Shown: positions 1 to 55,848 of the stretch, piece after piece
Numbering within the stretch: the stretch's first letter is position 1
Layout: each line of letters starts with the position of its first letter
From: Candidatus Gastranaerophilales bacterium
Lineage (GTDB): Bacteria > Cyanobacteriota > Vampirovibrionia > Gastranaerophilales > Gastranaerophilaceae
NCBI GenBank assembly: GCA_944323725.1
Contig: CALUTP010000031.1
Location: 1-55,848, forward strand
Length of the DNA: 55,848 bases
Direction: 5' to 3'
Translations under genes and position numbers: made by a program
Notes under the pieces: generated by a model
The model's input: the letters and a program-made list of their open reading frames with translations, nothing else
Databases searched by the model: none
Told to the model about the DNA's origin: nothing

Positions 1-24
1 CTTCGCACACGCTCGCTTGTTACT

Positions 25-220
25 ACCGAACTTTTTGTTCGGTCGCCGAACGTGCACAATTTATTGTGCGATAGTGAGGCTTGAACGGTTAAATGCTTTA
101 GCATTTAACTTCTTTCTTTTGATTTTGCATCGGATAACGATGCTGTTCTTTTTTGCGTTTTTCTCTTTCTTTGGTACATTTCTTTCTCTTTTACTCGCAA
201 TAAAAGAGAAAGAAATGTAC
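25..220. repeat. Array of five consecutive hairpins in non-coding DNA
   Basis: Five inverted repeats follow one another: 25-43 (ACCGAAC/GTTCGGT), 54-69 (GCACAA/TTGTGC), 88-109 (GTTAAATGC/GCATTTAAC), 127-143 (GCATCG/CGATGC) and 174-220, a perfect 20-bp stem around the 7-base loop CTCGCAA. Stretch 1-316 holds no gene I can support; the open frame across it is low-complexity and rich in F and L, with no ribosome-binding site. The stacked hairpins look like a mobile palindromic repeat or a structured RNA. I do not recognise the family. Confidence 0.7.
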
Positions 221-242
221 ACACTCATAACATATATTATGT

Positions 243-274
243 AAAAAAAACGGACGTCTTATTAAGATGTCCGG
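243..274 (-). terminator. Rho-independent terminator of the upstream CobO-type gene
   Basis: On the minus strand a CGGACATCTT/AAGACGTCCG stem (one G-U pair) is followed by eight T. It lies about 45 bases after the stop codon of the minus-strand gene at 317-850. Confidence 0.85.
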
Positions 275-316
275 TATTTCATTTCTGAAACAAAAAGGAT
301 TTACATTAACTTAAGT

Positions 317-850
317 CTAGTATTCAATGCCTTGTCTTGCCATAACTCCCATATCAAAGTAATGTTTGATAGGCTTCATTTCTGTAACAAGATGAGCCAT
401 TGCTTTCAATTCAGGATGTGCATACCTTCCTGTCAATACAATTTCAAGATTTTCTGGCTTATTCAATAATGCTTCTTTTACTTCACTTACTTTAATCATA
501 TTCATTGCTGTGCAAATGTTAATTTCATCTAAAATGATAAGCTGATATTCTCCAGAATTAATTGCTTTCTTTGCAAATTCCCAACCTCTCTTTGCTTCTT
601 TAAAGTCATCCATACAAACATTATGAGAATAACATACTCTATCCATTCCAAATTGAACAACCTCAAGATTAGGTAAAAATTTAGAAGAAGTTACAATCTC
701 CCCATATGAAGTAGCGCTGTCACCCTTTGTAAATTGGATAATAAGAACTTTCCAACCATGACCGAGAGCTCGAAGTGCCAAGCCTAATGATGCTGTTGTT
801 TTCCCTTTTCCATCTCCTGTATAAATTTGAATATAACCATGCTCTAACAC
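317..850 (-). CDS. cobO: CobO/BtuR-type corrinoid adenosyltransferase
   Basis: Predicted ATP:cob(I)alamin (corrinoid) adenosyltransferase, which adds the 5'-deoxyadenosyl group to reduced corrinoids in the cytosol. The N-terminal part reads HGYIQIYTGDGKGKTTASLG and contains the family P-loop GDGKGKTT. LIILDEINI (Walker B-like) and VLTGRYAHPEL also fit the family. I place the start at GTG 850: GGAGG sits 8 bases upstream and the family's N-terminus begins just there; a longer frame reaches 898. At 177 residues it has normal family length. No other cobalamin gene is nearby, so a salvage role is likely. A paralogue lies at 11207-11785. Confidence 0.85.
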   Translation of the reverse strand: MLEHGYIQIYTGDGKGKTTASLGLALRALGHGWKVLIIQFTKGDSATSYGEIVTSSKFLPNLEVVQFGMDRVCYSHNVCMDDFKEAKRGWEFAKKAINSGEYQLIILDEINICTAMNMIKVSEVKEALLNKPENLEIVLTGRYAHPELKAMAHLVTEMKPIKHYFDMGVMARQGIEY

Positions 851-1438
851 TCTAACTACCTCCAATAAAAAATAATAGATTATTTTCTCTATCAACATTT
901 TAAACGATATTTGAAAAATCTTAATCGTTCTTTAGGTTGATATAAACATGAGATAAGGCTTTAAATAACTAACCCCACCTCCCAAGATGTATATCCATCA
1001 TAGAATAAATTTTTTCAAAATAAAGCGGTTTGAGTATATCCATGCCAATCTTTTTACAATAAGTTTTGTTAAAAAGCTGGATAAAGCGTAATGATAACAC
1101 TTTTCAGTTATTATGACTATAGCAAAAAAGTTTACTAAATTTTTGTTAAGAAAGTCGAAAATATACTTGCAAAAACCCAAGAAAATCTTGCTGTAATAAT
1201 TTCGAGTAATCCAGGCATGGTTAAGGTTTGTAAAGCCCCAAAATAGTTTACACAGTTTTTTTGTAAAAATATGGGCATAATAAATATAAAGCTGAGGAAA
1301 ACTAAGTATTGCATTTCTAATGAATGTATTTATATTAAATGATTGTAAAGTTATATTACAAAATGGAGAATTAATGAAATTATCATATGTAAAAAGTTTT
1401 TATATATTTAAGAAGAAATTAAAGAGAGAGTACCTAGC
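851..1438. other. Intergenic stretch without a supported gene
   Basis: About 590 bases between the divergent cobO-like gene and the coiled-coil gene. Short hydrophobic frames occur on the minus strand (for example 998-1180 and 1135-1218) but lack ribosome-binding sites and family resemblance. A TTGTAA/TTACAA inverted repeat is at 1343-1361, about 80 bases before the next start codon, and could be an operator. I see no riboswitch signature. Confidence 0.5.
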
Positions 1439-2947
1439 ATGAATGTAGCATTAGACAAAGCTAAAATTCCGATAAAACCAGGTTTCGGAAAGATACCAGA
1501 CAGACCTAGTTTTGCAAAATCTGCTTCGATGAAAGCGATGACTGGGACAAAAGATACGACTGCGTCAGCTCCAGCATCAAGCTTGAAAAAAACTGTGTCT
1601 AGTAATATTGCTACAAGTTCACGTTCCTCAGTATTTACAGAGCGAGCGAGAAACTCTAGTTCATCTACATTTATTCCTGCTACCCGATTTATGAATGCAT
1701 CAGATTTTACACGTGATAGAACCACTACAGCCGCTTGGGGTTCTATTCAGGGTGATCATTATATTGAAGGTCAAACCGGAGTCACAAAAAGAAGTTATAG
1801 ACGAATGGTACAGGCTCAGCAGGTTACTGTCGCTCCTCAATATCAAGGGAGATATACCGATTTTGGTAACATGTATAGCCAAAAGATGTCTCCAATGCAA
1901 ATTTTAAGTGATTTAGGTACGACGGTTACTTCCATTATAGGAATGTTTAAATCTAGTGGAACTGAAAGTGGAGGAAGTACTACTTCTTCAGTTTCTAATT
2001 TATCATCACAAACAATGCAGGTTGCTCAGACTTTAGCTGGAAATGTAGGCGATATTTCTACTGCATCAACGACTGTCGAGTTAGAAACGGCTGTAGCAAA
2101 AGCTAAAAATCAACAAGCAGAATTATCTACATTGTTAAATTCTGATGATTATAAAAATATTGAAACAAATCTACAGGCAGCAAAAGATGGTAAAACAAAA
2201 ATTGATGCTCAAGTTAAAGAACAACAAGGAATTGTTTCAAATCAGAATAATACTATAGAGTTGTTGAGTAATACAAGAATTCCAGCGCAGGAGTCAGTTG
2301 TAAGTAATGCAGAGGCAAATCTTGCAAAAGCTCAAAGCATGGCAACTGCTCAAAATCCTAACGATGCAGCGATTAGAGCTGCCGAGGATCAGTTACAGCA
2401 GGCAAAGGACAGCTTACAGCAATTAAAAGATCAACTTAAAACTGCGGAAGAAACTCGAAATGCTGCTCAGAAAAAACTTGATGGTGAAAGTGGCTTGTTG
2501 GCACAACAGAAACAGGCAGACAATGAAATTACTTCATTGACAGCTCTCCAAAACGACAAGCAGACAAAAACTACACAGTTAAATACTATAGAACAATCCC
2601 TTCAAAATGCCGAACAGCGTCAGGACAAATTGTTAAAGCAAGAAGAAAAGAAATTAGATGGCCTGTTAGATGATTTGAAAAAGCTCGATGCTAAAATAGC
2701 AAAGGAAAGTAATGAATCAAAAAAAGCTGAGCTGAAACAAGAATATACTCAACTTGCTAATACTTTCAATACAATGGTTGCTAATTCAACAAGTCAGAAA
2801 TATGCAGGTGCCTCTATAGATTCTTCATCTACTTTTGCTGAAAATAATAATGCTAAATTGCAGGATAATATGAATCAAATGCGAGCCAGTGCAGATGATT
2901 ATGCAAAAAAGAAAAATGAAGAAGCTATGAATAACTTGATGTCCTGA
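1439..2947 (+). CDS. Lineage-specific coiled-coil protein
   Basis: A 502-residue protein of unknown function. The first ~170 residues are polar and rich in S, T and K, without a signal peptide. A short hydrophobic stretch (ILSDLGTTVTSIIGMF) lies near residues 155-170. From about residue 200 to 450 it is a long heptad-type coiled coil rich in Q, K, E, A and L. A polar, N-rich tail ends at NNLMS. The start follows AGAGAGAG in the leader, and a strong terminator follows at 3029-3056, so it looks monocistronic. Composition suggests a structural or secreted filament-like protein; this is inference only. Other small coiled-coil proteins are at 12409-12936 and 13808-14200. Confidence 0.8.
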   Translation: MNVALDKAKIPIKPGFGKIPDRPSFAKSASMKAMTGTKDTTASAPASSLKKTVSSNIATSSRSSVFTERARNSSSSTFIPATRFMNASDFTRDRTTTAAWGSIQGDHYIEGQTGVTKRSYRRMVQAQQVTVAPQYQGRYTDFGNMYSQKMSPMQILSDLGTTVTSIIGMFKSSGTESGGSTTSSVSNLSSQTMQVAQTLAGNVGDISTASTTVELETAVAKAKNQQAELSTLLNSDDYKNIETNLQAAKDGKTKIDAQVKEQQGIVSNQNNTIELLSNTRIPAQESVVSNAEANLAKAQSMATAQNPNDAAIRAAEDQLQQAKDSLQQLKDQLKTAEETRNAAQKKLDGESGLLAQQKQADNEITSLTALQNDKQTKTTQLNTIEQSLQNAEQRQDKLLKQEEKKLDGLLDDLKKLDAKIAKESNESKKAELKQEYTQLANTFNTMVANSTSQKYAGASIDSSSTFAENNNAKLQDNMNQMRASADDYAKKKNEEAMNNLMS

Positions 2948-3028
2948 TAAGTTTTAAAAACTTTACAATGCACTTTACTTTTATAACTCATTAATTTATA
3001 ATAATTAGAAAGACAGTATTGTCGTGTG

Positions 3029-3056
3029 AAAAGAACGGGAACCCCCGTTCTTTTTT
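3029..3056 (+). terminator. Strong Rho-independent terminator
   Basis: AAAAGAACGGG, a 4-base loop, then CCCGTTCTTTT running into TTTTTT. It ends the coiled-coil gene and separates it from rimP. Confidence 0.9.
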
Positions 3057-3095
3057 ACTCCAGAGGTAAGTAAAAATATAAAGGAAGGTAGTATT

Positions 3096-3578
3096 GTGAA
3101 ACAGGATATTAATAGACATGATATTTTGGAAAAGATTACCCCTTTAATAGAAAATACAGCTATGCGTTTTGGGTATATCCCTATAGAAATAGAATTTGTA
3201 AAAGAAAACCATAGATGGTTTTTAAGAATTTACCTATATTCTAAAGATAAAGAGGTTACTCTTGATGATTGCGAGAATGTAACAAGGAGCTTGAGCGATT
3301 TTTTGGATGAATTGATTCCTGTAAAATACTATCTTGAGGTATCTTCTCCTGGTTTGGAAAGAAAATTTAAGTCTGATAAAGAATTTGTGATATTTAAAGG
3401 TAGGAGGGTAAGTATTAAATTAAAAACTCCTATTGAGGGAGAAATTGAAAAAATTTTTAAAGGTGAAATAATAGATTTTGATGAAAAAGAAGGGTTAAGA
3501 TTTTTTAGATTTGATGACGGACAGGAACTTACAATTCCGCGCTCAAATATTCAGTCAGCTAAATTATATATAGATTAA
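3096..3578 (+). CDS. rimP: Ribosome maturation factor RimP
   Basis: Needed for maturation of the 30S subunit. The 160-residue length and the family signatures fit: an N-terminal alpha/beta domain with LTLDDCE-like VTLDDCENVTRSLSDFLDE (about residues 55-73), then YLEVSSPGLERKFKSDKEF and a C-terminal SH3-like domain. Starts at GTG 3096, eight bases or so after AAGGAAGG. It is followed 27 bases later by nusA, the usual rimP-nusA order. Confidence 0.93.
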   Translation: MKQDINRHDILEKITPLIENTAMRFGYIPIEIEFVKENHRWFLRIYLYSKDKEVTLDDCENVTRSLSDFLDELIPVKYYLEVSSPGLERKFKSDKEFVIFKGRRVSIKLKTPIEGEIEKIFKGEIIDFDEKEGLRFFRFDDGQELTIPRSNIQSAKLYID

Positions 3579-3605
3579 TAATTATTAATTGGAAAGGATA
3601 AAGAT

Positions 3606-4850
3606 ATGATTAAAATTGGTACAGCACTTTTTGAGGCATGTGAAGAATTAGAAAGAGAACGTGGAATATCGAAAGAAATTTTAATAGCATCGCTTTGTGA
3701 TGCAATGGTAGCAGCATATAAAAAACACATGCGGGTTAAGGACGCAGCTAATATTGAAGCAATTTTAGATGAACAAGCTGGTGAAATTGGTGTATTTAGT
3801 ACAAAAACAGTTGTAGAATCTGTTGAGGACGGAGAAGAAGACACACAAATTTCAATTGGAGTCGCAAAAGAAATAGATGAAGATGTAGAAGTCGGTGATG
3901 AGGTAAAAATTGAAGTTACGCCGGAACAATTTGGACGTATTGCTGCTCAGTCCGCTAAGCAGGTAATAACACAGCGAATAAGAGAAGCTGAAAGAAATCT
4001 TGTGCTTAATGAATTCCTTGATAAGAAAGGTACTCTTACTACTGGTATTATTCAAAGGGTTGAAAATCGTAATGTAATAGTAAATATAGGTAAAACTGAT
4101 GCGATTATGCCACAAAAAGAACAAATACCTGGAGAATACTACAAGCCAGGTAACAGAATAAGAGTTTTTGTTCTAAATGTAAAAGAAACAACAAGATTGC
4201 CTCAGGTAATTGTATCTCATGCTCATGCTGAAATTGTAAGGGAATTGTTTGAGTTGGAAGTGCCAGAGATTGAAGATGGTATTGTTGAAATTAAATCAAT
4301 TTCAAGAGAAGCAGGATATAGAACGAAAATTGCAGTATGGTCTAATGATCCAGAGGTAGATAGCGTTGGAGCTTGTATCGGACCTCGTGGAAGCAGAATT
4401 CAGACAATTGTTTCAGAATTAAAAAATGAAAAAATTGATATCGTAAGATATTCTGAAGATCCTGTTGAATATATTGTAAATGCGCTATCTCCAGCAAGAG
4501 TAGTATCTGTTGATATCTTAGCAGATGATGAATATTCTCATGAAGCAATGGTAGTAGTGCCTGATGATCAGCTTTCACTTGCTATTGGACGAGAAGGTCA
4601 AAATGTAAGACTTGCTCATAAACTTACAGGGTGGAAAATAGATATCAAGAGTGTATCTCAAATGGAAAAGGATGAAGCTGCTAATTTCCAAAATTATGAA
4701 GAAGTTCCTGAAGAAATTGAAGAAGATGATGTTAATGATGAGCTTCAGCAGGAAATTGAAGAGGAAATGAATCAGCAAGCTATTGATGAAGAAGATTTTC
4801 CTGAAGAACAATCAACAGAAGAAGAATCAGTTGATGAGATTGAAGAGTAG
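3606..4850 (+). CDS. nusA: Transcription termination/antitermination factor NusA
   Basis: Binds RNA polymerase and nascent RNA. Domains in order: N-terminal RNAP-binding domain (1-~125, FEACEELERERGISKE), S1 (about 135-200), KH1 (GACIGPRGSRIQTIVSEL, near 255-275) and KH2 (AIGREGQNVRLAHKLTGWKI, near 325-345). The tail after about residue 355 is very acidic (E/D runs). There are no E. coli-type C-terminal repeats, so the ~414-residue length fits non-proteobacterial NusA. A terminator follows directly, so the usual downstream ylxR-infB are absent here. Confidence 0.96.
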   Translation: MIKIGTALFEACEELERERGISKEILIASLCDAMVAAYKKHMRVKDAANIEAILDEQAGEIGVFSTKTVVESVEDGEEDTQISIGVAKEIDEDVEVGDEVKIEVTPEQFGRIAAQSAKQVITQRIREAERNLVLNEFLDKKGTLTTGIIQRVENRNVIVNIGKTDAIMPQKEQIPGEYYKPGNRIRVFVLNVKETTRLPQVIVSHAHAEIVRELFELEVPEIEDGIVEIKSISREAGYRTKIAVWSNDPEVDSVGACIGPRGSRIQTIVSELKNEKIDIVRYSEDPVEYIVNALSPARVVSVDILADDEYSHEAMVVVPDDQLSLAIGREGQNVRLAHKLTGWKIDIKSVSQMEKDEAANFQNYEEVPEEIEEDDVNDELQQEIEEEMNQQAIDEEDFPEEQSTEEESVDEIEE

Positions 4851-4882
4851 TATAATAAATAAATTTTATTTGACTTAAAATG

Positions 4883-4910
4883 AAAGACTGCAGTATTTGC
4901 AGTCTTTTTT
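4883..4910 (+). terminator. Terminator of rimP-nusA
   Basis: Perfect 10-bp stem AAAGACTGCA/TGCAGTCTTT with a 5-base loop and a T run. Confidence 0.92.
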
Positions 4911-4923
4911 ATTTAATAAAAGT

Positions 4924-4952
4924 TAATAGATTTAGTTATTTTGCGCAAAATA
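4924..4952 (+). promoter_or_regulatory. Putative sigma-28-like promoter (weak member of a shared motif)
   Basis: TAATAGAT, 13 bases, GCAAAATA, then AATTTTG. The second box matches the GCAAAAAA/T elements upstream of the genes at 18354, 24001, 25853, 38865 and 43470; the first box is weak. It lies 49 bases before the start codon at 4994. See findings. Confidence 0.35.
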
Positions 4953-4993
4953 AATTTTGTTAAAGTTTTAGACTCATAAAACAGGAGGATAAA

Positions 4994-5347
4994 ATGCAAA
5001 ATAATATTAATTTTACATCAAGTTACAGATTTCCAATGACGCAACCCGGTGTTACAAGATTTAAACGCGAAAGTTTAAAGCCAGAATTGATGAAGCATCT
5101 TGATAAAGTATCAACTTTTCAAATTCCAAATACAGGAAAAGGTTATGGAAGAGTTTCTACAAAAGAAATTTATGATGGATTTGTAGAAGGTTTACTAAAA
5201 CATTTTGGTTTTAAGCGGTATCAAAAATTACCTTTGCATGATGCTTCTATTGAAGAAGTTGATTTTGCAGTTAGAAATCTTGGTAAAACAAATGATTATC
5301 AGCAAAAAGGTATGCAGAAAAAAGCCGCAAAGAATAAAAAAAGATAA
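4994..5347 (+). CDS. Small basic lineage-specific protein
   Basis: 117 residues, function unknown, no membrane segment. The N-terminus is polar and contains NINFTSSYRFP, resembling the x-F-[STGQ]-[GAS] motif found at the N-termini of other lineage-specific proteins in this window. The middle part (GKGYGRVSTKEIYDGFVEGLLKHFGFKRYQKLP) looks like a small helical fold, and the C-terminus is lysine-rich (KKAAKNKKR), which would suit nucleic-acid binding. AGGAGG precedes the ATG. It stands alone between the nusA terminator and the tuf promoter. Confidence 0.75.
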   Translation: MQNNINFTSSYRFPMTQPGVTRFKRESLKPELMKHLDKVSTFQIPNTGKGYGRVSTKEIYDGFVEGLLKHFGFKRYQKLPLHDASIEEVDFAVRNLGKTNDYQQKGMQKKAAKNKKR

Positions 5348-5409
5348 ATTTACAAGTTAGAATATTGGCAAATAAAAAGATTTGTCCAGCATAATTTTGT
5401 GTAAGTTTG

Positions 5410-5440
5410 TTGACAAAAAAGTTTGAGCAAATATTATGAT
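5410..5440 (+). promoter_or_regulatory. Probable sigma-70 promoter of tuf
   Basis: A consensus TTGACA (5410-5415) and a TATGAT (5435-5440) separated by 19 bases, about 60 bases upstream of the tuf start. The spacing is longer than optimal, so the exact -10 is uncertain. Confidence 0.5.
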
Positions 5441-5501
5441 AATATGGCTTAAATACCAAATTAGTATTGTAGTATAACTAGAAAAAAAGGAGATTAATCT
5501 C

Positions 5502-6710
5502 ATGGCAAGAGAAAAGTACGAACGTACCAAACCGCACGTTAACGTAGGTACAATTGGCCACGTTGACCACGGTAAAACAACATTAACAGCAGCTATCACT
5601 GCAGTATTAGCTGCAGCTGGTCAAGCTTCATTGAAAAAATTTGATGAAATCGATGCTGCTCCAGAAGAAAGAGCAAGAGGTATAACCATCTCTACAGCTC
5701 ACGTAGAATATGAAACAGCAACAAGACACTATGCTCACGTTGACTGTCCAGGCCACGCTGACTATGTTAAAAACATGATTACAGGTGCTGCTCAAATGGA
5801 TGGTGCTATCCTTGTAGTTGCAGCTACAGATGGTGCAATGCCTCAGACTCGTGAACATATCCTTCTTGCTAGACAGGTTGGTGTTCCTAACTTAGTAGTA
5901 TTCTTGAATAAATGTGATATGGTTGATGACCCAGAATTATTAGAATTAGTAGAAATGGAAGTTAGAGAACTTCTTACATCATACGAATTCGACGGAGATA
6001 ATATCCCATTCATTCATGGTTCAGCTTTAAAAGCGTTAGAAGCAGCTCAAGCTAATCCATCTATCGCTCGTGGTGCTGATAAATGGGTTGATAAGATTTG
6101 GGAATTGATGGATGCTATTGATTCTTACTTCCCAACTCCTGAACGTGATTTAGACAAACCATTCTTGATGCCAGTAGAAGACGTATTCTCTATCACAGGT
6201 CGTGGTACAGTTGCAACTGGTAGAGTAGAACGTGGTGTTGTTAAAGTTGGTGATGAAGTTGAATTAGTTGGTCTTGGCGAAACTAAGAAAACAACTGTTA
6301 CTGGTGTTGAAATGTTTAGAAAATCACTTGATCAAGGTCAAGCTGGTGACAACATTGGTGCATTACTTCGTGGTATTGACAAAACTGATATTCAACGTGG
6401 TCAAGTACTTGCAAAACCAGGTACAATTCATCCACACACTAAATTTACAGCTAACGTTTACGTTTTAACTAAAGAAGAAGGCGGACGTCATACTCCATTC
6501 TTCCCAGGTTACAGACCTCAGTTCTACATCAGAACAACTGACGTTACTGGTTCTATTAAATTCGACGGTCAAATGGTAATGCCTGGTGATAACGTAGTTA
6601 TGGAAGTTGAACTTATTTCTCCTGTAGCTATCGAAGAAGGTATGAGATTTGCTATCCGTGAAGGCGGTCACACTGTTGGTGCCGGTGTTGTAGACAAAAT
6701 TATTGAATAA
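5502..6710 (+). CDS. tuf: Elongation factor Tu
   Basis: Delivers aminoacyl-tRNA to the ribosome as a GTP complex. 402 residues. G1 GHVDHGKT (19-26), the switch region RARGITI, G3 DCPGH and G4 NKCD are all present, followed by domains 2 and 3 ([42 protein letters not shown]). AAAGGAG precedes the ATG. Unlike the common str operon, no rpsL, rpsG, fusA or rpsJ is adjacent. Codon use contains more C-ending codons than its neighbours, as expected for a highly expressed gene. A terminator follows. Confidence 0.99.
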
Positions 6711-6734
6711 TTTTTATACAATATTATAATTATA

Positions 6735-6764
6735 AAAACGGGTCTGGAAACAGGCTCGTTTTTT
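6735..6764 (+). terminator. tuf terminator
   Basis: AAAACGGGTCTG, GAAA tetraloop, CAGGCTCGTTTT with two G-U pairs, then T run. Confidence 0.9.
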
Positions 6765-6870
6765 AGTTGGAAAATTATTAAAAATAATTTTAATAAGATA
6801 AAAGATGTAAACGAAATTTTTGAAAAATTAGAATCGGAATTAAAAAACGGTTGTATATGTTATATCGTAT

Positions 6871-6900
6871 AAAAAGCCTACCTAATAAGTAGACTTTTTT
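6871..6900 (-). terminator. Hairpin terminator after the RHH/small-gene pair
   Basis: AAAAGCCTAC / GTAGACTTTT with one mismatch, A and T tracts on both sides, so it can work in either direction. It lies 27 bases beyond the stop of the minus-strand gene at 6927-7103. Confidence 0.7.
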
Positions 6901-6926
6901 CCCCTATCAAATTTTGTTTAATGTCA

Positions 6927-7103
6927 TTAATTAGTAGCTGAGATTTTCAAGCTGTCAAATTTTGTTGATTCTGAGTGAACTCTTTTTAGATATTTTGTTA
7001 AAGATTTAGCTACCATTTGAGATCTTTTTTGAGCTTCTTTATCTAAAATTTCAAAATATTCATCTATTGATGACATTATATAGTCTGAATTTTCCATTTT
7101 CAT
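6927..7103 (-). CDS. 58-residue protein paired with an RHH regulator
   Basis: Begins MKMENSDYIMSSIDEYFEIL and ends KISATN. It appears mostly helical, charged and soluble, with no membrane segment and no recognised domain. A purine-rich GGGGAAAT precedes the ATG at 7103. It starts 44 bases after the stop of the ribbon-helix-helix gene at 7148-7336 and shares its terminator, so the two are probably co-transcribed. Position suggests a partner protein, possibly a toxin or co-regulator, but no toxin fold is visible. Confidence 0.7.
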   Translation of the reverse strand: MKMENSDYIMSSIDEYFEILDKEAQKRSQMVAKSLTKYLKRVHSESTKFDSLKISATN

Positions 7104-7147
7104 ATTTCCCCATACCTTTCCTTAATATTATAGCTAAAAGTTTTATT

Positions 7148-7336
7148 TTAGCCAAGTAGTGTTTCTAAGATTTCAGCATTTTTAATTGCTTTTTTTGAAT
7201 TTCTAACTTGATTTCTGTACATATAAGTTCTAAGAGCTTCTCTAATAAGTTCTGAACGAGTGCGGTTTTCAGAGTTTGCTACACTGTCTATCTCATCTAA
7301 AAATCTCTCAGGCATTGAAATTAGAACTCTTGCCAT
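7148..7336 (-). CDS. Ribbon-helix-helix (CopG/MetJ-like) regulator
   Basis: 62 residues. MARVLISMPERFLDEIDSVA and the following RTRSELIREALRTYM give the beta-strand/helix/helix pattern of RHH DNA-binding proteins, which bind operators as dimers and often repress their own operon. The basic C-terminus ends KKAIKNAEILETLLG. Start chosen at ATG 7336 because AAAGGAG lies 6-7 bases upstream; a longer frame to 7375 lacks a ribosome site. The small gene at 6927-7103 follows in the same direction, an arrangement like antitoxin operons. Confidence 0.85.
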   Translation of the reverse strand: MARVLISMPERFLDEIDSVANSENRTRSELIREALRTYMYRNQVRNSKKAIKNAEILETLLG

Positions 7337-7454
7337 AATAAACTCCTTTATTTTTCCCTGATTTAGTATTCCCATATATATAAAGGAAATTATTACTTAA
7401 AAATTGCTTAATTTGTATATATCTTTTATAAAAAATTTAACAAATCTTTATGTA

Positions 7455-8165
7455 CTAGAATCTTCGTACATAGTAGTTTTTATCATTTTTTAACTCTATG
7501 CGTACATTTTGAAGTTCTAAATCATTAAAATCTTTTGTTAATATTTTGGCTGTTTTTTCTCTAATTGTGTATTCGTTTATATTTTTTGCGGTAAGTATTA
7601 TTTTTTTTAGGTTATAAAAATTAATTTTATCAGCGAATTGATAAATTGTTTCAAGGCACCAATATAGTTTAAAGACTTCTTTATTTACTTTATATTTACC
7701 GTCTTGAAAGTTGAAATTTTTGATAATATCTAGTAGATTTAATGTTTTGCAGGTGAGTTTTTCGCAAAAATATGTTGAAAAATCGTTATTATCTTTAAGA
7801 TTAGATACTGCTGAAATTATGTTTCTGCAAATATTTGCGTTTATATCAATGATTGCATCTAGAAAAACATCATAACTTTTTATGTTTTCAAAGTAAATGA
7901 GTAATTGGGGATTACTCATGAATTCATTAATTCTCATTGAGACTACTTCTCTAATTTTCCCATCTTGACCTGTTAAATTGTTTATAAGAACTTCTGCATC
8001 AGCTTTGCTTTGTATTGTATCTAATTTTAGTGCAGCAGATTGTTTTTCTGGAATGTTTCCTTTTTTTAGTAATTCGATAATCTCATTATGCCTAAGTGGT
8101 TTATTTATCAGTTCTAAAGCTTCATTAAAATTTTTGTCTAAAGTTTCATAGTAAGTATTATTCAA
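7455..8165 (-). CDS. Helical (HEAT-like) repeat protein
   Basis: 236 residues, cytosolic, function unknown. Several segments look like HEAT repeats: KQSAALKLDTIQSKADAEVL near residues 40-60, a second at 68-80 (IREVVSMRI) and a C-terminal one (YTIREKTAKILTKDFNDLEL). Such proteins are usually scaffolds. Starts at TTG 8165 with GAGG nine bases upstream. It ends ~120 bases before the promoter of the RHH operon. Another HEAT protein is at 26672-27670. Confidence 0.7.
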   Translation of the reverse strand: MNNTYYETLDKNFNEALELINKPLRHNEIIELLKKGNIPEKQSAALKLDTIQSKADAEVLINNLTGQDGKIREVVSMRINEFMSNPQLLIYFENIKSYDVFLDAIIDINANICRNIISAVSNLKDNNDFSTYFCEKLTCKTLNLLDIIKNFNFQDGKYKVNKEVFKLYWCLETIYQFADKINFYNLKKIILTAKNINEYTIREKTAKILTKDFNDLELQNVRIELKNDKNYYVRRF

Positions 8166-8280
8166 ATTAAAAACCTCATCTTTTTATATGATTAATATAG
8201 CATAAAGTATAATGAAATTTGCACCTTGTGCCGATTTAATGTATTATATCGGTATAAAATAGTGCATGAGGAGATACATT

Positions 8281-8451
8281 ATGCAAGAAGTAATAAAATT
8301 CCTAAAAGAAATATTTTTGATGAAACCTGAAGATAAGAAAATCGGATTATCGCAATTTAAAGTAGTTGAGCCTGTTGAAAAACCTGTTAAAAAAGTTATA
8401 AAACCTGCAAGTGAAATAAAACTTTCTGATTTGATGAGAAGAAGCTATTAA
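8281..8451 (+). CDS. 56-residue protein, unknown function
   Basis: MQEVIKFLKEIFLMKPEDKK followed by a V/E/K/P-rich middle and the end KLSDLMRRSY. AGGAG 8-9 bases before the ATG at 8281 fixes the start; an ATG 15 bases earlier overlaps that site. The N-terminal 14 residues could form an amphipathic helix. It directly precedes the promoter of the phase-variable pilin-like gene. No known family recognised. Confidence 0.65.
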   Translation: MQEVIKFLKEIFLMKPEDKKIGLSQFKVVEPVEKPVKKVIKPASEIKLSDLMRRSY

Positions 8452-8461
8452 TCTTCAATAC

Positions 8462-8490
8462 TTGAAATATTAAGCTAAATCGTTTATAAT
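8462..8490 (+). promoter_or_regulatory. Near-consensus sigma-70 promoter of the poly-G pilin-like gene
   Basis: TTGAAA (8462-8467), 17-base spacer, TATAAT (8485-8490). It lies 38 bases before the ATG at 8528, with AAAGGAG (8513-8519) in between. This shows the downstream locus still has working expression signals although its frame is broken. Confidence 0.8.
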
Positions 8491-8527
8491 AAAGATGCAG
8501 AAAATAAGAGTAAAAGGAGACTGAATT

Positions 8528-9384
8528 ATGGGAAATGTAGTAATAGCAAGGGATTTCGGGGGGGGGGGCAGAGTAGTTTAAGCTCCATTCATCATTTTAT
8601 AAATAATTATATTCATATTTACCTAAAGGGCTTTACTCTTGCTGAAGTACTAATAACACTGAGTATAATTGGTATAATTGCAGCAATGACATTACCATCT
8701 CTCATTGGACACTATGAAAAATTAGTTACATTAACTAAATTAAGAAAAGCTCAATCAGTTCTGAGTCAAGGAATAAAACTCGCTGAACTAGACAATGGAG
8801 ACATGTGCTCTTGGTTTGATGTAGAAAAAGTTGGAAATATTATGACTGTAAGAGGAAACTATTTTATGGACAAATACATACGTCCATATTATAAAATACT
8901 TCATAGTAACGGCGGCTCACAAGCTAATATGAAAAAGTACGGTTACAGTAAAAGCTCTGGCGTATTTACATCTCTAAGTGGAAGTACTATATCATCGCGA
9001 TATGAACAAGAAAGTTTTATGAGTACAGATAATATGTACTTTGGCTTTAATTTAATTGACAATAAGGGTTTTAATATTGGTGCAGCTAATAATTCACCAT
9101 TCCTCCATCTTTGGCTTACAGTTCTTGTTGATGTGAATGGTCCAACTGGTCCAAACAAAGCTGGAAGAGATGTATTTTATATGGAACTGTTATCAGAAAA
9201 TTGTCGTCCAGCAAAAGTTGTAGGTCGTACTGGCTCCAAAAGCATGGGGTCATCAGATGGATATAAACTCCACATTAATACAAATTCCGCAATTAACGAT
9301 TGTAAAAAAGGCTCCTCAGGGGAGGGTTGTTTTACCAAAATAATACATGATAACTGGAAAATTAAAGAGGATTACCCATGGTAA
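8528..9384 (+). pseudogene. Pilin-like gene, off-frame through an 11-G tract (phase-variable candidate)
   Basis: The ATG at 8528 has an AAAGGAG site and a near-perfect promoter, but in its frame translation ends after 17 codons. Eleven G (8558-8568) follow codon 10. One extra G (or two fewer) would join it in frame to a leader and then KGFTLAEVLITLSIIGIIAA, a type IV prepilin signal and N-terminal helix, with cleavage expected after G. The body (to 9384) contains DVNGPTGPNKAGRDVF and ends NWKIKEDYPW, as in its relatives at 10457-11203 and 32685-33371. No canonical start lies between the tract and the prepilin signal; an internal ATG at 8686 would miss most of the helix. So the gene is off here, but intact apart from the tract. 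Confidence 0.8.
8558..8568 (+). repeat. Homopolymeric 11-G tract
   Basis: The only long G run in this AT-rich window, placed inside a coding start region. Such tracts vary in length by slipped-strand mispairing and act as translational switches in other bacteria. Frame arithmetic: 12 or 9 G give a continuous pilin-like frame, 11 G do not. Confidence 0.85.
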
Positions 9385-9571
9385 TTACAGAAGAAGATTT
9401 AGATAATCAAATCAATTACATTAATTACAACCCTGTTAAACACGTCTTGTTAAAAACGAAAAAGACTGACCTTATTCTTCTTTTCATAAATATGTAAAAC
9501 AAAATTTATATGATATGAACTGGGAAAATAATGCTGATATTAAAAATATCGTTAATTTAAACTATGAATAA
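9378..9571 (+). pseudogene. 3' remnant of a REP-associated tyrosine transposase (Y1/RAYT)
   Basis: The frame from 9378 reads EEDLDNQINYINYNPVKHVL, matching the conserved C-terminal part of the TnpA_REP/RAYT family (usually INYIHYNPVKHGLV). After a one-base frameshift near 9460 the other frame continues KD, a TGA where the family has W, then PYSSFHKYVKQNLYDMNWEN and ends at 9571. The catalytic HUH and Tyr regions are missing. The remnant begins inside the stop region of the pilin-like gene (the ATG overlaps its last Trp codon), marking a recombination junction. Confidence 0.8.
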
Positions 9572-9611
9572 TAAATCGCGCTATTAAAACTATTCAATGT
9601 ATCTGCTAATT

Positions 9612-9660
9612 TACAATTGTAATTTAACGGGGCATTTTATCTGCACGCATAAAAAGATTA
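9612..9660 (+). repeat. Copy 1 of a dispersed repeat
   Basis: About 49 bases nearly identical (about five differences) to the reverse complement of 19555-19603, sharing GGGGCATTTT and ACGCATAAAAAGATTA. It lies 40 bases downstream of the transposase remnant, as expected for a REP-type element mobilised by a RAYT. Confidence 0.7.
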
Positions 9661-10018
9661 TTCGGCAAAGTTGGCTTTGTGTTTGATCTTTAGCAGTCGG
9701 AAGCAACTCTAATCAAGTAAAAGAGCAAATAGATCAATTACCTCAAATTCAGTATAATTAGGAGGAAATAAAGAATGTTGTCAACAAAGAAAACAAACTA
9801 GCACCAAACGTTGATATAATAACAACTTTCTGACATGTAGTAAGAGCGCCGAATAAAATTAAACACTCTGATTTTGTACCTGTCACATGTTTTGTTGCAA
9901 AACAGTTCTTAATGCAATAACTAAATACTCATTTTGACTGTTACAAATAATCATTTAAAGTGTTTCTTTACATTTATGTTTGACAGCAAGCTTTCCTTAA
10001 ATTAATTTTTATCTTTTA
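9661..10018 (+). other. Decayed DNA with broken coding-like frame
   Basis: A plus-strand frame from 9708 to 9920 has protein-like composition (SNQVKEQIDQLPQIQYN ... EEIKNVVNKENKLAPNVDII ... HVVRAPNKIKHSDFVPVTCF) but contains TAG at 9759 and TGA at 9831 and no start with a ribosome site. I do not recognise a family. The rest up to 10018 shows nothing identifiable. Confidence 0.4.
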
Positions 10019-10246
10019 TTAAAAAAATTCAGGTTCATCACTTAGATATCTAGTATCACCTTTCTCAAAATTATACTTTTTATATATTTCATCTAATTCT
10101 GTACGTACTTGTTTTTTATCAGTAAAATTTCTTACAATTAATTTTATTCAATCAGTAATTCTGTTACCAGTACTAATATCTTTCTTAGAAGTGAATAGTG
10201 CTTGATTATATCCACTATTCAAGAAATGCTTCTTTAAAATACACAT
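10019..10246 (-). pseudogene. Small broken gene with an internal TGA
   Basis: From ATG 10246 the frame reads MCILKKHFLNSGYNQALFTS ... STGNRITD, then TGA at 10148-10150, then IKLIVRNFTDKKQVRTELDE ... GDTRYLSDEPEFF and a TAA. Continuity on both sides suggests a single 75-codon coding remnant in which a Trp codon (TGG) became TGA, or the C-terminal part of a longer decayed gene. No family recognised and no clear ribosome site. Confidence 0.45.
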
Positions 10247-10456
10247 TCGGAGAAAAATTAACTAACGGAGCATCACTATTTTTAATTATTATGTTTAAGA
10301 AAATTTATAACATTAATTTAAGTTTCTAAATTTATCTGTCCAAAAATTCCCAAACAGGTTGTCAAATATTCCTGAACTGATTGTTATTTTACACAAATTA
10401 TTTTTTAATTTTATGCTATCATGTATATCGTATACACATAAAAAGAAAGGAAATAC
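10247..10456. other. Non-coding/decayed stretch before the second pilin-like pseudogene
   Basis: AT-rich, no supported frame on either strand. Close to 10457 there is AAAGGAAATAC, a ribosome site for a TTG start. Confidence 0.4.
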
Positions 10457-11203
10457 TTGATTTATAATAGAACCCAAAAATCATTATTAAATATTTTTTA
10501 CTGCATTTACTCTTGCTGAAGTTTTGATAACACTTGGGATTATTGGAATAGTAGTTGCTATGACATTACCTTCAATAATTACCAAATGTGAAAAAAAGTG
10601 ACTGTAGAAAGATTAAAAGAAGCTTATTCAATTTTTAATCAAGCAATTTCTGATTCAGAATTAGAAATTGGAGATTTTAGGTATTGGGATTATTCAAATG
10701 ACTATAATGGAAAAATTTTTGCTAGTAAATATATAATACCTTATTTAAAAGGTGTAAAAAAAGTAAATTCCAGAGAATATAGTGCTATAGAATCTTTAGA
10801 TAGAACAGCTACGTCTTTTTGGGTTGTTGGTATTCAAAAATATACTATGTCAAATGGTATGGTTTTTGCGGTGAGGACTACTGTATATGAAGGTGCTGAC
10901 AGACAAAAATCTTTTGCAGCGATTGCTGTTGATATAAATGGATATAAAAAACCTAATCGTATGGGTAGAGATGTTTTTATTATGAGTCTTTACCCTTATG
11001 TTGAAGGATATAAAAAGAAAAAGCTTGTTTTTGGAAATCATGAACAATGTGGCAATGGAGCTCACCACTATTTATTATCCAGAAATTCTTTAGTTAATAG
11101 TGGTTGTGGAACTTGTAATTCTAATCACTCTGGATATGGATTTGCTTGCGGTTTGTTAATCCAAATGGATGGATGGCAGATAAAAAATGATTATCCTTGG
11201 TAA
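10457..11203 (+). pseudogene. Second pilin-like gene, broken by two homopolymer frameshifts
   Basis: A TTG start at 10457 with AAAGGAA upstream opens LIYNRTQKSLLNIF; loss of one T in the T6 run (10494-10499) would continue into AFTLAEVLITLGIIGIVVAM, the prepilin-type N-terminal helix. That frame ends at TGA after CEKK; one extra A in the A7 run (10591-10597) would join it to VTVERLKEAYSIFNQAIS and the rest, which stays open to 11203. The body has DINGYKKPNRMGRDVFIMSL and ends DGWQIKNDYPW. With no start and two shifts, it is a pseudogene or silent cassette. Confidence 0.8.
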
Positions 11204-11206
11204 AAT

Positions 11207-11785
11207 TTAGTATTCAATCCCTTTTCTTGCAGCAATACCTGTATCCCAGTAATGTTTTACCGGCTTAATTTCAGATACTAGGTGGGCAATATCTATTATT
11301 TCCTGTCTTGCATTTCTGCCGGTTAATACTATTTCCATTTCTTCAGGTTTATTTTTCAGTATCTCAAGCATTTCCTGTAGATCAATAAAGCCCATATCTA
11401 TTGCTATGTTTGCTTCATCAAGGATAATTAGGTTATATTCATCGTTTTTTATAGCCTTTTTAGCTAAAGCCCAGCCTTCTTTTATCAGTTCTACATCATC
11501 ATTAGTTTTGTTGTTTTGGTAGACAATTCTGTCAGGTCCTGCTTGAATAATTGTTAAATTATTGGCAATTTCAGGTGAGAGATTTCTAAAAGAATTTAAT
11601 TCTCCATAGTCATCTCCGCCTTTCATAAACATGATTATTAAAACTTTCCAACATCTGCCCAACGCTCGCATTGCAAGTCCTAATGAGGCGGTAGTTTTCC
11701 CTTTGCCATTTCCTGTGTAGACCTGAATGTAACCGTGTTTTGCCCAATCGGGATTTATTAAATTATTATTGCAATATTCTGTCAT
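11207..11785 (-). CDS. Second CobO/BtuR-type corrinoid adenosyltransferase
   Basis: 192 residues. HGYIQVYTGNGKGKTTASLG contains the P-loop GNGKGKTT; LIILDEANIAIDMG and VLTGRNARQEIIDIAHLVSE match the family, as does the C-terminus KPVKHYWDTGIAARKGIEY, almost the same as in the paralogue at 317-850. The N-terminus is 16 residues long before HGY. It is divergent from the formyl-THF cyclo-ligase gene, with 29 bases between the starts, so the promoters must overlap. Having two copies may reflect separate corrinoid substrates or partner enzymes; this is inference. Confidence 0.85.
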   Translation of the reverse strand: MTEYCNNNLINPDWAKHGYIQVYTGNGKGKTTASLGLAMRALGRCWKVLIIMFMKGGDDYGELNSFRNLSPEIANNLTIIQAGPDRIVYQNNKTNDDVELIKEGWALAKKAIKNDEYNLIILDEANIAIDMGFIDLQEMLEILKNKPEEMEIVLTGRNARQEIIDIAHLVSEIKPVKHYWDTGIAARKGIEY

Positions 11786-11814
11786 TTTTCTTGAATTTAT
11801 TATATATTAAAAAC

Positions 11815-12348
11815 ATGGAGAGTAAAATAGATTTAAGAAGTAAATTTCTAACTGCCCGAAAGCAGATTGATATTCAAAAAATTAGCCAAAATATTGAGAA
11901 AATTATTTTAGAACTTGATATATATAAAAAGTCTAATAATATTATGTTGTTTTATCCTACTAAATATGAAATTAATCTTTTAGGACTTTTAGCTGATAAA
12001 AGTAAAAATTTTTATTTTCCTAAGGTTAATGCGCAGGATTTACTTGTATGTCCATATTCTAGTGATGTTGAATTTAAAAAATCATCGTTTAATATTAATG
12101 AACCTTGTTCGGAGCCTGTTAATCCTAAAATTTTAGATTTAATTTTTGTTCCAGCTTTAGCTGTAGATAAAAATAATTTCAGATTAGGTTATGGTGGAGG
12201 ATTTTATGATAAATTTTTGAAAATTGTACCTGATGCTTTTTCAATTGTCCCCATTGCTGAAAACTTTGTGGTAGATTACCTGCCTGTTGATAATTTTGAT
12301 GTCCCTGTTCATAGGGTTATTACAGATGTGAAAAAGGCTCACTATTAA
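11815..12348 (+). CDS. 5-formyltetrahydrofolate cyclo-ligase
   Basis: Converts 5-formyl-THF to 5,10-methenyl-THF with ATP (folate one-carbon pool, cytosol). 177 residues from ATG 11815. LRSKFLTARKQI is the family N-terminus; RLGYGGGFYDKFL near residues 123-135 is the nucleotide-binding signature; DVPVHRVIT is the C-terminal family motif. The leader is short and lacks a clear ribosome site, with TATATT ten bases upstream, so the transcript may be nearly leaderless. Its last codons form half of a terminator hairpin (12334-12357). Confidence 0.93.
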   Translation: MESKIDLRSKFLTARKQIDIQKISQNIEKIILELDIYKKSNNIMLFYPTKYEINLLGLLADKSKNFYFPKVNAQDLLVCPYSSDVEFKKSSFNINEPCSEPVNPKILDLIFVPALAVDKNNFRLGYGGGFYDKFLKIVPDAFSIVPIAENFVVDYLPVDNFDVPVHRVITDVKKAHY

Positions 12349-12357
12349 GTGAGCCTT
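12334..12357 (-). terminator. Bidirectional terminator overlapping the 3' end of the cyclo-ligase gene
   Basis: Perfect 10-bp stem AAGGCTCACT/AGTGAGCCTT. The cyclo-ligase stop codon lies in the loop region. On the minus strand the stem is followed by TTTTT, so it best serves the convergent gene 12409-12936. Confidence 0.8.
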
Positions 12358-12408
12358 AAATTGTTGGTTAGTTTAAGGATAGGATGTTGGATTAAATCTT
12401 TTTTAACT

Positions 12409-12936
12409 TTATGCTACATATTCAGGTTTCCAGAATTGAGCTGATTTATCTTCTCCTTGTTTTACTGCATCATATTCTGCTTCAAGTAGTTTTAACCTTG
12501 TTTCAAGTTTAGCCTTTTCTTTTTGCAGTTCTTGTTCTTGCTGATTTAATAGTTTTTCTTCTGCTCGGCCTGCTTTTTGCCGTTCCTGATTGTATAAGTT
12601 TTTGAAGATCCAATTTTGATACATCATTTTCATATTTGGATCTTGCATTTGATTCATTTGTGCCTGCATATGAGGCATTGTCATAAGCATTTGCATATTT
12701 TGCTGAGCACCCATCAGAGCTCCGTTATGAGCATATGTCATAAACATCAGCTGGCGATTGAACATTGATGCTGGAGTATTCATCATATCACTCATTGATA
12801 TGGCTCCGTCCGCAATATTGCTCGCATATTGCTGCAAATCGTGGATTTTCCGATTCATTGCCATGAGTTTGTAGTTCAAATCGTTTTTCTGACGAATGAT
12901 CTCAAGTTTTCGATATGCGAAAATCAATAGAGACAT
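12409..12936 (-). CDS. Met/Gln-rich coiled-coil protein
   Basis: 175 residues, unknown function. The N-terminal part is helical (FAYRKLEIIRQKNDLNYKLM). The middle (about 70-115) is extremely rich in M, Q and N. Residues ~115-160 form a charged coiled coil (QEQELQKEKAKLETRLKLLE), and it ends KPEYVA. No signal peptide or membrane span. Similar in style to the proteins at 1439-2947 and 13808-14200. Terminates at the hairpin 12334-12357. Confidence 0.75.
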   Translation of the reverse strand: MSLLIFAYRKLEIIRQKNDLNYKLMAMNRKIHDLQQYASNIADGAISMSDMMNTPASMFNRQLMFMTYAHNGALMGAQQNMQMLMTMPHMQAQMNQMQDPNMKMMYQNWIFKNLYNQERQKAGRAEEKLLNQQEQELQKEKAKLETRLKLLEAEYDAVKQGEDKSAQFWKPEYVA

Positions 12937-12992
12937 TTTTTACCTACCTAAGTTTTTAAACTAACCTTTTTAACCTTTACCTACATGTATAT

Positions 12993-13027
12993 AAAAACAT
13001 GCAACTTCAAGGAATTGCATGCTTTTT
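12993..13027 (-). terminator. clpP terminator
   Basis: CATGCAA/TTGCATG stem with a 10-base loop; on the minus strand it is preceded by A and followed by TTTTT, 20 bases after the clpP stop. Confidence 0.8.
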
Positions 13028-13046
13028 AAATTATTGTAAAGATTTA

Positions 13047-13661
13047 TTACAAAGAATTTCTTTCAACTACTTTGTCTATCAATCCATATTCTTTTGCTTC
13101 TAGTGCTGAAAGAAAATGATCTCTTTCACAATCTTCTTTTACTTTATCAAATGGCTGGCCTGAATTTTCTGCAATAATTTCTATTAACATATTTTTCATT
13201 CTTAAAATTTCTTTTGCTTCTATTTCAATATCTGTAGCTTGCCCTTTCGCTCCCCCTAGAGGCTGGTGAATCATTATTCTTGAGTTAGGCAATGCCATTC
13301 TTTTGCCTTTTGCGCCGGAGCACAATAAAAATGCTCCCATTGATGCTGCATCTCCAAGACATATTGTGGCAACATCTGATTTAATTAAATTCATTGTATC
13401 ATAAATCGCTAATCCAGCTGTGATAACACCGCCTGGACTGTTTATGTATAGCATAATATCTTTTTCATTATTCTCACTATCTAAAAGTAATAGTTGAGCA
13501 ACAACTGAGTTTGCTACTTCATCATCAATTTCTGAACCTAAGAAAATAATTCTTTCTCTCAATAGTCGTGAAAAAATGTCAAATGAGCGCTCTCCTCTTG
13601 ATGAAGCTTCAATTACGGTAGGGACATAACCCATAATTTTTAAATAAGTTTGTTGATCCAT
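13047..13661 (-). CDS. clpP: ATP-dependent Clp protease proteolytic subunit
   Basis: Serine protease chamber of ClpXP/ClpAP, cytosolic. 204 residues. Catalytic Ser in [11 protein letters not shown] (near 105), His in [10 protein letters not shown] (near 130) and Asp in [19 protein letters not shown] (near 180). IINSPGG-type [18 protein letters not shown] is the oxyanion strand region. GGAGAAAAA precedes the ATG. No clpX or tig neighbour, so the gene is alone with its own terminator. Confidence 0.97.
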
Positions 13662-13807
13662 TTAATTTTTCTCCTAATTATAAATTTATTATATCATAAA
13701 ATTAAAAAATATGTTAACAATTGTAAAGAAAATATGACATGCTGAAATTGCTTATTTTTAGATGTTTTTATATATATAAGAGAGATTAAAAAAGAGAGGC
13801 GAGCATT

Positions 13808-14200
13808 ATGGCTATATCAAATATTCAAGAAACTTTGTTAATGTACACTAAACAAAAATCTATGATTAATACAAAGTTATCAGAAATTATGTTTAATTTG
13901 ATGAATGCATCACGTCAAAGTGCTGAAATGCAAGCTCAATATAATGATAAACAACAGTATTATTATTATCAATATTATGACTCTGATGATACAACTACTT
14001 ATCAGATGGTTATGGAAGACTTAGAAAAAGATCATGAATTTGAACTCGCTAATTTAAATTCTTGGGAATCTCAATTAGAACTTGATAAGAACAACTATGA
14101 AACTAGATTGAATGAAATCACATCATTTGAGAGTACCTGGACTAAATTACTTCAAAATAATGTTAAATCAGACTTTACATACGGAGGTGCACAACAGTAA
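13808..14200 (+). CDS. Small helical lineage-specific protein
   Basis: 130 residues, no signal peptide or membrane segment. Two helical regions (SNIQETLLMYTKQKSMINTK and the segment around residues 72-110) flank a Tyr/Gln-rich linker (KQQYYYYQYY). It ends FTYGGAQQ. The ribosome site GAGAGGCGAGC resembles that of the coiled-coil gene at 1439. Size and helix-linker-helix shape recall small secreted substrates, but I cannot assign a family. Confidence 0.75.
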   Translation: MAISNIQETLLMYTKQKSMINTKLSEIMFNLMNASRQSAEMQAQYNDKQQYYYYQYYDSDDTTTYQMVMEDLEKDHEFELANLNSWESQLELDKNNYETRLNEITSFESTWTKLLQNNVKSDFTYGGAQQ

Positions 14201-14229
14201 GTTAAAATTGAATATTCAAAAGTTTGGAC

Positions 14230-14254
14230 AAAAGCGGCAAAACTGCCGCTTTTG
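14230..14254 (+). terminator. Terminator directly before the DUF3326 gene
   Basis: AAAAGCGGCA, AAAC loop, TGCCGCTTTT. Ends 16 bases before ATG 14270, so the downstream gene must start transcription within or right after it. Confidence 0.85.
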
Positions 14255-14269
14255 TATTATTATATTTAT

Positions 14270-15256
14270 ATGATTTATGATAAAGAAAAGTTAGGTGCCT
14301 TTATCGTTCCGACAGGTGTTGGAGCTTCTATTGGCGGATATGCCGGTGATGCAAGTGTTTGGGCTAGAAAATTTTCGAGTTATTTTAAATTGATTGTTAA
14401 TCCTAATGTCGTTAATGCTGGGTGTTTTTCTGGGATAACTGAAAATATGTTTTATATTGAAGGTTATTCTCTTGATGAATTTTTTAAAGGCAATCTGTTT
14501 TTTAGACCTTCTATGCATAATAAAGTTGGGATTGTCTTTGATTGTGCAATTCCTCAAGATGTTTTGAATATTCATATTAATACGTTTAATGCAGTAAAAA
14601 CAGTGTATGGTGTTGAAATTATAGGGTATGAATTGACAGATAATCCTGTAGGTGTTGAATTTATACTTGATAAAAAAAGTGGTATTTCTAATGGGAATTT
14701 ACATTGTCCTGAAACAATGCTAAGAGCAGCTAAAAAGCTTATTGAAAAAGGGGCAGATGCGATTGCTGTTGTATGTCTGTTTTCTGATCCTGAAGATATG
14801 AATTTGAATTATGCTGATGGCTCTGGAACTGATCCTGTCGGGGGTGTTGAAGCTATTATTTCTCATTATTTATCTAAAGAATTAGTAGTTCCTTGTGCTC
14901 ATTCCCCTGCGTTTGAAGATTATTCGATTTCTTCTGAAATTGTTAATCCAAAATCTGCAGCTGAGTATATTACTCCAACATTTTTACCTTGTATTTTGCT
15001 GGGGCTTTCTCAAGCTCCGTTGTTATCTAAAATTGATGGAATTTCTATTGATAATTTGGATTTTCTTGTAATGCCTTATAATTCATTAGGGTCAATCCCT
15101 GTATTTGAGGCTTTAAAAAGAAATATACCCGTATTTGCAGTAAAAGAAAATTCTACTGTACTGAATATCACTAAACAAAATTTATTCAATAATTCTGATA
15201 AAATTATTGAAGTTGCAACATATCAGGAGTGTTTAGATTTATTAATTCAGGGTTAG
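14270..15256 (+). CDS. DUF3326 family protein
   Basis: 328 residues. GAFIVPTGVGASIGGYAGDA near residues 8-27 is the hallmark of DUF3326, a family known mainly from cyanobacteria and plants with no settled biochemical role. PVGGVEAIISHYLSKELVVPCAHSP and a glycine-rich Rossmann-like organisation follow. Start placed at ATG 14270; a TTG at 14252 lies in the terminator tail. It lacks a clear ribosome site and may be leaderless. The 3' end overlaps the convergent murI gene by about 50 bases. Confidence 0.8.
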   Translation: MIYDKEKLGAFIVPTGVGASIGGYAGDASVWARKFSSYFKLIVNPNVVNAGCFSGITENMFYIEGYSLDEFFKGNLFFRPSMHNKVGIVFDCAIPQDVLNIHINTFNAVKTVYGVEIIGYELTDNPVGVEFILDKKSGISNGNLHCPETMLRAAKKLIEKGADAIAVVCLFSDPEDMNLNYADGSGTDPVGGVEAIISHYLSKELVVPCAHSPAFEDYSISSEIVNPKSAAEYITPTFLPCILLGLSQAPLLSKIDGISIDNLDFLVMPYNSLGSIPVFEALKRNIPVFAVKENSTVLNITKQNLFNNSDKIIEVATYQECLDLLIQG

Positions 15257-16043
15257 TTGAAATGTTATAGAATATAGCTGATGCTTTCTCAAATTTTTCA
15301 GGAGATGCGCTGACGTAAAATTTTTCAATACCCTGTTTAGTTGATTGATTAAGTAAGTTATTTTTAGTTAAATCCCATTTTATAAATTCAGCGAAAGCTT
15401 TTGCAGGATCAATAAATAAATTTTTATCGGCATATTTTGAAAGCTGTGGAAGTAAATACGGATAGTGGGTGCAGGCTAGAACAATTTTATCAGGGTTATT
15501 AATTAGCATTTCTGAAAGTTTGTTTTTTATTTCTATTTGACTGTTATCGTCTTGTTCTAGACCATTTTCTACAATTTTAACCCAGCCTGGGCAGGCTATT
15601 TCGTATACATTTATTTTATTGTTGAATTTGTTTATCCCTTTTAAATATGCGTGAGAATTAATTGTTGCATGAGTAGCTAGTATTCCTATTTTGTTTATGG
15701 GAAGCTCTGATAGTATTTTTGTTACTGATTGAATTATTGGATAAATTTTAAAATGATAGTTATCTTTAAGTTTTTCATATGTGATAGCTGAAGTTGTATT
15801 ACAAGCCATTACTACAGCTTTAACTCTTTTTTCTTCAAAAAATTTGAATATTTTATCCGCAAATTCAATTAATTCTTTTTCTGATTTTTCTCCATATGGC
15901 ATATTTTTAGTGTCACCAAAATACAGGCAATCTTCATTTGGCAAAATTTCCCTAAATTGTTTTAATACAGTCAATCCGCCTACACCTGAGTCAAAAAATC
16001 CTATCGGGTTATTATTATTTTTATTTGAGTTGCTTGAAATAAT
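15204..16043 (-). CDS. murI: Glutamate racemase, apparently with a non-canonical start
   Basis: Makes D-glutamate for peptidoglycan. Both catalytic Cys regions are present (VMACNTTSA; VLACTHYPYL). The essential N-terminal motif IGFFDSGVGGLTVLKQFRE lies upstream of the first usable TTG (15974), so translation must begin earlier. Between that motif and the in-frame TAG at 16059-16061 there is no ATG, GTG or TTG. An ATT at 16043, nine bases after GGAGGG, is the best candidate (279 residues, normal length). The frame overlaps the amidase stop codon, so translational coupling is likely. The exact start is inferred. Confidence 0.85.
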   Translation of the reverse strand: MISSNSNKNNNNPIGFFDSGVGGLTVLKQFREILPNEDCLYFGDTKNMPYGEKSEKELIEFADKIFKFFEEKRVKAVVMACNTTSAITYEKLKDNYHFKIYPIIQSVTKILSELPINKIGILATHATINSHAYLKGINKFNNKINVYEIACPGWVKIVENGLEQDDNSQIEIKNKLSEMLINNPDKIVLACTHYPYLLPQLSKYADKNLFIDPAKAFAEFIKWDLTKNNLLNQSTKQGIEKFYVSASPEKFEKASAIFYNISTNPELINLNTPDMLQLQ

Positions 16044-17907
16044 TGTTAACTCCCTCCACTATTGCTTTTGCTGTTGCTTGTTTTCGTTTTTCACTCACAA
16101 GTTGTGCTCTTTCATTATCATTCGAAATAAATCCTATTTCAACCAATATTGCAGGAGATGTTGTGTGATTTATTACATAGAATTTAGATTTGAATAAGCC
16201 TCTATTTTTAGAATCAATTGCACTAGCTAGTGAAGAATGAACGGTTTGTGCAAGATTTAAGCTTTCTTGATGATAGTAATGGGTCTCTATCCCTGTAATT
16301 TCAGGTCTTACACTTGAGTTTACGTGAATACTTACGAATATATCAGGGTTGAAATTTTCTGCCATTGCTACTCTATCTGCAAGTGATACAAATGAATCCG
16401 CAGGTCTTGTCATTAGAACTGCATAACCCTGTTTTTTCAACATATCTTCTACTTTTTTGGAAACATCTAGTGTGATATCTTTTTCGCTCGTATTATTTCT
16501 TATTGCTCCATGGTCAGTGCCGCCATGTCCAGCATCTATTACAATACGTCTTTTACCTGGTGGAACTATTACGGGTGCTGATACTACGCCTTTTGCAACT
16601 CCAGCTTTTGCTGGAGTTTTTTTAGATGCTTTTGTTACAATTTTTATTGTTTTTCCATCTGCGCCTATATAGGTACTCACTAGTGTATTAATTTCAAGTG
16701 GAATTGTTACTTTCATACCTATATTAGGTAATAATGTAACAGTAGCATCTGAAAATGTAGTATTAGCATAGGTATTTTTAAAAGTATAATCATTATATTT
16801 AGATATATTATAAAGATAAAGTATTAACTTATCTGACTCTCTGTCAAGTCCATGTACTACAGGGTGATTAAATGATAGTGTCATTTCATTTGTTTGTTCA
16901 TCTACTTTTTTGTGTCCATATGCTATCATATCTCCAGTATTAGAATAAAGAGTATTTTTATCAATTCTATCTTTATTTGCTATTAATAGTGATTGGTTAT
17001 CACTTGAGTATATTGGTATATATTGCTCGACATTGTTTGTTTGAATTACAACTCTTGCTTTGTTTACTACGAATTGACCTACTTTTACTGTGTCTGTATC
17101 ATTGATTTTGTATTCTTTATTTCTAATGTCCATTGATGTTAGGGTATTTGGCAGATCAAATACAATTCTTGAAGGGTTTGTGAGTATCATTGGCTTTTCC
17201 AGTGTCACTGAGCCAAATCCGTTAAATAAAACTGCATTTTGTTTTGGTGTAATTTTATCAATGTAATATTTGGTATTTAATCTTAATTCTTGTTTTTCTG
17301 TCGGATTTAGCAACTGAGAAGCTTGTTCTACTGTTGAATTAAATGCTTGTTGAATCTGGCCGGCAATATCATTTTGAGATGGCGGCGTATTTTTTACAGA
17401 TGGAGTTGTAACTGTTAAATACTCATAAAAGTCACTTGATGAAGAATGCTCATCTCGATAGGTATTTTGAAAATAGTTATTATTTTGGCAAATTGAATTT
17501 TTAAAATACAAGATTATATTATTTTTAATCCTTAAAAATTTTATGTTTGAAATATTATAATCATCGTCTAAATACATTACAACCCTTACTATGTTAGGGT
17601 TTGTATTGAATTGTGATATTTTTATTTGTTTAATACTTTGGGAGGTAAATGTCCAATCTTTTTTAGGCATAGTTAAAATAGCAGAGTTTATATCAAAATA
17701 TACTCTTCTTGGATTTTCCATTTGGACTAATTTTACATTTGGCATTATTTGAGAGTTTGTGCCATCTTGAGCACTTAAAACTACTATAGAATTTGATGTA
17801 TCAAAAGTTGCAGATGTTATTTTAAAAATATCTTCCGCAAAAACTTTAGAGCAAAGTGTAAATGTAAGTAATAAAAATAATAAAATAAAATTTAATAATT
17901 TTTTCAT
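16021..17907 (-). CDS. Periplasmic N-acetylmuramoyl-L-alanine amidase (AmiC-like)
   Basis: Cleaves the peptide stem from murein, mainly at the septum. 628 residues: signal peptide (MKKLLNFILLFLLLTF, cleavage after VFA), two AMIN-like beta-rich regions (about 30-130 and 195-300), a linker, and a C-terminal Amidase_3 domain (about 452-628). Zinc ligands: His in VIDAGHGG, Glu in SEKDI, His in SIHVNSS; the catalytic Glu is in LVEIGFISN. A second His-containing segment, THYYHQESL, is also present. It overlaps murI by 23 bases, so the two form a peptidoglycan operon. Confidence 0.93.
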   Translation of the reverse strand: MKKLLNFILLFLLLTFTLCSKVFAEDIFKITSATFDTSNSIVVLSAQDGTNSQIMPNVKLVQMENPRRVYFDINSAILTMPKKDWTFTSQSIKQIKISQFNTNPNIVRVVMYLDDDYNISNIKFLRIKNNIILYFKNSICQNNNYFQNTYRDEHSSSSDFYEYLTVTTPSVKNTPPSQNDIAGQIQQAFNSTVEQASQLLNPTEKQELRLNTKYYIDKITPKQNAVLFNGFGSVTLEKPMILTNPSRIVFDLPNTLTSMDIRNKEYKINDTDTVKVGQFVVNKARVVIQTNNVEQYIPIYSSDNQSLLIANKDRIDKNTLYSNTGDMIAYGHKKVDEQTNEMTLSFNHPVVHGLDRESDKLILYLYNISKYNDYTFKNTYANTTFSDATVTLLPNIGMKVTIPLEINTLVSTYIGADGKTIKIVTKASKKTPAKAGVAKGVVSAPVIVPPGKRRIVIDAGHGGTDHGAIRNNTSEKDITLDVSKKVEDMLKKQGYAVLMTRPADSFVSLADRVAMAENFNPDIFVSIHVNSSVRPEITGIETHYYHQESLNLAQTVHSSLASAIDSKNRGLFKSKFYVINHTTSPAILVEIGFISNDNERAQLVSEKRKQATAKAIVEGVNNYFKQLK

Positions 17908-17965
17908 AATATTAATAATATAATTTAATTATCAAATTTTCAAATTGTAACGATAATTTCAAGTT

Positions 17966-18187
17966 TTAATCTATATAACCATGTTTTAGTCCAATATATA
18001 CGGCATGGGTTCTATTACGGGCATTTAGCTTTTTTAATATGGCACTTACATGAGCTTTTACTGTGTGAGTACTAACATAAATTGTGTCTGCGATTTCTTT
18101 ATTCTCGTACCCGATTGCAAGATATTTAAGAGTAATAAGTTCTCTTTCTGTTAATTCGTTTGATGTTTTTGCGTTCTTAACTCTCAT
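17966..18187 (-). CDS. Stand-alone LuxR-type HTH protein
   Basis: 73 residues consisting almost only of a GerE/LuxR helix-turn-helix: LTERELITLKYLAIGYENKE, then IADTIYVSTHTVKAHVSAIL. There is no receiver or ligand domain. It resembles the C-terminal half of the NarL-type regulator at 20486-21148. AGGAGG-type site upstream (GGAGGCAGTC). Likely a constitutive DNA-binding regulator or one controlled by its amount; the target is unknown. Confidence 0.88.
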   Translation of the reverse strand: MRVKNAKTSNELTERELITLKYLAIGYENKEIADTIYVSTHTVKAHVSAILKKLNARNRTHAVYIGLKHGYID

Positions 18188-18278
18188 GACTGCCTCCTGT
18201 TATTATTATCATACAGAAACTTTAAATTTAAAACAATTATATTAATAATATTGCCGTAAATAAATTTTTATTAATTTG

Positions 18279-18307
18279 TAAATTTTTTTGTTATAATTAG
18301 CAAAAAT
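18279..18307 (+). promoter_or_regulatory. Putative sigma-28-like promoter
   Basis: TAAATTTT, 13 bases, GCAAAAAT, 54 bases before ATG 18354. Member of the motif set described in the findings. Confidence 0.4.
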
Positions 18308-18353
18308 AAAAATTCAGAGGATTTTTTTATATAACTATGAAAAGGGTGATGTG

Positions 18354-19115
18354 ATGGAGATTAAAAATTATAATTCGTGTCAAAATTTTGGTGCTTTATA
18401 TGTTAATTCATTAGAAGCTTCTAAAGTTTTGAAAAAAGCTGATAGAGTTGTAAAAGCGTCAAGAAATGTAAAGTTTGTTGATACAAATATTCCAGAAGGG
18501 CATAGGCTTCCCCTGTGGTCTGTTTTATCTGAGCAGGTTGAAAAGCGTCAGAAGAATAATAAAAATAATATCGTAATTGATGTTCTTGAAAAAGGGAAAA
18601 ATCTTTTGACCGTTAAAACATTGGATAAAAATGGGTTTGTTAATAAAAAATGGGTTGTTGATCCGATGCCGATTATAGGAAGATATTGTGAGATTTTTCC
18701 TCAGGGCTCACTGCCTTTCAGCTGGAAATCTTTTTCTAAAGCAATATATGGACGTTCTGTTTTTTTTGATGTTATAGATAGTGCAGAGGTCGATGTTAAT
18801 ATTTTAAAAAATCAGGAAATTCTCAATACAAAAGATGTAAATGTCAGTATAAGAGAATTCCCAAAATTGAAAAGAGTGAATAGGACTAAGGGCAAAATTA
18901 CTCACAATTTAGAAAAGAAAATGGAAAAACAAAAATTAAAAGAATCAAATATCCCTCATGTTCAAAAACCATTTTTAATATTGAAAGATCTGATAATTGA
19001 ATTTGCTCGTCCTGCTGAGCCTGTTAATTTAAAACCTCAACCTAAAATTAAAGATAAGCTTCCTCGCAGGATGAAAAAAGAGTTAAAGAAGTTAGATTTA
19101 ATAGCTAATAGTTAA
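18354..19115 (+). CDS. Basic lineage-specific protein with N-terminal NFGA motif
   Basis: 253 residues, function unknown. The N-terminus MEIKNYNSCQNFGALYVNSL carries x-F-G-A, part of the recurring N-terminal motif. A folded centre (about 40-150: VIDVLEKGKNLLTVKTLDKN, WVVDPMPIIGRY) is followed by a Lys/Arg/Pro-rich tail (KPQPKIKDKLPRRMKKELKK). No membrane segment. AAGGG lies eight bases before the ATG. A five-codon frame at 18337 ends in overlap with the start region. A hairpin follows at 19121-19143. Confidence 0.75.
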   Translation: MEIKNYNSCQNFGALYVNSLEASKVLKKADRVVKASRNVKFVDTNIPEGHRLPLWSVLSEQVEKRQKNNKNNIVIDVLEKGKNLLTVKTLDKNGFVNKKWVVDPMPIIGRYCEIFPQGSLPFSWKSFSKAIYGRSVFFDVIDSAEVDVNILKNQEILNTKDVNVSIREFPKLKRVNRTKGKITHNLEKKMEKQKLKESNIPHVQKPFLILKDLIIEFARPAEPVNLKPQPKIKDKLPRRMKKELKKLDLIANS

Positions 19116-19120
19116 AAATA

Positions 19121-19143
19121 GAAAGGGGCTCTTCGCCCCTTTC
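19121..19143 (+). terminator. Hairpin after the basic protein gene
   Basis: Perfect GAAAGGGGC/GCCCCTTTC stem with a TCTTC loop six bases after the stop region. There is no long T run, so it may protect RNA ends or terminate weakly. Confidence 0.6.
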
Positions 19144-19357
19144 CATTCTAGATGAACTTAAGTCAGTATTTTTAACTGATATTTATATAAAGTGTTTTTA
19201 TTTTTTGCAATTTCATAAATCCTATATTTTGTAATATTTATTTACGTTTTGTCATATTAGAATTTAACAGTTAATACAATGACAAATAATACAGATTATT
19301 CAAAATCTGTATTTTTAATATATTTAGAATTCAAATCTGGGTTCTTTGTTAATAAAC

Positions 19358-19570
19358 CTATTTATTATCTAAATTTTTAAATTTCTTTAATTTGACTAAA
19401 TCCCGATATGATTTAAAAATATGCTTTGTAGTTTCAAATCCTAGTAAATTTTTGTTCTCACCTATTAAAAAATTAATATCATAAGGCCTCCGACGGCTAT
19501 AATTTAGTGTTGTTTGGATAGAAACCCAACCTACATGGAAAGCAAACCGGACTTTAATCTTTTTATGCGT
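19358..19570 (-). pseudogene. Coding-like remnant in the tRNA-flanking intergenic region
   Basis: The stretch 19144-19645 has no intact gene. A minus-strand frame of 70 codons without a normal start reads THKKIKVRFAFHVGWVSIQT, then YSRRRPYDINFLIGENKNLL and FETTKHIFKSYRDLVKLKKF, ending at TAG 19358. An ATG at 19585 would join in frame except for a TGA at 19571-19573. The upstream part overlaps the repeat at 19555-19603. The segment GTAGGTTGGGTTTC on this strand looks like part of a REP-type element. A decayed mobile or accessory gene is likely; no family assigned. Confidence 0.4.
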
Positions 19571-19603
19571 TCAGACAAAATGCCCCATTAAATTACAACT
19601 ATA
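19555..19603 (-). repeat. Copy 2 of the dispersed repeat
   Basis: Reverse complement is nearly identical to 9612-9660, about 10 kb away. Found just downstream of the tRNA-Arg terminator on the same strand. Confidence 0.7.
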
Positions 19604-19610
19604 CAAATAG

Positions 19611-19638
19611 AAAACGAGATAATAAAAATTATCTCGTG
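19611..19638 (-). terminator. tRNA-Arg terminator
   Basis: Perfect ACGAGATAAT/ATTATCTCGT stem followed on the minus strand by TTTTC, right after the tRNA 3' end. Confidence 0.85.
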
Positions 19639-19645
19639 TTAAAAC

Positions 19646-19720
<75 letters not shown>

Positions 19721-19749
19721 ATATATTCTTATTATCATTTGGCATCTTG

Positions 19750-19791
19750 AAAAAATAAGATTGTTTCAACTAGTGCCAAAACAATCTTATC
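19750..19791 (-). terminator. Terminator of the ankyrin gene
   Basis: 12-bp stem ATAAGATTGTTT/AAACAATCTTAT; on the minus strand it is followed by a T run and lies about 35 bases after the stop at 19827. Confidence 0.85.
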
Positions 19792-19826
19792 AAATAAATT
19801 TTTATTTTCAAGTTTTATTTTTATTT

Positions 19827-20417
19827 TTATTTTTCATTTTTATATTTAGTTAATACTAAATTTTTAATATTATCATTTTTACTTTTTAGTGCGTTTAATA
19901 AAGCATCTTCATTAGTTTTTGCTCCAGCATTTATTAGACTTGTAACAATTTCAGCATTTTTCTTTTTTATTGCATAATTTAGAGGGTAAAGATTCCCATT
20001 TGCTGCTGTCATATTTACATCAGCACCGTATCTAATTAGAGTATTTACAATTGCAGAATCTTTCTTTTTTATTGCAGCTAGTAATGGAGTTATTCCAACT
20101 GCTGTGATGTCTCCATTTACATTTGCCCCATTCTGTAAAAGTATTTCTACTATTTCATTTTGGTGAGAATATATTGCCATATATATAGCAGGGACTTTTA
20201 GAAATGTTGTATTAGCACTCATTCCGGCTTTAAGAAATAATTTTACTAATTCAGTATTACCCTCTTGGATTGCACTAAAAAATCCTCTTTCACTGTAACT
20301 TACATTTTGTTCAAGAATTTGTTTTATGCATTGTTCTTGATAATTTAAAGGTTCTGCTGCTAATGCATTTGAACATAGCGCAGAAATTATAAATAATGTA
20401 GCAAGTATTTTTTTCAT
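19827..20417 (-). CDS. Secreted ankyrin-repeat protein
   Basis: 196 residues. Signal peptide MKKILATLFIISALCSNALA with cleavage before AEP. Then about four to five ankyrin repeats: GFFSAIQEGNTELVKLFLKA, VPAIYMAIYSHQNEIVEILL, GITPLLAAIKKKDSAIVNTL, LYPLNYAIKKKNAEIVTSLI. These are protein-binding modules; the signal peptide puts them in the periplasm or outside. GGAGGG precedes the ATG. It follows the NarL-type regulator gene on the same strand after about 70 bases and may belong to its regulon, which is speculative. Confidence 0.9.
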   Translation of the reverse strand: MKKILATLFIISALCSNALAAEPLNYQEQCIKQILEQNVSYSERGFFSAIQEGNTELVKLFLKAGMSANTTFLKVPAIYMAIYSHQNEIVEILLQNGANVNGDITAVGITPLLAAIKKKDSAIVNTLIRYGADVNMTAANGNLYPLNYAIKKKNAEIVTSLINAGAKTNEDALLNALKSKNDNIKNLVLTKYKNEK

Positions 20418-20485
20418 AATATTCCCTCCTCATATAGTTTAAAAATATATTACCGTATTTTTAAAGATTTGAGAAGCAAATATAT

Positions 20486-21148
20486 TTACACAAGACCTTC
20501 TTTTAAAGCTTTTACTGCAGCTTGAGTTCTATCATCTACCACGAGTTTCTGTATAATATTGCATACGTGGGCTTTGGCAGTGTGTTCTGAAATTGTTAGT
20601 TCCTGTGCAATTTCATTATTTGATTTACCATCTACAACAAGTTTTAATACTTCATATTCTCTTTGTGTGAGGTTAGCATGTTGTTCTTTGAACATTGCTC
20701 TAGACATATGTCTAGGTGGTATTACACCGCAGTTTTTCTCCCTTAATATTGGGACAGCCTGAGGATCAAGCCACATTGCACCCTCTTTTACCGTTTTTAT
20801 AATCATTTTTAAAATTTCTATATTTATATCTTTCATAACATATGCACATGCTCCGGCATGTAGTGAGTCCATTACTTCTTGTTCTGAAAGATGTGAAGTT
20901 AGCATTATTATTTTTGCATTATTATTTATTTCTAGAATTTTTTTTGCTGCTTCTATACCGCTCATATCAGGAAGTCCTATATCCATAAGGACTACATCAG
21001 GGTGTGAAATTTTATAATTTTCTATAGCTTCTTTTCCGCTTTGAGCTTCTGATATTACCTCTAGTTCTTTATGCTCTTCAAATAATGATTTTAATCCTAC
21101 ACGCATGAGCTTATGGTCTTCTACCAATAAAATTCTTACTATTGACAT
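20486..21148 (-). CDS. NarL/FixJ-family response regulator
   Basis: 220 residues. Receiver domain (1-~125): acidic pair in LLVEDHKLMR, phosphoacceptor Asp in DVVLMDIGLPDMSG (near residue 57), Thr/Ser in IIMLTSHLS and Lys in YVMKDI. The C-terminal LuxR HTH is LTQREYEVLKLVVDGKSNNE followed by IAQELTISEHTAKAHVCNII. Two-component transcription factor; no histidine kinase lies nearby, so it is an orphan here. GGAGAAGATATG gives the start. Confidence 0.95.
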   Translation of the reverse strand: MSIVRILLVEDHKLMRVGLKSLFEEHKELEVISEAQSGKEAIENYKISHPDVVLMDIGLPDMSGIEAAKKILEINNNAKIIMLTSHLSEQEVMDSLHAGACAYVMKDINIEILKMIIKTVKEGAMWLDPQAVPILREKNCGVIPPRHMSRAMFKEQHANLTQREYEVLKLVVDGKSNNEIAQELTISEHTAKAHVCNIIQKLVVDDRTQAAVKALKEGLV

Positions 21149-21380
21149 ATCTTCTCCTTATTGCTGTGGCTTTTCTATTTTATTTATAAATTGTTAGTTT
21201 CTCTTTTTAATCGGCTTTTAATTTGTGATGAGTGCTAATATTAAATCTTTGAGTTTAATAAATAAAATTTGTATTAAGATTAAAAACTTAATAAAAAATT
21301 AATTTATAATGTGGTAATTTTTATTATTTTGGATTATTATGTACTTTGATAGGGTGACGTGAAAAATAAAGGCACACATT

Positions 21381-22997
21381 ATGAAATATTCTAGATATTC
21401 AACAGTAATTATAGGGAGTGGTGTAGCAGGATTGTATGCAGCTCTCAAAATAGAACAGCAGATTAATTTGCCTGATGGGATACTACTTATTACAAAATCC
21501 AAATTAGGCGAAAGTAATTCTAGATATGCACAAGGCGGAATGGTTGCTGTGTTAAAAGAAAATGTTGCTGACTCAACTGAATCTCATATTAGTGATACAA
21601 TTAAAGCCGGTGCTGGTTTAAGTGAATTTAACACAGTAAAGTTTATTTCGGAAAATTCAGATAAGGTCGTTAAAGATCTTTTAAAATTTGGTGTTGAATT
21701 TGATAGAGATGAAAATAATCAACTTTGCTTTACAAGAGAAGCTGCCCATAGTGTAAGAAGAATTTTACATTCTGGTGGGGATGCTACAGGTAAAATGATT
21801 GAGAAAGCTCTATGTCAGAAAGTCGCTGAAAATAATAATATTGAAGTCTATGAAGAATCGATGGCTGTAGAGCTGCTTGTAAATGGAAATTCTGAATGTA
21901 AGGGTTTGCTTATATATAATGATGTAACAGGTGAATATGAAACCATATATGCTTCAGCAATAATCCTAGCAACAGGCGGAATTGGTCAGTTATATAAATA
22001 TACAACAAATCCTATTGGGGCAACTGGTGATGGACTTGCTCTTGCATATAATGCAGGTGCTATTATGCAGGATATGGAATTTGTTCAGTTCCACCCTACA
22101 GCATTAGCTATTGATGGTGATGAAAATAGGTTTTTAATTTCTGAGGCTGTAAGGGGTGAAGGTGCAAAACTGGTTGATGGCGATGGAATTGAATTTATGC
22201 AAAAGTATGACGAAAGAAAGGAACTTGCTCCTAGAGATATAGTTACTCGTGCGAATTTCAATGAGATGATGAAAAATCATACTAATTGTGTTTATTTAAA
22301 TGCTTCTTGTATTGATAAGGATAAACTTATTCAGCGTTTTCCTAATATATCGAAAAAGTGCGCCGAAAACGGTATAGATATTGTTCATGACTTTATTCCT
22401 GTTGCTCCTGCTGCTCATTATTTTATGGGGGGAATAAAAACAGATGTTGAAGGAAGAACTTCGTTAAAAGGGCTATATGCGATAGGAGAAGTTTCGTCTA
22501 CAGGATTGCATGGCGGGAATCGTCTGGCTAGTAATTCATTATTAGAATGTGTGGTATGTGCTTATGAAGTTGCGGATTTCCTCAAAAAGCAAATTCTTGA
22601 TGCACCTAAACAGATTGATATGGAGATTAAATCTATTATTGATGAGTATGCTGAAGATATTGAATCTGAGTCATTAGATATTCCTAAATTGAAAAAAGAA
22701 CTTCAAGAAATTATGTGGGATTATGTAGGAATTTTGAGAAGTGAAAACTCTCTTATGACAGCATTAGAAAAAATAGAAATACTGAAAGATAAATTCCCGC
22801 GCGGTAAAAAATGCTTAAGCAAGGGAGAATATGAATTTAAAAATATGCTCACTGTATCAAAGATGATTGTGATTTCTGCGTTAAGAAGAAAAGAGTCTCG
22901 TGGCGCTCATTATAGATTAGACTATCTTGATACAAATGAGGAATGTATACACAATTGTTTGACTAAAAAAGAAGGAGAACTTTGTTTTGTTAAGTAA
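21381..22997 (+). CDS. nadB: L-aspartate oxidase
   Basis: First step of de novo NAD synthesis: aspartate to iminoaspartate, FAD-dependent, cytosolic. 538 residues. FAD-binding VIIGSGVAGLYAAL near residue 10; REAAHSVRRILHSGGDATG and HGGNRLASNSLLECVV are flavoprotein family motifs; helical C-terminal domain from about 430. nadC overlaps its end by 11 bases. nadA is not in the window. Confidence 0.97.
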   Translation: MKYSRYSTVIIGSGVAGLYAALKIEQQINLPDGILLITKSKLGESNSRYAQGGMVAVLKENVADSTESHISDTIKAGAGLSEFNTVKFISENSDKVVKDLLKFGVEFDRDENNQLCFTREAAHSVRRILHSGGDATGKMIEKALCQKVAENNNIEVYEESMAVELLVNGNSECKGLLIYNDVTGEYETIYASAIILATGGIGQLYKYTTNPIGATGDGLALAYNAGAIMQDMEFVQFHPTALAIDGDENRFLISEAVRGEGAKLVDGDGIEFMQKYDERKELAPRDIVTRANFNEMMKNHTNCVYLNASCIDKDKLIQRFPNISKKCAENGIDIVHDFIPVAPAAHYFMGGIKTDVEGRTSLKGLYAIGEVSSTGLHGGNRLASNSLLECVVCAYEVADFLKKQILDAPKQIDMEIKSIIDEYAEDIESESLDIPKLKKELQEIMWDYVGILRSENSLMTALEKIEILKDKFPRGKKCLSKGEYEFKNMLTVSKMIVISALRRKESRGAHYRLDYLDTNEECIHNCLTKKEGELCFVK

Positions 22998-23817
22998 TTT
23001 TTATATAGAAGATCATGTTAAAAGGGCTTTGGAAGAAGATATAGGATTTGGAGATATTACAACTGAAAATTTAGCAGAAGATGGAGATATCCTCACAGCT
23101 CAATTGAATACAAGAAGTGATGGTGTGCTTTGCGGTTGTGAAGTTTTTAAAACAGTGTTTAAAATTCTGTCTCCCGATGTCGAAATAAAATTTTATTTCA
23201 AAGACGGTGATATAATTAAAAAAGGAGATAAAATAGCTGACCTAAAAGGTCCAGCAAAGTACCTTCTTATGGGTGAAAGAGTTGCACTTAACTATGCTCA
23301 GAGAATGAGTGGAATTGCTACAGAAACAAGAAAATATCAAGATGCTGTTGGAAATTATTCTGCAAAGATTGTGGATACGAGAAAAACAACTCCTAACTTT
23401 AGACCGTTTGAAAAGTATTCCGTATTTATCGGTGGTGGTCATATGCATAGATTTAATCTTTCTGACTGTGCAATGATTAAAGATAATCATATTAGGCTTG
23501 CTGGAAGTATTACTAAGGCAGTAAGCAAGCTTAGAGATAAAATTTCATTTACCCATAAAATAGAAGTAGAATGTGATACTTTTGAGCAGGTAAAAGAAGC
23601 TGTCCAATCTGGTGCTGATATAATTATGCTTGATAATATGGATATTGAAACTATGAAAAAAGCTTGTGAATATATTAATAATAAAGCCATAGTCGAAGCT
23701 AGCGGTAATGTTAATTTGTCTACAGTGAGTTCAATTGCAGCCTGCGGGGTTGATATCATTTCATCAAGTGCGATTGTCGCAAAAGCTCCAACTCTTGATT
23801 TGGCATTGGATATGTAA
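22987..23817 (+). CDS. nadC: Nicotinate-nucleotide pyrophosphorylase (quinolinate phosphoribosyltransferase)
   Basis: Quinolinate + PRPP to nicotinate mononucleotide. 276 residues. RKTTPNFRPFEKYSVFIGGG and MHRFNLSDCAMIKDNH hold the substrate-binding Arg, Lys and His residues; MLDNMD and EASGNVN complete the barrel. Start at TTG 22987 because AGGAG (22973-22977) is nine bases upstream and no ATG fits. Translationally coupled to nadB. Confidence 0.96.
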   Translation: MLSNFYIEDHVKRALEEDIGFGDITTENLAEDGDILTAQLNTRSDGVLCGCEVFKTVFKILSPDVEIKFYFKDGDIIKKGDKIADLKGPAKYLLMGERVALNYAQRMSGIATETRKYQDAVGNYSAKIVDTRKTTPNFRPFEKYSVFIGGGHMHRFNLSDCAMIKDNHIRLAGSITKAVSKLRDKISFTHKIEVECDTFEQVKEAVQSGADIIMLDNMDIETMKKACEYINNKAIVEASGNVNLSTVSSIAACGVDIISSSAIVAKAPTLDLALDM

Positions 23818-23918
23818 TGGATATATAAAGTGTATTATAGACACTAATTGTAAAGTTTTTAGAAGTTAAATTTTTTCACAGTCCTACTTAATTTGTGGTA
23901 TTTTTAATAAAAAAATTG

Positions 23919-23946
23919 TAAAATTTCTTAAAATGCTAGCAAAAAA
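23919..23946 (+). promoter_or_regulatory. Putative sigma-28-like promoter
   Basis: TAAAATTT, 12 bases, GCAAAAAA, followed by a T run; 62 bases before the start at 24001. Confidence 0.45.
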
Positions 23947-24000
23947 ATTTTTTCTTTGATTTAGAATAATTGTAGAAGACATTAAAAACTTTGGTGGGAC

Positions 24001-24879
24001 ATGAAAACAAATTCTATTAAATATGACATTACCCGTAGCAAGGGATATTCTTCGGTCCATAAAGGCCCGCAGATATTTAAAGAGAAGAGTGCGGGATTGT
24101 GTGAGAAAAATATTAAGGATAAAAGTGTGACATTTAGCGGTGGCTTAACAGGAATGAGTGAGGCTGCCGCTAATTGTTTAAATGCAACTTCCGGTAAAAA
24201 TGGCGGTTTATTTAAGAAAAAATGGTTTGATTCATTTTTAAGATATGCAGATGCTCATAATATAGGATGCAGTGCACTTATGGCGCTTCTCCTTGCTGGC
24301 ATTGTAAGACCTGCAACAATTATGGCTCTTCCAGGTAAAAAAGATAAAGAAGATAAAATTTATGCTTCAGGTCATTCTATTGCTTCCGGAATTATCGGTT
24401 TTGGTTTTTCAACTATTATTACAACACCTTTAGATATAGCAGTTAAGAAAATAGTTGAGGATGCAAAAGGCAAACTCCCTATTCCTAAGGAAGGAATTCC
24501 AAAAGATGCAAACCGTTCAGATTACACAAAATTCAATATGGGAATATTAAATAAAAAATATCTACGACTTGCAGAGTTGAAAAAAATGGCGATTGATGCA
24601 ACAACAGAAGCAGAAAAAAAAGCCATTAAACAGCAGATAAATGCTTTGGAACTTTCTATGAAAAATATTGCAGAATGGGTGATAGCTGTACCAAGAGCAA
24701 TGCTTACAATTGCATTAATTCCACTAGTTCTTAAGTATGTGTTCGGTATTGAAAAGAAAAAGAAACCAGTAGCTCCGGCTCAGGAACAGCAGAATTTACC
24801 AAAAACGCTACAAAATGAGGCTATTAGACGTTTTATGCAGAATAAAAATATAAATGAATTTAAAGGAGGGAATAAGTAA
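24001..24879 (+). CDS. Lineage-specific membrane protein with FSGG motif
   Basis: 292 residues, unknown function. The polar N-terminus contains KSVTFSGGLTGMSEAA (near 45-60). Two hydrophobic regions follow (GCSALMALLLAGIVRPATIM near 95-115; SGIIGFGFSTIITTPLDIAV near 130-150), then a charged helical middle and a third span (VIAVPRAMLTIALIPLVLKY near 228-250). The tail is Pro/Gln/Lys-rich. Starts in a TGGTGGG context. TAATG overlap with the next gene shows translational coupling. A shared promoter-like element precedes it. Confidence 0.8.
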   Translation: MKTNSIKYDITRSKGYSSVHKGPQIFKEKSAGLCEKNIKDKSVTFSGGLTGMSEAAANCLNATSGKNGGLFKKKWFDSFLRYADAHNIGCSALMALLLAGIVRPATIMALPGKKDKEDKIYASGHSIASGIIGFGFSTIITTPLDIAVKKIVEDAKGKLPIPKEGIPKDANRSDYTKFNMGILNKKYLRLAELKKMAIDATTEAEKKAIKQQINALELSMKNIAEWVIAVPRAMLTIALIPLVLKYVFGIEKKKKPVAPAQEQQNLPKTLQNEAIRRFMQNKNINEFKGGNK

Positions 24880-25745
24880 TGAATGTAACCCTCAATAAGA
24901 ATAATTTTAATAATTTAAATCAATATAGAAATTATAATACCAAACAAACAAATTCCCCAAGTTTTAGTGGTGGAAAATTTTCTGCAATATTAAATACTAC
25001 AGATAAAAAAATTGGCAGAATTCTTTTTGAAGTAGGTAAAGAGGAAAGCACTGTAGTTACTCCAGTTGTTGAAAAATCAAAATTTTTAAAACGAGTCAAA
25101 AAATATATTAATAAAAAATATGATGGTTTTACAGACTGGATTGCTGAGCATTTTACAAAACCTGTATTTGACAATAAATATGTTGATAAATTTGCAGATA
25201 AAGTAAAAGGGAGTAATAATCTATTTAAGCATTTTATGGCTGTAGGGTCTTTAATTACAAGTGGTATGTACATGGAAAAGACTCTAACTAATAAAAACCT
25301 TGACAGTGATAGAAAAAGAACATTAGCAGTAAATCAAGGATTGACTTTTTTAGTATCAACTGCCGGTGCTTATTATCTTGATAATAAGTTAAATAATTTA
25401 TGGGATAAAGTTACAGTAAAATATGCAGGTGCAAAATTTAATGATGAAACATTTGCAAAAACATTTATTGATACAAATAAACAAAATAAAAAAGCCGGTA
25501 AATCATTATTGAAAGCAAAAGATTATATTGATTCTAATATATCCAAGTATTTGACAGAGGCTAATGATATTAAAAATTTCAAGAGTCAGATAAAAGGTAT
25601 GGGTGTATTGAAATCAATGTTGGTGTTTGCACTTGTTTATCGTTACATTGTACCGGTTGCAGTTACTCCATTTGCTAACAAAATAGGTGATGCAATTATA
25701 GCTAAAAAGAAAGCAAGAAGGGCTGCAGAAAATAATTTAAAATAG
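24879..25745 (+). CDS. Lineage-specific membrane protein, FSGG motif, coupled to the previous gene
   Basis: 288 residues. Asn-rich N-terminus, then SPSFSGGKFSAIL (near 28-40), the same motif as its upstream partner. Basic helical region (FLKRVKKYINKKYDGFTDWI), two weak hydrophobic segments near 115-165 (FKHFMAVGSLITSGMYM; LTFLVSTAGAYYL) and a C-terminal span (GVLKSMLVFALVYRYIVPVA) before a basic end. The C-terminal span resembles that of the 24001 gene, suggesting distant paralogy. GGAGGG precedes the ATG. Confidence 0.8.
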   Translation: MNVTLNKNNFNNLNQYRNYNTKQTNSPSFSGGKFSAILNTTDKKIGRILFEVGKEESTVVTPVVEKSKFLKRVKKYINKKYDGFTDWIAEHFTKPVFDNKYVDKFADKVKGSNNLFKHFMAVGSLITSGMYMEKTLTNKNLDSDRKRTLAVNQGLTFLVSTAGAYYLDNKLNNLWDKVTVKYAGAKFNDETFAKTFIDTNKQNKKAGKSLLKAKDYIDSNISKYLTEANDIKNFKSQIKGMGVLKSMLVFALVYRYIVPVAVTPFANKIGDAIIAKKKARRAAENNLK

Positions 25746-25746
25746 C

Positions 25747-25770
25747 AAAAGCTCCTTTTTAGGAGCTTTT
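25747..25770 (+). terminator. Terminator of the two-gene membrane operon
   Basis: AAAAGCTCCT, TTTT, AGGAGCTTTT: 10-bp stem right after the stop. Confidence 0.85.
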
Positions 25771-25799
25771 CAAAATAATTACTATTACTTTATAAATCT

Positions 25800-25827
25800 T
25801 AATATCGTGTTACAAAATAGCAAAAAA
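25800..25827 (+). promoter_or_regulatory. Putative sigma-28-like promoter (weak first box)
   Basis: TAATATCG, 12 bases, GCAAAAAA then AATTTTTC, 33 bases before ATG 25853. The second box is almost identical to that at 23939; the first box is poor. Confidence 0.35.
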
Positions 25828-25852
25828 AATTTTTCAGAGATATTAAACCAGT

Positions 25853-26620
25853 ATGAGAATTACACCATTAATGCCAAATTTATACATAAATCCTCCTAAA
25901 GCTCCTACATTCCAAAGTATAATTAGGGATGTAAGGGATTCTAATGGTAATATTAAAAACAGTAATAGTACTTGTTTTTATAGTAAAGATATAGACTGGA
26001 AGAATTTTTCAGATTACTTATTTAGAAAATATCAGAAAAATGATAAGGTAAATGTTTTCAGCTTTGGATGTTCAGATGGATCTGAGCCTATGTCTCTTGC
26101 TATTTTGCTTGATACCCATAATAGATATGAGGCTAGAAAATTTTTCCCTATTATTGCAAAAGATAATGATGAATTTATTTTAAATAGGCTAAGATCAAGT
26201 AATGTAAGAGCATATTTTAGTGATATAGATAAAATTGTTGAATTTTCAGATAATCATTTAGGCCGATATTTTATTATAAAGCCTCAGTTGCCAGAGAATG
26301 AATCTATGATTATTCATCCTACATATGAGTTAAACAATCGGATACGCTATATTAATTCAGATGTCCGCAAATCTGTTAATGCGTTGCCATCAAAAGATAC
26401 TGTGCTTATGATAAGAAATATTGTACCTTATCTTGGTAATGAAGCTAAGCAAGAAGAGTTTATAAATACTGTTACTTCAAAATTAAAAGAAAATTGCGTT
26501 GTAGTAATTGGAGATTTGGAAGAGGATCTTGGTATAGGTCAAAAATTAGAAGATGCCGGATTTGTTCCGACAGAAATTGACCATGTATATGAAACAAAGA
26601 GCCTTTCAGGTCAAGTTTAG
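25853..26620 (+). CDS. CheR-like SAM-dependent methyltransferase
   Basis: 255 residues. NVFSFGCSDGSEPMSLAILL (near 63-83) matches the SAM-binding motif of CheR-type methyltransferases (typically GCSTGEEPYSLA), and VLMIRNIVPYLGNEAKQEEF matches the CheR CRNVLIYF region. The N-terminal PKAPTFQSIIRD carries the recurring x-F-Q-S motif instead of a CheR N-terminal helical domain. No chemoreceptor or che gene is near, so the substrate is unknown and need not be a chemoreceptor. A weak ribosome site and its own promoter-like element precede it. Confidence 0.75.
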   Translation: MRITPLMPNLYINPPKAPTFQSIIRDVRDSNGNIKNSNSTCFYSKDIDWKNFSDYLFRKYQKNDKVNVFSFGCSDGSEPMSLAILLDTHNRYEARKFFPIIAKDNDEFILNRLRSSNVRAYFSDIDKIVEFSDNHLGRYFIIKPQLPENESMIIHPTYELNNRIRYINSDVRKSVNALPSKDTVLMIRNIVPYLGNEAKQEEFINTVTSKLKENCVVVIGDLEEDLGIGQKLEDAGFVPTEIDHVYETKSLSGQV

Positions 26621-26671
26621 TTAGCTTGCTAAAAAAACACATTTGTAGTATATTCATAGCAGGGGTAAGAA

Positions 26672-27670
26672 GTGGATAATAAAGATTCGTTGGATTTGGA
26701 AGCTATAGCTAATAAATGCAATTTATACATGGGGAGTAATGAATCTGTTGTTCCTGATGAAGTTATATGTAAGATAAATGCTCTAGATGAAATATATGAA
26801 AGAGATAATCTTGTTAAAATTTATAATTATTTCCTTTCTGTTTCAAAATCCCCTGATATATTAATGGCTGTTATTAGATGTGAGGATAGATTTCGAGATA
26901 AATCTTCTCTTAGTCCTCTTTTAGATATTCTTTTGTGGAAAATAGAGGATGATAATTTAGACAAAGAAAAATTTGTAAATGTAAGAGTTATGTGTGCAAA
27001 AGCCATTGCTAATATAAAAGATACTTCTGCGGTTACTCCTTTATTATATTGTCTAAATAATAAAGATGAAAATTATAAAGTACGTTTTGCATGTGCAGAT
27101 GCATTAGGCAGAATTGGAGATAGGTATGCAGTAGCGCCATTGATAGAGGTTATGAAGGATGAAGACGAGCGATCTGTTTATTTAAGGGAATCCGCAGCAT
27201 CAGCTTTAGGTATGATAGGCGATATGCGAGCTTTGGAGCCTCTTGTTAGTATTTTAGAGACTAAGCAGGGGATTATGGATAAGTTTACTTTTTTGAAAGA
27301 AAGAGTAATTGAGGCTTTAGGAAAGTTGCGTTTTGATCGCAATGATCGAGTATTTAATGCATTAAAGGCTTCTTTGATGGATGAGTCAGCTCAAATCAGG
27401 ATTAATGCAATAGAGGCTCTTATGGAAAGTGATAATCCTGATGCTTATGATGTTATAAAAGGATGTTTAGCAGATAATGATGATGATGTTAAGAAAAATG
27501 CTCTCATTGCTCTATATAATATGGTGGGAAGACGTATTCTTGATGAAGTAATAAAACAGCCTGAATATAGTGATTTTTTAAAAGTCGAGGCTGTTTCAAT
27601 GATAGATGAGTATGAAATTGATGAAGATGATGAGATAGTTGGTCATATTCGAGAGGATTCAGATGAATAG
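26672..27670 (+). CDS. HEAT-repeat protein (PBS-lyase-like)
   Basis: 332 residues, cytosolic. Regular HEAT units, for example SAVTPLLYCLNNKDENYKVR (110-130), FACADALGRIGDRYAVAPLI (131-150), ESAASALGMIGDMRALEPLV and INAIEALMESDNPDAYDVIK. These repeats occur in phycobilin lyases and in many scaffolds; without bilin genes a scaffold role is more likely. The C-terminus is acidic. Starts at GTG 26672 after AGGGG. It overlaps the start of queC by eight bases. Confidence 0.85.
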   Translation: MDNKDSLDLEAIANKCNLYMGSNESVVPDEVICKINALDEIYERDNLVKIYNYFLSVSKSPDILMAVIRCEDRFRDKSSLSPLLDILLWKIEDDNLDKEKFVNVRVMCAKAIANIKDTSAVTPLLYCLNNKDENYKVRFACADALGRIGDRYAVAPLIEVMKDEDERSVYLRESAASALGMIGDMRALEPLVSILETKQGIMDKFTFLKERVIEALGKLRFDRNDRVFNALKASLMDESAQIRINAIEALMESDNPDAYDVIKGCLADNDDDVKKNALIALYNMVGRRILDEVIKQPEYSDFLKVEAVSMIDEYEIDEDDEIVGHIREDSDE

Positions 27671-28328
27671 GTCTATAGTTTTATTATCTGGTGGATTAGA
27701 TTCTCTAGTTAGTCTAGGGTTAGTAAAAGAAAAATATAATGTAGATATGGCATTGACTTTTGATTATGGACAGAAATCTGCATTAGATGAAATTGATGCA
27801 TCAAAGAAAATTTCAAAACTTTATGGTTTAAAACATGTCATTATAGCGTTGGATTGGTTGAAAAATATTACTCATACTGCATTAGTGTCAAATGATGAGA
27901 TTCCTACTGGTAAAAAGCTTGAAAATTCGAAACAATCGGCTAAACTTGTCTGGGTACCTAATCGTAATGGTTTGTTTTTAAATATAGCAGCCAGTTTTGC
28001 TGAAGCAGAAAATTATACTCATATTATAATAGGTGCTAATAAAGAAGAAGGTATGACTTTCCCTGATAATACACAAGAATTTATTGACAGGATTAATAAT
28101 GAATTTGAATATTCAACACAAAATCATCCTAAGGTGTTGGCGCCCTTGATAAATTTTGACAAAAATGATATAGTTAGGTTGGCTCTGGAGCATGGGATTC
28201 CTCTTGAATATGTGAAAAGCTGTTATAAAGGTGGCGAGAGACATTGTGGTGAATGCGAATCATGTATCAGATTAAAAAATGCTCTTATTAATAACGGAGA
28301 TACTCGCTTTATAAAACTTCTTTTTTAA
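27663..28328 (+). CDS. queC: 7-cyano-7-deazaguanine synthase
   Basis: Makes preQ0 from CDG with ATP and ammonia (queuosine pathway). 221 residues. ATP-pyrophosphatase P-loop SGGLDS (9-14), DYGQKSALDE, and a zinc site formed by Cys in SCYKGGERHCGECESC near the C-terminus. Start at ATG 27663, inside the end of the HEAT gene. DUF366 follows after 14 bases; queD, queE and queF are not in the window. Confidence 0.96.
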   Translation: MNRSIVLLSGGLDSLVSLGLVKEKYNVDMALTFDYGQKSALDEIDASKKISKLYGLKHVIIALDWLKNITHTALVSNDEIPTGKKLENSKQSAKLVWVPNRNGLFLNIAASFAEAENYTHIIIGANKEEGMTFPDNTQEFIDRINNEFEYSTQNHPKVLAPLINFDKNDIVRLALEHGIPLEYVKSCYKGGERHCGECESCIRLKNALINNGDTRFIKLLF

Positions 28329-28342
28329 TATATAGTAAGGAT

Positions 28343-28897
28343 ATGAAAACAAAGTTAATACAACAGGAAATTAAATATGAGGGGTGGCAGTTGTCCCCGC
28401 ATTGGATTTATAAAAACTTTAAAATTCAAGGTGATGCTGCTGTTGCATTTATTGGTGAATGCGACGTTAAGCTTACTGAGATGGTGGATATTGAAGATGT
28501 TATTAATAATGAACCTATTTACAGTAAATTAATGCTTAGTTTTATTTCTGAGCAATTTAATATTGGTCTAGTAGAAGGTGTATTCAGGCAAAGACTATTA
28601 GTCTGTATAATTAAGGAAGCTCTTGAAAAACGGGGGTTTTTAGTCAGAAGAAATGGTGATGATTTATTTGTTGATGATAAAAAACTTACGGTTTCCATTG
28701 CTACAAAGTCAGTAAATTCAATTCTTATTCATACTGGGATTAATATTGATTCAAATGGTGCCCCGATAAAAGCTTGTGGGTTGAAAAACGATTTAGGAAT
28801 ATGTGATATTGAAGGATTTGCTAATGAAATTCTTGAAAGATATTCAGAGGAAATTGATGATATAATATTGGCAAGCACAAAAGTTAGAGGAGTATAA
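28343..28897 (+). CDS. DUF366 family protein
   Basis: 184 residues. EGWQLSPHWIYKNFKIQGDA, VAFIGECDVKLTEMVDIEDV and RRNGDDLFVDDKKLTVSIAT correspond to the conserved blocks of DUF366, a family often encoded next to preQ0/queuosine genes in archaea and bacteria and without an assigned reaction. Its place right after queC supports a role in 7-deazaguanine metabolism. Tight spacing to both neighbours indicates one operon from 26672 to at least 29626. Confidence 0.8.
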   Translation: MKTKLIQQEIKYEGWQLSPHWIYKNFKIQGDAAVAFIGECDVKLTEMVDIEDVINNEPIYSKLMLSFISEQFNIGLVEGVFRQRLLVCIIKEALEKRGFLVRRNGDDLFVDDKKLTVSIATKSVNSILIHTGINIDSNGAPIKACGLKNDLGICDIEGFANEILERYSEEIDDIILASTKVRGV

Positions 28898-28900
28898 TAA

Positions 28901-29626
28901 ATGATAGATAATGAGCCAAAGCAAAGTGCGCATATAAGTTATCGTGATTATAAAAAACTTGTTAATAGAAATCCAAGACAAAGCTTGATTTTATTTGTAT
29001 CAGTATTTTTTACATTGCTTTTAGTTTTTCTAGGTTTTGCTAAATTAATGTCTCCGGATGTTGATATTACACTAGGGGATGAGGAAGTAGCATTGGAGGA
29101 AGATTCTGGTGTAAGAGCTGGAGTTGATCATAGACTTAAAGAAATTCAAATGGAAGATAATTATGATGCTATAGGAAATGAAGACTTAGCGGTAGAGGAT
29201 GACGGAAAAGTTGTAATTCCAAAAACCAAAGATGATAATACTGAGTTAAATCAAACTATACAAGAAGATGAGTCAATTAATTTAGAGCCACAAAATTCTG
29301 TTTCTAAACAGGAGGCGACTCCTTCAGCAGGAGCCCCTGTGCCGCAATCTCATTCAGCACAAGTTAGCGCCCCAACTCCTCAATCTTCTGTTCAGGTAAT
29401 TAATGCAAGAGTAGTTGTAGGATTTTATTCAACACCTGAGCAGGCAGAAGTCGCAAAAGGAATATTACAGGATGCAGGGTTAGGTGTTGCCCCGTTTATA
29501 AGAAAAATGGGCAGTGGGTATACGCTTCAGGTCGGTTCATATAATTCTAAAGAAAAGGCTATGAATATAGCTAATGAATTGTTAATAAAAAATTATCCTG
29601 CAAGAGTTATAGTAGAACAGAAATAG
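28901..29626 (+). CDS. Membrane-anchored SPOR-domain protein
   Basis: 241 residues: cytosolic N-terminus (~30), one membrane span (SLILFVSVFFTLLLVFLGFA, near 28-48), an acidic, Pro/Gln-rich periplasmic linker, and a C-terminal SPOR domain (about 165-241: VVVGFYSTPEQAEVAKGILQ; GYTLQVGSYNSKEKAMNIAN). SPOR domains bind denuded glycan at the division septum, so it is probably a divisome protein. GGAG precedes the ATG. Confidence 0.92.
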   Translation: MIDNEPKQSAHISYRDYKKLVNRNPRQSLILFVSVFFTLLLVFLGFAKLMSPDVDITLGDEEVALEEDSGVRAGVDHRLKEIQMEDNYDAIGNEDLAVEDDGKVVIPKTKDDNTELNQTIQEDESINLEPQNSVSKQEATPSAGAPVPQSHSAQVSAPTPQSSVQVINARVVVGFYSTPEQAEVAKGILQDAGLGVAPFIRKMGSGYTLQVGSYNSKEKAMNIANELLIKNYPARVIVEQK

Positions 29627-29680
29627 TATTTGCGTGTGATTTCCGTTTGTGCTAAGCTTTATATACGATAAGGAGAAGCT

Positions 29681-31123
29681 ATGGAAAGTTTAAGAGATAA
29701 ATATGAAGTTGTAATTGGTCTGGAAGTGCATGCCCAATTGAAAACCAAATCAAAGATATTTGCCCCAGATGGTACAGAGTTTGGTAAAGAACCTAATTCT
29801 GAGACTAGTCCTATTACTCTTGGAATGCCTGGAGTTTTACCAGTATTAAATAAAGAAGTTGTTAATATGGGGATACTGACTGGGCTTGCATTAAATTGTG
29901 AAATTCCAGCAAGATGCAAATTTGATAGAAAACAGTATTTTTACCCAGATTTACCAAAAGGTTATCAGATTTCACAGTATGATGAGCCTATTTGTGTAAA
30001 TGGACATATAGATATAAAAGGTAAGAGAATTGGTATTACAAGAGCTCATTTAGAAGAAGATGCAGGTAAACTTGTTCATGCTGGAGCAGCTGGGCTCGCA
30101 GGCTCAAGTTATTCTCTTGTTGATTTAAATAGAGCAGGAACTCCTCTTTTGGAAATTGTATCTGAGCCGGATATGAGAAGTTCTGATGAAGCTAGAGCTT
30201 ACATGGAAGAATTAAGAAATATTGTAAGATACATAGGCGTTTGTGATGGTAACCTAGAAGAAGGCTCAATGAGATGTGATGCTAATATTTCTATTATGCC
30301 AAAAGGTTCAAAAGAATTCGGTACTCGCGCTGAAATTAAAAACGTAAATAGTTTTTCAGCACTTCAAAGAGCTATTGAGTATGAAATCGATAGACAAATT
30401 GAAATTGTCGAAGATGGAGGGAAAGTCGTTCAAGAAACAAGATTGTGGGATGATAATGCTCGAGAAACTCGTTCTATGAGAGGTAAAGAGGATGCCCATG
30501 ATTACAGATATTTCCCAGAACCCGATTTGATGCCTTTAGAAATATCACGAGAATGGGTTCAAGAAATTAAAGATAAAATGCCGGAACTTCCTGAGCAAAA
30601 ACGCCAGAGATATATGGGGTTGGGCTTGAGTGAATATGATGCCAGTGTAATAGTAGAACAAATGAGCTTAGCTTTATTCTTTGATAAAGTTCTTGAGCTT
30701 GGTGCTAATCCAAAAATTGCAGTTAATTTTATTATGGGTGAAATAGCTGCTTATTTGAAAAATGAAAAGCTTGATATTTCAGAAACTAAACTTGTACCAG
30801 AAAATCTCGTTGAATTGATTGCTTTGATTGAGAAAAATACAATTTCAAATAATATTGGTAAACAAATCATTATCGATATGATGAAAGATGGAATAAAAGC
30901 CTCTGAAATTGTTGAAAAACGCGGATTAAGCCAAATTTCTGATGAAGGTGCAATTAAAGAAATTTGTAAAAAGGTAGCTGAGGCTAATCCTGAACAGGTA
31001 GAAAAATATCGAGGCGGTAAAGTCCAGTTATTAGGATTCTTTGTAGGTCAGGTTATGAAAGAAACCAAGGGGCGTGCTAATCCAAAAGCTGTTAACGATT
31101 TGATGAAAGAAATTTTAGGATAA
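29681..31123 (+). CDS. gatB: Asp/Glu-tRNA(Asn/Gln) amidotransferase subunit B
   Basis: Kinase/transamidase subunit of GatCAB, which makes Gln-tRNA and Asn-tRNA from mischarged precursors. 480 residues. VIGLEVHAQLKTKSKIF at the N-terminus, RKQYFYPDLPKGYQISQYDE and HLEEDAGKLVH are family hallmarks; the C-terminal GatB/YqeY tail covers ~330-480 (ANPKAVNDLMKEIL end). AAGGAG precedes the ATG. gatA and gatC are not adjacent. Confidence 0.97.
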   Translation: MESLRDKYEVVIGLEVHAQLKTKSKIFAPDGTEFGKEPNSETSPITLGMPGVLPVLNKEVVNMGILTGLALNCEIPARCKFDRKQYFYPDLPKGYQISQYDEPICVNGHIDIKGKRIGITRAHLEEDAGKLVHAGAAGLAGSSYSLVDLNRAGTPLLEIVSEPDMRSSDEARAYMEELRNIVRYIGVCDGNLEEGSMRCDANISIMPKGSKEFGTRAEIKNVNSFSALQRAIEYEIDRQIEIVEDGGKVVQETRLWDDNARETRSMRGKEDAHDYRYFPEPDLMPLEISREWVQEIKDKMPELPEQKRQRYMGLGLSEYDASVIVEQMSLALFFDKVLELGANPKIAVNFIMGEIAAYLKNEKLDISETKLVPENLVELIALIEKNTISNNIGKQIIIDMMKDGIKASEIVEKRGLSQISDEGAIKEICKKVAEANPEQVEKYRGGKVQLLGFFVGQVMKETKGRANPKAVNDLMKEILG

Positions 31124-31142
31124 GAGCAGTTTAATACTGCTC
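31124..31142 (+). terminator. Hairpin after gatB
   Basis: AGAGCAGT/ACTGCTCT-type stem directly after the stop codon; a weak T-rich tail (ACCTTTT), so probably a weak terminator. Confidence 0.5.
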
Positions 31143-31171
31143 TACCTTTTATAAAGGTGTTCAAGAGATAT

Positions 31172-32230
31172 ATGTTTTTAAAAGAAAAATTAAAATCAAG
31201 TATGGAAAATGAGATTTTTGAACAGGCGTCAGTTCTTGATAATCTGTTTAGAACTCATGTCAATGATAACAATTATATTTTATTTGACATCCCGACAGAT
31301 ATTTCGAAGATTATTATTGTCGCAAGTGGTTCATCTTATCACTGTGCCAGGTATGCAGCTGATTTGTTCGGAAATGTTGCCGGCATGGAGGCTCGTGCTA
31401 TTTATTCAAGTGAATTTCTTTTAAAATCAGCAGTACCTCATGATAGAGATATTTTATATGTTTTTATAACTCAGTCAGGTGAGACTTCTGATACAAATTC
31501 AGCTTTAAAAAAGGCTAAAGAATTTGGGATGAGAACTCTTTGTATTACTAATAAGAAAGATTCTACAATCTGGCAGGCTTCTGATTTTAAAATTGATTGT
31601 TGTGCTGGTGAAGAAAAGAGTATTGCTGCGACTAAATCACTTACAACTCAGATGTTATGCTGTACTTTACTGGTTTTAAAATATGCTGCTCACAAAGGTA
31701 TTGATATTGAGGCTTATTTAAATGATTTAAAATCGCTTTATGATAACGTAAAAATTGCATATTCTTTACATAATGAAATTAAGACTATTGCAAAGTTTCT
31801 TGCAAAGTATAAAAACATTGTCATTACTGCAGATGGGATTTCTTATGCCATAGCAAAGGAAGCTTCATTAAAAATTAAAGAAACATCTTATATAAATGTT
31901 TATTCAAATATTCTAGGTGAATTTATGCATGGTCATGTTGCAATATTAAATAATAAACCAGCCATGATACATATTTCTCTTGACCAATTGAGTTATACAG
32001 CTATTAAAAATTTGAATAAAATTGAAGAGGATTACAAAGCTCCGCTATGTATAATAGGATGTTCAAACGAAAAAGTTAATCCTAAATTTAATATAGATAT
32101 AAACTGTGAAAGTCAAATGGTAAAATCTTTTGCTATAGTTGTCATCATTCAACTACTTGCATTGGAAATCGCTCAGTGTTTGCATAGAAATGTAGATAAG
32201 CCTCATGGGTTGCATAAGGTCGTAAAATAA
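31172..32230 (+). CDS. SIS-domain sugar-phosphate isomerase-like protein (GlmS C-terminal-like)
   Basis: 352 residues from ATG 31172 (AAGAG upstream; a GTG at 31157 is less likely). Two SIS domains resemble the isomerase half of GlmS: MENEIFEQ, then VASGSSYHCARYAADLF, ITQSGETSDTNSALKKA, EKSIAATKSLTTQML, and in the second domain EASLKIKETSYINVYSNILG with GEFMHGHVA. The glutaminase (N-terminal nucleophile) domain is absent. It is therefore an ammonia-independent amino-sugar isomerase/deaminase or an AgaS/FrlB-type enzyme; the substrate is not clear. Confidence 0.8.
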   Translation: MFLKEKLKSSMENEIFEQASVLDNLFRTHVNDNNYILFDIPTDISKIIIVASGSSYHCARYAADLFGNVAGMEARAIYSSEFLLKSAVPHDRDILYVFITQSGETSDTNSALKKAKEFGMRTLCITNKKDSTIWQASDFKIDCCAGEEKSIAATKSLTTQMLCCTLLVLKYAAHKGIDIEAYLNDLKSLYDNVKIAYSLHNEIKTIAKFLAKYKNIVITADGISYAIAKEASLKIKETSYINVYSNILGEFMHGHVAILNNKPAMIHISLDQLSYTAIKNLNKIEEDYKAPLCIIGCSNEKVNPKFNIDINCESQMVKSFAIVVIIQLLALEIAQCLHRNVDKPHGLHKVVK

Positions 32231-32233
32231 TTT

Positions 32234-32551
32234 TTATATTTTGCCAAGACTTTTGAGAAATTTATAAGTTATAATCGTGGTATCTTTGTCTTTTTTTAGT
32301 TTATCAATAATACATTCTAATATTTTATCATAATCATTCAAATGCGAGAACTGAAATAGTTCTGCTATTTCAACATTAAGAACCTTACTAAGTTTTACAA
32401 TATTCTCTGGCTTTGGAAAAGATAAGCCGTTTTCTATACGTGAATAGTTTTCGGGTTGTATGCCAATACCCTCTGCTATTCTTTCTTGTGTGAGATTTTT
32501 GTTGAGTCTTATTTCTCTTAGTCTTTTTCCAAATTGAGCCTTTATATCCAT
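32234..32551 (-). CDS. XRE-family HTH regulator
   Basis: 105 residues. FGKRLREIRLNKNLTQERIA and IGIQPENYSRIENGLSFPKP form the classic HTH_3 fold (residues 7-62); a short helical C-terminal region may dimerise. Divergent from the intact pilin-like gene at 32685, with a 133-base shared region holding direct TGATGT repeats, so it may control that gene as well as itself. Confidence 0.9.
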   Translation of the reverse strand: MDIKAQFGKRLREIRLNKNLTQERIAEGIGIQPENYSRIENGLSFPKPENIVKLSKVLNVEIAELFQFSHLNDYDKILECIIDKLKKDKDTTIITYKFLKSLGKI

Positions 32552-32608
32552 TTTTTTATTAAACCTTTATTATGTTTAGAAATTAAGAATGTCGTATATT
32601 ATGTAAGC

Positions 32609-32670
32609 TGATGTGTTGCATTAAGTATATTGATGTGATACAATAAAAATATATAAATTAATTGATGTAT
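32609..32670. promoter_or_regulatory. Direct TGATGT repeats between the XRE gene and the pilin-like gene
   Basis: TGATGTGTTGCAT (32609), TGATGTGATACAAT (32631) and TGATGTAT (32663) share TGATGT and sit around the pilin promoter. Spacings are 22 and 32 bases, about two and three helical turns. They are plausible operator sites for the divergent XRE protein. Confidence 0.45.
32630..32657 (+). promoter_or_regulatory. Probable sigma-70 promoter of the intact pilin-like gene
   Basis: TTGATG (32630-32635), 16-base spacer, TATAAA (32652-32657); the -35 lies inside one of the TGATGT repeats. Confidence 0.55.
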
Positions 32671-32684
32671 GAAAGGATATTTTT

Positions 32685-33371
32685 ATGAAAAAAGGCTTTA
32701 CACTTGCGGAAGTCCTTATTACACTTGGAATTGTCGGAATAGTTGCAGCAATGACTTTACCCTCAGTTATATCTAATTATAAAAAGAAAGAAGTCCCAAT
32801 ACAGTTAAAAAAATTCTATTCTGTTTTGCAAAATGCAATGTTACAATCAACTCTTGATAATGGAGCTATTGAATACTGGGAATTTCCTAGTCAACAGTCA
32901 AATTATGAAATGTTGAACAAGTTTACTAAAAAGTATCTATTTCCATATATTGTAGGGATAAAAGAATGTGATGATAATAGAAATAATGGGAATCAGAATT
33001 TTTGTAATAAAGTTCGGAATAATTTTTCAGAACAAACAGGAACTAGAGGATATGTACCTATTTATATAATGCCGAGCGGAGGTTGTTTTAAAGTTTCTAC
33101 TGGTGGGGCAGGTGACTGGGGGACAAATTTACATTTCCTTTATGATTATAATTGTTTAGGGAAACCAAACAAAATGGATATTGACATATTTGAATTTTTC
33201 TTTCAGTATGTAAAGGCTCAAAATAAAGTAAAGATGACCGTAGGTTTTAATACAGAAAATAAAAATAGAGTAGAACTTATGGAAATATGTAAACAACGAG
33301 TAGGTTCATGCGGTGCCTTAATTCAATACGATGGATGGGAAATAAAAGACGATTATCCATGGATAAGATAG
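32685..33371 (+). CDS. Type IV pilin-like protein (intact)
   Basis: 228 residues. MKKGFTLAEVLITLGIVGIV is a textbook class III prepilin signal (cleavage after G4, Glu at +5), followed by the hydrophobic helix to about residue 30. The globular part contains Cys pairs, CLGKPNKMDIDIFEF (a variant of the DVNG..PN..G.D.F motif) and ends DGWEIKDDYPWIR. AAAGGA precedes the ATG. Unlike the two broken relatives at 8528 and 10457 it has no homopolymer defect. Likely a minor pilin or pseudopilin exported by a type IV pilus/T2SS machine; no assembly gene lies in the window. Confidence 0.9.
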   Translation: MKKGFTLAEVLITLGIVGIVAAMTLPSVISNYKKKEVPIQLKKFYSVLQNAMLQSTLDNGAIEYWEFPSQQSNYEMLNKFTKKYLFPYIVGIKECDDNRNNGNQNFCNKVRNNFSEQTGTRGYVPIYIMPSGGCFKVSTGGAGDWGTNLHFLYDYNCLGKPNKMDIDIFEFFFQYVKAQNKVKMTVGFNTENKNRVELMEICKQRVGSCGALIQYDGWEIKDDYPWIR

Positions 33372-33391
33372 AAAAATTTATCTTATCCTTA
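33361..33391 (+). terminator. Hairpin overlapping the pilin-like gene's stop codon
   Basis: GGATAAGATA/TATCTTATCC with an 8-base loop. The first arm covers the last codons and stop. A short TT follows, so it is a weak or bidirectional terminator. Confidence 0.55.
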
Positions 33392-33444
33392 AAATGCTAA
33401 AATGAATTTAGCTTGATGTGTTTCCTAGTTTATATAAAAACTTC

Positions 33445-34479
33445 CTAAAATTGTTTTAAGAATCTAACATCGTTATTGAAGAATAATCTGATGTCGTCAA
33501 TTGCGTATTTTAGCATTGCTAGTCGTTCTACTCCCATACCAAAAGCAAAGCCTGTATAAATTTCAGGGTCGATTCCAACATTTCTTAATACGTTAGGGTC
33601 AACCATGCCACAGCCTAAGACTTCTAACCAGCCAGTACCAGAGCATGTTCTGCAACCTTTACCCTCACACATAATACATTGAACATCTACTTCTGCTGAT
33701 GGTTCTGTGAATGGGAAAAAACTACTTCTAAAACGTGTAGGTCGGCTTGCTCCAAAGTATATTCGTATAAATTCATTTAATACACCTTTTAAATCTCCGA
33801 AAGTAATGTCTTTGTCAACATATAGTCCTTCTATTTGGTGGAAGAAATTATTTTTTCGGGCATTAATATTCTCATTTCGATAAACCCTTCCTGGAGCGAT
33901 AACTCTGATTGGAGGTTTTTGACCTTCCATTGCATGGATTTGGGCACCTGAGGTCTGACTTCTAAGTACTATATTTTTTGCTATTGTTGTATAAAAAGTA
34001 TCCTGAACATCTCTTGCTGGATGATCTTTTGGCACATTTAGGGCATCAAAGTTGTAATAATCCGTTTCTACTTCTGGAGATTGAATATCTGGAACAACTG
34101 AAAAACCTAGACTTTGTAAGCTCGCAACAATTTCATTTGTAGTTGATGTAATTGGGTGGACTTTACCTCTTGGAATATATTTTCCAGGTAGAGTAATATC
34201 AATTCTTTCTTTTAAAAGTTTTGCATCAAGTTCTTTTTTATAAAATTCATCGTGTTTTTCTTTTAATGAGGTCTCAAGTTTTTGTGTTATTTCATTTGCT
34301 AATGAGCCTACAATTCGTTTGTCTTCATCCGATAAATTTTTAAGGTTCTTTTTGATTTCATTAAATTCACCTTTTCTGCTTAAATATTTTGTCCTTATTT
34401 CATCTAAGTCGCTCATTGATTCTGCTTGTTTTAAATCATTAGAAGCATTAGCGTAAATTTTTTCCAGTTGTTCTTTCAT
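33445..34479 (-). CDS. pheS: Phenylalanine-tRNA ligase alpha subunit
   Basis: 344 residues. N-terminal coiled coil (1-~85), then class II catalytic core: YYNFDALNVPKDHPARDVQD (motif 1 region), RVYRNENINARKNNFFHQIE (motif 2) and GFAFGMGVERLAMLKY (motif 3). A CxxC..CxxC-type insertion (CIMCEGKGCRTC) is also found in many PheS. GAGG precedes the ATG. pheT is not adjacent. It forms a minus-strand operon with the MBL and kdsA genes. Confidence 0.97.
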   Translation of the reverse strand: MKEQLEKIYANASNDLKQAESMSDLDEIRTKYLSRKGEFNEIKKNLKNLSDEDKRIVGSLANEITQKLETSLKEKHDEFYKKELDAKLLKERIDITLPGKYIPRGKVHPITSTTNEIVASLQSLGFSVVPDIQSPEVETDYYNFDALNVPKDHPARDVQDTFYTTIAKNIVLRSQTSGAQIHAMEGQKPPIRVIAPGRVYRNENINARKNNFFHQIEGLYVDKDITFGDLKGVLNEFIRIYFGASRPTRFRSSFFPFTEPSAEVDVQCIMCEGKGCRTCSGTGWLEVLGCGMVDPNVLRNVGIDPEIYTGFAFGMGVERLAMLKYAIDDIRLFFNNDVRFLKQF

Positions 34480-34490
34480 TTTTTCCTCTT

Positions 34491-35123
34491 TTATTCGTTA
34501 TATTTTAAAATTTCATTATAAGCTTTTTCGAATTTTATAGTTGTTGATTGTCCATGACCTGGATATACAATTATATTTTCATCAAGCTCAAATAGTACAT
34601 TTTTTATGCTGTTTATAAGTTTTTTTATATTACCACCAAATAAGTCAGTTCTTCCAAAACTCTGACAAAATAGAGTATCGCCAGAGAATAAGAATTCGTT
34701 ATTTACTAAAAAGCTCATTCCCCCTTTGGTATGTCCTGGTGTAGGTATAGCTTTTATTGAATGTTCGCCTATTTTAAATTCCTGCCAATCTTGAATTCGC
34801 CCGTTTATTATTGGGACTTCAGACATTGGAAGGTTTAGAAGTTTTGGCATTGTATTCACATTTTCAGCTAGTATTACATCAGCACTACTTATGTAAGCTT
34901 CTATATTTAAGGCTTCTCTCATTTTGTTAATTCCTAAAACATGATCAAAATGTCCATGAGTTAGAAGTATATATTTTACTTTTGCACCTAATTTATAAAT
35001 ATCTTCAATAATTTCTCTTTTGTATTCAGAGCAATCAATTAGAACTGCTTCTTTGGTATTTTTATCCATTAATAGGTAGTTATTTGCATCAAATGGTCCT
35101 GCAATATAAGTGTTTAAAATCAT
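34491..35123 (-). CDS. Metallo-beta-lactamase-fold hydrolase (glyoxalase II-like)
   Basis: 210 residues. The metal motif HGHFDH (in LLTHGHFDHVLGINKMRE) plus later ligands in PTPGHTKGGMSFLV, LFSGDTLF and VYPGHGQST give a complete binuclear site. Length and layout fit YcbL/glyoxalase II-like hydrolases that act on thioesters such as S-lactoylglutathione or similar. Ends 11 bases before pheS and starts two bases after kdsA, so it is in the same operon. Confidence 0.9.
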   Translation of the reverse strand: MILNTYIAGPFDANNYLLMDKNTKEAVLIDCSEYKREIIEDIYKLGAKVKYILLTHGHFDHVLGINKMREALNIEAYISSADVILAENVNTMPKLLNLPMSEVPIINGRIQDWQEFKIGEHSIKAIPTPGHTKGGMSFLVNNEFLFSGDTLFCQSFGRTDLFGGNIKKLINSIKNVLFELDENIIVYPGHGQSTTIKFEKAYNEILKYNE

Positions 35124-35125
35124 AT

Positions 35126-35947
35126 TTACCGCCTTATTAATTCAAATATATCTCTACATTTTCTGAAAAGTTCTTCCGCATCATTTAGTGCAATCATATT
35201 AGGCCCGTCGCATAGAGCTTTTTCCGGATCAGGATGGACTTCAAAAAATAATACATTAGCTCCAACTGCCATTGCAGCTTTTGCAAGATACGGTACAAAC
35301 TTCCTATCTCCGCCAGAAGAGCAGCCGTTAGCTCCTGGTAACTGCACGCTATGTGTTGCATCAAATACTACCGGATATCCAAATCCTTGCATGATAGGTA
35401 TCCCGCGAAAATCTACAACAAGATTATTATATCCAAAGGTAGTGCCTCTATCTGTTAATAGTATTCTATTATTTCCGCTATCTTCTACTTTTTTTATAAG
35501 TGACCCCATTTGTTCTGGAGCTAGAAATTGACCTTTTTTGATATTTACGATTTTTCCAGTTTTTGCAGCAGCAACAAGTAAATCAGTTTGTCTGCATAAA
35601 AATGCTGGAATTTGTATTATATCAGCGACTTCTGCTGTTGGCTGGGCTTGATCGGGTGTATGGATATCTGTCACAATTGGCAGGTCAAATTCTTTTTTTA
35701 TTTTTGCAAGCATTCCAAGCCCTTCATCGATTCCAGGTCCTCTAAATGAGGTTATTGAAGAACGATTGGCTTTATCAAATGATGATTTAAATACGTAATT
35801 TATTCCTAATTTTTCGGTAATTTCTTTTAGTTTTTCTGCAGTTTTATTTAAGATACTTTGGCTTTCAATAGCGCAAGGACCTGCTAGTATTGTTAGTTTA
35901 TCCCCGCCAATTTCAAAATTGTTTAATTTAATTCTCTTTATATCCAT
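35126..35947 (-). CDS. kdsA: 3-deoxy-8-phosphooctulonate (KDO-8-P) synthase
   Basis: Condenses PEP with arabinose 5-phosphate for the KDO of lipopolysaccharide. 273 residues. LAGPCAIESQ (near 20-30), FKSSFDKANRSSITSFRGPG, IQIPAFLCRQTDLL, KGQFLAPEQM and DATHSVQLPG are family signatures. It is direct evidence for a Gram-negative outer membrane. First gene of the kdsA-MBL-pheS operon. Confidence 0.97.
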   Translation of the reverse strand: MDIKRIKLNNFEIGGDKLTILAGPCAIESQSILNKTAEKLKEITEKLGINYVFKSSFDKANRSSITSFRGPGIDEGLGMLAKIKKEFDLPIVTDIHTPDQAQPTAEVADIIQIPAFLCRQTDLLVAAAKTGKIVNIKKGQFLAPEQMGSLIKKVEDSGNNRILLTDRGTTFGYNNLVVDFRGIPIMQGFGYPVVFDATHSVQLPGANGCSSGGDRKFVPYLAKAAMAVGANVLFFEVHPDPEKALCDGPNMIALNDAEELFRKCRDIFELIRR

Positions 35948-36036
35948 AAGATTATTATATGTAAAATAGAGTCTGAGTGCAAGAAAACTTTACTGTTTTA
36001 ATTAATTATGTTAAAATTCTCCTATAGGAGAGTGAA

Positions 36037-37251
36037 ATGAATAAAAAAATTACAAATCTTGATAATAATATTGAGGTCTTTTATAAAAGAAATGAAAATA
36101 CTCCAAGAGTTGCTTTGTGTATGAATTTTTCAATTAATAGTCCTGAAAAAGGTGCAGGAATTTATGTACTTATGACAAGATTATTTTTGCAAGGAACTAA
36201 AAAAAGAACAGCTGAGCAGCTTGCTGAAGAGTTAGACTCTTATGCTATTGAATTTTCTAATGAGTTAAAGCAGGATTATTTGCGATTCAGATTTGTATGT
36301 TTGAATGAAGATTTTGAAAAAGCTTTAGAAATAATGTCTGATGTAATTAAAAATTCTACTTTCGATGAATTTGATAAAGAAATAGCAAAAATGGCTGGTG
36401 AAATCACTGCAGAATTGGATTCTCCAAGAGCTAAGGTCTCTGATGCTTATTATAAAACCATGTTTGAAGCTCATCCTTATGGAAACAGCTCTTCTAAAAT
36501 TTTAGAAAATATTAAAAATATAACTAAGCAGGATGTAGTTGAGGCTTATAATTCTATTATTAAAAACAGCCGAAAAGTGATAACTTTTGTCGGGGATTTA
36601 GATATTGAGCATGTTTTGCCTGTATTGAATAATAGTTTTTCAGATCTTCCAAATGATAAAGATATAAAAACTCAAATTCCAGTAAAAGCTTTAGGTTCGA
36701 ATAAAGTCGCAGAAATTATAAAACCAGATGCTAATCAGGCACATTTATTGAAAGGATGGATTGTCCCTTCATATATGGATAAAGATTATCCTGCATTAGT
36801 GCTTTTAAATATCATACTAGGTGCTTCGGGGCTTTCTTCAAGATTATTCCTTGAATTAAGAGATAAAAAAGGACTCGCATATGTAGTAAGAAGTTCTTAT
36901 GAGCCTTTGGTGCTTTGTGGTAATTTCTCTATATATATTGCAACTGAGCCAAAAAATATAGAAATTTCTCTTGCTGGATTTAAAAAAGAAATTGATAAAA
37001 TTAAAACAATCCCAGTGGGTGAAGAGGAACTTGAAAATGCAAAAAATAATATAATTGGTAAATGGGCGTTTACTACTGAAACTAATAATCAGCAGGCGTG
37101 TATCTATGCTCATCATGGTATAATGGGGCTGGGTTTTGACTTTTTGGATAAGATCAAGCTTTCAGTTAAGGAAGTTACTGCTCAGCAAATACTTGATTGT
37201 GCTAATAAATATTTTAATGAAAATTATGTCTATGCTGTTTTGAAGCCTTAA
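36037..37251 (+). CDS. M16-family peptidase homologue lacking the zinc motif
   Basis: 404 residues with the two-domain M16 (insulinase/MPP) layout: N-terminal half to ~200, C-terminal half with GASGLSSRLFLELRDKKGLA (the R/Y signature of the second half, with AYVVRSSYEP). The position of the zinc motif HxxEH (usually GVAHLLEHMLFKGT) reads GIYVLMTRLFLQGT, without His or Glu. It should be inactive alone and act as a regulatory partner, as in alpha-MPP-type subunits. AGGAG precedes the ATG. No active partner is in the window. Confidence 0.88.
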   Translation: MNKKITNLDNNIEVFYKRNENTPRVALCMNFSINSPEKGAGIYVLMTRLFLQGTKKRTAEQLAEELDSYAIEFSNELKQDYLRFRFVCLNEDFEKALEIMSDVIKNSTFDEFDKEIAKMAGEITAELDSPRAKVSDAYYKTMFEAHPYGNSSSKILENIKNITKQDVVEAYNSIIKNSRKVITFVGDLDIEHVLPVLNNSFSDLPNDKDIKTQIPVKALGSNKVAEIIKPDANQAHLLKGWIVPSYMDKDYPALVLLNIILGASGLSSRLFLELRDKKGLAYVVRSSYEPLVLCGNFSIYIATEPKNIEISLAGFKKEIDKIKTIPVGEEELENAKNNIIGKWAFTTETNNQQACIYAHHGIMGLGFDFLDKIKLSVKEVTAQQILDCANKYFNENYVYAVLKP

Positions 37252-37313
37252 CCTTATTAGGTAATAGCTGATTTAGTAAATTTAATAAATAATGTGTTTC
37301 GAGGTGTTTTGTC

Positions 37314-37859
37314 TTGAGACTGCTTTGGGTGCTATTATTTTTTATATTTATTTTGAATGCGGTATCTGCAGAAGAGATTGCTCAATTATATGTTACTACT
37401 CCCTTTGATAATCAGGTAAGTGTAATTGAAAATTATTTCCAAAAAAAGTTACCGAATAAGAAAACAATTATTTATACAAAAGTCCCTCGAGGACTTATTT
37501 TAAGTATTGATGAAAAAGAATTCTTTGATGAAGGCAGTTCTGTACTAAAACCTCAAGGAAAGTTATTATTGAATGCAATTTCAGATGTTTTGAAAAATTT
37601 TGATAATCAATGTGTTGTTGAAAGTCATACAGATGAGCCTATTGCTGATAATAATATAATGAAATATGATTGGGAATTGACTATTATGAGAGCTAATGCT
37701 GTGGTAGATTATATTGTTGTAAAAACGAAGTTCCCTTATGGTAGGATTTTTCCTCAAGGATACGGAGAAATTATGCCATTTTATGATAATGTAGCTCGTA
37801 AAAATTTTAGTAATAGGCGGGTTGATTTTGTAATTTTTGATTATGATATAGAACGTTAA
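37314..37859 (+). CDS. OmpA/MotB-like peptidoglycan-binding protein
   Basis: 181 residues. TTG start at 37314 with GAGG nine bases upstream. A hydrophobic signal (LLWVLLFFIFILNAVSA) is followed by a short linker and a C-terminal OmpA-like domain (about 70-180): FFDEGSSVLKPQGKLLLNAI, VESHTDEPIAD, WELTIMRANAVVDYIV and GYGEIMP...NRRVDFVI. Anchors the envelope to murein. It has no MotB-type transmembrane charge pattern. Its stop overlaps that of the convergent sigma factor gene. Confidence 0.88.
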   Translation: MRLLWVLLFFIFILNAVSAEEIAQLYVTTPFDNQVSVIENYFQKKLPNKKTIIYTKVPRGLILSIDEKEFFDEGSSVLKPQGKLLLNAISDVLKNFDNQCVVESHTDEPIADNNIMKYDWELTIMRANAVVDYIVVKTKFPYGRIFPQGYGEIMPFYDNVARKNFSNRRVDFVIFDYDIER

Positions 37860-38683
37860 GCAATAATACTTTTTCTCATCCTTGATGTTCTATTTTCACT
37901 GAGAATATTTTTAAGTTTCATAATGGCTTGTGCATGGAGCTGGCATACTCTTGATTCTGACATATTTATTGTTGCTCCGATTTCTTTTAGAGTCATGTTT
38001 TCTTGATAATATAAAACCATTATTATTCGTTCACGTTCAGGAAGTCTTTGCAGTGCTTTTTCAAGTTCTTGTTTTACATTTTTTTCTTCCATGCTCTCTT
38101 GAGGATTTAATTTGTTCGTATCCTGAATTGTGTCTATAATTTCAACACTATCATCAGTGTTGCCTCTTTTTTCATAAATGGATGTAATAGTTGTATCTTC
38201 TGCCATTATCTGGTTAACTTTTTCTGCATCCATGTTAAGGTAATTTGCAATTTCTGATGTGGTTGGCATTCTGCCCAAATCTTGTTTTAATATTTCCTGT
38301 GCATTTTTAATGTCTTTTATTTTTTTCCTTACACTTCTTGGTAAAAAATCTTCTGAACGAATTTTATCTAATATAGCACCTCGAATTCTTATAAGTGCGT
38401 AAGTTTCAAATCTCGTGTTTTTTTGCGGTGAATATCTTTCTATTGCATTTATTAAACCTTCTACACCATAGCCTGCTATATCTTCTATTGATATTGTTGC
38501 TGGAAGACTTATTTTTACACGTCCAACAACATAGCGAATTAGGTAAATATATTGCACAATCAAAGTGTCTCTAACTGTTTTGTTAGATTTATCTTTAAAA
38601 TATTCCTCCCACAACGCTATTAGTTCATTTTCCTGTAGTCTTTTAATATTGTTGTAAGATGTGAAATCAAAACTTTGATCCAT
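37856..38683 (-). CDS. FliA/WhiG-type sigma-28 family RNA polymerase sigma factor
   Basis: 275 residues. Region 2 (LIVQYIYLIRYVVGRVKISL; DIAGYGVEGLINAIERYSPQ; FETYALIRIRGAILDKIRSE), region 3 (about 110-160: LGRMPTTSEIANYLNMDAEK) and region 4 (LPERERIIMVLYYQENMTLK; EIGATINMSESRVCQLHAQA). The sequence RIRGAILDxIR is typical of the sigma-28 group (FliA/SigD/WhiG). Start at ATG 38683 with GGTGG upstream. There is no flagellar gene in the window, so its regulon is probably something else; see the shared promoter motif. Confidence 0.92.
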   Translation of the reverse strand: MDQSFDFTSYNNIKRLQENELIALWEEYFKDKSNKTVRDTLIVQYIYLIRYVVGRVKISLPATISIEDIAGYGVEGLINAIERYSPQKNTRFETYALIRIRGAILDKIRSEDFLPRSVRKKIKDIKNAQEILKQDLGRMPTTSEIANYLNMDAEKVNQIMAEDTTITSIYEKRGNTDDSVEIIDTIQDTNKLNPQESMEEKNVKQELEKALQRLPERERIIMVLYYQENMTLKEIGATINMSESRVCQLHAQAIMKLKNILSENRTSRMRKSIIA

Positions 38684-38781
38684 TAATCCACCCAAATATT
38701 TTTAATATTTCTTTACATTAATATTCTATAACATCTGGTTTTTGTCACATCATTTAAAAAGAGGAAAAGTTTTTAATTTAC

Positions 38782-38808
38782 TAAAGTTTGTGATGTAGTA
38801 GCAAAAAT
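38782..38808 (+). promoter_or_regulatory. Putative sigma-28 promoter (best member)
   Basis: TAAAGTTT, 11 bases, GCAAAAAT. The first box and spacing match the sigma-28 consensus exactly (TAAAGTTT-N11); the second box differs from GCCGATAA. It lies 64 bases upstream of 38865 and 99 bases from the sigma gene's start. Confidence 0.5.
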
Positions 38809-38864
38809 ATTTTTGTTTAGATATTATTATAATAAGCCAGTGTAAAATTTAATAGGAGTCATGA

Positions 38865-39731
38865 ATGTTTCAAAAGGTAGATTCAAAAAAGACATTAATA
38901 TATACAGGGATAGGCTTAAGTACAGGTGTAGTTACTGGAGGTATTGGTGGATATCTTTCAAAACCTTATATGAAAAATGGTCTGGTAACAGATGAATTTG
39001 TTTCCAGTTATATAGATATGGGTGTAAAAGAAGATCTTAAGGATATGTCTAAGAAATCTAAAATATTAAAACAAATCGCAGAAACTGGTTCAGTAAAAGA
39101 CGTTCCTGATAGAATGTTTAAAGATTTAGGTTACAGTGCAGAAAGATTTAAAAATATGACATCAGAAGAACGTAAAGAAGTCGCAAATAATATTATAAAG
39201 GAAGGTTATGAAGAATTTGGAGTTGATAATTTCGACGATTTGGAGAAAAAAGTCAAGGAATATAAACTTCAGGATTTAGTTGCTAATCAAAAAAAATCTA
39301 TTGCAGAATATGATAAGTTATTATTTACTGAAGGCACTGAGCCCGAAAAAATGAAAGAAGTAATTAGAAATAATGCTCATAAATTCAATTTTGATGATGG
39401 GATTCCACTTGAAGCTTCTATAAATTCATTAGTTGATGGCAAATCTGTAGCAGAAGTAAATAAATTTATTATTGATGAGAAACAAGTTCAACAGGCTATG
39501 TTTGATGATACCATAAATTTTGGTAAAAAGAAGTTAACTGAATATTTTAAAGGAGAGTTAAATCCTAAAGATATAAATAATGAAAGCTCTATTGATGTTG
39601 CAAAAAATATTGATAAATTAGCACGTAAGTTTAAATTAAAATCTTCAGCAAAATGGGCAGGAATAATAGGTGGTACTTTAGCTTTAGTTGGTGCTGCTGT
39701 TGCTATTTTTACAGGTAAAAAGAATTCTTAA
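38865..39731 (+). CDS. Lineage-specific protein with terminal membrane segments
   Basis: 288 residues. A glycine-rich hydrophobic segment near the N-terminus (LIYTGIGLSTGVVTGGIGGY, 11-30), a long acidic, helical middle (30-260; FKNMTSEERKEVANNIIKEG, DNFDDLEKKVKEYKLQDLVA) and a C-terminal span (WAGIIGGTLALVGAAVAIFT) before KKNS. Possibly anchored at both ends. AGGAG precedes the ATG. It is divergent from the sigma factor gene and preceded by the best sigma-28-like site. Confidence 0.8.
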   Translation: MFQKVDSKKTLIYTGIGLSTGVVTGGIGGYLSKPYMKNGLVTDEFVSSYIDMGVKEDLKDMSKKSKILKQIAETGSVKDVPDRMFKDLGYSAERFKNMTSEERKEVANNIIKEGYEEFGVDNFDDLEKKVKEYKLQDLVANQKKSIAEYDKLLFTEGTEPEKMKEVIRNNAHKFNFDDGIPLEASINSLVDGKSVAEVNKFIIDEKQVQQAMFDDTINFGKKKLTEYFKGELNPKDINNESSIDVAKNIDKLARKFKLKSSAKWAGIIGGTLALVGAAVAIFTGKKNS

Positions 39732-40684
39732 AATTCAAATATAGTTTTATTTAAAATTCTAAGATACTTTCCTTTTCTACTCCAGCGAAATTGGAAAGTT
39801 TCTTGTTTGGAACGATAATTTTTATACGGAGTTAATTTTCTAATTTCATTATATTGTTTTGAAAAAGGTATTTTTTCTGCTGGTTTTCTCCAAGGTTTTT
39901 TCAGAAAATGTATGATTAGAGGCGTTGATTCTTCGTTTTGGTATTTTTGTAGTCCATTTTTAATATTTTCTGATAAATTATTCCATACGTCATCATGGAG
40001 TATCATAAAATTATATTTTGGTTCCAGTATTTTTACTTTGTTGTGGCATACAAAATTAATGCAATCTTGGTCTGGAAATGCAAATGTATGTTCTTTTAAA
40101 CTGGTATAAATTTTTTCTTCGATATTATCGTTACGCATTGCTTTTAAATTCATAAGCAGCATACCACTATTGAAATATTTTTTCATTTCTTCATTATCCC
40201 AATTAAGAATTTTTTCAAAATATTCTTTAGTGGATAATTTTTTATCATTATCAACGGGGATTAATTGTCCAGAATTAATATTTGAAACCATTCCGTAATC
40301 ATGAACTCCTGCAATATAATACCCGGTTAAATCCTGATTATAAAATTCAGATAAATTCTCTGTAACCATAGTATCAGCATCTAAAAATAATATTCGGTCA
40401 TCTTTGCAAATTGAGGGGAGTGCTAGTGGAAAATATACAGCACTAGATGACCAAGAACCTGTAAATAGATTATTAAATTTTCCTGACATATCAATCCAAT
40501 TTACTTTATTAGATTTTTGGGGACATTCTGTAATCATTTTTTCAATTTTTTCAATATCTGATTTTTTGATATTGTCATACATAAGATAAAAATTTATCTC
40601 AGAATTGTGAAGCAAAATAGACTTTATTGTAACAGCAGCAAATGGTGCAAAATTACTATCAAAACCTAGTGCAATATTAATCAT
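39728..40684 (-). CDS. Glycosyltransferase family 8 protein
   Basis: 318 residues. NIALGFDSNFAPFAAVTIKS at the N-terminus and the DxD metal motif in DRILFLDADTMVTENLSEFY (near 95-105), plus NSGMLLMNLKAMR and FPDQDCINFVC and a late H (IHFLKKPWRKP), are typical of GT8 (LgtC/RfaI-like). The basic C-terminus suggests membrane association. Likely adds a hexose to LPS or another surface glycan. It overlaps the CNNM gene end by eight bases. Confidence 0.93.
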   Translation of the reverse strand: MINIALGFDSNFAPFAAVTIKSILLHNSEINFYLMYDNIKKSDIEKIEKMITECPQKSNKVNWIDMSGKFNNLFTGSWSSSAVYFPLALPSICKDDRILFLDADTMVTENLSEFYNQDLTGYYIAGVHDYGMVSNINSGQLIPVDNDKKLSTKEYFEKILNWDNEEMKKYFNSGMLLMNLKAMRNDNIEEKIYTSLKEHTFAFPDQDCINFVCHNKVKILEPKYNFMILHDDVWNNLSENIKNGLQKYQNEESTPLIIHFLKKPWRKPAEKIPFSKQYNEIRKLTPYKNYRSKQETFQFRWSRKGKYLRILNKTIFEF

Positions 40685-42041
40685 TATCAGTTGATTCCTC
40701 TTTATTCTCTTCTTCGTGAGGTTTTCTAATTATTTCGACTCTTGTAACTCTTGCACCATCAATTTCTTTTACTATAAATGTTAAATCATTAAAAATAGCA
40801 GTATCGCCAACTTCAGCAAGTCTTCCGAGTAATTTTACGACAAGTCCGCCTATGGTGTCGATATCCTCATCATCAACTGTCTCTTCTGGAATGTTGAAGA
40901 ATTCTGCCATTTCATCAATTCTCATCATTGCATTAGCTATATATTTATTTTCTTCAATTTCTTTTATATCGCATTCTTCTTCTTCATCAAACTCATCTTG
41001 TACTTCGCCAAAAATTTCTTCAAGAACATCTTCTAGAGTTATTAATCCTGAAGTACCTCCGAATTCATCAACTACAATGGCCATTTGCCCTTTTCTTTTT
41101 TTGAATTCTAAAACAAGGTTATCCATTGTAATTGTTTCAGGAACCAGTAGAACTTCTCGTAAAAGTTCTTTTATTGGTTTTTCTTGATTTTTAATAGATA
41201 AAGAATATAAATCTTTTACATGGATTAGACCGGTGATATGGTCAATATCTTCACTATATACAGGATATCTTGTGTATTGACTTTCTGCTGCAAGATTATT
41301 TAACTCTTCGAATGTTATATCTTCTGGAATACAAATCATATCAGTTCGTGGAATCATGACTTGTTTTGCTGTTAAATCTGAAAATTTAAAAACATTGTGT
41401 AGCATGTCTTTTTCGGTTTCATTTAATACTCCACCGTTATAACTTGCATTTACCAGCATATCTAGTTCTTCTGTAGAGTGGACAAGTGAACCTTTATGTG
41501 AATGTGGTATATGCATAAGGTTAAGTAAATAATTTCCAAACCCATTTAGCAGCCATATGAATGGATTAAAGATGAATGTAATAAACTGCATTGGTCTTGC
41601 TACAACGAGAGCAGTTGATTCAGTATATTCAAGAGCAATTGATTTTGGTATTAATTCGCCAATTACAACATGTAAAAATGTAATTAAAGCAAAAGCTATT
41701 GATACTGATGCTGTATGAGTGGCTATAGATTGGCTTATCCCTGGTAAAAATGCAAATATAGGCTCGATAATTGTAGCTAATGTGCCTTCACCAACCCAAC
41801 CTAAACCGATACTTGATATTGTAACCCCTAATTGGACGGCTGCTATAAATTTATCTAAATCTTTTAGCGCTTCTAATGCAATTTTAGCGTTAAAATTACC
41901 TTCATTAACCAACTGTTCGATTCTGGTTTTTCTAACTTTAACCATTGCAAATTCTGAAGCTACAAAAAATCCGTTTGATAGAAGTAAAAAAACAATCAAT
42001 ATTAAATTGAATATAATTCCTATATTTGCTGCACTGTCCAT
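40677..42041 (-). CDS. CNNM/CorC-type membrane protein (hemolysin-like)
   Basis: 454 residues: DUF21 transmembrane domain (about 1-195, four spans), a CBS pair (about 215-340: VMIPRTDMICIPEDITFEEL; RYPVYSEDIDHITGLIHVKD; GQMAIVVDEFGGTSGLITLE) and a C-terminal CorC_HlyC domain (about 360-445). These proteins are Mg2+ (or Co2+) transporters or regulators at the inner membrane; the hemolysin name is historical. Acidic end. Upstream of and overlapping the GT8 gene on the same strand. Confidence 0.93.
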   Translation of the reverse strand: MDSAANIGIIFNLILIVFLLLSNGFFVASEFAMVKVRKTRIEQLVNEGNFNAKIALEALKDLDKFIAAVQLGVTISSIGLGWVGEGTLATIIEPIFAFLPGISQSIATHTASVSIAFALITFLHVVIGELIPKSIALEYTESTALVVARPMQFITFIFNPFIWLLNGFGNYLLNLMHIPHSHKGSLVHSTEELDMLVNASYNGGVLNETEKDMLHNVFKFSDLTAKQVMIPRTDMICIPEDITFEELNNLAAESQYTRYPVYSEDIDHITGLIHVKDLYSLSIKNQEKPIKELLREVLLVPETITMDNLVLEFKKRKGQMAIVVDEFGGTSGLITLEDVLEEIFGEVQDEFDEEEECDIKEIEENKYIANAMMRIDEMAEFFNIPEETVDDEDIDTIGGLVVKLLGRLAEVGDTAIFNDLTFIVKEIDGARVTRVEIIRKPHEEENKEESTDND

Positions 42042-42133
42042 TCTTTTTTAGTCTCTCTATAATATACTTTTCAAATAATACTTATAATAATTTTAATTAT
42101 ATTATTATTAAACAAAAAAAGCAACAACCGTTT

Positions 42134-42937
42134 TTATTTGACGTCTAATTCTCTCAGTTGAGTGTATATCATTGGAGAAAATCCTTTAGTTGTGACAATA
42201 TCAATAATTTTATATTGATTTGGCAATGCAAGTAGAGAAGGGGAATTTATGTGGTAAATTCCATCTTGCATTTTTTCGGAATTCATATGAAAATGTCCTG
42301 AAATTACAGCTATAACATTCGAGTGTTTTTTTAATAATTCAAGATATTCTTCAGCTCTATAGGTGTTGTGTGATTTAGATGGTTTTGGATCAAGTAATGG
42401 AAAATGCTGACATATTATTACTTGTTTTTTTGCATATTTAGTTAACTGTTTATCCAGCCATTTTAGAGTATTTTCTTTGAAGTATCCGGTTGTTCCCGGG
42501 ATTACTTCTTTTGCTCCGTCAACTATAATGAATACAAATTCTCCTTTTTTCAGTACGTAATTTGGTGTTTTGAATTTGTAAAAAATGTTGTTTTCTTTGA
42601 CAATTTCAAAGTATCTTTCTTTAGAAAGTCCGTTTGATTTAAATACATCATGGTTTCCAATTACTAAATAATATGGTACATTCAGTTTATTTGCTATTTG
42701 GATAAATTCAACAAGATAATCTGGTTTTGGATCACTTATATTATCTCCTGTGAAGATTACAAAGGATACATTGTCAAGTTTGTTAATATCACTTATAGCG
42801 GTTTCAAGAACTCTTTTAGAATATTCATTATCGCTTGCATAGTGAGTGTCTGATACTTGGACAAATTTTATTTCACCAGCGTAAGCTTTAATTGTAATTC
42901 CTAATAATAATGATAAAATAATTATTATTTTTTTCAT
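42134..42937 (-). CDS. Exported calcineurin-like metallophosphoesterase
   Basis: 267 residues from ATG 42937 (GGAG nine bases upstream). Signal peptide MKKIIIILSLLLGITIKAYA. Metal ligands in VQVSDTH, FTGDNISD, VIGNHDVF, ICQHFP and SGHFHMN complete the family site. Periplasmic hydrolase of nucleotides, phospholipids or UDP-diacylglucosamine-type substrates; the specific substrate is not deducible. Confidence 0.9.
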   Translation of the reverse strand: MKKIIIILSLLLGITIKAYAGEIKFVQVSDTHYASDNEYSKRVLETAISDINKLDNVSFVIFTGDNISDPKPDYLVEFIQIANKLNVPYYLVIGNHDVFKSNGLSKERYFEIVKENNIFYKFKTPNYVLKKGEFVFIIVDGAKEVIPGTTGYFKENTLKWLDKQLTKYAKKQVIICQHFPLLDPKPSKSHNTYRAEEYLELLKKHSNVIAVISGHFHMNSEKMQDGIYHINSPSLLALPNQYKIIDIVTTKGFSPMIYTQLRELDVK

Positions 42938-43020
42938 AAATGTGAACTCCATATTATTTATAGATCCGATTATATCACAAATGAAGTTTGCATGCTAAAA
43001 TAAAAACAAATGGAGATATT

Positions 43021-43269
43021 ATGAGATTAGATAAATTTTTGAAAGTTTCGAGACTGATAAAAAGGCGGACTGTAGCAAATGAAGTTTCAGATATGGGAAG
43101 AGTTTTTGTAAATGGGAATATTGCAAAAGCAGGGAAACAACTTAAAGAAGGTGATATTATAACAATAGAATATGCTAATAGAAAAATTAATGTGAAAGTC
43201 TTACGTATTCCAATAACTAATGTTAGTATTCAGGAAGCTCCAACTCTTTATCAAGAATTAGATAAATAA
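43021..43269 (+). CDS. rqcP: S4-domain RNA-binding protein RqcP (YabO/Hsp15 type)
   Basis: 82 residues. MRLDKFLKVSRLIKRRTVAN is almost the N-terminus of Bacillus YabO/RqcP, followed by the S4 core GRVFVNGNIAKAGKQLKEGD. RqcP works with RqcH on obstructed 50S subunits in ribosome quality control. GGAGATATT precedes the ATG at 43021. No rqcH in the window. Confidence 0.88.
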   Translation: MRLDKFLKVSRLIKRRTVANEVSDMGRVFVNGNIAKAGKQLKEGDIITIEYANRKINVKVLRIPITNVSIQEAPTLYQELDK

Positions 43270-43392
43270 TAAATTATGCTTGATATTTATTCTTTTTTTG
43301 TTAGAATAATTTTGTCAATAATCTGCTTTTAGTTATATAGATTTTGGTGTTTAAAAATAAATAATTGTTCTTTATTTTATTGTAAAAAAATG

Positions 43393-43421
43393 TAAAGCAA
43401 CTTATTTTAAATGGCAAAAAA
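43393..43421 (+). promoter_or_regulatory. Putative sigma-28-like promoter of the GH13 operon
   Basis: TAAAGCAA, 13 bases, GCAAAAAA, then AAGTTTTG; 56 bases before ATG 43470. Confidence 0.42.
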
Positions 43422-43469
43422 AAGTTTTGACAGTTCTTATATTAACAGACTAATTCGTGTGGAGTAAAG

Positions 43470-44474
43470 ATGATTTTACCGATTACAAATCGTTATAACA
43501 GTAATATAAAATTTTCTGCCGAAGAAAATGATGACAAGAAACTCCCATATACTCATGATACAGTTTTAAAAAATAGTTTTTCAAACCGTATGCGCATAGG
43601 CTTTGATAAATTTACTAATGCATTAACTCTGTATCCAACGAAAGGTTTAAAAGGAAGTAAAAACTCTAATTTTTATGAATTTTTAACTATGGGGATGGTT
43701 CCATATCTTGTAGGAAGTGGTATGCTTATGGCAGTATTTAATGCTGCTAATAAACATTTTTTGCCTAATGAAAAAGTTAAAGCACAATCTCTTGGTAAAA
43801 AGATGGCGCTTGGTGTTTTATTCTACGGAATTATGAAAGAAGTATCAAAATCATTTGTAACTCGTCCAGTTAAAGCAATTACCGGTGTTGATACAGAACT
43901 CCCTTATGCTAAGGTAATTTATGAATTGCCAGAAAATATAAATGACACAGATATTACAAGCATTGAGTATCATAAAGTTTTTGAGAGTGTAGAATTCCCT
44001 CGCTGGGATTTGTTGTATGGTGACGAAACTAAAGGCAAAAAAAGAAATTATTATTTTGATAAAGTAGCTAAAAAATTAGGCTTAGGTAATAATTTAAAAG
44101 ATTCTGATCAGGAAGTTAAGCCAAGAATAAAGGAAATAGTTGTAAAAACAAATCTAGCTAAAAATATTTCATCATATTTATGGGCAGCTGTTGGTGTAGG
44201 GCTTGCTTTCCAAGAGCCTTGGGATAAGTTTTTCAATGCTAAAGGATTTAAAAAATCTACAGAACAATTTTTTGAAAGTCTAGGGGATAGCGCAATAGAT
44301 TTTTACAAAGGTGATAAGAGTAAGTTAGGTAAATATTCAGGCAAAATTTTACTCGGAGCCGCTATTTTATCTTCTGTATTAGGAGTTGCCAATGTTATGT
44401 CAAGTTCCAATAGACCTTCAAAACTAGATAGTGCAGATATTATCGAAAAAGATAGAAAGTATGTGGTGAACTAA
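43470..44474 (+). CDS. Lineage-specific membrane protein, first gene of the GH13 operon
   Basis: 334 residues. The N-terminus has YNSNIKFSAEEND (x-F-S-A motif). Hydrophobic segments near 72-90 (FLTMGMVPYLVGSGMLMAVF), 110-125 (KMALGVLFYGIMKEV) and 290-305 (SGKILLGAAILSSVLGVANV) suggest an integral membrane protein; the middle (130-270) is polar and helical with PRWDLLYGDE. Similar in style to the protein encoded next (both have a FYEFL/PWDLY-type element). GGAGTAAAG precedes the ATG. Two bases separate it from the next gene. Confidence 0.8.
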   Translation: MILPITNRYNSNIKFSAEENDDKKLPYTHDTVLKNSFSNRMRIGFDKFTNALTLYPTKGLKGSKNSNFYEFLTMGMVPYLVGSGMLMAVFNAANKHFLPNEKVKAQSLGKKMALGVLFYGIMKEVSKSFVTRPVKAITGVDTELPYAKVIYELPENINDTDITSIEYHKVFESVEFPRWDLLYGDETKGKKRNYYFDKVAKKLGLGNNLKDSDQEVKPRIKEIVVKTNLAKNISSYLWAAVGVGLAFQEPWDKFFNAKGFKKSTEQFFESLGDSAIDFYKGDKSKLGKYSGKILLGAAILSSVLGVANVMSSSNRPSKLDSADIIEKDRKYVVN

Positions 44475-44475
44475 T

Positions 44476-47049
44476 ATGAAGACAAATTTAATTCAAAACT
44501 ACATACATCAATTTAGAACTCAGCCCCAAAAAGAAGACTCTGAAGTAAAAGTTATTACTCCTAAGAAAGCAAAGCCTAATTTTGATATAAACCGCGAACT
44601 TGCTAATAGGACTTTTATAAAACCTCTTAAAGGTCAGGGGCATATTGTAAAAAGTAATATATTTACAGCACCGGCAATATTTTTAAAAGATATGATTTAT
44701 GATGTACAAGCATTGCATGGTGCTGTAAATGGAGAAGCTAATGATCATCAATTAGGAAAATTGAATGACTTAGGAATGAAGCTCGGCGGGTTAGCGATTG
44801 CATCATATCTTTATACCAAAAAGCAGACACCTATGGCAAAGGGGATGGAATTCGTCGGACTGGCTTCATTTTTTGCCTCAATGGCTATTTGGCCGAAGCT
44901 TGCAATTCAGCTTCCTGCAAAATTAATACATGGTGTAAATGTCATGCCGGAATATGAAGATAGTTTTGGGCGCAAAAAACCATTTTATCAAGATCATCAG
45001 TTTATCCCTTGGGATTTGTATTCGGATGATGAAATTAATAAAATAGGTGATAGGTTGGGAGTCCCTCGAGATATTCCTAATCGCAGAGATTTTATTCAAG
45101 AAAAAATGAGGAAGTTAGCTCTTCAAAATAATACGTTATGGATGCTTACAGCAGGTGTTGCAACTCCTGTGATGAGTGCTTTAATTTGTAATCAGGTAGA
45201 GCCATACTTGTTAAAATGGCAGGATGCAAGACGAATTAAAGAAAATGAAAAAATGATTAATCATTTTTCTGACGCCATCAAAAATGCAAAATCAGACAGA
45301 ATATATAATGCATTAGATGATTTAATTGAGCTACATAAGGATGAGCCTCTTACTGATAAATTACTTCATAGAATTACTAGAACTGTTGGATTAGGTTTAG
45401 ATCCTGTTACAGCTGGAGCATTAGAGAATGATTTGCGAACAGCTCTTGTTTCTGGAAATCCTAAATATACTATAAATAGAAGTAACGTTCCTGAAATTTC
45501 TGTAAGTTTACAAAAAGCTTTCAAACAAATTCCTGTCGATGCAAATATAATTTCAGCAATTCTTCCAGATTCTGAAGAGTTATTAAAACATTTTGATAAA
45601 GAAGGCTTTTCAGGAAAAGTTGTTTCAATGTATTGTACTAATGGAGAAGAACTGGGTATTCAGGATATTGTTGATTCTGTTGATGATTTAATAAGGACAA
45701 AAATTAGAGTATATAATGAAAATGCTCAAAGTAAGGGAAAAGCTATTATAGATGATATTGATAAAGAGATAATTTTTGATAGATTATATGATAGTAAAAT
45801 AGAAGAAAGTCCTATAGCTAAAACTTTATTTAAAACTCCAAGTGCAGTGCTTGATATGGAAGCACAAAAAACATTGAGAAGTGTAGCTGATATTGTAACA
45901 GATTTAAATGCTAAAAGATCAGTATTAAACAGATATGTATATAGAAAATTTGCATCAGCGCCAGAAATGGGGCTTCCGAATTATTGGAATGATGTGGCTG
46001 GAGATTTGCCTAAAATATTTAAGTTTACGCCACAAGAACTTGCAGCTACACGTCTTGATAGAGAGTTGATGTATAAAGTATTTAGAGACAAAGTTGAAAA
46101 AATAGCTTCAAATGATGAAGAATATCGTCGAGTATTGTCAACAATAGCAAATAAAGTAGCACAATTGGATCGTGTTGCAGAAAATGGGGAAATTTCTGCA
46201 AAATATATAGAACATGTAGATACAACATTCCATACAGCTGCTAGTGCTTTTGAAAAGATGGGATTTAGTTCTACTGTAGAAAAACTTATTGGTAGAAATG
46301 GTGTGCCGAATGGTTCATTAATGGCTACTCAAAAATCATTTGTTAATAATAGATTAATTGGTGTAAAAAATTCGTTTGCGAGATTAATAAATACTCTTGA
46401 TTTGTATAGAAGAGTTGCAACTCTTAAAAATCTTGATTCATTAAATAATTTAAGTCTAGAAGTAAAAGAGGAACTTATTGAACATTGTAAGACTTTTACT
46501 ATGCAGGGACATTCATGTGATTTTGAAACAAAACTTGACTTTATGAGAAATATCGAAGCAAGTGATGAAGCTGGTGAATTAAAAGTTGAAGGTGGAAAGG
46601 TAATAAATCAAAAATTTAATAAGAATAAAAAGATTACAAGAGTAGAAATTTCTAATGATGCAGAATTCTTTAAACGTGCAATGGGATTAGTATATGAATG
46701 TCCTTACAGCGAAGATACAAGAAAAATTCTTGAAAGCAGCGGACTTCTTAAACTTATTGATGAACATAGACGTGATGTTGCTCATGATATAGGCGATAGT
46801 GAATATTTCGCAAAGAAATTCCATATATTCCATGGTAATGCTGCTTCAGCAAGCTCAGAACGTAAGTTCTGGTTAACCGGTATAGCTCCAGATGAGCTAA
46901 TGTCAAATGTCGGCAGGCAAACCTTTAATACAAAGAAATGGTTGAAGATATTCGGAACAGTAGGTGGTGTATTATTAGGAGTAACCGTTCTGGCTCAATT
47001 CTTCCTTGGTAGATTAAAAACTCCTGAAAGGTCACAAAAACAAGGTTAG
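44476..47049 (+). CDS. Large lineage-specific helical membrane protein
   Basis: 857 residues. Starts with a short amphipathic helix (MKTNLIQNYIHQFRTQP) and a polar linker, then hydrophobic segments near 95-110 (MKLGGLAIASYLY) and 125-150 (GMEFVGLASFFASMAIWPKL), FIPWDLYSDDEINKI (like PRWDLLYGDE in the previous protein), another span near 225-240 (LWMLTAGVATPVMSALI), a ~570-residue helical charged domain, and a C-terminal span (IFGTVGGVLLGVTVLAQFFL, near 825-845). The bulk is predicted to be cytosolic or periplasmic between anchors. No family recognised. Confidence 0.8.
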   Translation: MKTNLIQNYIHQFRTQPQKEDSEVKVITPKKAKPNFDINRELANRTFIKPLKGQGHIVKSNIFTAPAIFLKDMIYDVQALHGAVNGEANDHQLGKLNDLGMKLGGLAIASYLYTKKQTPMAKGMEFVGLASFFASMAIWPKLAIQLPAKLIHGVNVMPEYEDSFGRKKPFYQDHQFIPWDLYSDDEINKIGDRLGVPRDIPNRRDFIQEKMRKLALQNNTLWMLTAGVATPVMSALICNQVEPYLLKWQDARRIKENEKMINHFSDAIKNAKSDRIYNALDDLIELHKDEPLTDKLLHRITRTVGLGLDPVTAGALENDLRTALVSGNPKYTINRSNVPEISVSLQKAFKQIPVDANIISAILPDSEELLKHFDKEGFSGKVVSMYCTNGEELGIQDIVDSVDDLIRTKIRVYNENAQSKGKAIIDDIDKEIIFDRLYDSKIEESPIAKTLFKTPSAVLDMEAQKTLRSVADIVTDLNAKRSVLNRYVYRKFASAPEMGLPNYWNDVAGDLPKIFKFTPQELAATRLDRELMYKVFRDKVEKIASNDEEYRRVLSTIANKVAQLDRVAENGEISAKYIEHVDTTFHTAASAFEKMGFSSTVEKLIGRNGVPNGSLMATQKSFVNNRLIGVKNSFARLINTLDLYRRVATLKNLDSLNNLSLEVKEELIEHCKTFTMQGHSCDFETKLDFMRNIEASDEAGELKVEGGKVINQKFNKNKKITRVEISNDAEFFKRAMGLVYECPYSEDTRKILESSGLLKLIDEHRRDVAHDIGDSEYFAKKFHIFHGNAASASSERKFWLTGIAPDELMSNVGRQTFNTKKWLKIFGTVGGVLLGVTVLAQFFLGRLKTPERSQKQG

Positions 47050-47052
47050 ACT

Positions 47053-48825
47053 ATGATTCAAAATACAAATCTTTTATCTCAACATTTGAATAACATAAAG
47101 AATAAACTGGCAGTTAATTCTGAACCGGATAGTCAAGTGCAGGTAAATTCTGAAAAATCTAAATCAAATTTGCTTTCTGCTTATTTGACAAATCTTGCAA
47201 ATATAAATAAGCCAGTTGTAAAACAAAATTCACAGACTAGTGTGGTAGAGTCTGCTGCCTCTGTTGAAGAACAAAAACCAGTTAAACATATCATTTATAA
47301 AAATAATCTTCGTTCTATGTTCCAAAATAATGAAGCTAATATTTTGGCAATTGTTCCAAGAACTTTTAATGCAAAAGATTTAAATGGAAATGCCTATATT
47401 GATAATGGTGAAGAAAATGGAACTTTTTTAAATGCTATTGAGCGTCTAGATGAAGTCAAAGCAGATGGATTTAATACTCTTCACTTATTACCAGTAAATA
47501 CTCCAGGTAAAATTAAAGCAATGGGTACTGCAGGTTCTGTATATTCGCCATTAGATTTATTGGAAATAGATCCGATGCTAGTTGATAAAAATGATCCTAG
47601 AAGTCCAAAAGAACAGTTTAAGGCATTTATTGATGAATGTCATAAGCGAGATATCAAAGTGATGTTAGATTTGCCTAGTTGTGCTTCTTATGAAATGTTT
47701 TTAAATCATCCTGAATGGATGGCGATGGAGCGGGATGGGCTTGCTAAAACTCCTCAAGGGTGGAATGATATTAGAATGTTCCAACCATGGGAGGATGAAG
47801 GTAAACGTACTTTGAATCCAAAATTACTAGAGTTGCATAAACAATTTATTGATATGTGTATAGATTTAGGTATAGATGGAATTCGTTCAGATGTAGCTAG
47901 AGCAAAACCTGTTGAATTTTGGGATATATTAATCCCGTATTCTAGAATGAGAGATCCACAATTTGGCTGGCTTGCTGAGACTTATACATATGAAGATGCT
48001 TCTCCACAAGCTAATATGCCATATGATAGACCTGAAGATTCATTGAGAGCAGGTTTTGATCTGGTATATGGCCAGTATCATATATTCCATGAATGGCCTG
48101 ATGCTACAACATTTATGAATTATGTTAAAGAAAATCTGGATATGTCATATCGTTTGGATCCTGGAAAATCTTTAATTGGCTCATTTGCAACTCATGATGA
48201 TATATCTCCAATGTTTCATGGGGGGGCTGATTATTGTAAAATGACAGTCGGATTACAAGCCGGATTACCAATGCTTAATATGTATCAGGTAGATGGTTTC
48301 CAGACTGGGGATTATTATCTGTATCCTTGGGCTAATAAATATAATCCAGATACTCAGACTGATTCTCATGAAATGACAGTTCACCATGGTAAACTTGATA
48401 TATTTAATCTTTCAAGAAAACCTGGTGGGGATGATGAATCTATCAGGACTTTTATGCGTGCAGCTAATAAACTTAGAGCTGATAATTTAGACATATTAGG
48501 TAGAAAAGGTACTTTTATTGAATTTGATAAAGTCGGTGATAAAAATGATCAGATTATAACATTTGCTCGTCATTATCAAGGTAGAACTTTATTATGGGTT
48601 GCAAATAAAAATATAGATAGAGCAGTTGCTTGTACTATTAAAATTCCTACGTTAAAAGAAAATCAGCAGTTGCATAATTTATTACCATCTTATGGTAAAG
48701 AAAGTATATTCCAAGCTGTTAATGATGAACTGAGAGTTGATATAGGGCCAGCAAGAGTTCATGTGTTTGAAATTGATACTCCTGATATCGAAAATCATAC
48801 TGCAAAAGTATATAGACAGCACTAA
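47053..48825 (+). CDS. GH13-like alpha-amylase-family protein
   Basis: 590 residues. Residues 1-~95 are disordered and contain two copies of an NLLSxxLxN helix (NTNLLSQHLNNIKN; KSNLLSAYLTNLAN). From ~95 a (beta/alpha)8 barrel: FNTLHLLPVN, IKVMLDLPS (region I), DGIRSDVARAKP (region II, nucleophile Asp near 280), FGWLAETYTYED (region III, acid Glu near 308) and SFATHDDISPM (region IV, near 380). All three GH13 catalytic acids are visible. A beta-rich C-terminal domain follows. There is no signal peptide, so it is cytosolic or tethered to its membrane partners. A terminator follows. Confidence 0.87.
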   Translation: MIQNTNLLSQHLNNIKNKLAVNSEPDSQVQVNSEKSKSNLLSAYLTNLANINKPVVKQNSQTSVVESAASVEEQKPVKHIIYKNNLRSMFQNNEANILAIVPRTFNAKDLNGNAYIDNGEENGTFLNAIERLDEVKADGFNTLHLLPVNTPGKIKAMGTAGSVYSPLDLLEIDPMLVDKNDPRSPKEQFKAFIDECHKRDIKVMLDLPSCASYEMFLNHPEWMAMERDGLAKTPQGWNDIRMFQPWEDEGKRTLNPKLLELHKQFIDMCIDLGIDGIRSDVARAKPVEFWDILIPYSRMRDPQFGWLAETYTYEDASPQANMPYDRPEDSLRAGFDLVYGQYHIFHEWPDATTFMNYVKENLDMSYRLDPGKSLIGSFATHDDISPMFHGGADYCKMTVGLQAGLPMLNMYQVDGFQTGDYYLYPWANKYNPDTQTDSHEMTVHHGKLDIFNLSRKPGGDDESIRTFMRAANKLRADNLDILGRKGTFIEFDKVGDKNDQIITFARHYQGRTLLWVANKNIDRAVACTIKIPTLKENQQLHNLLPSYGKESIFQAVNDELRVDIGPARVHVFEIDTPDIENHTAKVYRQH

Positions 48826-48851
48826 TGGCTAACATTAAATAAACATTAAAG

Positions 48852-48883
48852 GGGTACAGTATATAAATAACTGTACTCTTTTT
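48852..48883 (+). terminator. Terminator of the GH13 operon
   Basis: GGGTACAGT/ACTGTACTC stem (with a G-U pair) followed by TTTTT, about 27 bases after the stop. Confidence 0.85.
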
Positions 48884-48941
48884 AATGAAATACTATATTT
48901 AAACTATTACGTTTTTAAAATTTTTTTGTATAATTATATTT

Positions 48942-49856
48942 ATGAAAAAGTTTTTAATACCTATTATTTTATGTACAGTGCTGGCAGTAAATGGTTATCA
49001 GCCAGCTGAAGCTGGAATTTTTACAGAATACAAAGCTAAAATTGAAAAAAATCGTATTGAATCTGAAGCTCAAAAAGCAATTAAGGAACTTTTTGACAGA
49101 CAGACTGAAATGACAAATAAGTATGATTTTGAAGGTTTATACAGGATATATTCTGATGATTTTATTAATAATGATGGATATGATAAAAAAGTTTACTTCA
49201 AGTTGATAAAAGAAACTTGGGAAACTTATCCTGATATTACTTATAGTACAAAAATTAAGGATATAAAAGTATATTCAGATTATGCGACAGTGCAAACAGA
49301 AGAAACTGCATATGCTACAACTACAGAGGATTCTGAGTTGATTTCAGCACGAGGTGAGCTTCAAGCTTATGCTATTTGTATGTATCATCTTAAAAAAATA
49401 AATAATAACTGGTTAATTGCAGGTGAAAATATTCTTGAAGAGAAATCCACCTTGAAGTATGGTGATGCAAGATTTATAAAAATGGATTTGAGCGCACCAT
49501 CTTTTATAAATGCAGGTGAAGAATATACTTCAGAATTAAAAATTGATCTACCTAAGGATGATATTGTTATTGCTTCTATAAATAAAGAAAAAATTATTCA
49601 ACCAGCTTCAAAGTCAGAAGATGCTTTTAGAAGATTACCTGAAGATCAAATTCTTGAGAGAATGTTTATTTCAAATACAGATAATGTAAATGAATATAAT
49701 ATTGCCTCAGTTGGAGTGACAAAAACTGAGCCTGTTAGTGAGACTCAAGTAAGAGTTTATATGAATGGGCTGGCTTTTGTGATGACAAGGGTTAATGTTG
49801 TTCCGAAAAATAATTTTATCAAAATTGAGGATGAGGATGCACAGAAATCTAAGTAA
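48942..49856 (+). CDS. Secreted NTF2-like-fold protein
   Basis: 304 residues. Signal peptide MKKFLIPIILCTVLAVNGYQ (cleavage near AEA-GI). Residues ~40-165 look like an NTF2/SnoaL-like cone (AIKELFDRQTEMTNKYDFEG, LYRIYSDDFINNDGYDKKVY, then YHLKKINNNWLIAGENI). The C-terminal half is beta-rich with an uncertain fold (SFINAGEEYTSELKIDLPKD). It has no catalytic motif. Its end overlaps lspA by 20 bases, which suggests coupled expression with the lipoprotein signal peptidase. Confidence 0.75.
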   Translation: MKKFLIPIILCTVLAVNGYQPAEAGIFTEYKAKIEKNRIESEAQKAIKELFDRQTEMTNKYDFEGLYRIYSDDFINNDGYDKKVYFKLIKETWETYPDITYSTKIKDIKVYSDYATVQTEETAYATTTEDSELISARGELQAYAICMYHLKKINNNWLIAGENILEEKSTLKYGDARFIKMDLSAPSFINAGEEYTSELKIDLPKDDIVIASINKEKIIQPASKSEDAFRRLPEDQILERMFISNTDNVNEYNIASVGVTKTEPVSETQVRVYMNGLAFVMTRVNVVPKNNFIKIEDEDAQKSK

Positions 49857-50301
49857 AATTTTCTATTTAATAATTTGTTTTGTGTTTTTCTTGTTTTCTG
49901 ACTTATATTTGTCAAATTTACTTGTAGCCCAAATAAATAACGGGTTAAGAATTCATAATCCAGTATTTGCTCTTAATTATGTTCAAAATACAGGTGCAGC
50001 TTTTAGTTTATTGAAAGATTCTAGAGAATTTTTGATTATTCTTTCCTGTGCTGCGATTGTTTTATTTTTTGTCTATGTATTCAGGCATTTAAAGTCAATT
50101 TCCATGAAGAGCATTTTTTTTATTTCACTTTTGACTGCAGGTATTGCAGGGAATCTTCATGAAAGAATTATTTTAGGATATGTAAGAGATTTTTTTGACT
50201 TAACTTTTGTTAACTTTCCAGTATTTAATATTTCTGATATATTTATAAATATAGGTGTAATAGCACTTATTATATTGATACTTTTAAAAAAGACTAGATA
50301 A
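49837..50301 (+). CDS. lspA: Lipoprotein signal peptidase with an altered catalytic motif
   Basis: Cleaves prolipoprotein signal peptides in the inner membrane. 154 residues, four spans. Family blocks: VQNTGAAFSLLKDSREFL, GIAGNLHERIILGYVRDFFD and VFNISDIFINIGVI. The second catalytic Asp (FNxSD) is present, but the first, normally in GNxxDR, is Glu (GNLHER). Start at ATG 49837, with GAGG six bases upstream; earlier in-frame ATGs overlap that site. It leads the rluD-like and LapA-like genes. Confidence 0.9.
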   Translation: MHRNLSKIFYLIICFVFFLFSDLYLSNLLVAQINNGLRIHNPVFALNYVQNTGAAFSLLKDSREFLIILSCAAIVLFFVYVFRHLKSISMKSIFFISLLTAGIAGNLHERIILGYVRDFFDLTFVNFPVFNISDIFINIGVIALIILILLKKTR

Positions 50302-50304
50302 CTT

Positions 50305-51213
50305 ATGATTATAATTGCTGGTGAAAACGAGGAAAATACAAGACTGGATGTTTATCTTGCAGAAGTTATGCCTGATTTTTCACGTTCTAAAATTCAAAAT
50401 TATATAAAAAGCGCAGATATTTTGATTAATGGTGCCTCTAAAAAGTCTTCTTATCTTTTGCGTGAGGGTGATAGAATTGAAGTTAATATACCAGAAGAAC
50501 GAGAGTTGAAGATAGTACCTCAAAATATTCCTATTGATATTATTTATGAAGACGAAAATATGCTTGTAGTAAATAAGCCGTCTGGTATGCTTACACATCC
50601 TACTAATCTAGAACGTACTGATACTTTAGTAAATGCTCTTTTATATAAGTTTGGTGAAAATCTTTCTGATGTAAATGGTGAGTTCCGTCGGGGTATATTG
50701 CATAGGCTGGATAGAAATACCTCTGGACTTTTAATGGTTGCTAAAAATAATAAGTCGCATGAGTTTCTTGCAGAGCAGATTAAAAAACATGCAATAGTTA
50801 AAAAATACAGAGCAATTTTAAGGGGTATATTTCCAGAAGATGGGAAGATAATAGATCTGCCAATCGGACGAAATCCAAATCAGCCCTGCAAAATGACGGT
50901 GAGAGCTGATGGAAAACCCAGCAGGACAATTTTAAAAGTCATAAAACGTTTCAAAGAAGCTAGTGTGGTAGAGCTTATTTTGATTACAGGGCGTACTCAC
51001 CAGATTAGAGTCCATACAAGTTATTTAGGTTATCCTGTATATAATGATACTTTGTATGGTGCTGGTAAAGGAAAAGTAACTACTCAAGAGCAAGTTTTGC
51101 AATCATATTTTTTAAGGTTTACAAAACCATTTTCTGATGAGATAATAGAATTAGAAATACAACCTGATGAAAAATATCAAAAAGTACTAAGTTATTTTGA
51201 AAGTAGGAAATAA
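50305..51213 (+). CDS. rluD: RluD-type 23S rRNA pseudouridine synthase
   Basis: 302 residues: S4 RNA-binding domain (1-~65; TRLDVYLAEVMPDFSRSKIQ), then the RsuA/RluA catalytic domain with ILHRLDRNTSGLLMVAKN, whose Asp is the nucleophile, VVNKPSGMLTH and LITGRTHQIRVH. The RluA/RluD family isomerises uridines in 23S rRNA; the exact sites cannot be told from sequence alone. Three bases after lspA and abutting the LapA-like gene. Confidence 0.93.
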   Translation: MIIIAGENEENTRLDVYLAEVMPDFSRSKIQNYIKSADILINGASKKSSYLLREGDRIEVNIPEERELKIVPQNIPIDIIYEDENMLVVNKPSGMLTHPTNLERTDTLVNALLYKFGENLSDVNGEFRRGILHRLDRNTSGLLMVAKNNKSHEFLAEQIKKHAIVKKYRAILRGIFPEDGKIIDLPIGRNPNQPCKMTVRADGKPSRTILKVIKRFKEASVVELILITGRTHQIRVHTSYLGYPVYNDTLYGAGKGKVTTQEQVLQSYFLRFTKPFSDEIIELEIQPDEKYQKVLSYFESRK

Positions 51214-51588
51214 ATGAAAATAATTGCTCAAATTTTAGCATATTTTGGGATATTAGCTGTATTATATTTTGCTATATTAAATTCTCAAGATTTTGTTACA
51301 TTGCAGGTATGGGGGCCAAAAGTTATTGCAGGGACTCAGGAAGTTTATCATTATACCAAGGATGTAAATATTGCATTTTACACAATTGCAATTCTGGTAA
51401 TTGGTCTTGCAGTAGGGGTTGGAATGTTTAGTCCTTTTTACTTTGCAATGGAAGAAAAATTAAAAATATACAAACGCGAGCTTGAGAGGAATTCAGTTAA
51501 AAGTGATTCCAGCTCATCTCAGGTGAAAGTTTTACAAGCAAAAGTTCAGGTTTTGGAAAAAGCATTAAAAGATGCTTTAAATAGATAG
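51214..51588 (+). CDS. LapA-like (DUF1049) membrane protein
   Basis: 124 residues: two membrane spans (ILAYFGILAVLYFAIL near 7-23; IAFYTIAILVIGLAVGVGMF near 53-75) and a C-terminal coiled coil (VKVLQAKVQVLEKALKDALN). The layout and the N-terminal FAILNSQDFVTLQVW match the LapA/DUF1049 domain, linked to LPS assembly. Last gene of the lspA operon. Confidence 0.8.
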   Translation: MKIIAQILAYFGILAVLYFAILNSQDFVTLQVWGPKVIAGTQEVYHYTKDVNIAFYTIAILVIGLAVGVGMFSPFYFAMEEKLKIYKRELERNSVKSDSSSSQVKVLQAKVQVLEKALKDALNR

Positions 51589-51618
51589 CACACTTGAAAA
51601 TAAGTATTAATTTAACAA

Positions 51619-51645
51619 AAAAGCCGGAATTTAATTCCGGCTTTT
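51619..51645. terminator. Bidirectional terminator between convergent genes
   Basis: Perfect 12-bp stem AAAAGCCGGAAT/ATTCCGGCTTTT with a 3-base loop, A and T tracts on both sides; serves the lspA operon and the YtxH gene. Confidence 0.92.
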
Positions 51646-51652
51646 ACTTTTT

Positions 51653-51922
51653 TTATTCAGCTTTAGCTTCTTTTTGCTGATTGATTAGGTTTTGAAGTTT
51701 TTCTTTTATTTCATCACCTTTTTTTTGCATATCTGATACGACATCATCCGCTTTTGACTGAATTTCTTTTACTGTCTCATCTGCACGTCTTACTGCATCT
51801 TTTGTTGTTTCTGCAATAAGTGCTCGTGTTTCTTCACCTGATTTTGGTGCTAGTAAAATGCCTGCGATAGCTCCAATTGCTCCGCCTACTATAAAACCTG
51901 CTAAAAATTTAGTTGCTGACAT
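51653..51922 (-). CDS. YtxH-like protein
   Basis: 89 residues from ATG 51922 (AAGGAG upstream). MSATKFLAGFIVGGAIGAIA and GILLAPKSGEETRA are the YtxH signature (glycine-rich membrane helix followed by LLAPKSGxExR), then a charged coiled coil. YtxH proteins are small envelope stress-related membrane proteins of unclear role. A close relative is at 52397-52708. Confidence 0.88.
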   Translation of the reverse strand: MSATKFLAGFIVGGAIGAIAGILLAPKSGEETRALIAETTKDAVRRADETVKEIQSKADDVVSDMQKKGDEIKEKLQNLINQQKEAKAE

Positions 51923-51992
51923 AATTATTTCACTCCTTTTCTTTTGTTTAAATTTTATCAAGCTATTTTTAAAAAATAATTACCAAAAATAA

Positions 51993-52352
51993 CTATTTTT
52001 TTACGAACATTTTAAACACTGTAGTAAACCCCTTGATAATACCCCCTATGATAGATTCGGATATCGCTTTTGTTTTACCAAGTGTTTTTTCGACTGCGCT
52101 TTTGAAACTGTCAACACCTTCATCTGTATTTTTTACTATTGCATTTATTGAATGTAATGTGTTATTTAATTCTTTCAGTGTGGGTTTTAATTCTGTATTC
52201 AAAAGTATTGCTGTCTCGTTTACGTTTTTTGCAAGTGCTGATAAATCTATTAAAAGTTTTATCAAAAAACCTGCTACAACAATTAATACAATACCTGTTG
52301 CCCAGGCAAGAAATGTTAAACCGTTATTTAATGCTGCTTGTGAAAAGTCCAT
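51993..52352 (-). CDS. DUF948-type membrane protein
   Basis: 119 residues. N-terminal span (TFLAWATGIVLIVVAGFLIK, near 13-32) then a heptad region (NVNETAILLNTELKPTLKEL) typical of DUF948, a family often encoded next to YtxH. Ends with hydrophobic/basic GFTTVFKMFVKK. AAAGGG precedes the ATG, right after a (TTTA)5 tetranucleotide repeat. Confidence 0.82.
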   Translation of the reverse strand: MDFSQAALNNGLTFLAWATGIVLIVVAGFLIKLLIDLSALAKNVNETAILLNTELKPTLKELNNTLHSINAIVKNTDEGVDSFKSAVEKTLGKTKAISESIIGGIIKGFTTVFKMFVKK

Positions 52353-52362
52353 TTATTTTCCC

Positions 52363-52382
52363 TTTATTTATTTATTTATTTA
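52363..52382. repeat. (TTTA)5 tetranucleotide repeat
   Basis: Five TTTA units between the YtxH-like gene's stop and the ribosome-binding site of the DUF948 gene (TAAA on the coding strand). Changes in unit number would alter the leader spacing. Confidence 0.7.
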
Positions 52383-52396
52383 TGGTTTTCTCTATA

Positions 52397-52708
52397 TTAA
52401 TAATCGAAACTATCATCAGCAGATTCTAATTCTTTTGCTTTTAATAGTTTCTTTGATTTTATCATGTTATTAAATTTTCTGAATTGCCTTTCCAGCTTAT
52501 ATCTCATAAGGTCAACATTTTCAAGAGCTTGTTTTTTTGCTTCAGCTATAGCTGGAGAATTTTTTTCATAAAGCTCACAGGCAGCTTCTTTAAGTTCTCT
52601 TCTTGATTCTTCGCCTGATTTTGGAGCAAAAAGAACTCCTGCAATAATGCCGCCGACAACGCCTGCAAGCAGTCCCATACCAAATGCAAATGATTTATTG
52701 TTACTCAT
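52397..52708 (-). CDS. YtxH-like protein (second copy)
   Basis: 103 residues from ATG 52708 (GAGG upstream). FAFGMGLLAGVVGGIIAGVL and FAPKSGEESRRELKE match the YtxH signature; the tail is a charged helix ending DDSFDY. It lies 45 bases upstream of the DUF948 gene, so the order is YtxH-DUF948-YtxH, a likely operon and duplication. Confidence 0.88.
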   Translation of the reverse strand: MSNNKSFAFGMGLLAGVVGGIIAGVLFAPKSGEESRRELKEAACELYEKNSPAIAEAKKQALENVDLMRYKLERQFRKFNNMIKSKKLLKAKELESADDSFDY

Positions 52709-52771
52709 AATTAACCTCATCTTTCATTGTTGTATTCGATTATATCATATTTTTTAAAAATTACAAGCAAA

Positions 52772-53131
52772 TTAGGCAGGAAGCCCATCCCAGTAGTCTT
52801 TTGCCAAGACGGCATACTGGCAGAATGTAGCAAGTTTTTTGTATCTATTTTTCATTATTAGAAGAATTAGATAGATTAAAATTGTTCTTGTAATTCTACG
52901 AATTACTTCTTGATGTTTTCTTCTGACAAATGCTATGACAGTATTGACACTTGTTTGAAGGCAGGATATACATTCTTTTGTTTGAGTAAGAAATTCTCTT
53001 ATTTCGGGTTTTAGTGCCGTAATTTTATTGTTTAATGCGCACACTTGTCTATCGGCTTTTATAATGCCGTTTATTATTGTGATTGTAATTATCAGCTCAG
53101 ATATAAAAATTATTGCAATAAATAAATACAT
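52772..53131 (-). CDS. Small membrane protein upstream of the YtxH/DUF948 genes
   Basis: 119 residues. N-terminal span (YLFIAIIFISELIITITIIN), a heptad-like middle (KITALKPEIREFLTQTKECI) and a second hydrophobic part (TRTILIYLILLIMKNRY), ending AKDYWDGLPA. Its layout (helix plus coiled coil) is like DUF948 proteins, but the sequence is not clearly one. Same strand as the three genes that follow, 63 bases apart. Confidence 0.7.
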   Translation of the reverse strand: MYLFIAIIFISELIITITIINGIIKADRQVCALNNKITALKPEIREFLTQTKECISCLQTSVNTVIAFVRRKHQEVIRRITRTILIYLILLIMKNRYKKLATFCQYAVLAKDYWDGLPA

Positions 53132-53212
53132 TTTTATTTTCTTAACTTTTGTATTATTATTTGAAGTATAGGATAATTTAGAAATAATTGGAATACGTCC
53201 AAAGGACTATTT

Positions 53213-54553
53213 ATGATTAAGAATATACAATTTTATTCATCTTTAATTTTAGCACGTCTTGCATATTGGGGGGTAAAAACTTTTTGTCGCTCTTCAGGGA
53301 CTTCTTTTGCCGGAAAAATGGTTTTAAAATTTTATCCGGAATTTTTAAATCATTGTAGAAAATATATTAAAGATAATGTGGTAACAATTTCGGGTACTAA
53401 TGGTAAGACTACTACATCAGGAATAATTTCCCATATTTTTGAAACTGCCAGGAAAAATGTTATTCATAATGTTAAGGGCGCGAATATGTTGACTGGTGTT
53501 GCTAATGTTTTTGCTCTTGAGCTTGCTCCTTTTAAAAGATTCGATTATGCAGTAATCGAGTCTGATGAGGCATATCTTAACAAGTTATATGATTATCTGC
53601 CTTCTGATTACCTCGTCGTGACAAATTTATTTAGAGATCAACTTGATAGGTACGGGGAACTTGCTACTACTGCTGAGTTTATCAAAAAAGCTATTGATAA
53701 AAATAACGATTTAAAATTGGTGCTTAATGCTGATGATCCTATCGTAGCAACATTTGACAGGACTAAATATGCAGTGTATTACGGTATTGAAAGTGTTGAG
53801 TATGATTGTAATTATGAGCATTCTTCCAATGCACCTTCTGAAGTGTTTAATTGCGTATGTGGTGAACCTTTGTGTTACTCAAAACGCTTTTTTGCACAGC
53901 AAGGACATTATTATTGTCCAAAATGTGGTTATAAACGCCATTTTTGTGATTATTCAGCTGATGTCATTGTTTATAATGATTATTCTGCTTTGAAAGTTCG
54001 ACATAATAATGATATTTATGATTTTAGAGTAAATCTTGCAGGATTATATAATGCGTATAATGCTCTTGGTGCTATTGCGCTTGCTTTTGAAATGGGTTTT
54101 TCTCAAAAGGAAATTCAAGCTGCGCTCAGTACTTATAAATCAATCTTTGGAAGAACTGAAAAACGTACCATTAACGGTCATCCTACTGTAATTCAACTTA
54201 TTAAAAATCCGACCGGTGCTAGTGAAGTATTAAAAACTGTTGATTTAAATTCAATTATAGTAATTGCTATAAATGATAACTATGCAGACGGTCGTGATAT
54301 TTCTTGGCTTTGGGATAGTGATTTTGAACAGCTTAAGGGAGCTAGAAAAGTAGTTATTACGTCAGGAATAAGAGCAAATGATATGGCTACAAGGTTGAAA
54401 TATGCAGGAGTGCCGGAAGAGAAAATTAAAATTATTCCTTCTATAAAGGAGGCTATTAGCTTTGCCAGTGCATCAAAAGATTATAGTGAGCATATTACAG
54501 TACTTCCATCATATACTGCATTATTAAAGATAAATAAAGAAAATTTTAAATAG
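53213..54553 (+). CDS. murT: MurT, Mur-ligase subunit of lipid II isoglutaminyl synthase
   Basis: 446 residues. Mur ligase ATP site TISGTNGKTTTSGIISH (near 61-76), VIESDEAYL, LFRDQLDRYGE and the C-terminal DUF1727 domain with LPSYTALLKIN. A four-Cys zinc ribbon (CVCGEPLC...CPKCGY) interrupts the middle, as in Staphylococcus MurT. MurT with the amidotransferase GatD amidates D-Glu of lipid II. GatD is normally encoded next to it; here pdxJ follows instead, so GatD must be elsewhere or missing. AAAGGAC precedes the ATG. Confidence 0.93.
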   Translation: MIKNIQFYSSLILARLAYWGVKTFCRSSGTSFAGKMVLKFYPEFLNHCRKYIKDNVVTISGTNGKTTTSGIISHIFETARKNVIHNVKGANMLTGVANVFALELAPFKRFDYAVIESDEAYLNKLYDYLPSDYLVVTNLFRDQLDRYGELATTAEFIKKAIDKNNDLKLVLNADDPIVATFDRTKYAVYYGIESVEYDCNYEHSSNAPSEVFNCVCGEPLCYSKRFFAQQGHYYCPKCGYKRHFCDYSADVIVYNDYSALKVRHNNDIYDFRVNLAGLYNAYNALGAIALAFEMGFSQKEIQAALSTYKSIFGRTEKRTINGHPTVIQLIKNPTGASEVLKTVDLNSIIVIAINDNYADGRDISWLWDSDFEQLKGARKVVITSGIRANDMATRLKYAGVPEEKIKIIPSIKEAISFASASKDYSEHITVLPSYTALLKINKENFK

Positions 54554-54566
54554 AAAGAGGTAAAAT

Positions 54567-55280
54567 ATGTTATTAGGTGTAAATATAGACCATATTGCAA
54601 CGTTGAGAAATGCAAGAGGCGGTGTAGAACCGGATCCAATTAAAGCCGCAGCTATATGTGAACATAATGGAGCTTCTTCTATTACGGTGCATCTAAGAGA
54701 AGATAGGCGTCATATAAAAGATAGGGACGTATATACTCTTACTAATACACTTACAACTAAATTAAATTTGGAAATGGCTATGGCTGATGATATTCAAAAA
54801 ATTGCATTAGAAATTAAACCTTATTCTATTTGTCTTGTTCCAGAAAAAAGACAGGAAGTTACTACTGAAGGCGGGCTTGACGTTGCTGGACAGGTTGATA
54901 GAGTAACTCAATTTATAAAACCTCTTATTGATGCAGGTATATTTGTTAGTTTGTTTATTGATCCTGATAAAAAACAAGTAGAGGCTTCTAAAGAAACTGG
55001 TGCTCAGTTTATTGAAATGCATACAGGAGCTTATGCAGAAGCTTATGGATGTGATGAGACAGAAGAAGTTGAATTCCAAAAACTGAAACAAGCTGCAGAA
55101 TTAGCTCAAAGTATTGGCCTAAAGGTAAATGCAGGTCATGGCCTTAATTATGAAAATGTTCATAGAATGCATGAAATAGTGGGATTAGTTGAATTAAACA
55201 TCGGACATAGTATAATTTCCAGAGCTGTATTTACTGGCTTGCCTGAAGCTGTTAATAAAATGGTTAATTTAATTAAGTAA
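54567..55280 (+). CDS. pdxJ: Pyridoxine 5'-phosphate synthase
   Basis: Condenses 1-deoxyxylulose 5-phosphate with aminoacetone-P-type phosphohydroxythreonine product to PNP (vitamin B6, DXP-dependent route). 237 residues. LGVNIDHIATLRNARGGVEP, VHLREDRRHIKDRD, VCLVPEKRQEVTTEGGLD-like block, EMHTGAYAEA and NAGHGLNYENV are family signatures. Between murT and the zinc-ribbon gene, tightly spaced. Confidence 0.97.
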   Translation: MLLGVNIDHIATLRNARGGVEPDPIKAAAICEHNGASSITVHLREDRRHIKDRDVYTLTNTLTTKLNLEMAMADDIQKIALEIKPYSICLVPEKRQEVTTEGGLDVAGQVDRVTQFIKPLIDAGIFVSLFIDPDKKQVEASKETGAQFIEMHTGAYAEAYGCDETEEVEFQKLKQAAELAQSIGLKVNAGHGLNYENVHRMHEIVGLVELNIGHSIISRAVFTGLPEAVNKMVNLIK

Positions 55281-55289
55281 AGGATATTT

Positions 55290-55604
55290 ATGAAATCAGA
55301 AAAAGAAATTGTAGAAGAAATGCAGGCTGTTGTCGAGCAGATGCGTCTTGATGATATTGAAGATAATCCAGATATTTTAAATGAAACTTTTGAATGTGAT
55401 TGTTGCGGTCAGCAAAAATGTCTTGCTGGTTCCATTGAATATGGTGGATATAGACTCTGTAATGATTGTGTATTGCTGGCTGAAACAGGATTTGCTCTAA
55501 ATAAATTTTCAAATATTGAAGATTTGGTTGATGCTATGGAAGATAGACGTCTTGAAGGGCTTTGCAGTTTTTTGGCTGAAGAAGAAAAAAGAAAATTTAA
55601 TTAA
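55290..55604 (+). CDS. Small zinc-ribbon protein
   Basis: 104 residues. Acidic helical N-terminus (EIVEEMQAVVEQMRLDDIED), then two CxxC pairs: FECDCCGQQKCLAGS and YRLCNDCVLLAE, spaced as in a zinc ribbon. Helical C-terminus (FSNIEDLVDAMEDRRLEG). Function unknown; the layout fits a small regulatory or protein-binding module. Nine bases after pdxJ, so co-transcribed. Confidence 0.75.
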   Translation: MKSEKEIVEEMQAVVEQMRLDDIEDNPDILNETFECDCCGQQKCLAGSIEYGGYRLCNDCVLLAETGFALNKFSNIEDLVDAMEDRRLEGLCSFLAEEEKRKFN

Positions 55605-55724
55605 AACTAATTCTAAAGAATTAATTTTTCTTTACATATAGTTATAAAGAATTAGTGGTTGGGAATAATAAAATTATTATAAAGATTATAGCAAAGAGTA
55701 TAAAAAAGAAAGGTTTATTTTATT

Positions 55725-55848
55725 ATGACAAAAAGATTCGGTTTTACTTTGGCAGAAGTATTAATTACATTGGGTATTATTGGTGTTGTAGCTGCCATGA
55801 CAATGCCTACATTGATGAACTCAACTAATGGTGCACAGTACAAAACAG
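55725..55848 (+). CDS. Type IV pilin-like protein (5' part, cut by window end)
   Basis: 41 codons are visible: MTKRFGFTLAEVLITLGIIG, VVAAMTMPTLMNSTNGAQYK. The prepilin signal (cleavage after G before FTLAEV, Glu at +5) and helix match the genes at 32685, 8528 and 10457. AAGAAAGG lies upstream. The 5' end looks intact; the rest lies beyond the window. Confidence 0.85.
   Translation, partial: MTKRFGFTLAEVLITLGIIGVVAAMTMPTLMNSTNGAQYKT

Follow-up and report, generated by a model that had tools for sequence, protein, structure and literature searches.

Background

GH13 enzymes are normally soluble or secreted. In the window, which is the whole stretch of 55,848 nucleotides analysed here, the gene for a GH13 enzyme without a signal peptide (P3) follows directly upon genes for two membrane proteins (P1 and P2), which raises the testable question of why an enzyme of such a class would be held at a membrane. 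We conclude that the enzyme very probably works within a membrane-bound machine for glucose polymers. Two undescribed membrane-protein families thereby gain a clear enzymatic partner, through gene fusion and joint absence, in an operon carried by most sampled species of a common order of gut bacteria and by relatives beyond it.

By homology, the window derives from Candidatus Gastranaerophilales, class Vampirovibrionia, and a P2 relative with 71% identity is found in a public record of that name. The order comprises common, little-cultured, gut-dwelling, non-photosynthetic kin of cyanobacteria. The source genome amounts to 1.91 Mb over 48 contigs. Literature searches for a P1-P2-GH13 operon found nothing, and the terms "membrane-bound" and "membrane-associated" are not used in the portions consulted of an extensive review of alpha-glucan enzymes in prokaryotes (PMC11046441). 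The P1 and P2 families and their partnership with GH13 appear to be undescribed.

Gene order, joint absence and fusion

The sequence-only reading had proposed an operon of three genes spaced 1-3 bases apart. Both the coordinates (Table 1), which leave 1 base between the first two genes and 3 between the last two, and the comparison with relatives bear this out. That reading had named a gene order unconserved among relatives as grounds for rejection, and the comparison showed the opposite. The order P1-P2-GH13 on a single strand was found in 50 of 50 complete loci, inside and outside Gastranaerophilales, and because it is identical in all of them the arrangement is not due to chance. In nearly all 50 the genes overlap or nearly touch; there are a few wider gaps, one of which falls in a locus interrupted by masked sequence.

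Table 1. Positions of the operon genes and their features in the window
Feature	Position	Strand	Evidence
P1, 334-aa membrane protein of an undescribed family	43470..44474	+	ORF, family alignment, model, hydropathy
P1 hydrophobic segment 1 (residues 71-89)	43680..43736	+	hydropathy
P1 hydrophobic segment 2 (residues 112-130), weaker	43803..43859	+	hydropathy
P1 element FPRWDLLYGDE, within the P2-homologous region	43995..44027	+	profile-profile comparison
P1 hydrophobic segment 3 (residues 229-247)	44154..44210	+	hydropathy
P1 hydrophobic segment 4 (residues 293-311)	44346..44402	+	hydropathy
P2, 857-aa paralog of P1; joined to GH13 at its C-terminal segment where the two are fused	44476..47049	+	ORF, fusions, profiles
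P2 motif NLIQNYI near the N-terminus, similar to those of GH13	44485..44505	+	motif search
P2 hydrophobic segment 1	44761..44817	+	hydropathy
P2 hydrophobic segment 2	44851..44910	+	hydropathy
P2 element FIPWDLYSDDEI, counterpart of P1 FPRWDLLYGDE	45001..45036	+	profile-profile comparison
P2 hydrophobic segment 3	45133..45189	+	hydropathy
P2 C-terminal hydrophobic segment 4; invariant W822 just before, basic tail after	46948..47007	+	hydropathy, alignment
P3, GH13 enzyme of 590 aa without a signal peptide	47053..48825	+	ORF, profiles, alignment
P3 first N-terminal motif NLLSQHL	47068..47088	+	motif search
P3 second N-terminal motif NLLSAYL	47167..47187	+	motif search
P3 predicted catalytic nucleophile D280	47890..47892	+	alignment
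P3 predicted acid/base E309	47977..47979	+	alignment
P3 predicted third catalytic acid D382, THD motif	48196..48198	+	alignment

In a large draw of genomes from the phylum, P2 was found in members of Gastranaerophilales and, among the matches listed, in none outside that order. Profiles of P1 and GH13 located the operon in f45 and f50, two more families of Vampirovibrionia, and in no other family sampled from that class. Most sampled Gastranaerophilales species carry the operon. Ten genomes of the order in which it was missed at first were searched again: P2 was absent from nine, detectable P1 from all ten, and GH13 of the operon type from the same nine that lacked P2. Three P2-less family members, one of them 99% complete, retain secreted-type GH13 only. 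The tenth genome has GH13 together with a 148-codon fragment of P2, probably cut by a contig end.

Membrane protein and enzyme are physically joined in three outgroup genomes, all of f45, in which P2 and GH13 are encoded by a single ORF (L065, L069 and L070, with 986, 1030 and 1082 aa, respectively) and the GH13 part comes after the last hydrophobic segment of P2. One of these genomes (G300) has both a fused (L065) and an unfused copy (L075). In the GH13 tree the fused copies form one group and the paralogs bearing signal peptides form a separate branch. On account of the conserved order, the joint absence and the single-ORF fusions, it is very likely that GH13 is physically tethered to P2, which we infer also for the unfused proteins of the window.

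No glycan genes directly flank the operon in the window, no neighbouring gene travels with it across all families, and a scan for an operon promoter and terminator gave scores no better than those of shuffled sequences. GC content is 31% in the window and 47-54% in the outgroup loci. Elsewhere in the window, an ORF (32685-33371, + strand) begins with MKKGFTLAEVLITLGIVG, and this pseudopilin-like start is seen in many loci; two ORFs on the minus strand (317-898 and 11207-11785) have near-identical starts of the form GYIQ[IV]YTG[DN]GKGKTTASLGLA[LM]RALG and are apparently paralogous nucleotide-binding proteins.

Two branches of one membrane-protein family

Profile-profile comparison aligned P1 with P2 over 196 columns (E = 2.5e-12, 97.7% probability). 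The P-[RW]-WDL element, which the sequence-only reading had noticed in both proteins, is part of this longer homologous stretch. Four hydrophobic segments, of moderate strength (family mean hydropathy 1.0-1.7), occupy matching places in the family-wide hydropathy profiles of P1 and P2. P1 and P2 differ chiefly in the length of the helical stretch that separates segment 3 from segment 4, which is short in P1; in P2 it runs to several hundred residues and is variable and fast-evolving. Judged by these profiles, P1 and P2 are distant paralogs, each a branch of a single membrane-protein family that is itself undescribed, and it is in this form, at the level of the family, that the earlier description of two novel membrane proteins holds.

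Searches for known relatives returned little. No family in Pfam or NCBIfam matched P1 or P2 above its cut-off, and there was no reliable relative in PADLOC or the PDB. The P1 model consists of helices and one beta-hairpin (mean pLDDT 84, pTM 0.76); Foldseek matched it to nothing in the PDB or BFVD at E<=0.001, and VIA-align aligned it to various helical bundles with Z scores of at most 7.3, a range described as uninformative in the notes to that program, which is no proof of a new fold. The P2 sequence matched only helical, coiled-coil or designed-bundle entries of the PDB (E>=0.011). A role as a defence system or phage cargo was considered and rejected: P1 and P2 have no PADLOC match, a single weak match (E 1.9e-4) to phrog_33918, a phage family of unknown function, and no relatives in the scanned viral contigs. 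PADLOC gave GH13 only a marginal GlgB-like match.

A set of glycosyltransferase-5-like proteins of 910-1066 aa (L094, L076, L077, L078 and L083-L088), with weak family matches, carries a hydrophobic C-terminal tail with basic ends; one of them, of 910 aa, is encoded in the source genome of the window (L094:5978-8710, - strand). The P2 tail matched these tails with E ~2e-4, and we regard homology as unproven, because the match has 44% probability and extends no further than a transmembrane stretch flanked by basic residues.

Toward the N-terminus of P1, a motif of the F-x-[AGSKR] type is present in 32 of 49 proteins (shuffled mean 12, maximum 19); it is also seen in the window ORFs at 24001 and 24879. 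F-x-G within the first 50 residues was counted in only 8 of 107 ORFs of the genome, where about 4 were expected, which does not establish a tag common to the whole lineage. The same genome encodes a GH13-like protein of 1441 aa in which LSFEGY lies close to the start and MSFTGG close to the end (L096:6275-10600, + strand).

A divergent GH13 enzyme with an intact triad

The best sequence matches of P3 are Thermotoga AmyB (4gkl), Thermotoga maltosyltransferase (1gju) and the Lactobacillus plantarum amylase (3dhu). Against Pfam PF00128 it scores 19.0 bits alone and 22.3 bits with the neighbouring matches in frame, the curated cut-off being 22. The residues D280, E309 and D382 are invariant across 38 aligned operon sequences. 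In a larger alignment of 55 sequences that takes in fused and secreted copies as well, they are kept in 53, 53 and 54, respectively. The substitutions of D280 and E309 sit together in one secreted paralog of another genome, G021 (L080:6550-8079, + strand), which bears a signal peptide and is probably a pseudo-enzyme, because its nucleophile is replaced by Ser and its acid/base by Gln.

Structural evidence for P3 comes by homology, from the model of the fused homologue L065, in which the GH13 part has a pLDDT mostly above 90. Foldseek returned 716 matches for this model at E<=0.001, the matches listed being structures of GH13 type, and the GH13 part aligned with 3dhu, 4gkl and GlgE at Z scores of 35-37.5, best with 3dhu (Z 37.5, rmsd 3.0, 403 residues). 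The sequence-only reading had given P3 all three catalytic acids and no signal peptide, with a non-catalytic pocket as the outcome that would speak against it; the alignment agrees on the acids, hydropathy at the start of the protein is low, and the L065 barrel is modelled confidently with the triad intact.

Region I of P3 is of the DLPSCAS type and lacks the usual Asp-x-x-x-Asn-His. Asn-His after the region I Asp is usual in GH13 and not universal. This is a variant that does not exclude P3 from GH13, since the solved GH13-type maltosyltransferase (1gju) also has no Asn-His in the aligned region. With such a region I, the activity may differ from that of ordinary amylases. P3 belongs to a known family, within which it is divergent, and both its GH13 fold and an alpha-glucan-type chemistry are well supported.

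Proposed role at the membrane

Our model is that an inner-membrane scaffold of P1 and P2 holds a cytoplasmic, alpha-glucan-processing GH13 at the membrane, and we give it an even chance of being right. The two family branches would make up the scaffold together, and the C-terminal membrane segment of P2 would hold GH13 at the cytoplasmic face, through a covalent link in some species and through non-covalent docking in the genome of the window. The tethered enzyme would then hydrolyse or transfer alpha-1,4-linked glucose chains at the membrane, drawing on imported maltodextrin or stored glycogen. Among these steps, we infer the docking of unfused enzyme, the membership of P1, the cytoplasmic side, the alpha-glucan substrate and the choice between hydrolysis and transfer. 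As to the membrane-tethered intracellular glycan-processing complex of the sequence-only reading, tethering stands on the fusions, gene order and joint absence; an intracellular enzyme is likely from the missing signal peptide; a stable complex is presumed.

The genome of the window has a glycogen synthase family member (487 codons), a phosphorylase family match and a secreted-type amylase, and starch and glycogen use has been predicted for the group (PMC3787301; PMC4040986). Together these lend support to a putative alpha-glucan role of the operon. The moderate strength of the hydrophobic segments, the atypical region I and the lack of glycan genes beside the operon in the window weigh against the model. 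A wider form of it seems to us doubtful: in Gastranaerophilales and relatives, scaffold and GH13 would make up a dedicated alpha-glucan machine that acts beside other alpha-glucan-type enzymes carrying C-terminal membrane tails, and glycogen or maltodextrin turnover would thereby be organised at the membrane and not in the cytosol. We also think it unlikely that the scaffold-held enzyme serves a non-storage purpose, trimming or transferring alpha-glucosyl units on a glycolipid or envelope glycan precursor. A membrane-borne substrate would fit the strict link to membrane proteins across lineages of differing GC as well as a soluble one does, and region I is atypical, but the closest structures are annotated as alpha-glucan amylases and maltosyltransferases, and the operon has no constant neighbour gene in all families.

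The side of the membrane is a separate matter. The maximum 12-residue hydropathy within the first 50 residues is 1.12 in P3 and 2.3-2.7 in the paralogs bearing signal peptides; among the highest values listed for operon GH13 starts, one is 2.07 and the rest are at most 1.4. A cytoplasmic GH13 is thus the simplest reading, because the unfused copies have no signal-peptide-like stretch, with the exception of that one moderately hydrophobic start, and the enzyme is likely intracellular. The flanking charges of the segments are ambiguous. By the positive-inside rule, basic flanks mark the cytoplasmic side. The basic loop that connects segments 1 and 2 would therefore speak against the orientation assumed here, as would segment 4, which is somewhat more basic on its N-terminal side. 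The charges around segment 4 would suit a periplasmic P2 C-terminus, with the unfused enzyme exported non-classically by way of its disordered N-terminus or of P1 and P2. Sampled family genomes do contain a secreted relative of the same fold. We nevertheless hold a GH13 outside the cytoplasm to be quite unlikely, given that the unfused copies have no signal peptide and that we identified no known pathway by which such an N-terminus would be exported.

Docking of the unfused enzyme could involve a short pattern, N-[LM]-[IL]-x-x-Y-[IL], that occurs near the start of P2 in 21 of 49 sequences and, in one or two copies, close to the beginning of GH13 in 22 of 48, in the same genomes (shuffled controls: at most 2 and 4, respectively). 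This possible docking motif is a lead only, because the pattern was chosen post hoc and is missing from many lineages.

That P1 and P2 organise the membrane or cell shape, with GH13 as an alpha-glucan-binding regulatory or sensory subunit, would suit the long, helical, fast-evolving middle of P2 and a GH13 that is the most conserved of the three proteins (mean column identity 41%, against 35% and 23%), but is improbable, as the operon copies show no variation in the triad or at many other positions, whereas one secreted paralog shows that the same fold can lose its acids.

Comparison with known systems

The best matches in both sequence and structure are Thermotoga neapolitana AmyB (PDB 4gkl) and the L. 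plantarum alpha-amylase (3dhu), which have a barrel and a C-terminal sheet domain, as in the GH13 part described here. Identity to the fused homologue in the structural alignment is just 22-23%, the two records hold no membrane-protein partners or fusion, and P3 differs in its region I without Asn-His. The Thermotoga maritima maltosyltransferase (PDB 1gju), a soluble enzyme that transfers maltosyl units between maltodextrins, is the second-best profile match and is like P3 in having an IPRT-type start of the barrel and no Asn-His in the aligned region I; its sequence match to P3 is partial, in three pieces. Within the same genome, a paralog (G000:C41; L045:7087-8706, - strand) is 41% identical to P3 over residues 69-539 and has the triad. 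Unlike P3, it has a hydrophobic start resembling a signal peptide and no P1 or P2 neighbours, and it falls on a separate branch of the tree. The GlgE maltosyltransferase (GH13_3) shares the same barrel with L065 (Z ~36, third by structure), with an identity of 19-21% and a match confined to the barrel and C-terminal domain. According to the consulted part of the review cited above (PMC11046441), GlgE has been reported in an operon with GlgB; whereas GlgE is thus partnered by GlgB, the operon partners of P3 are membrane proteins.
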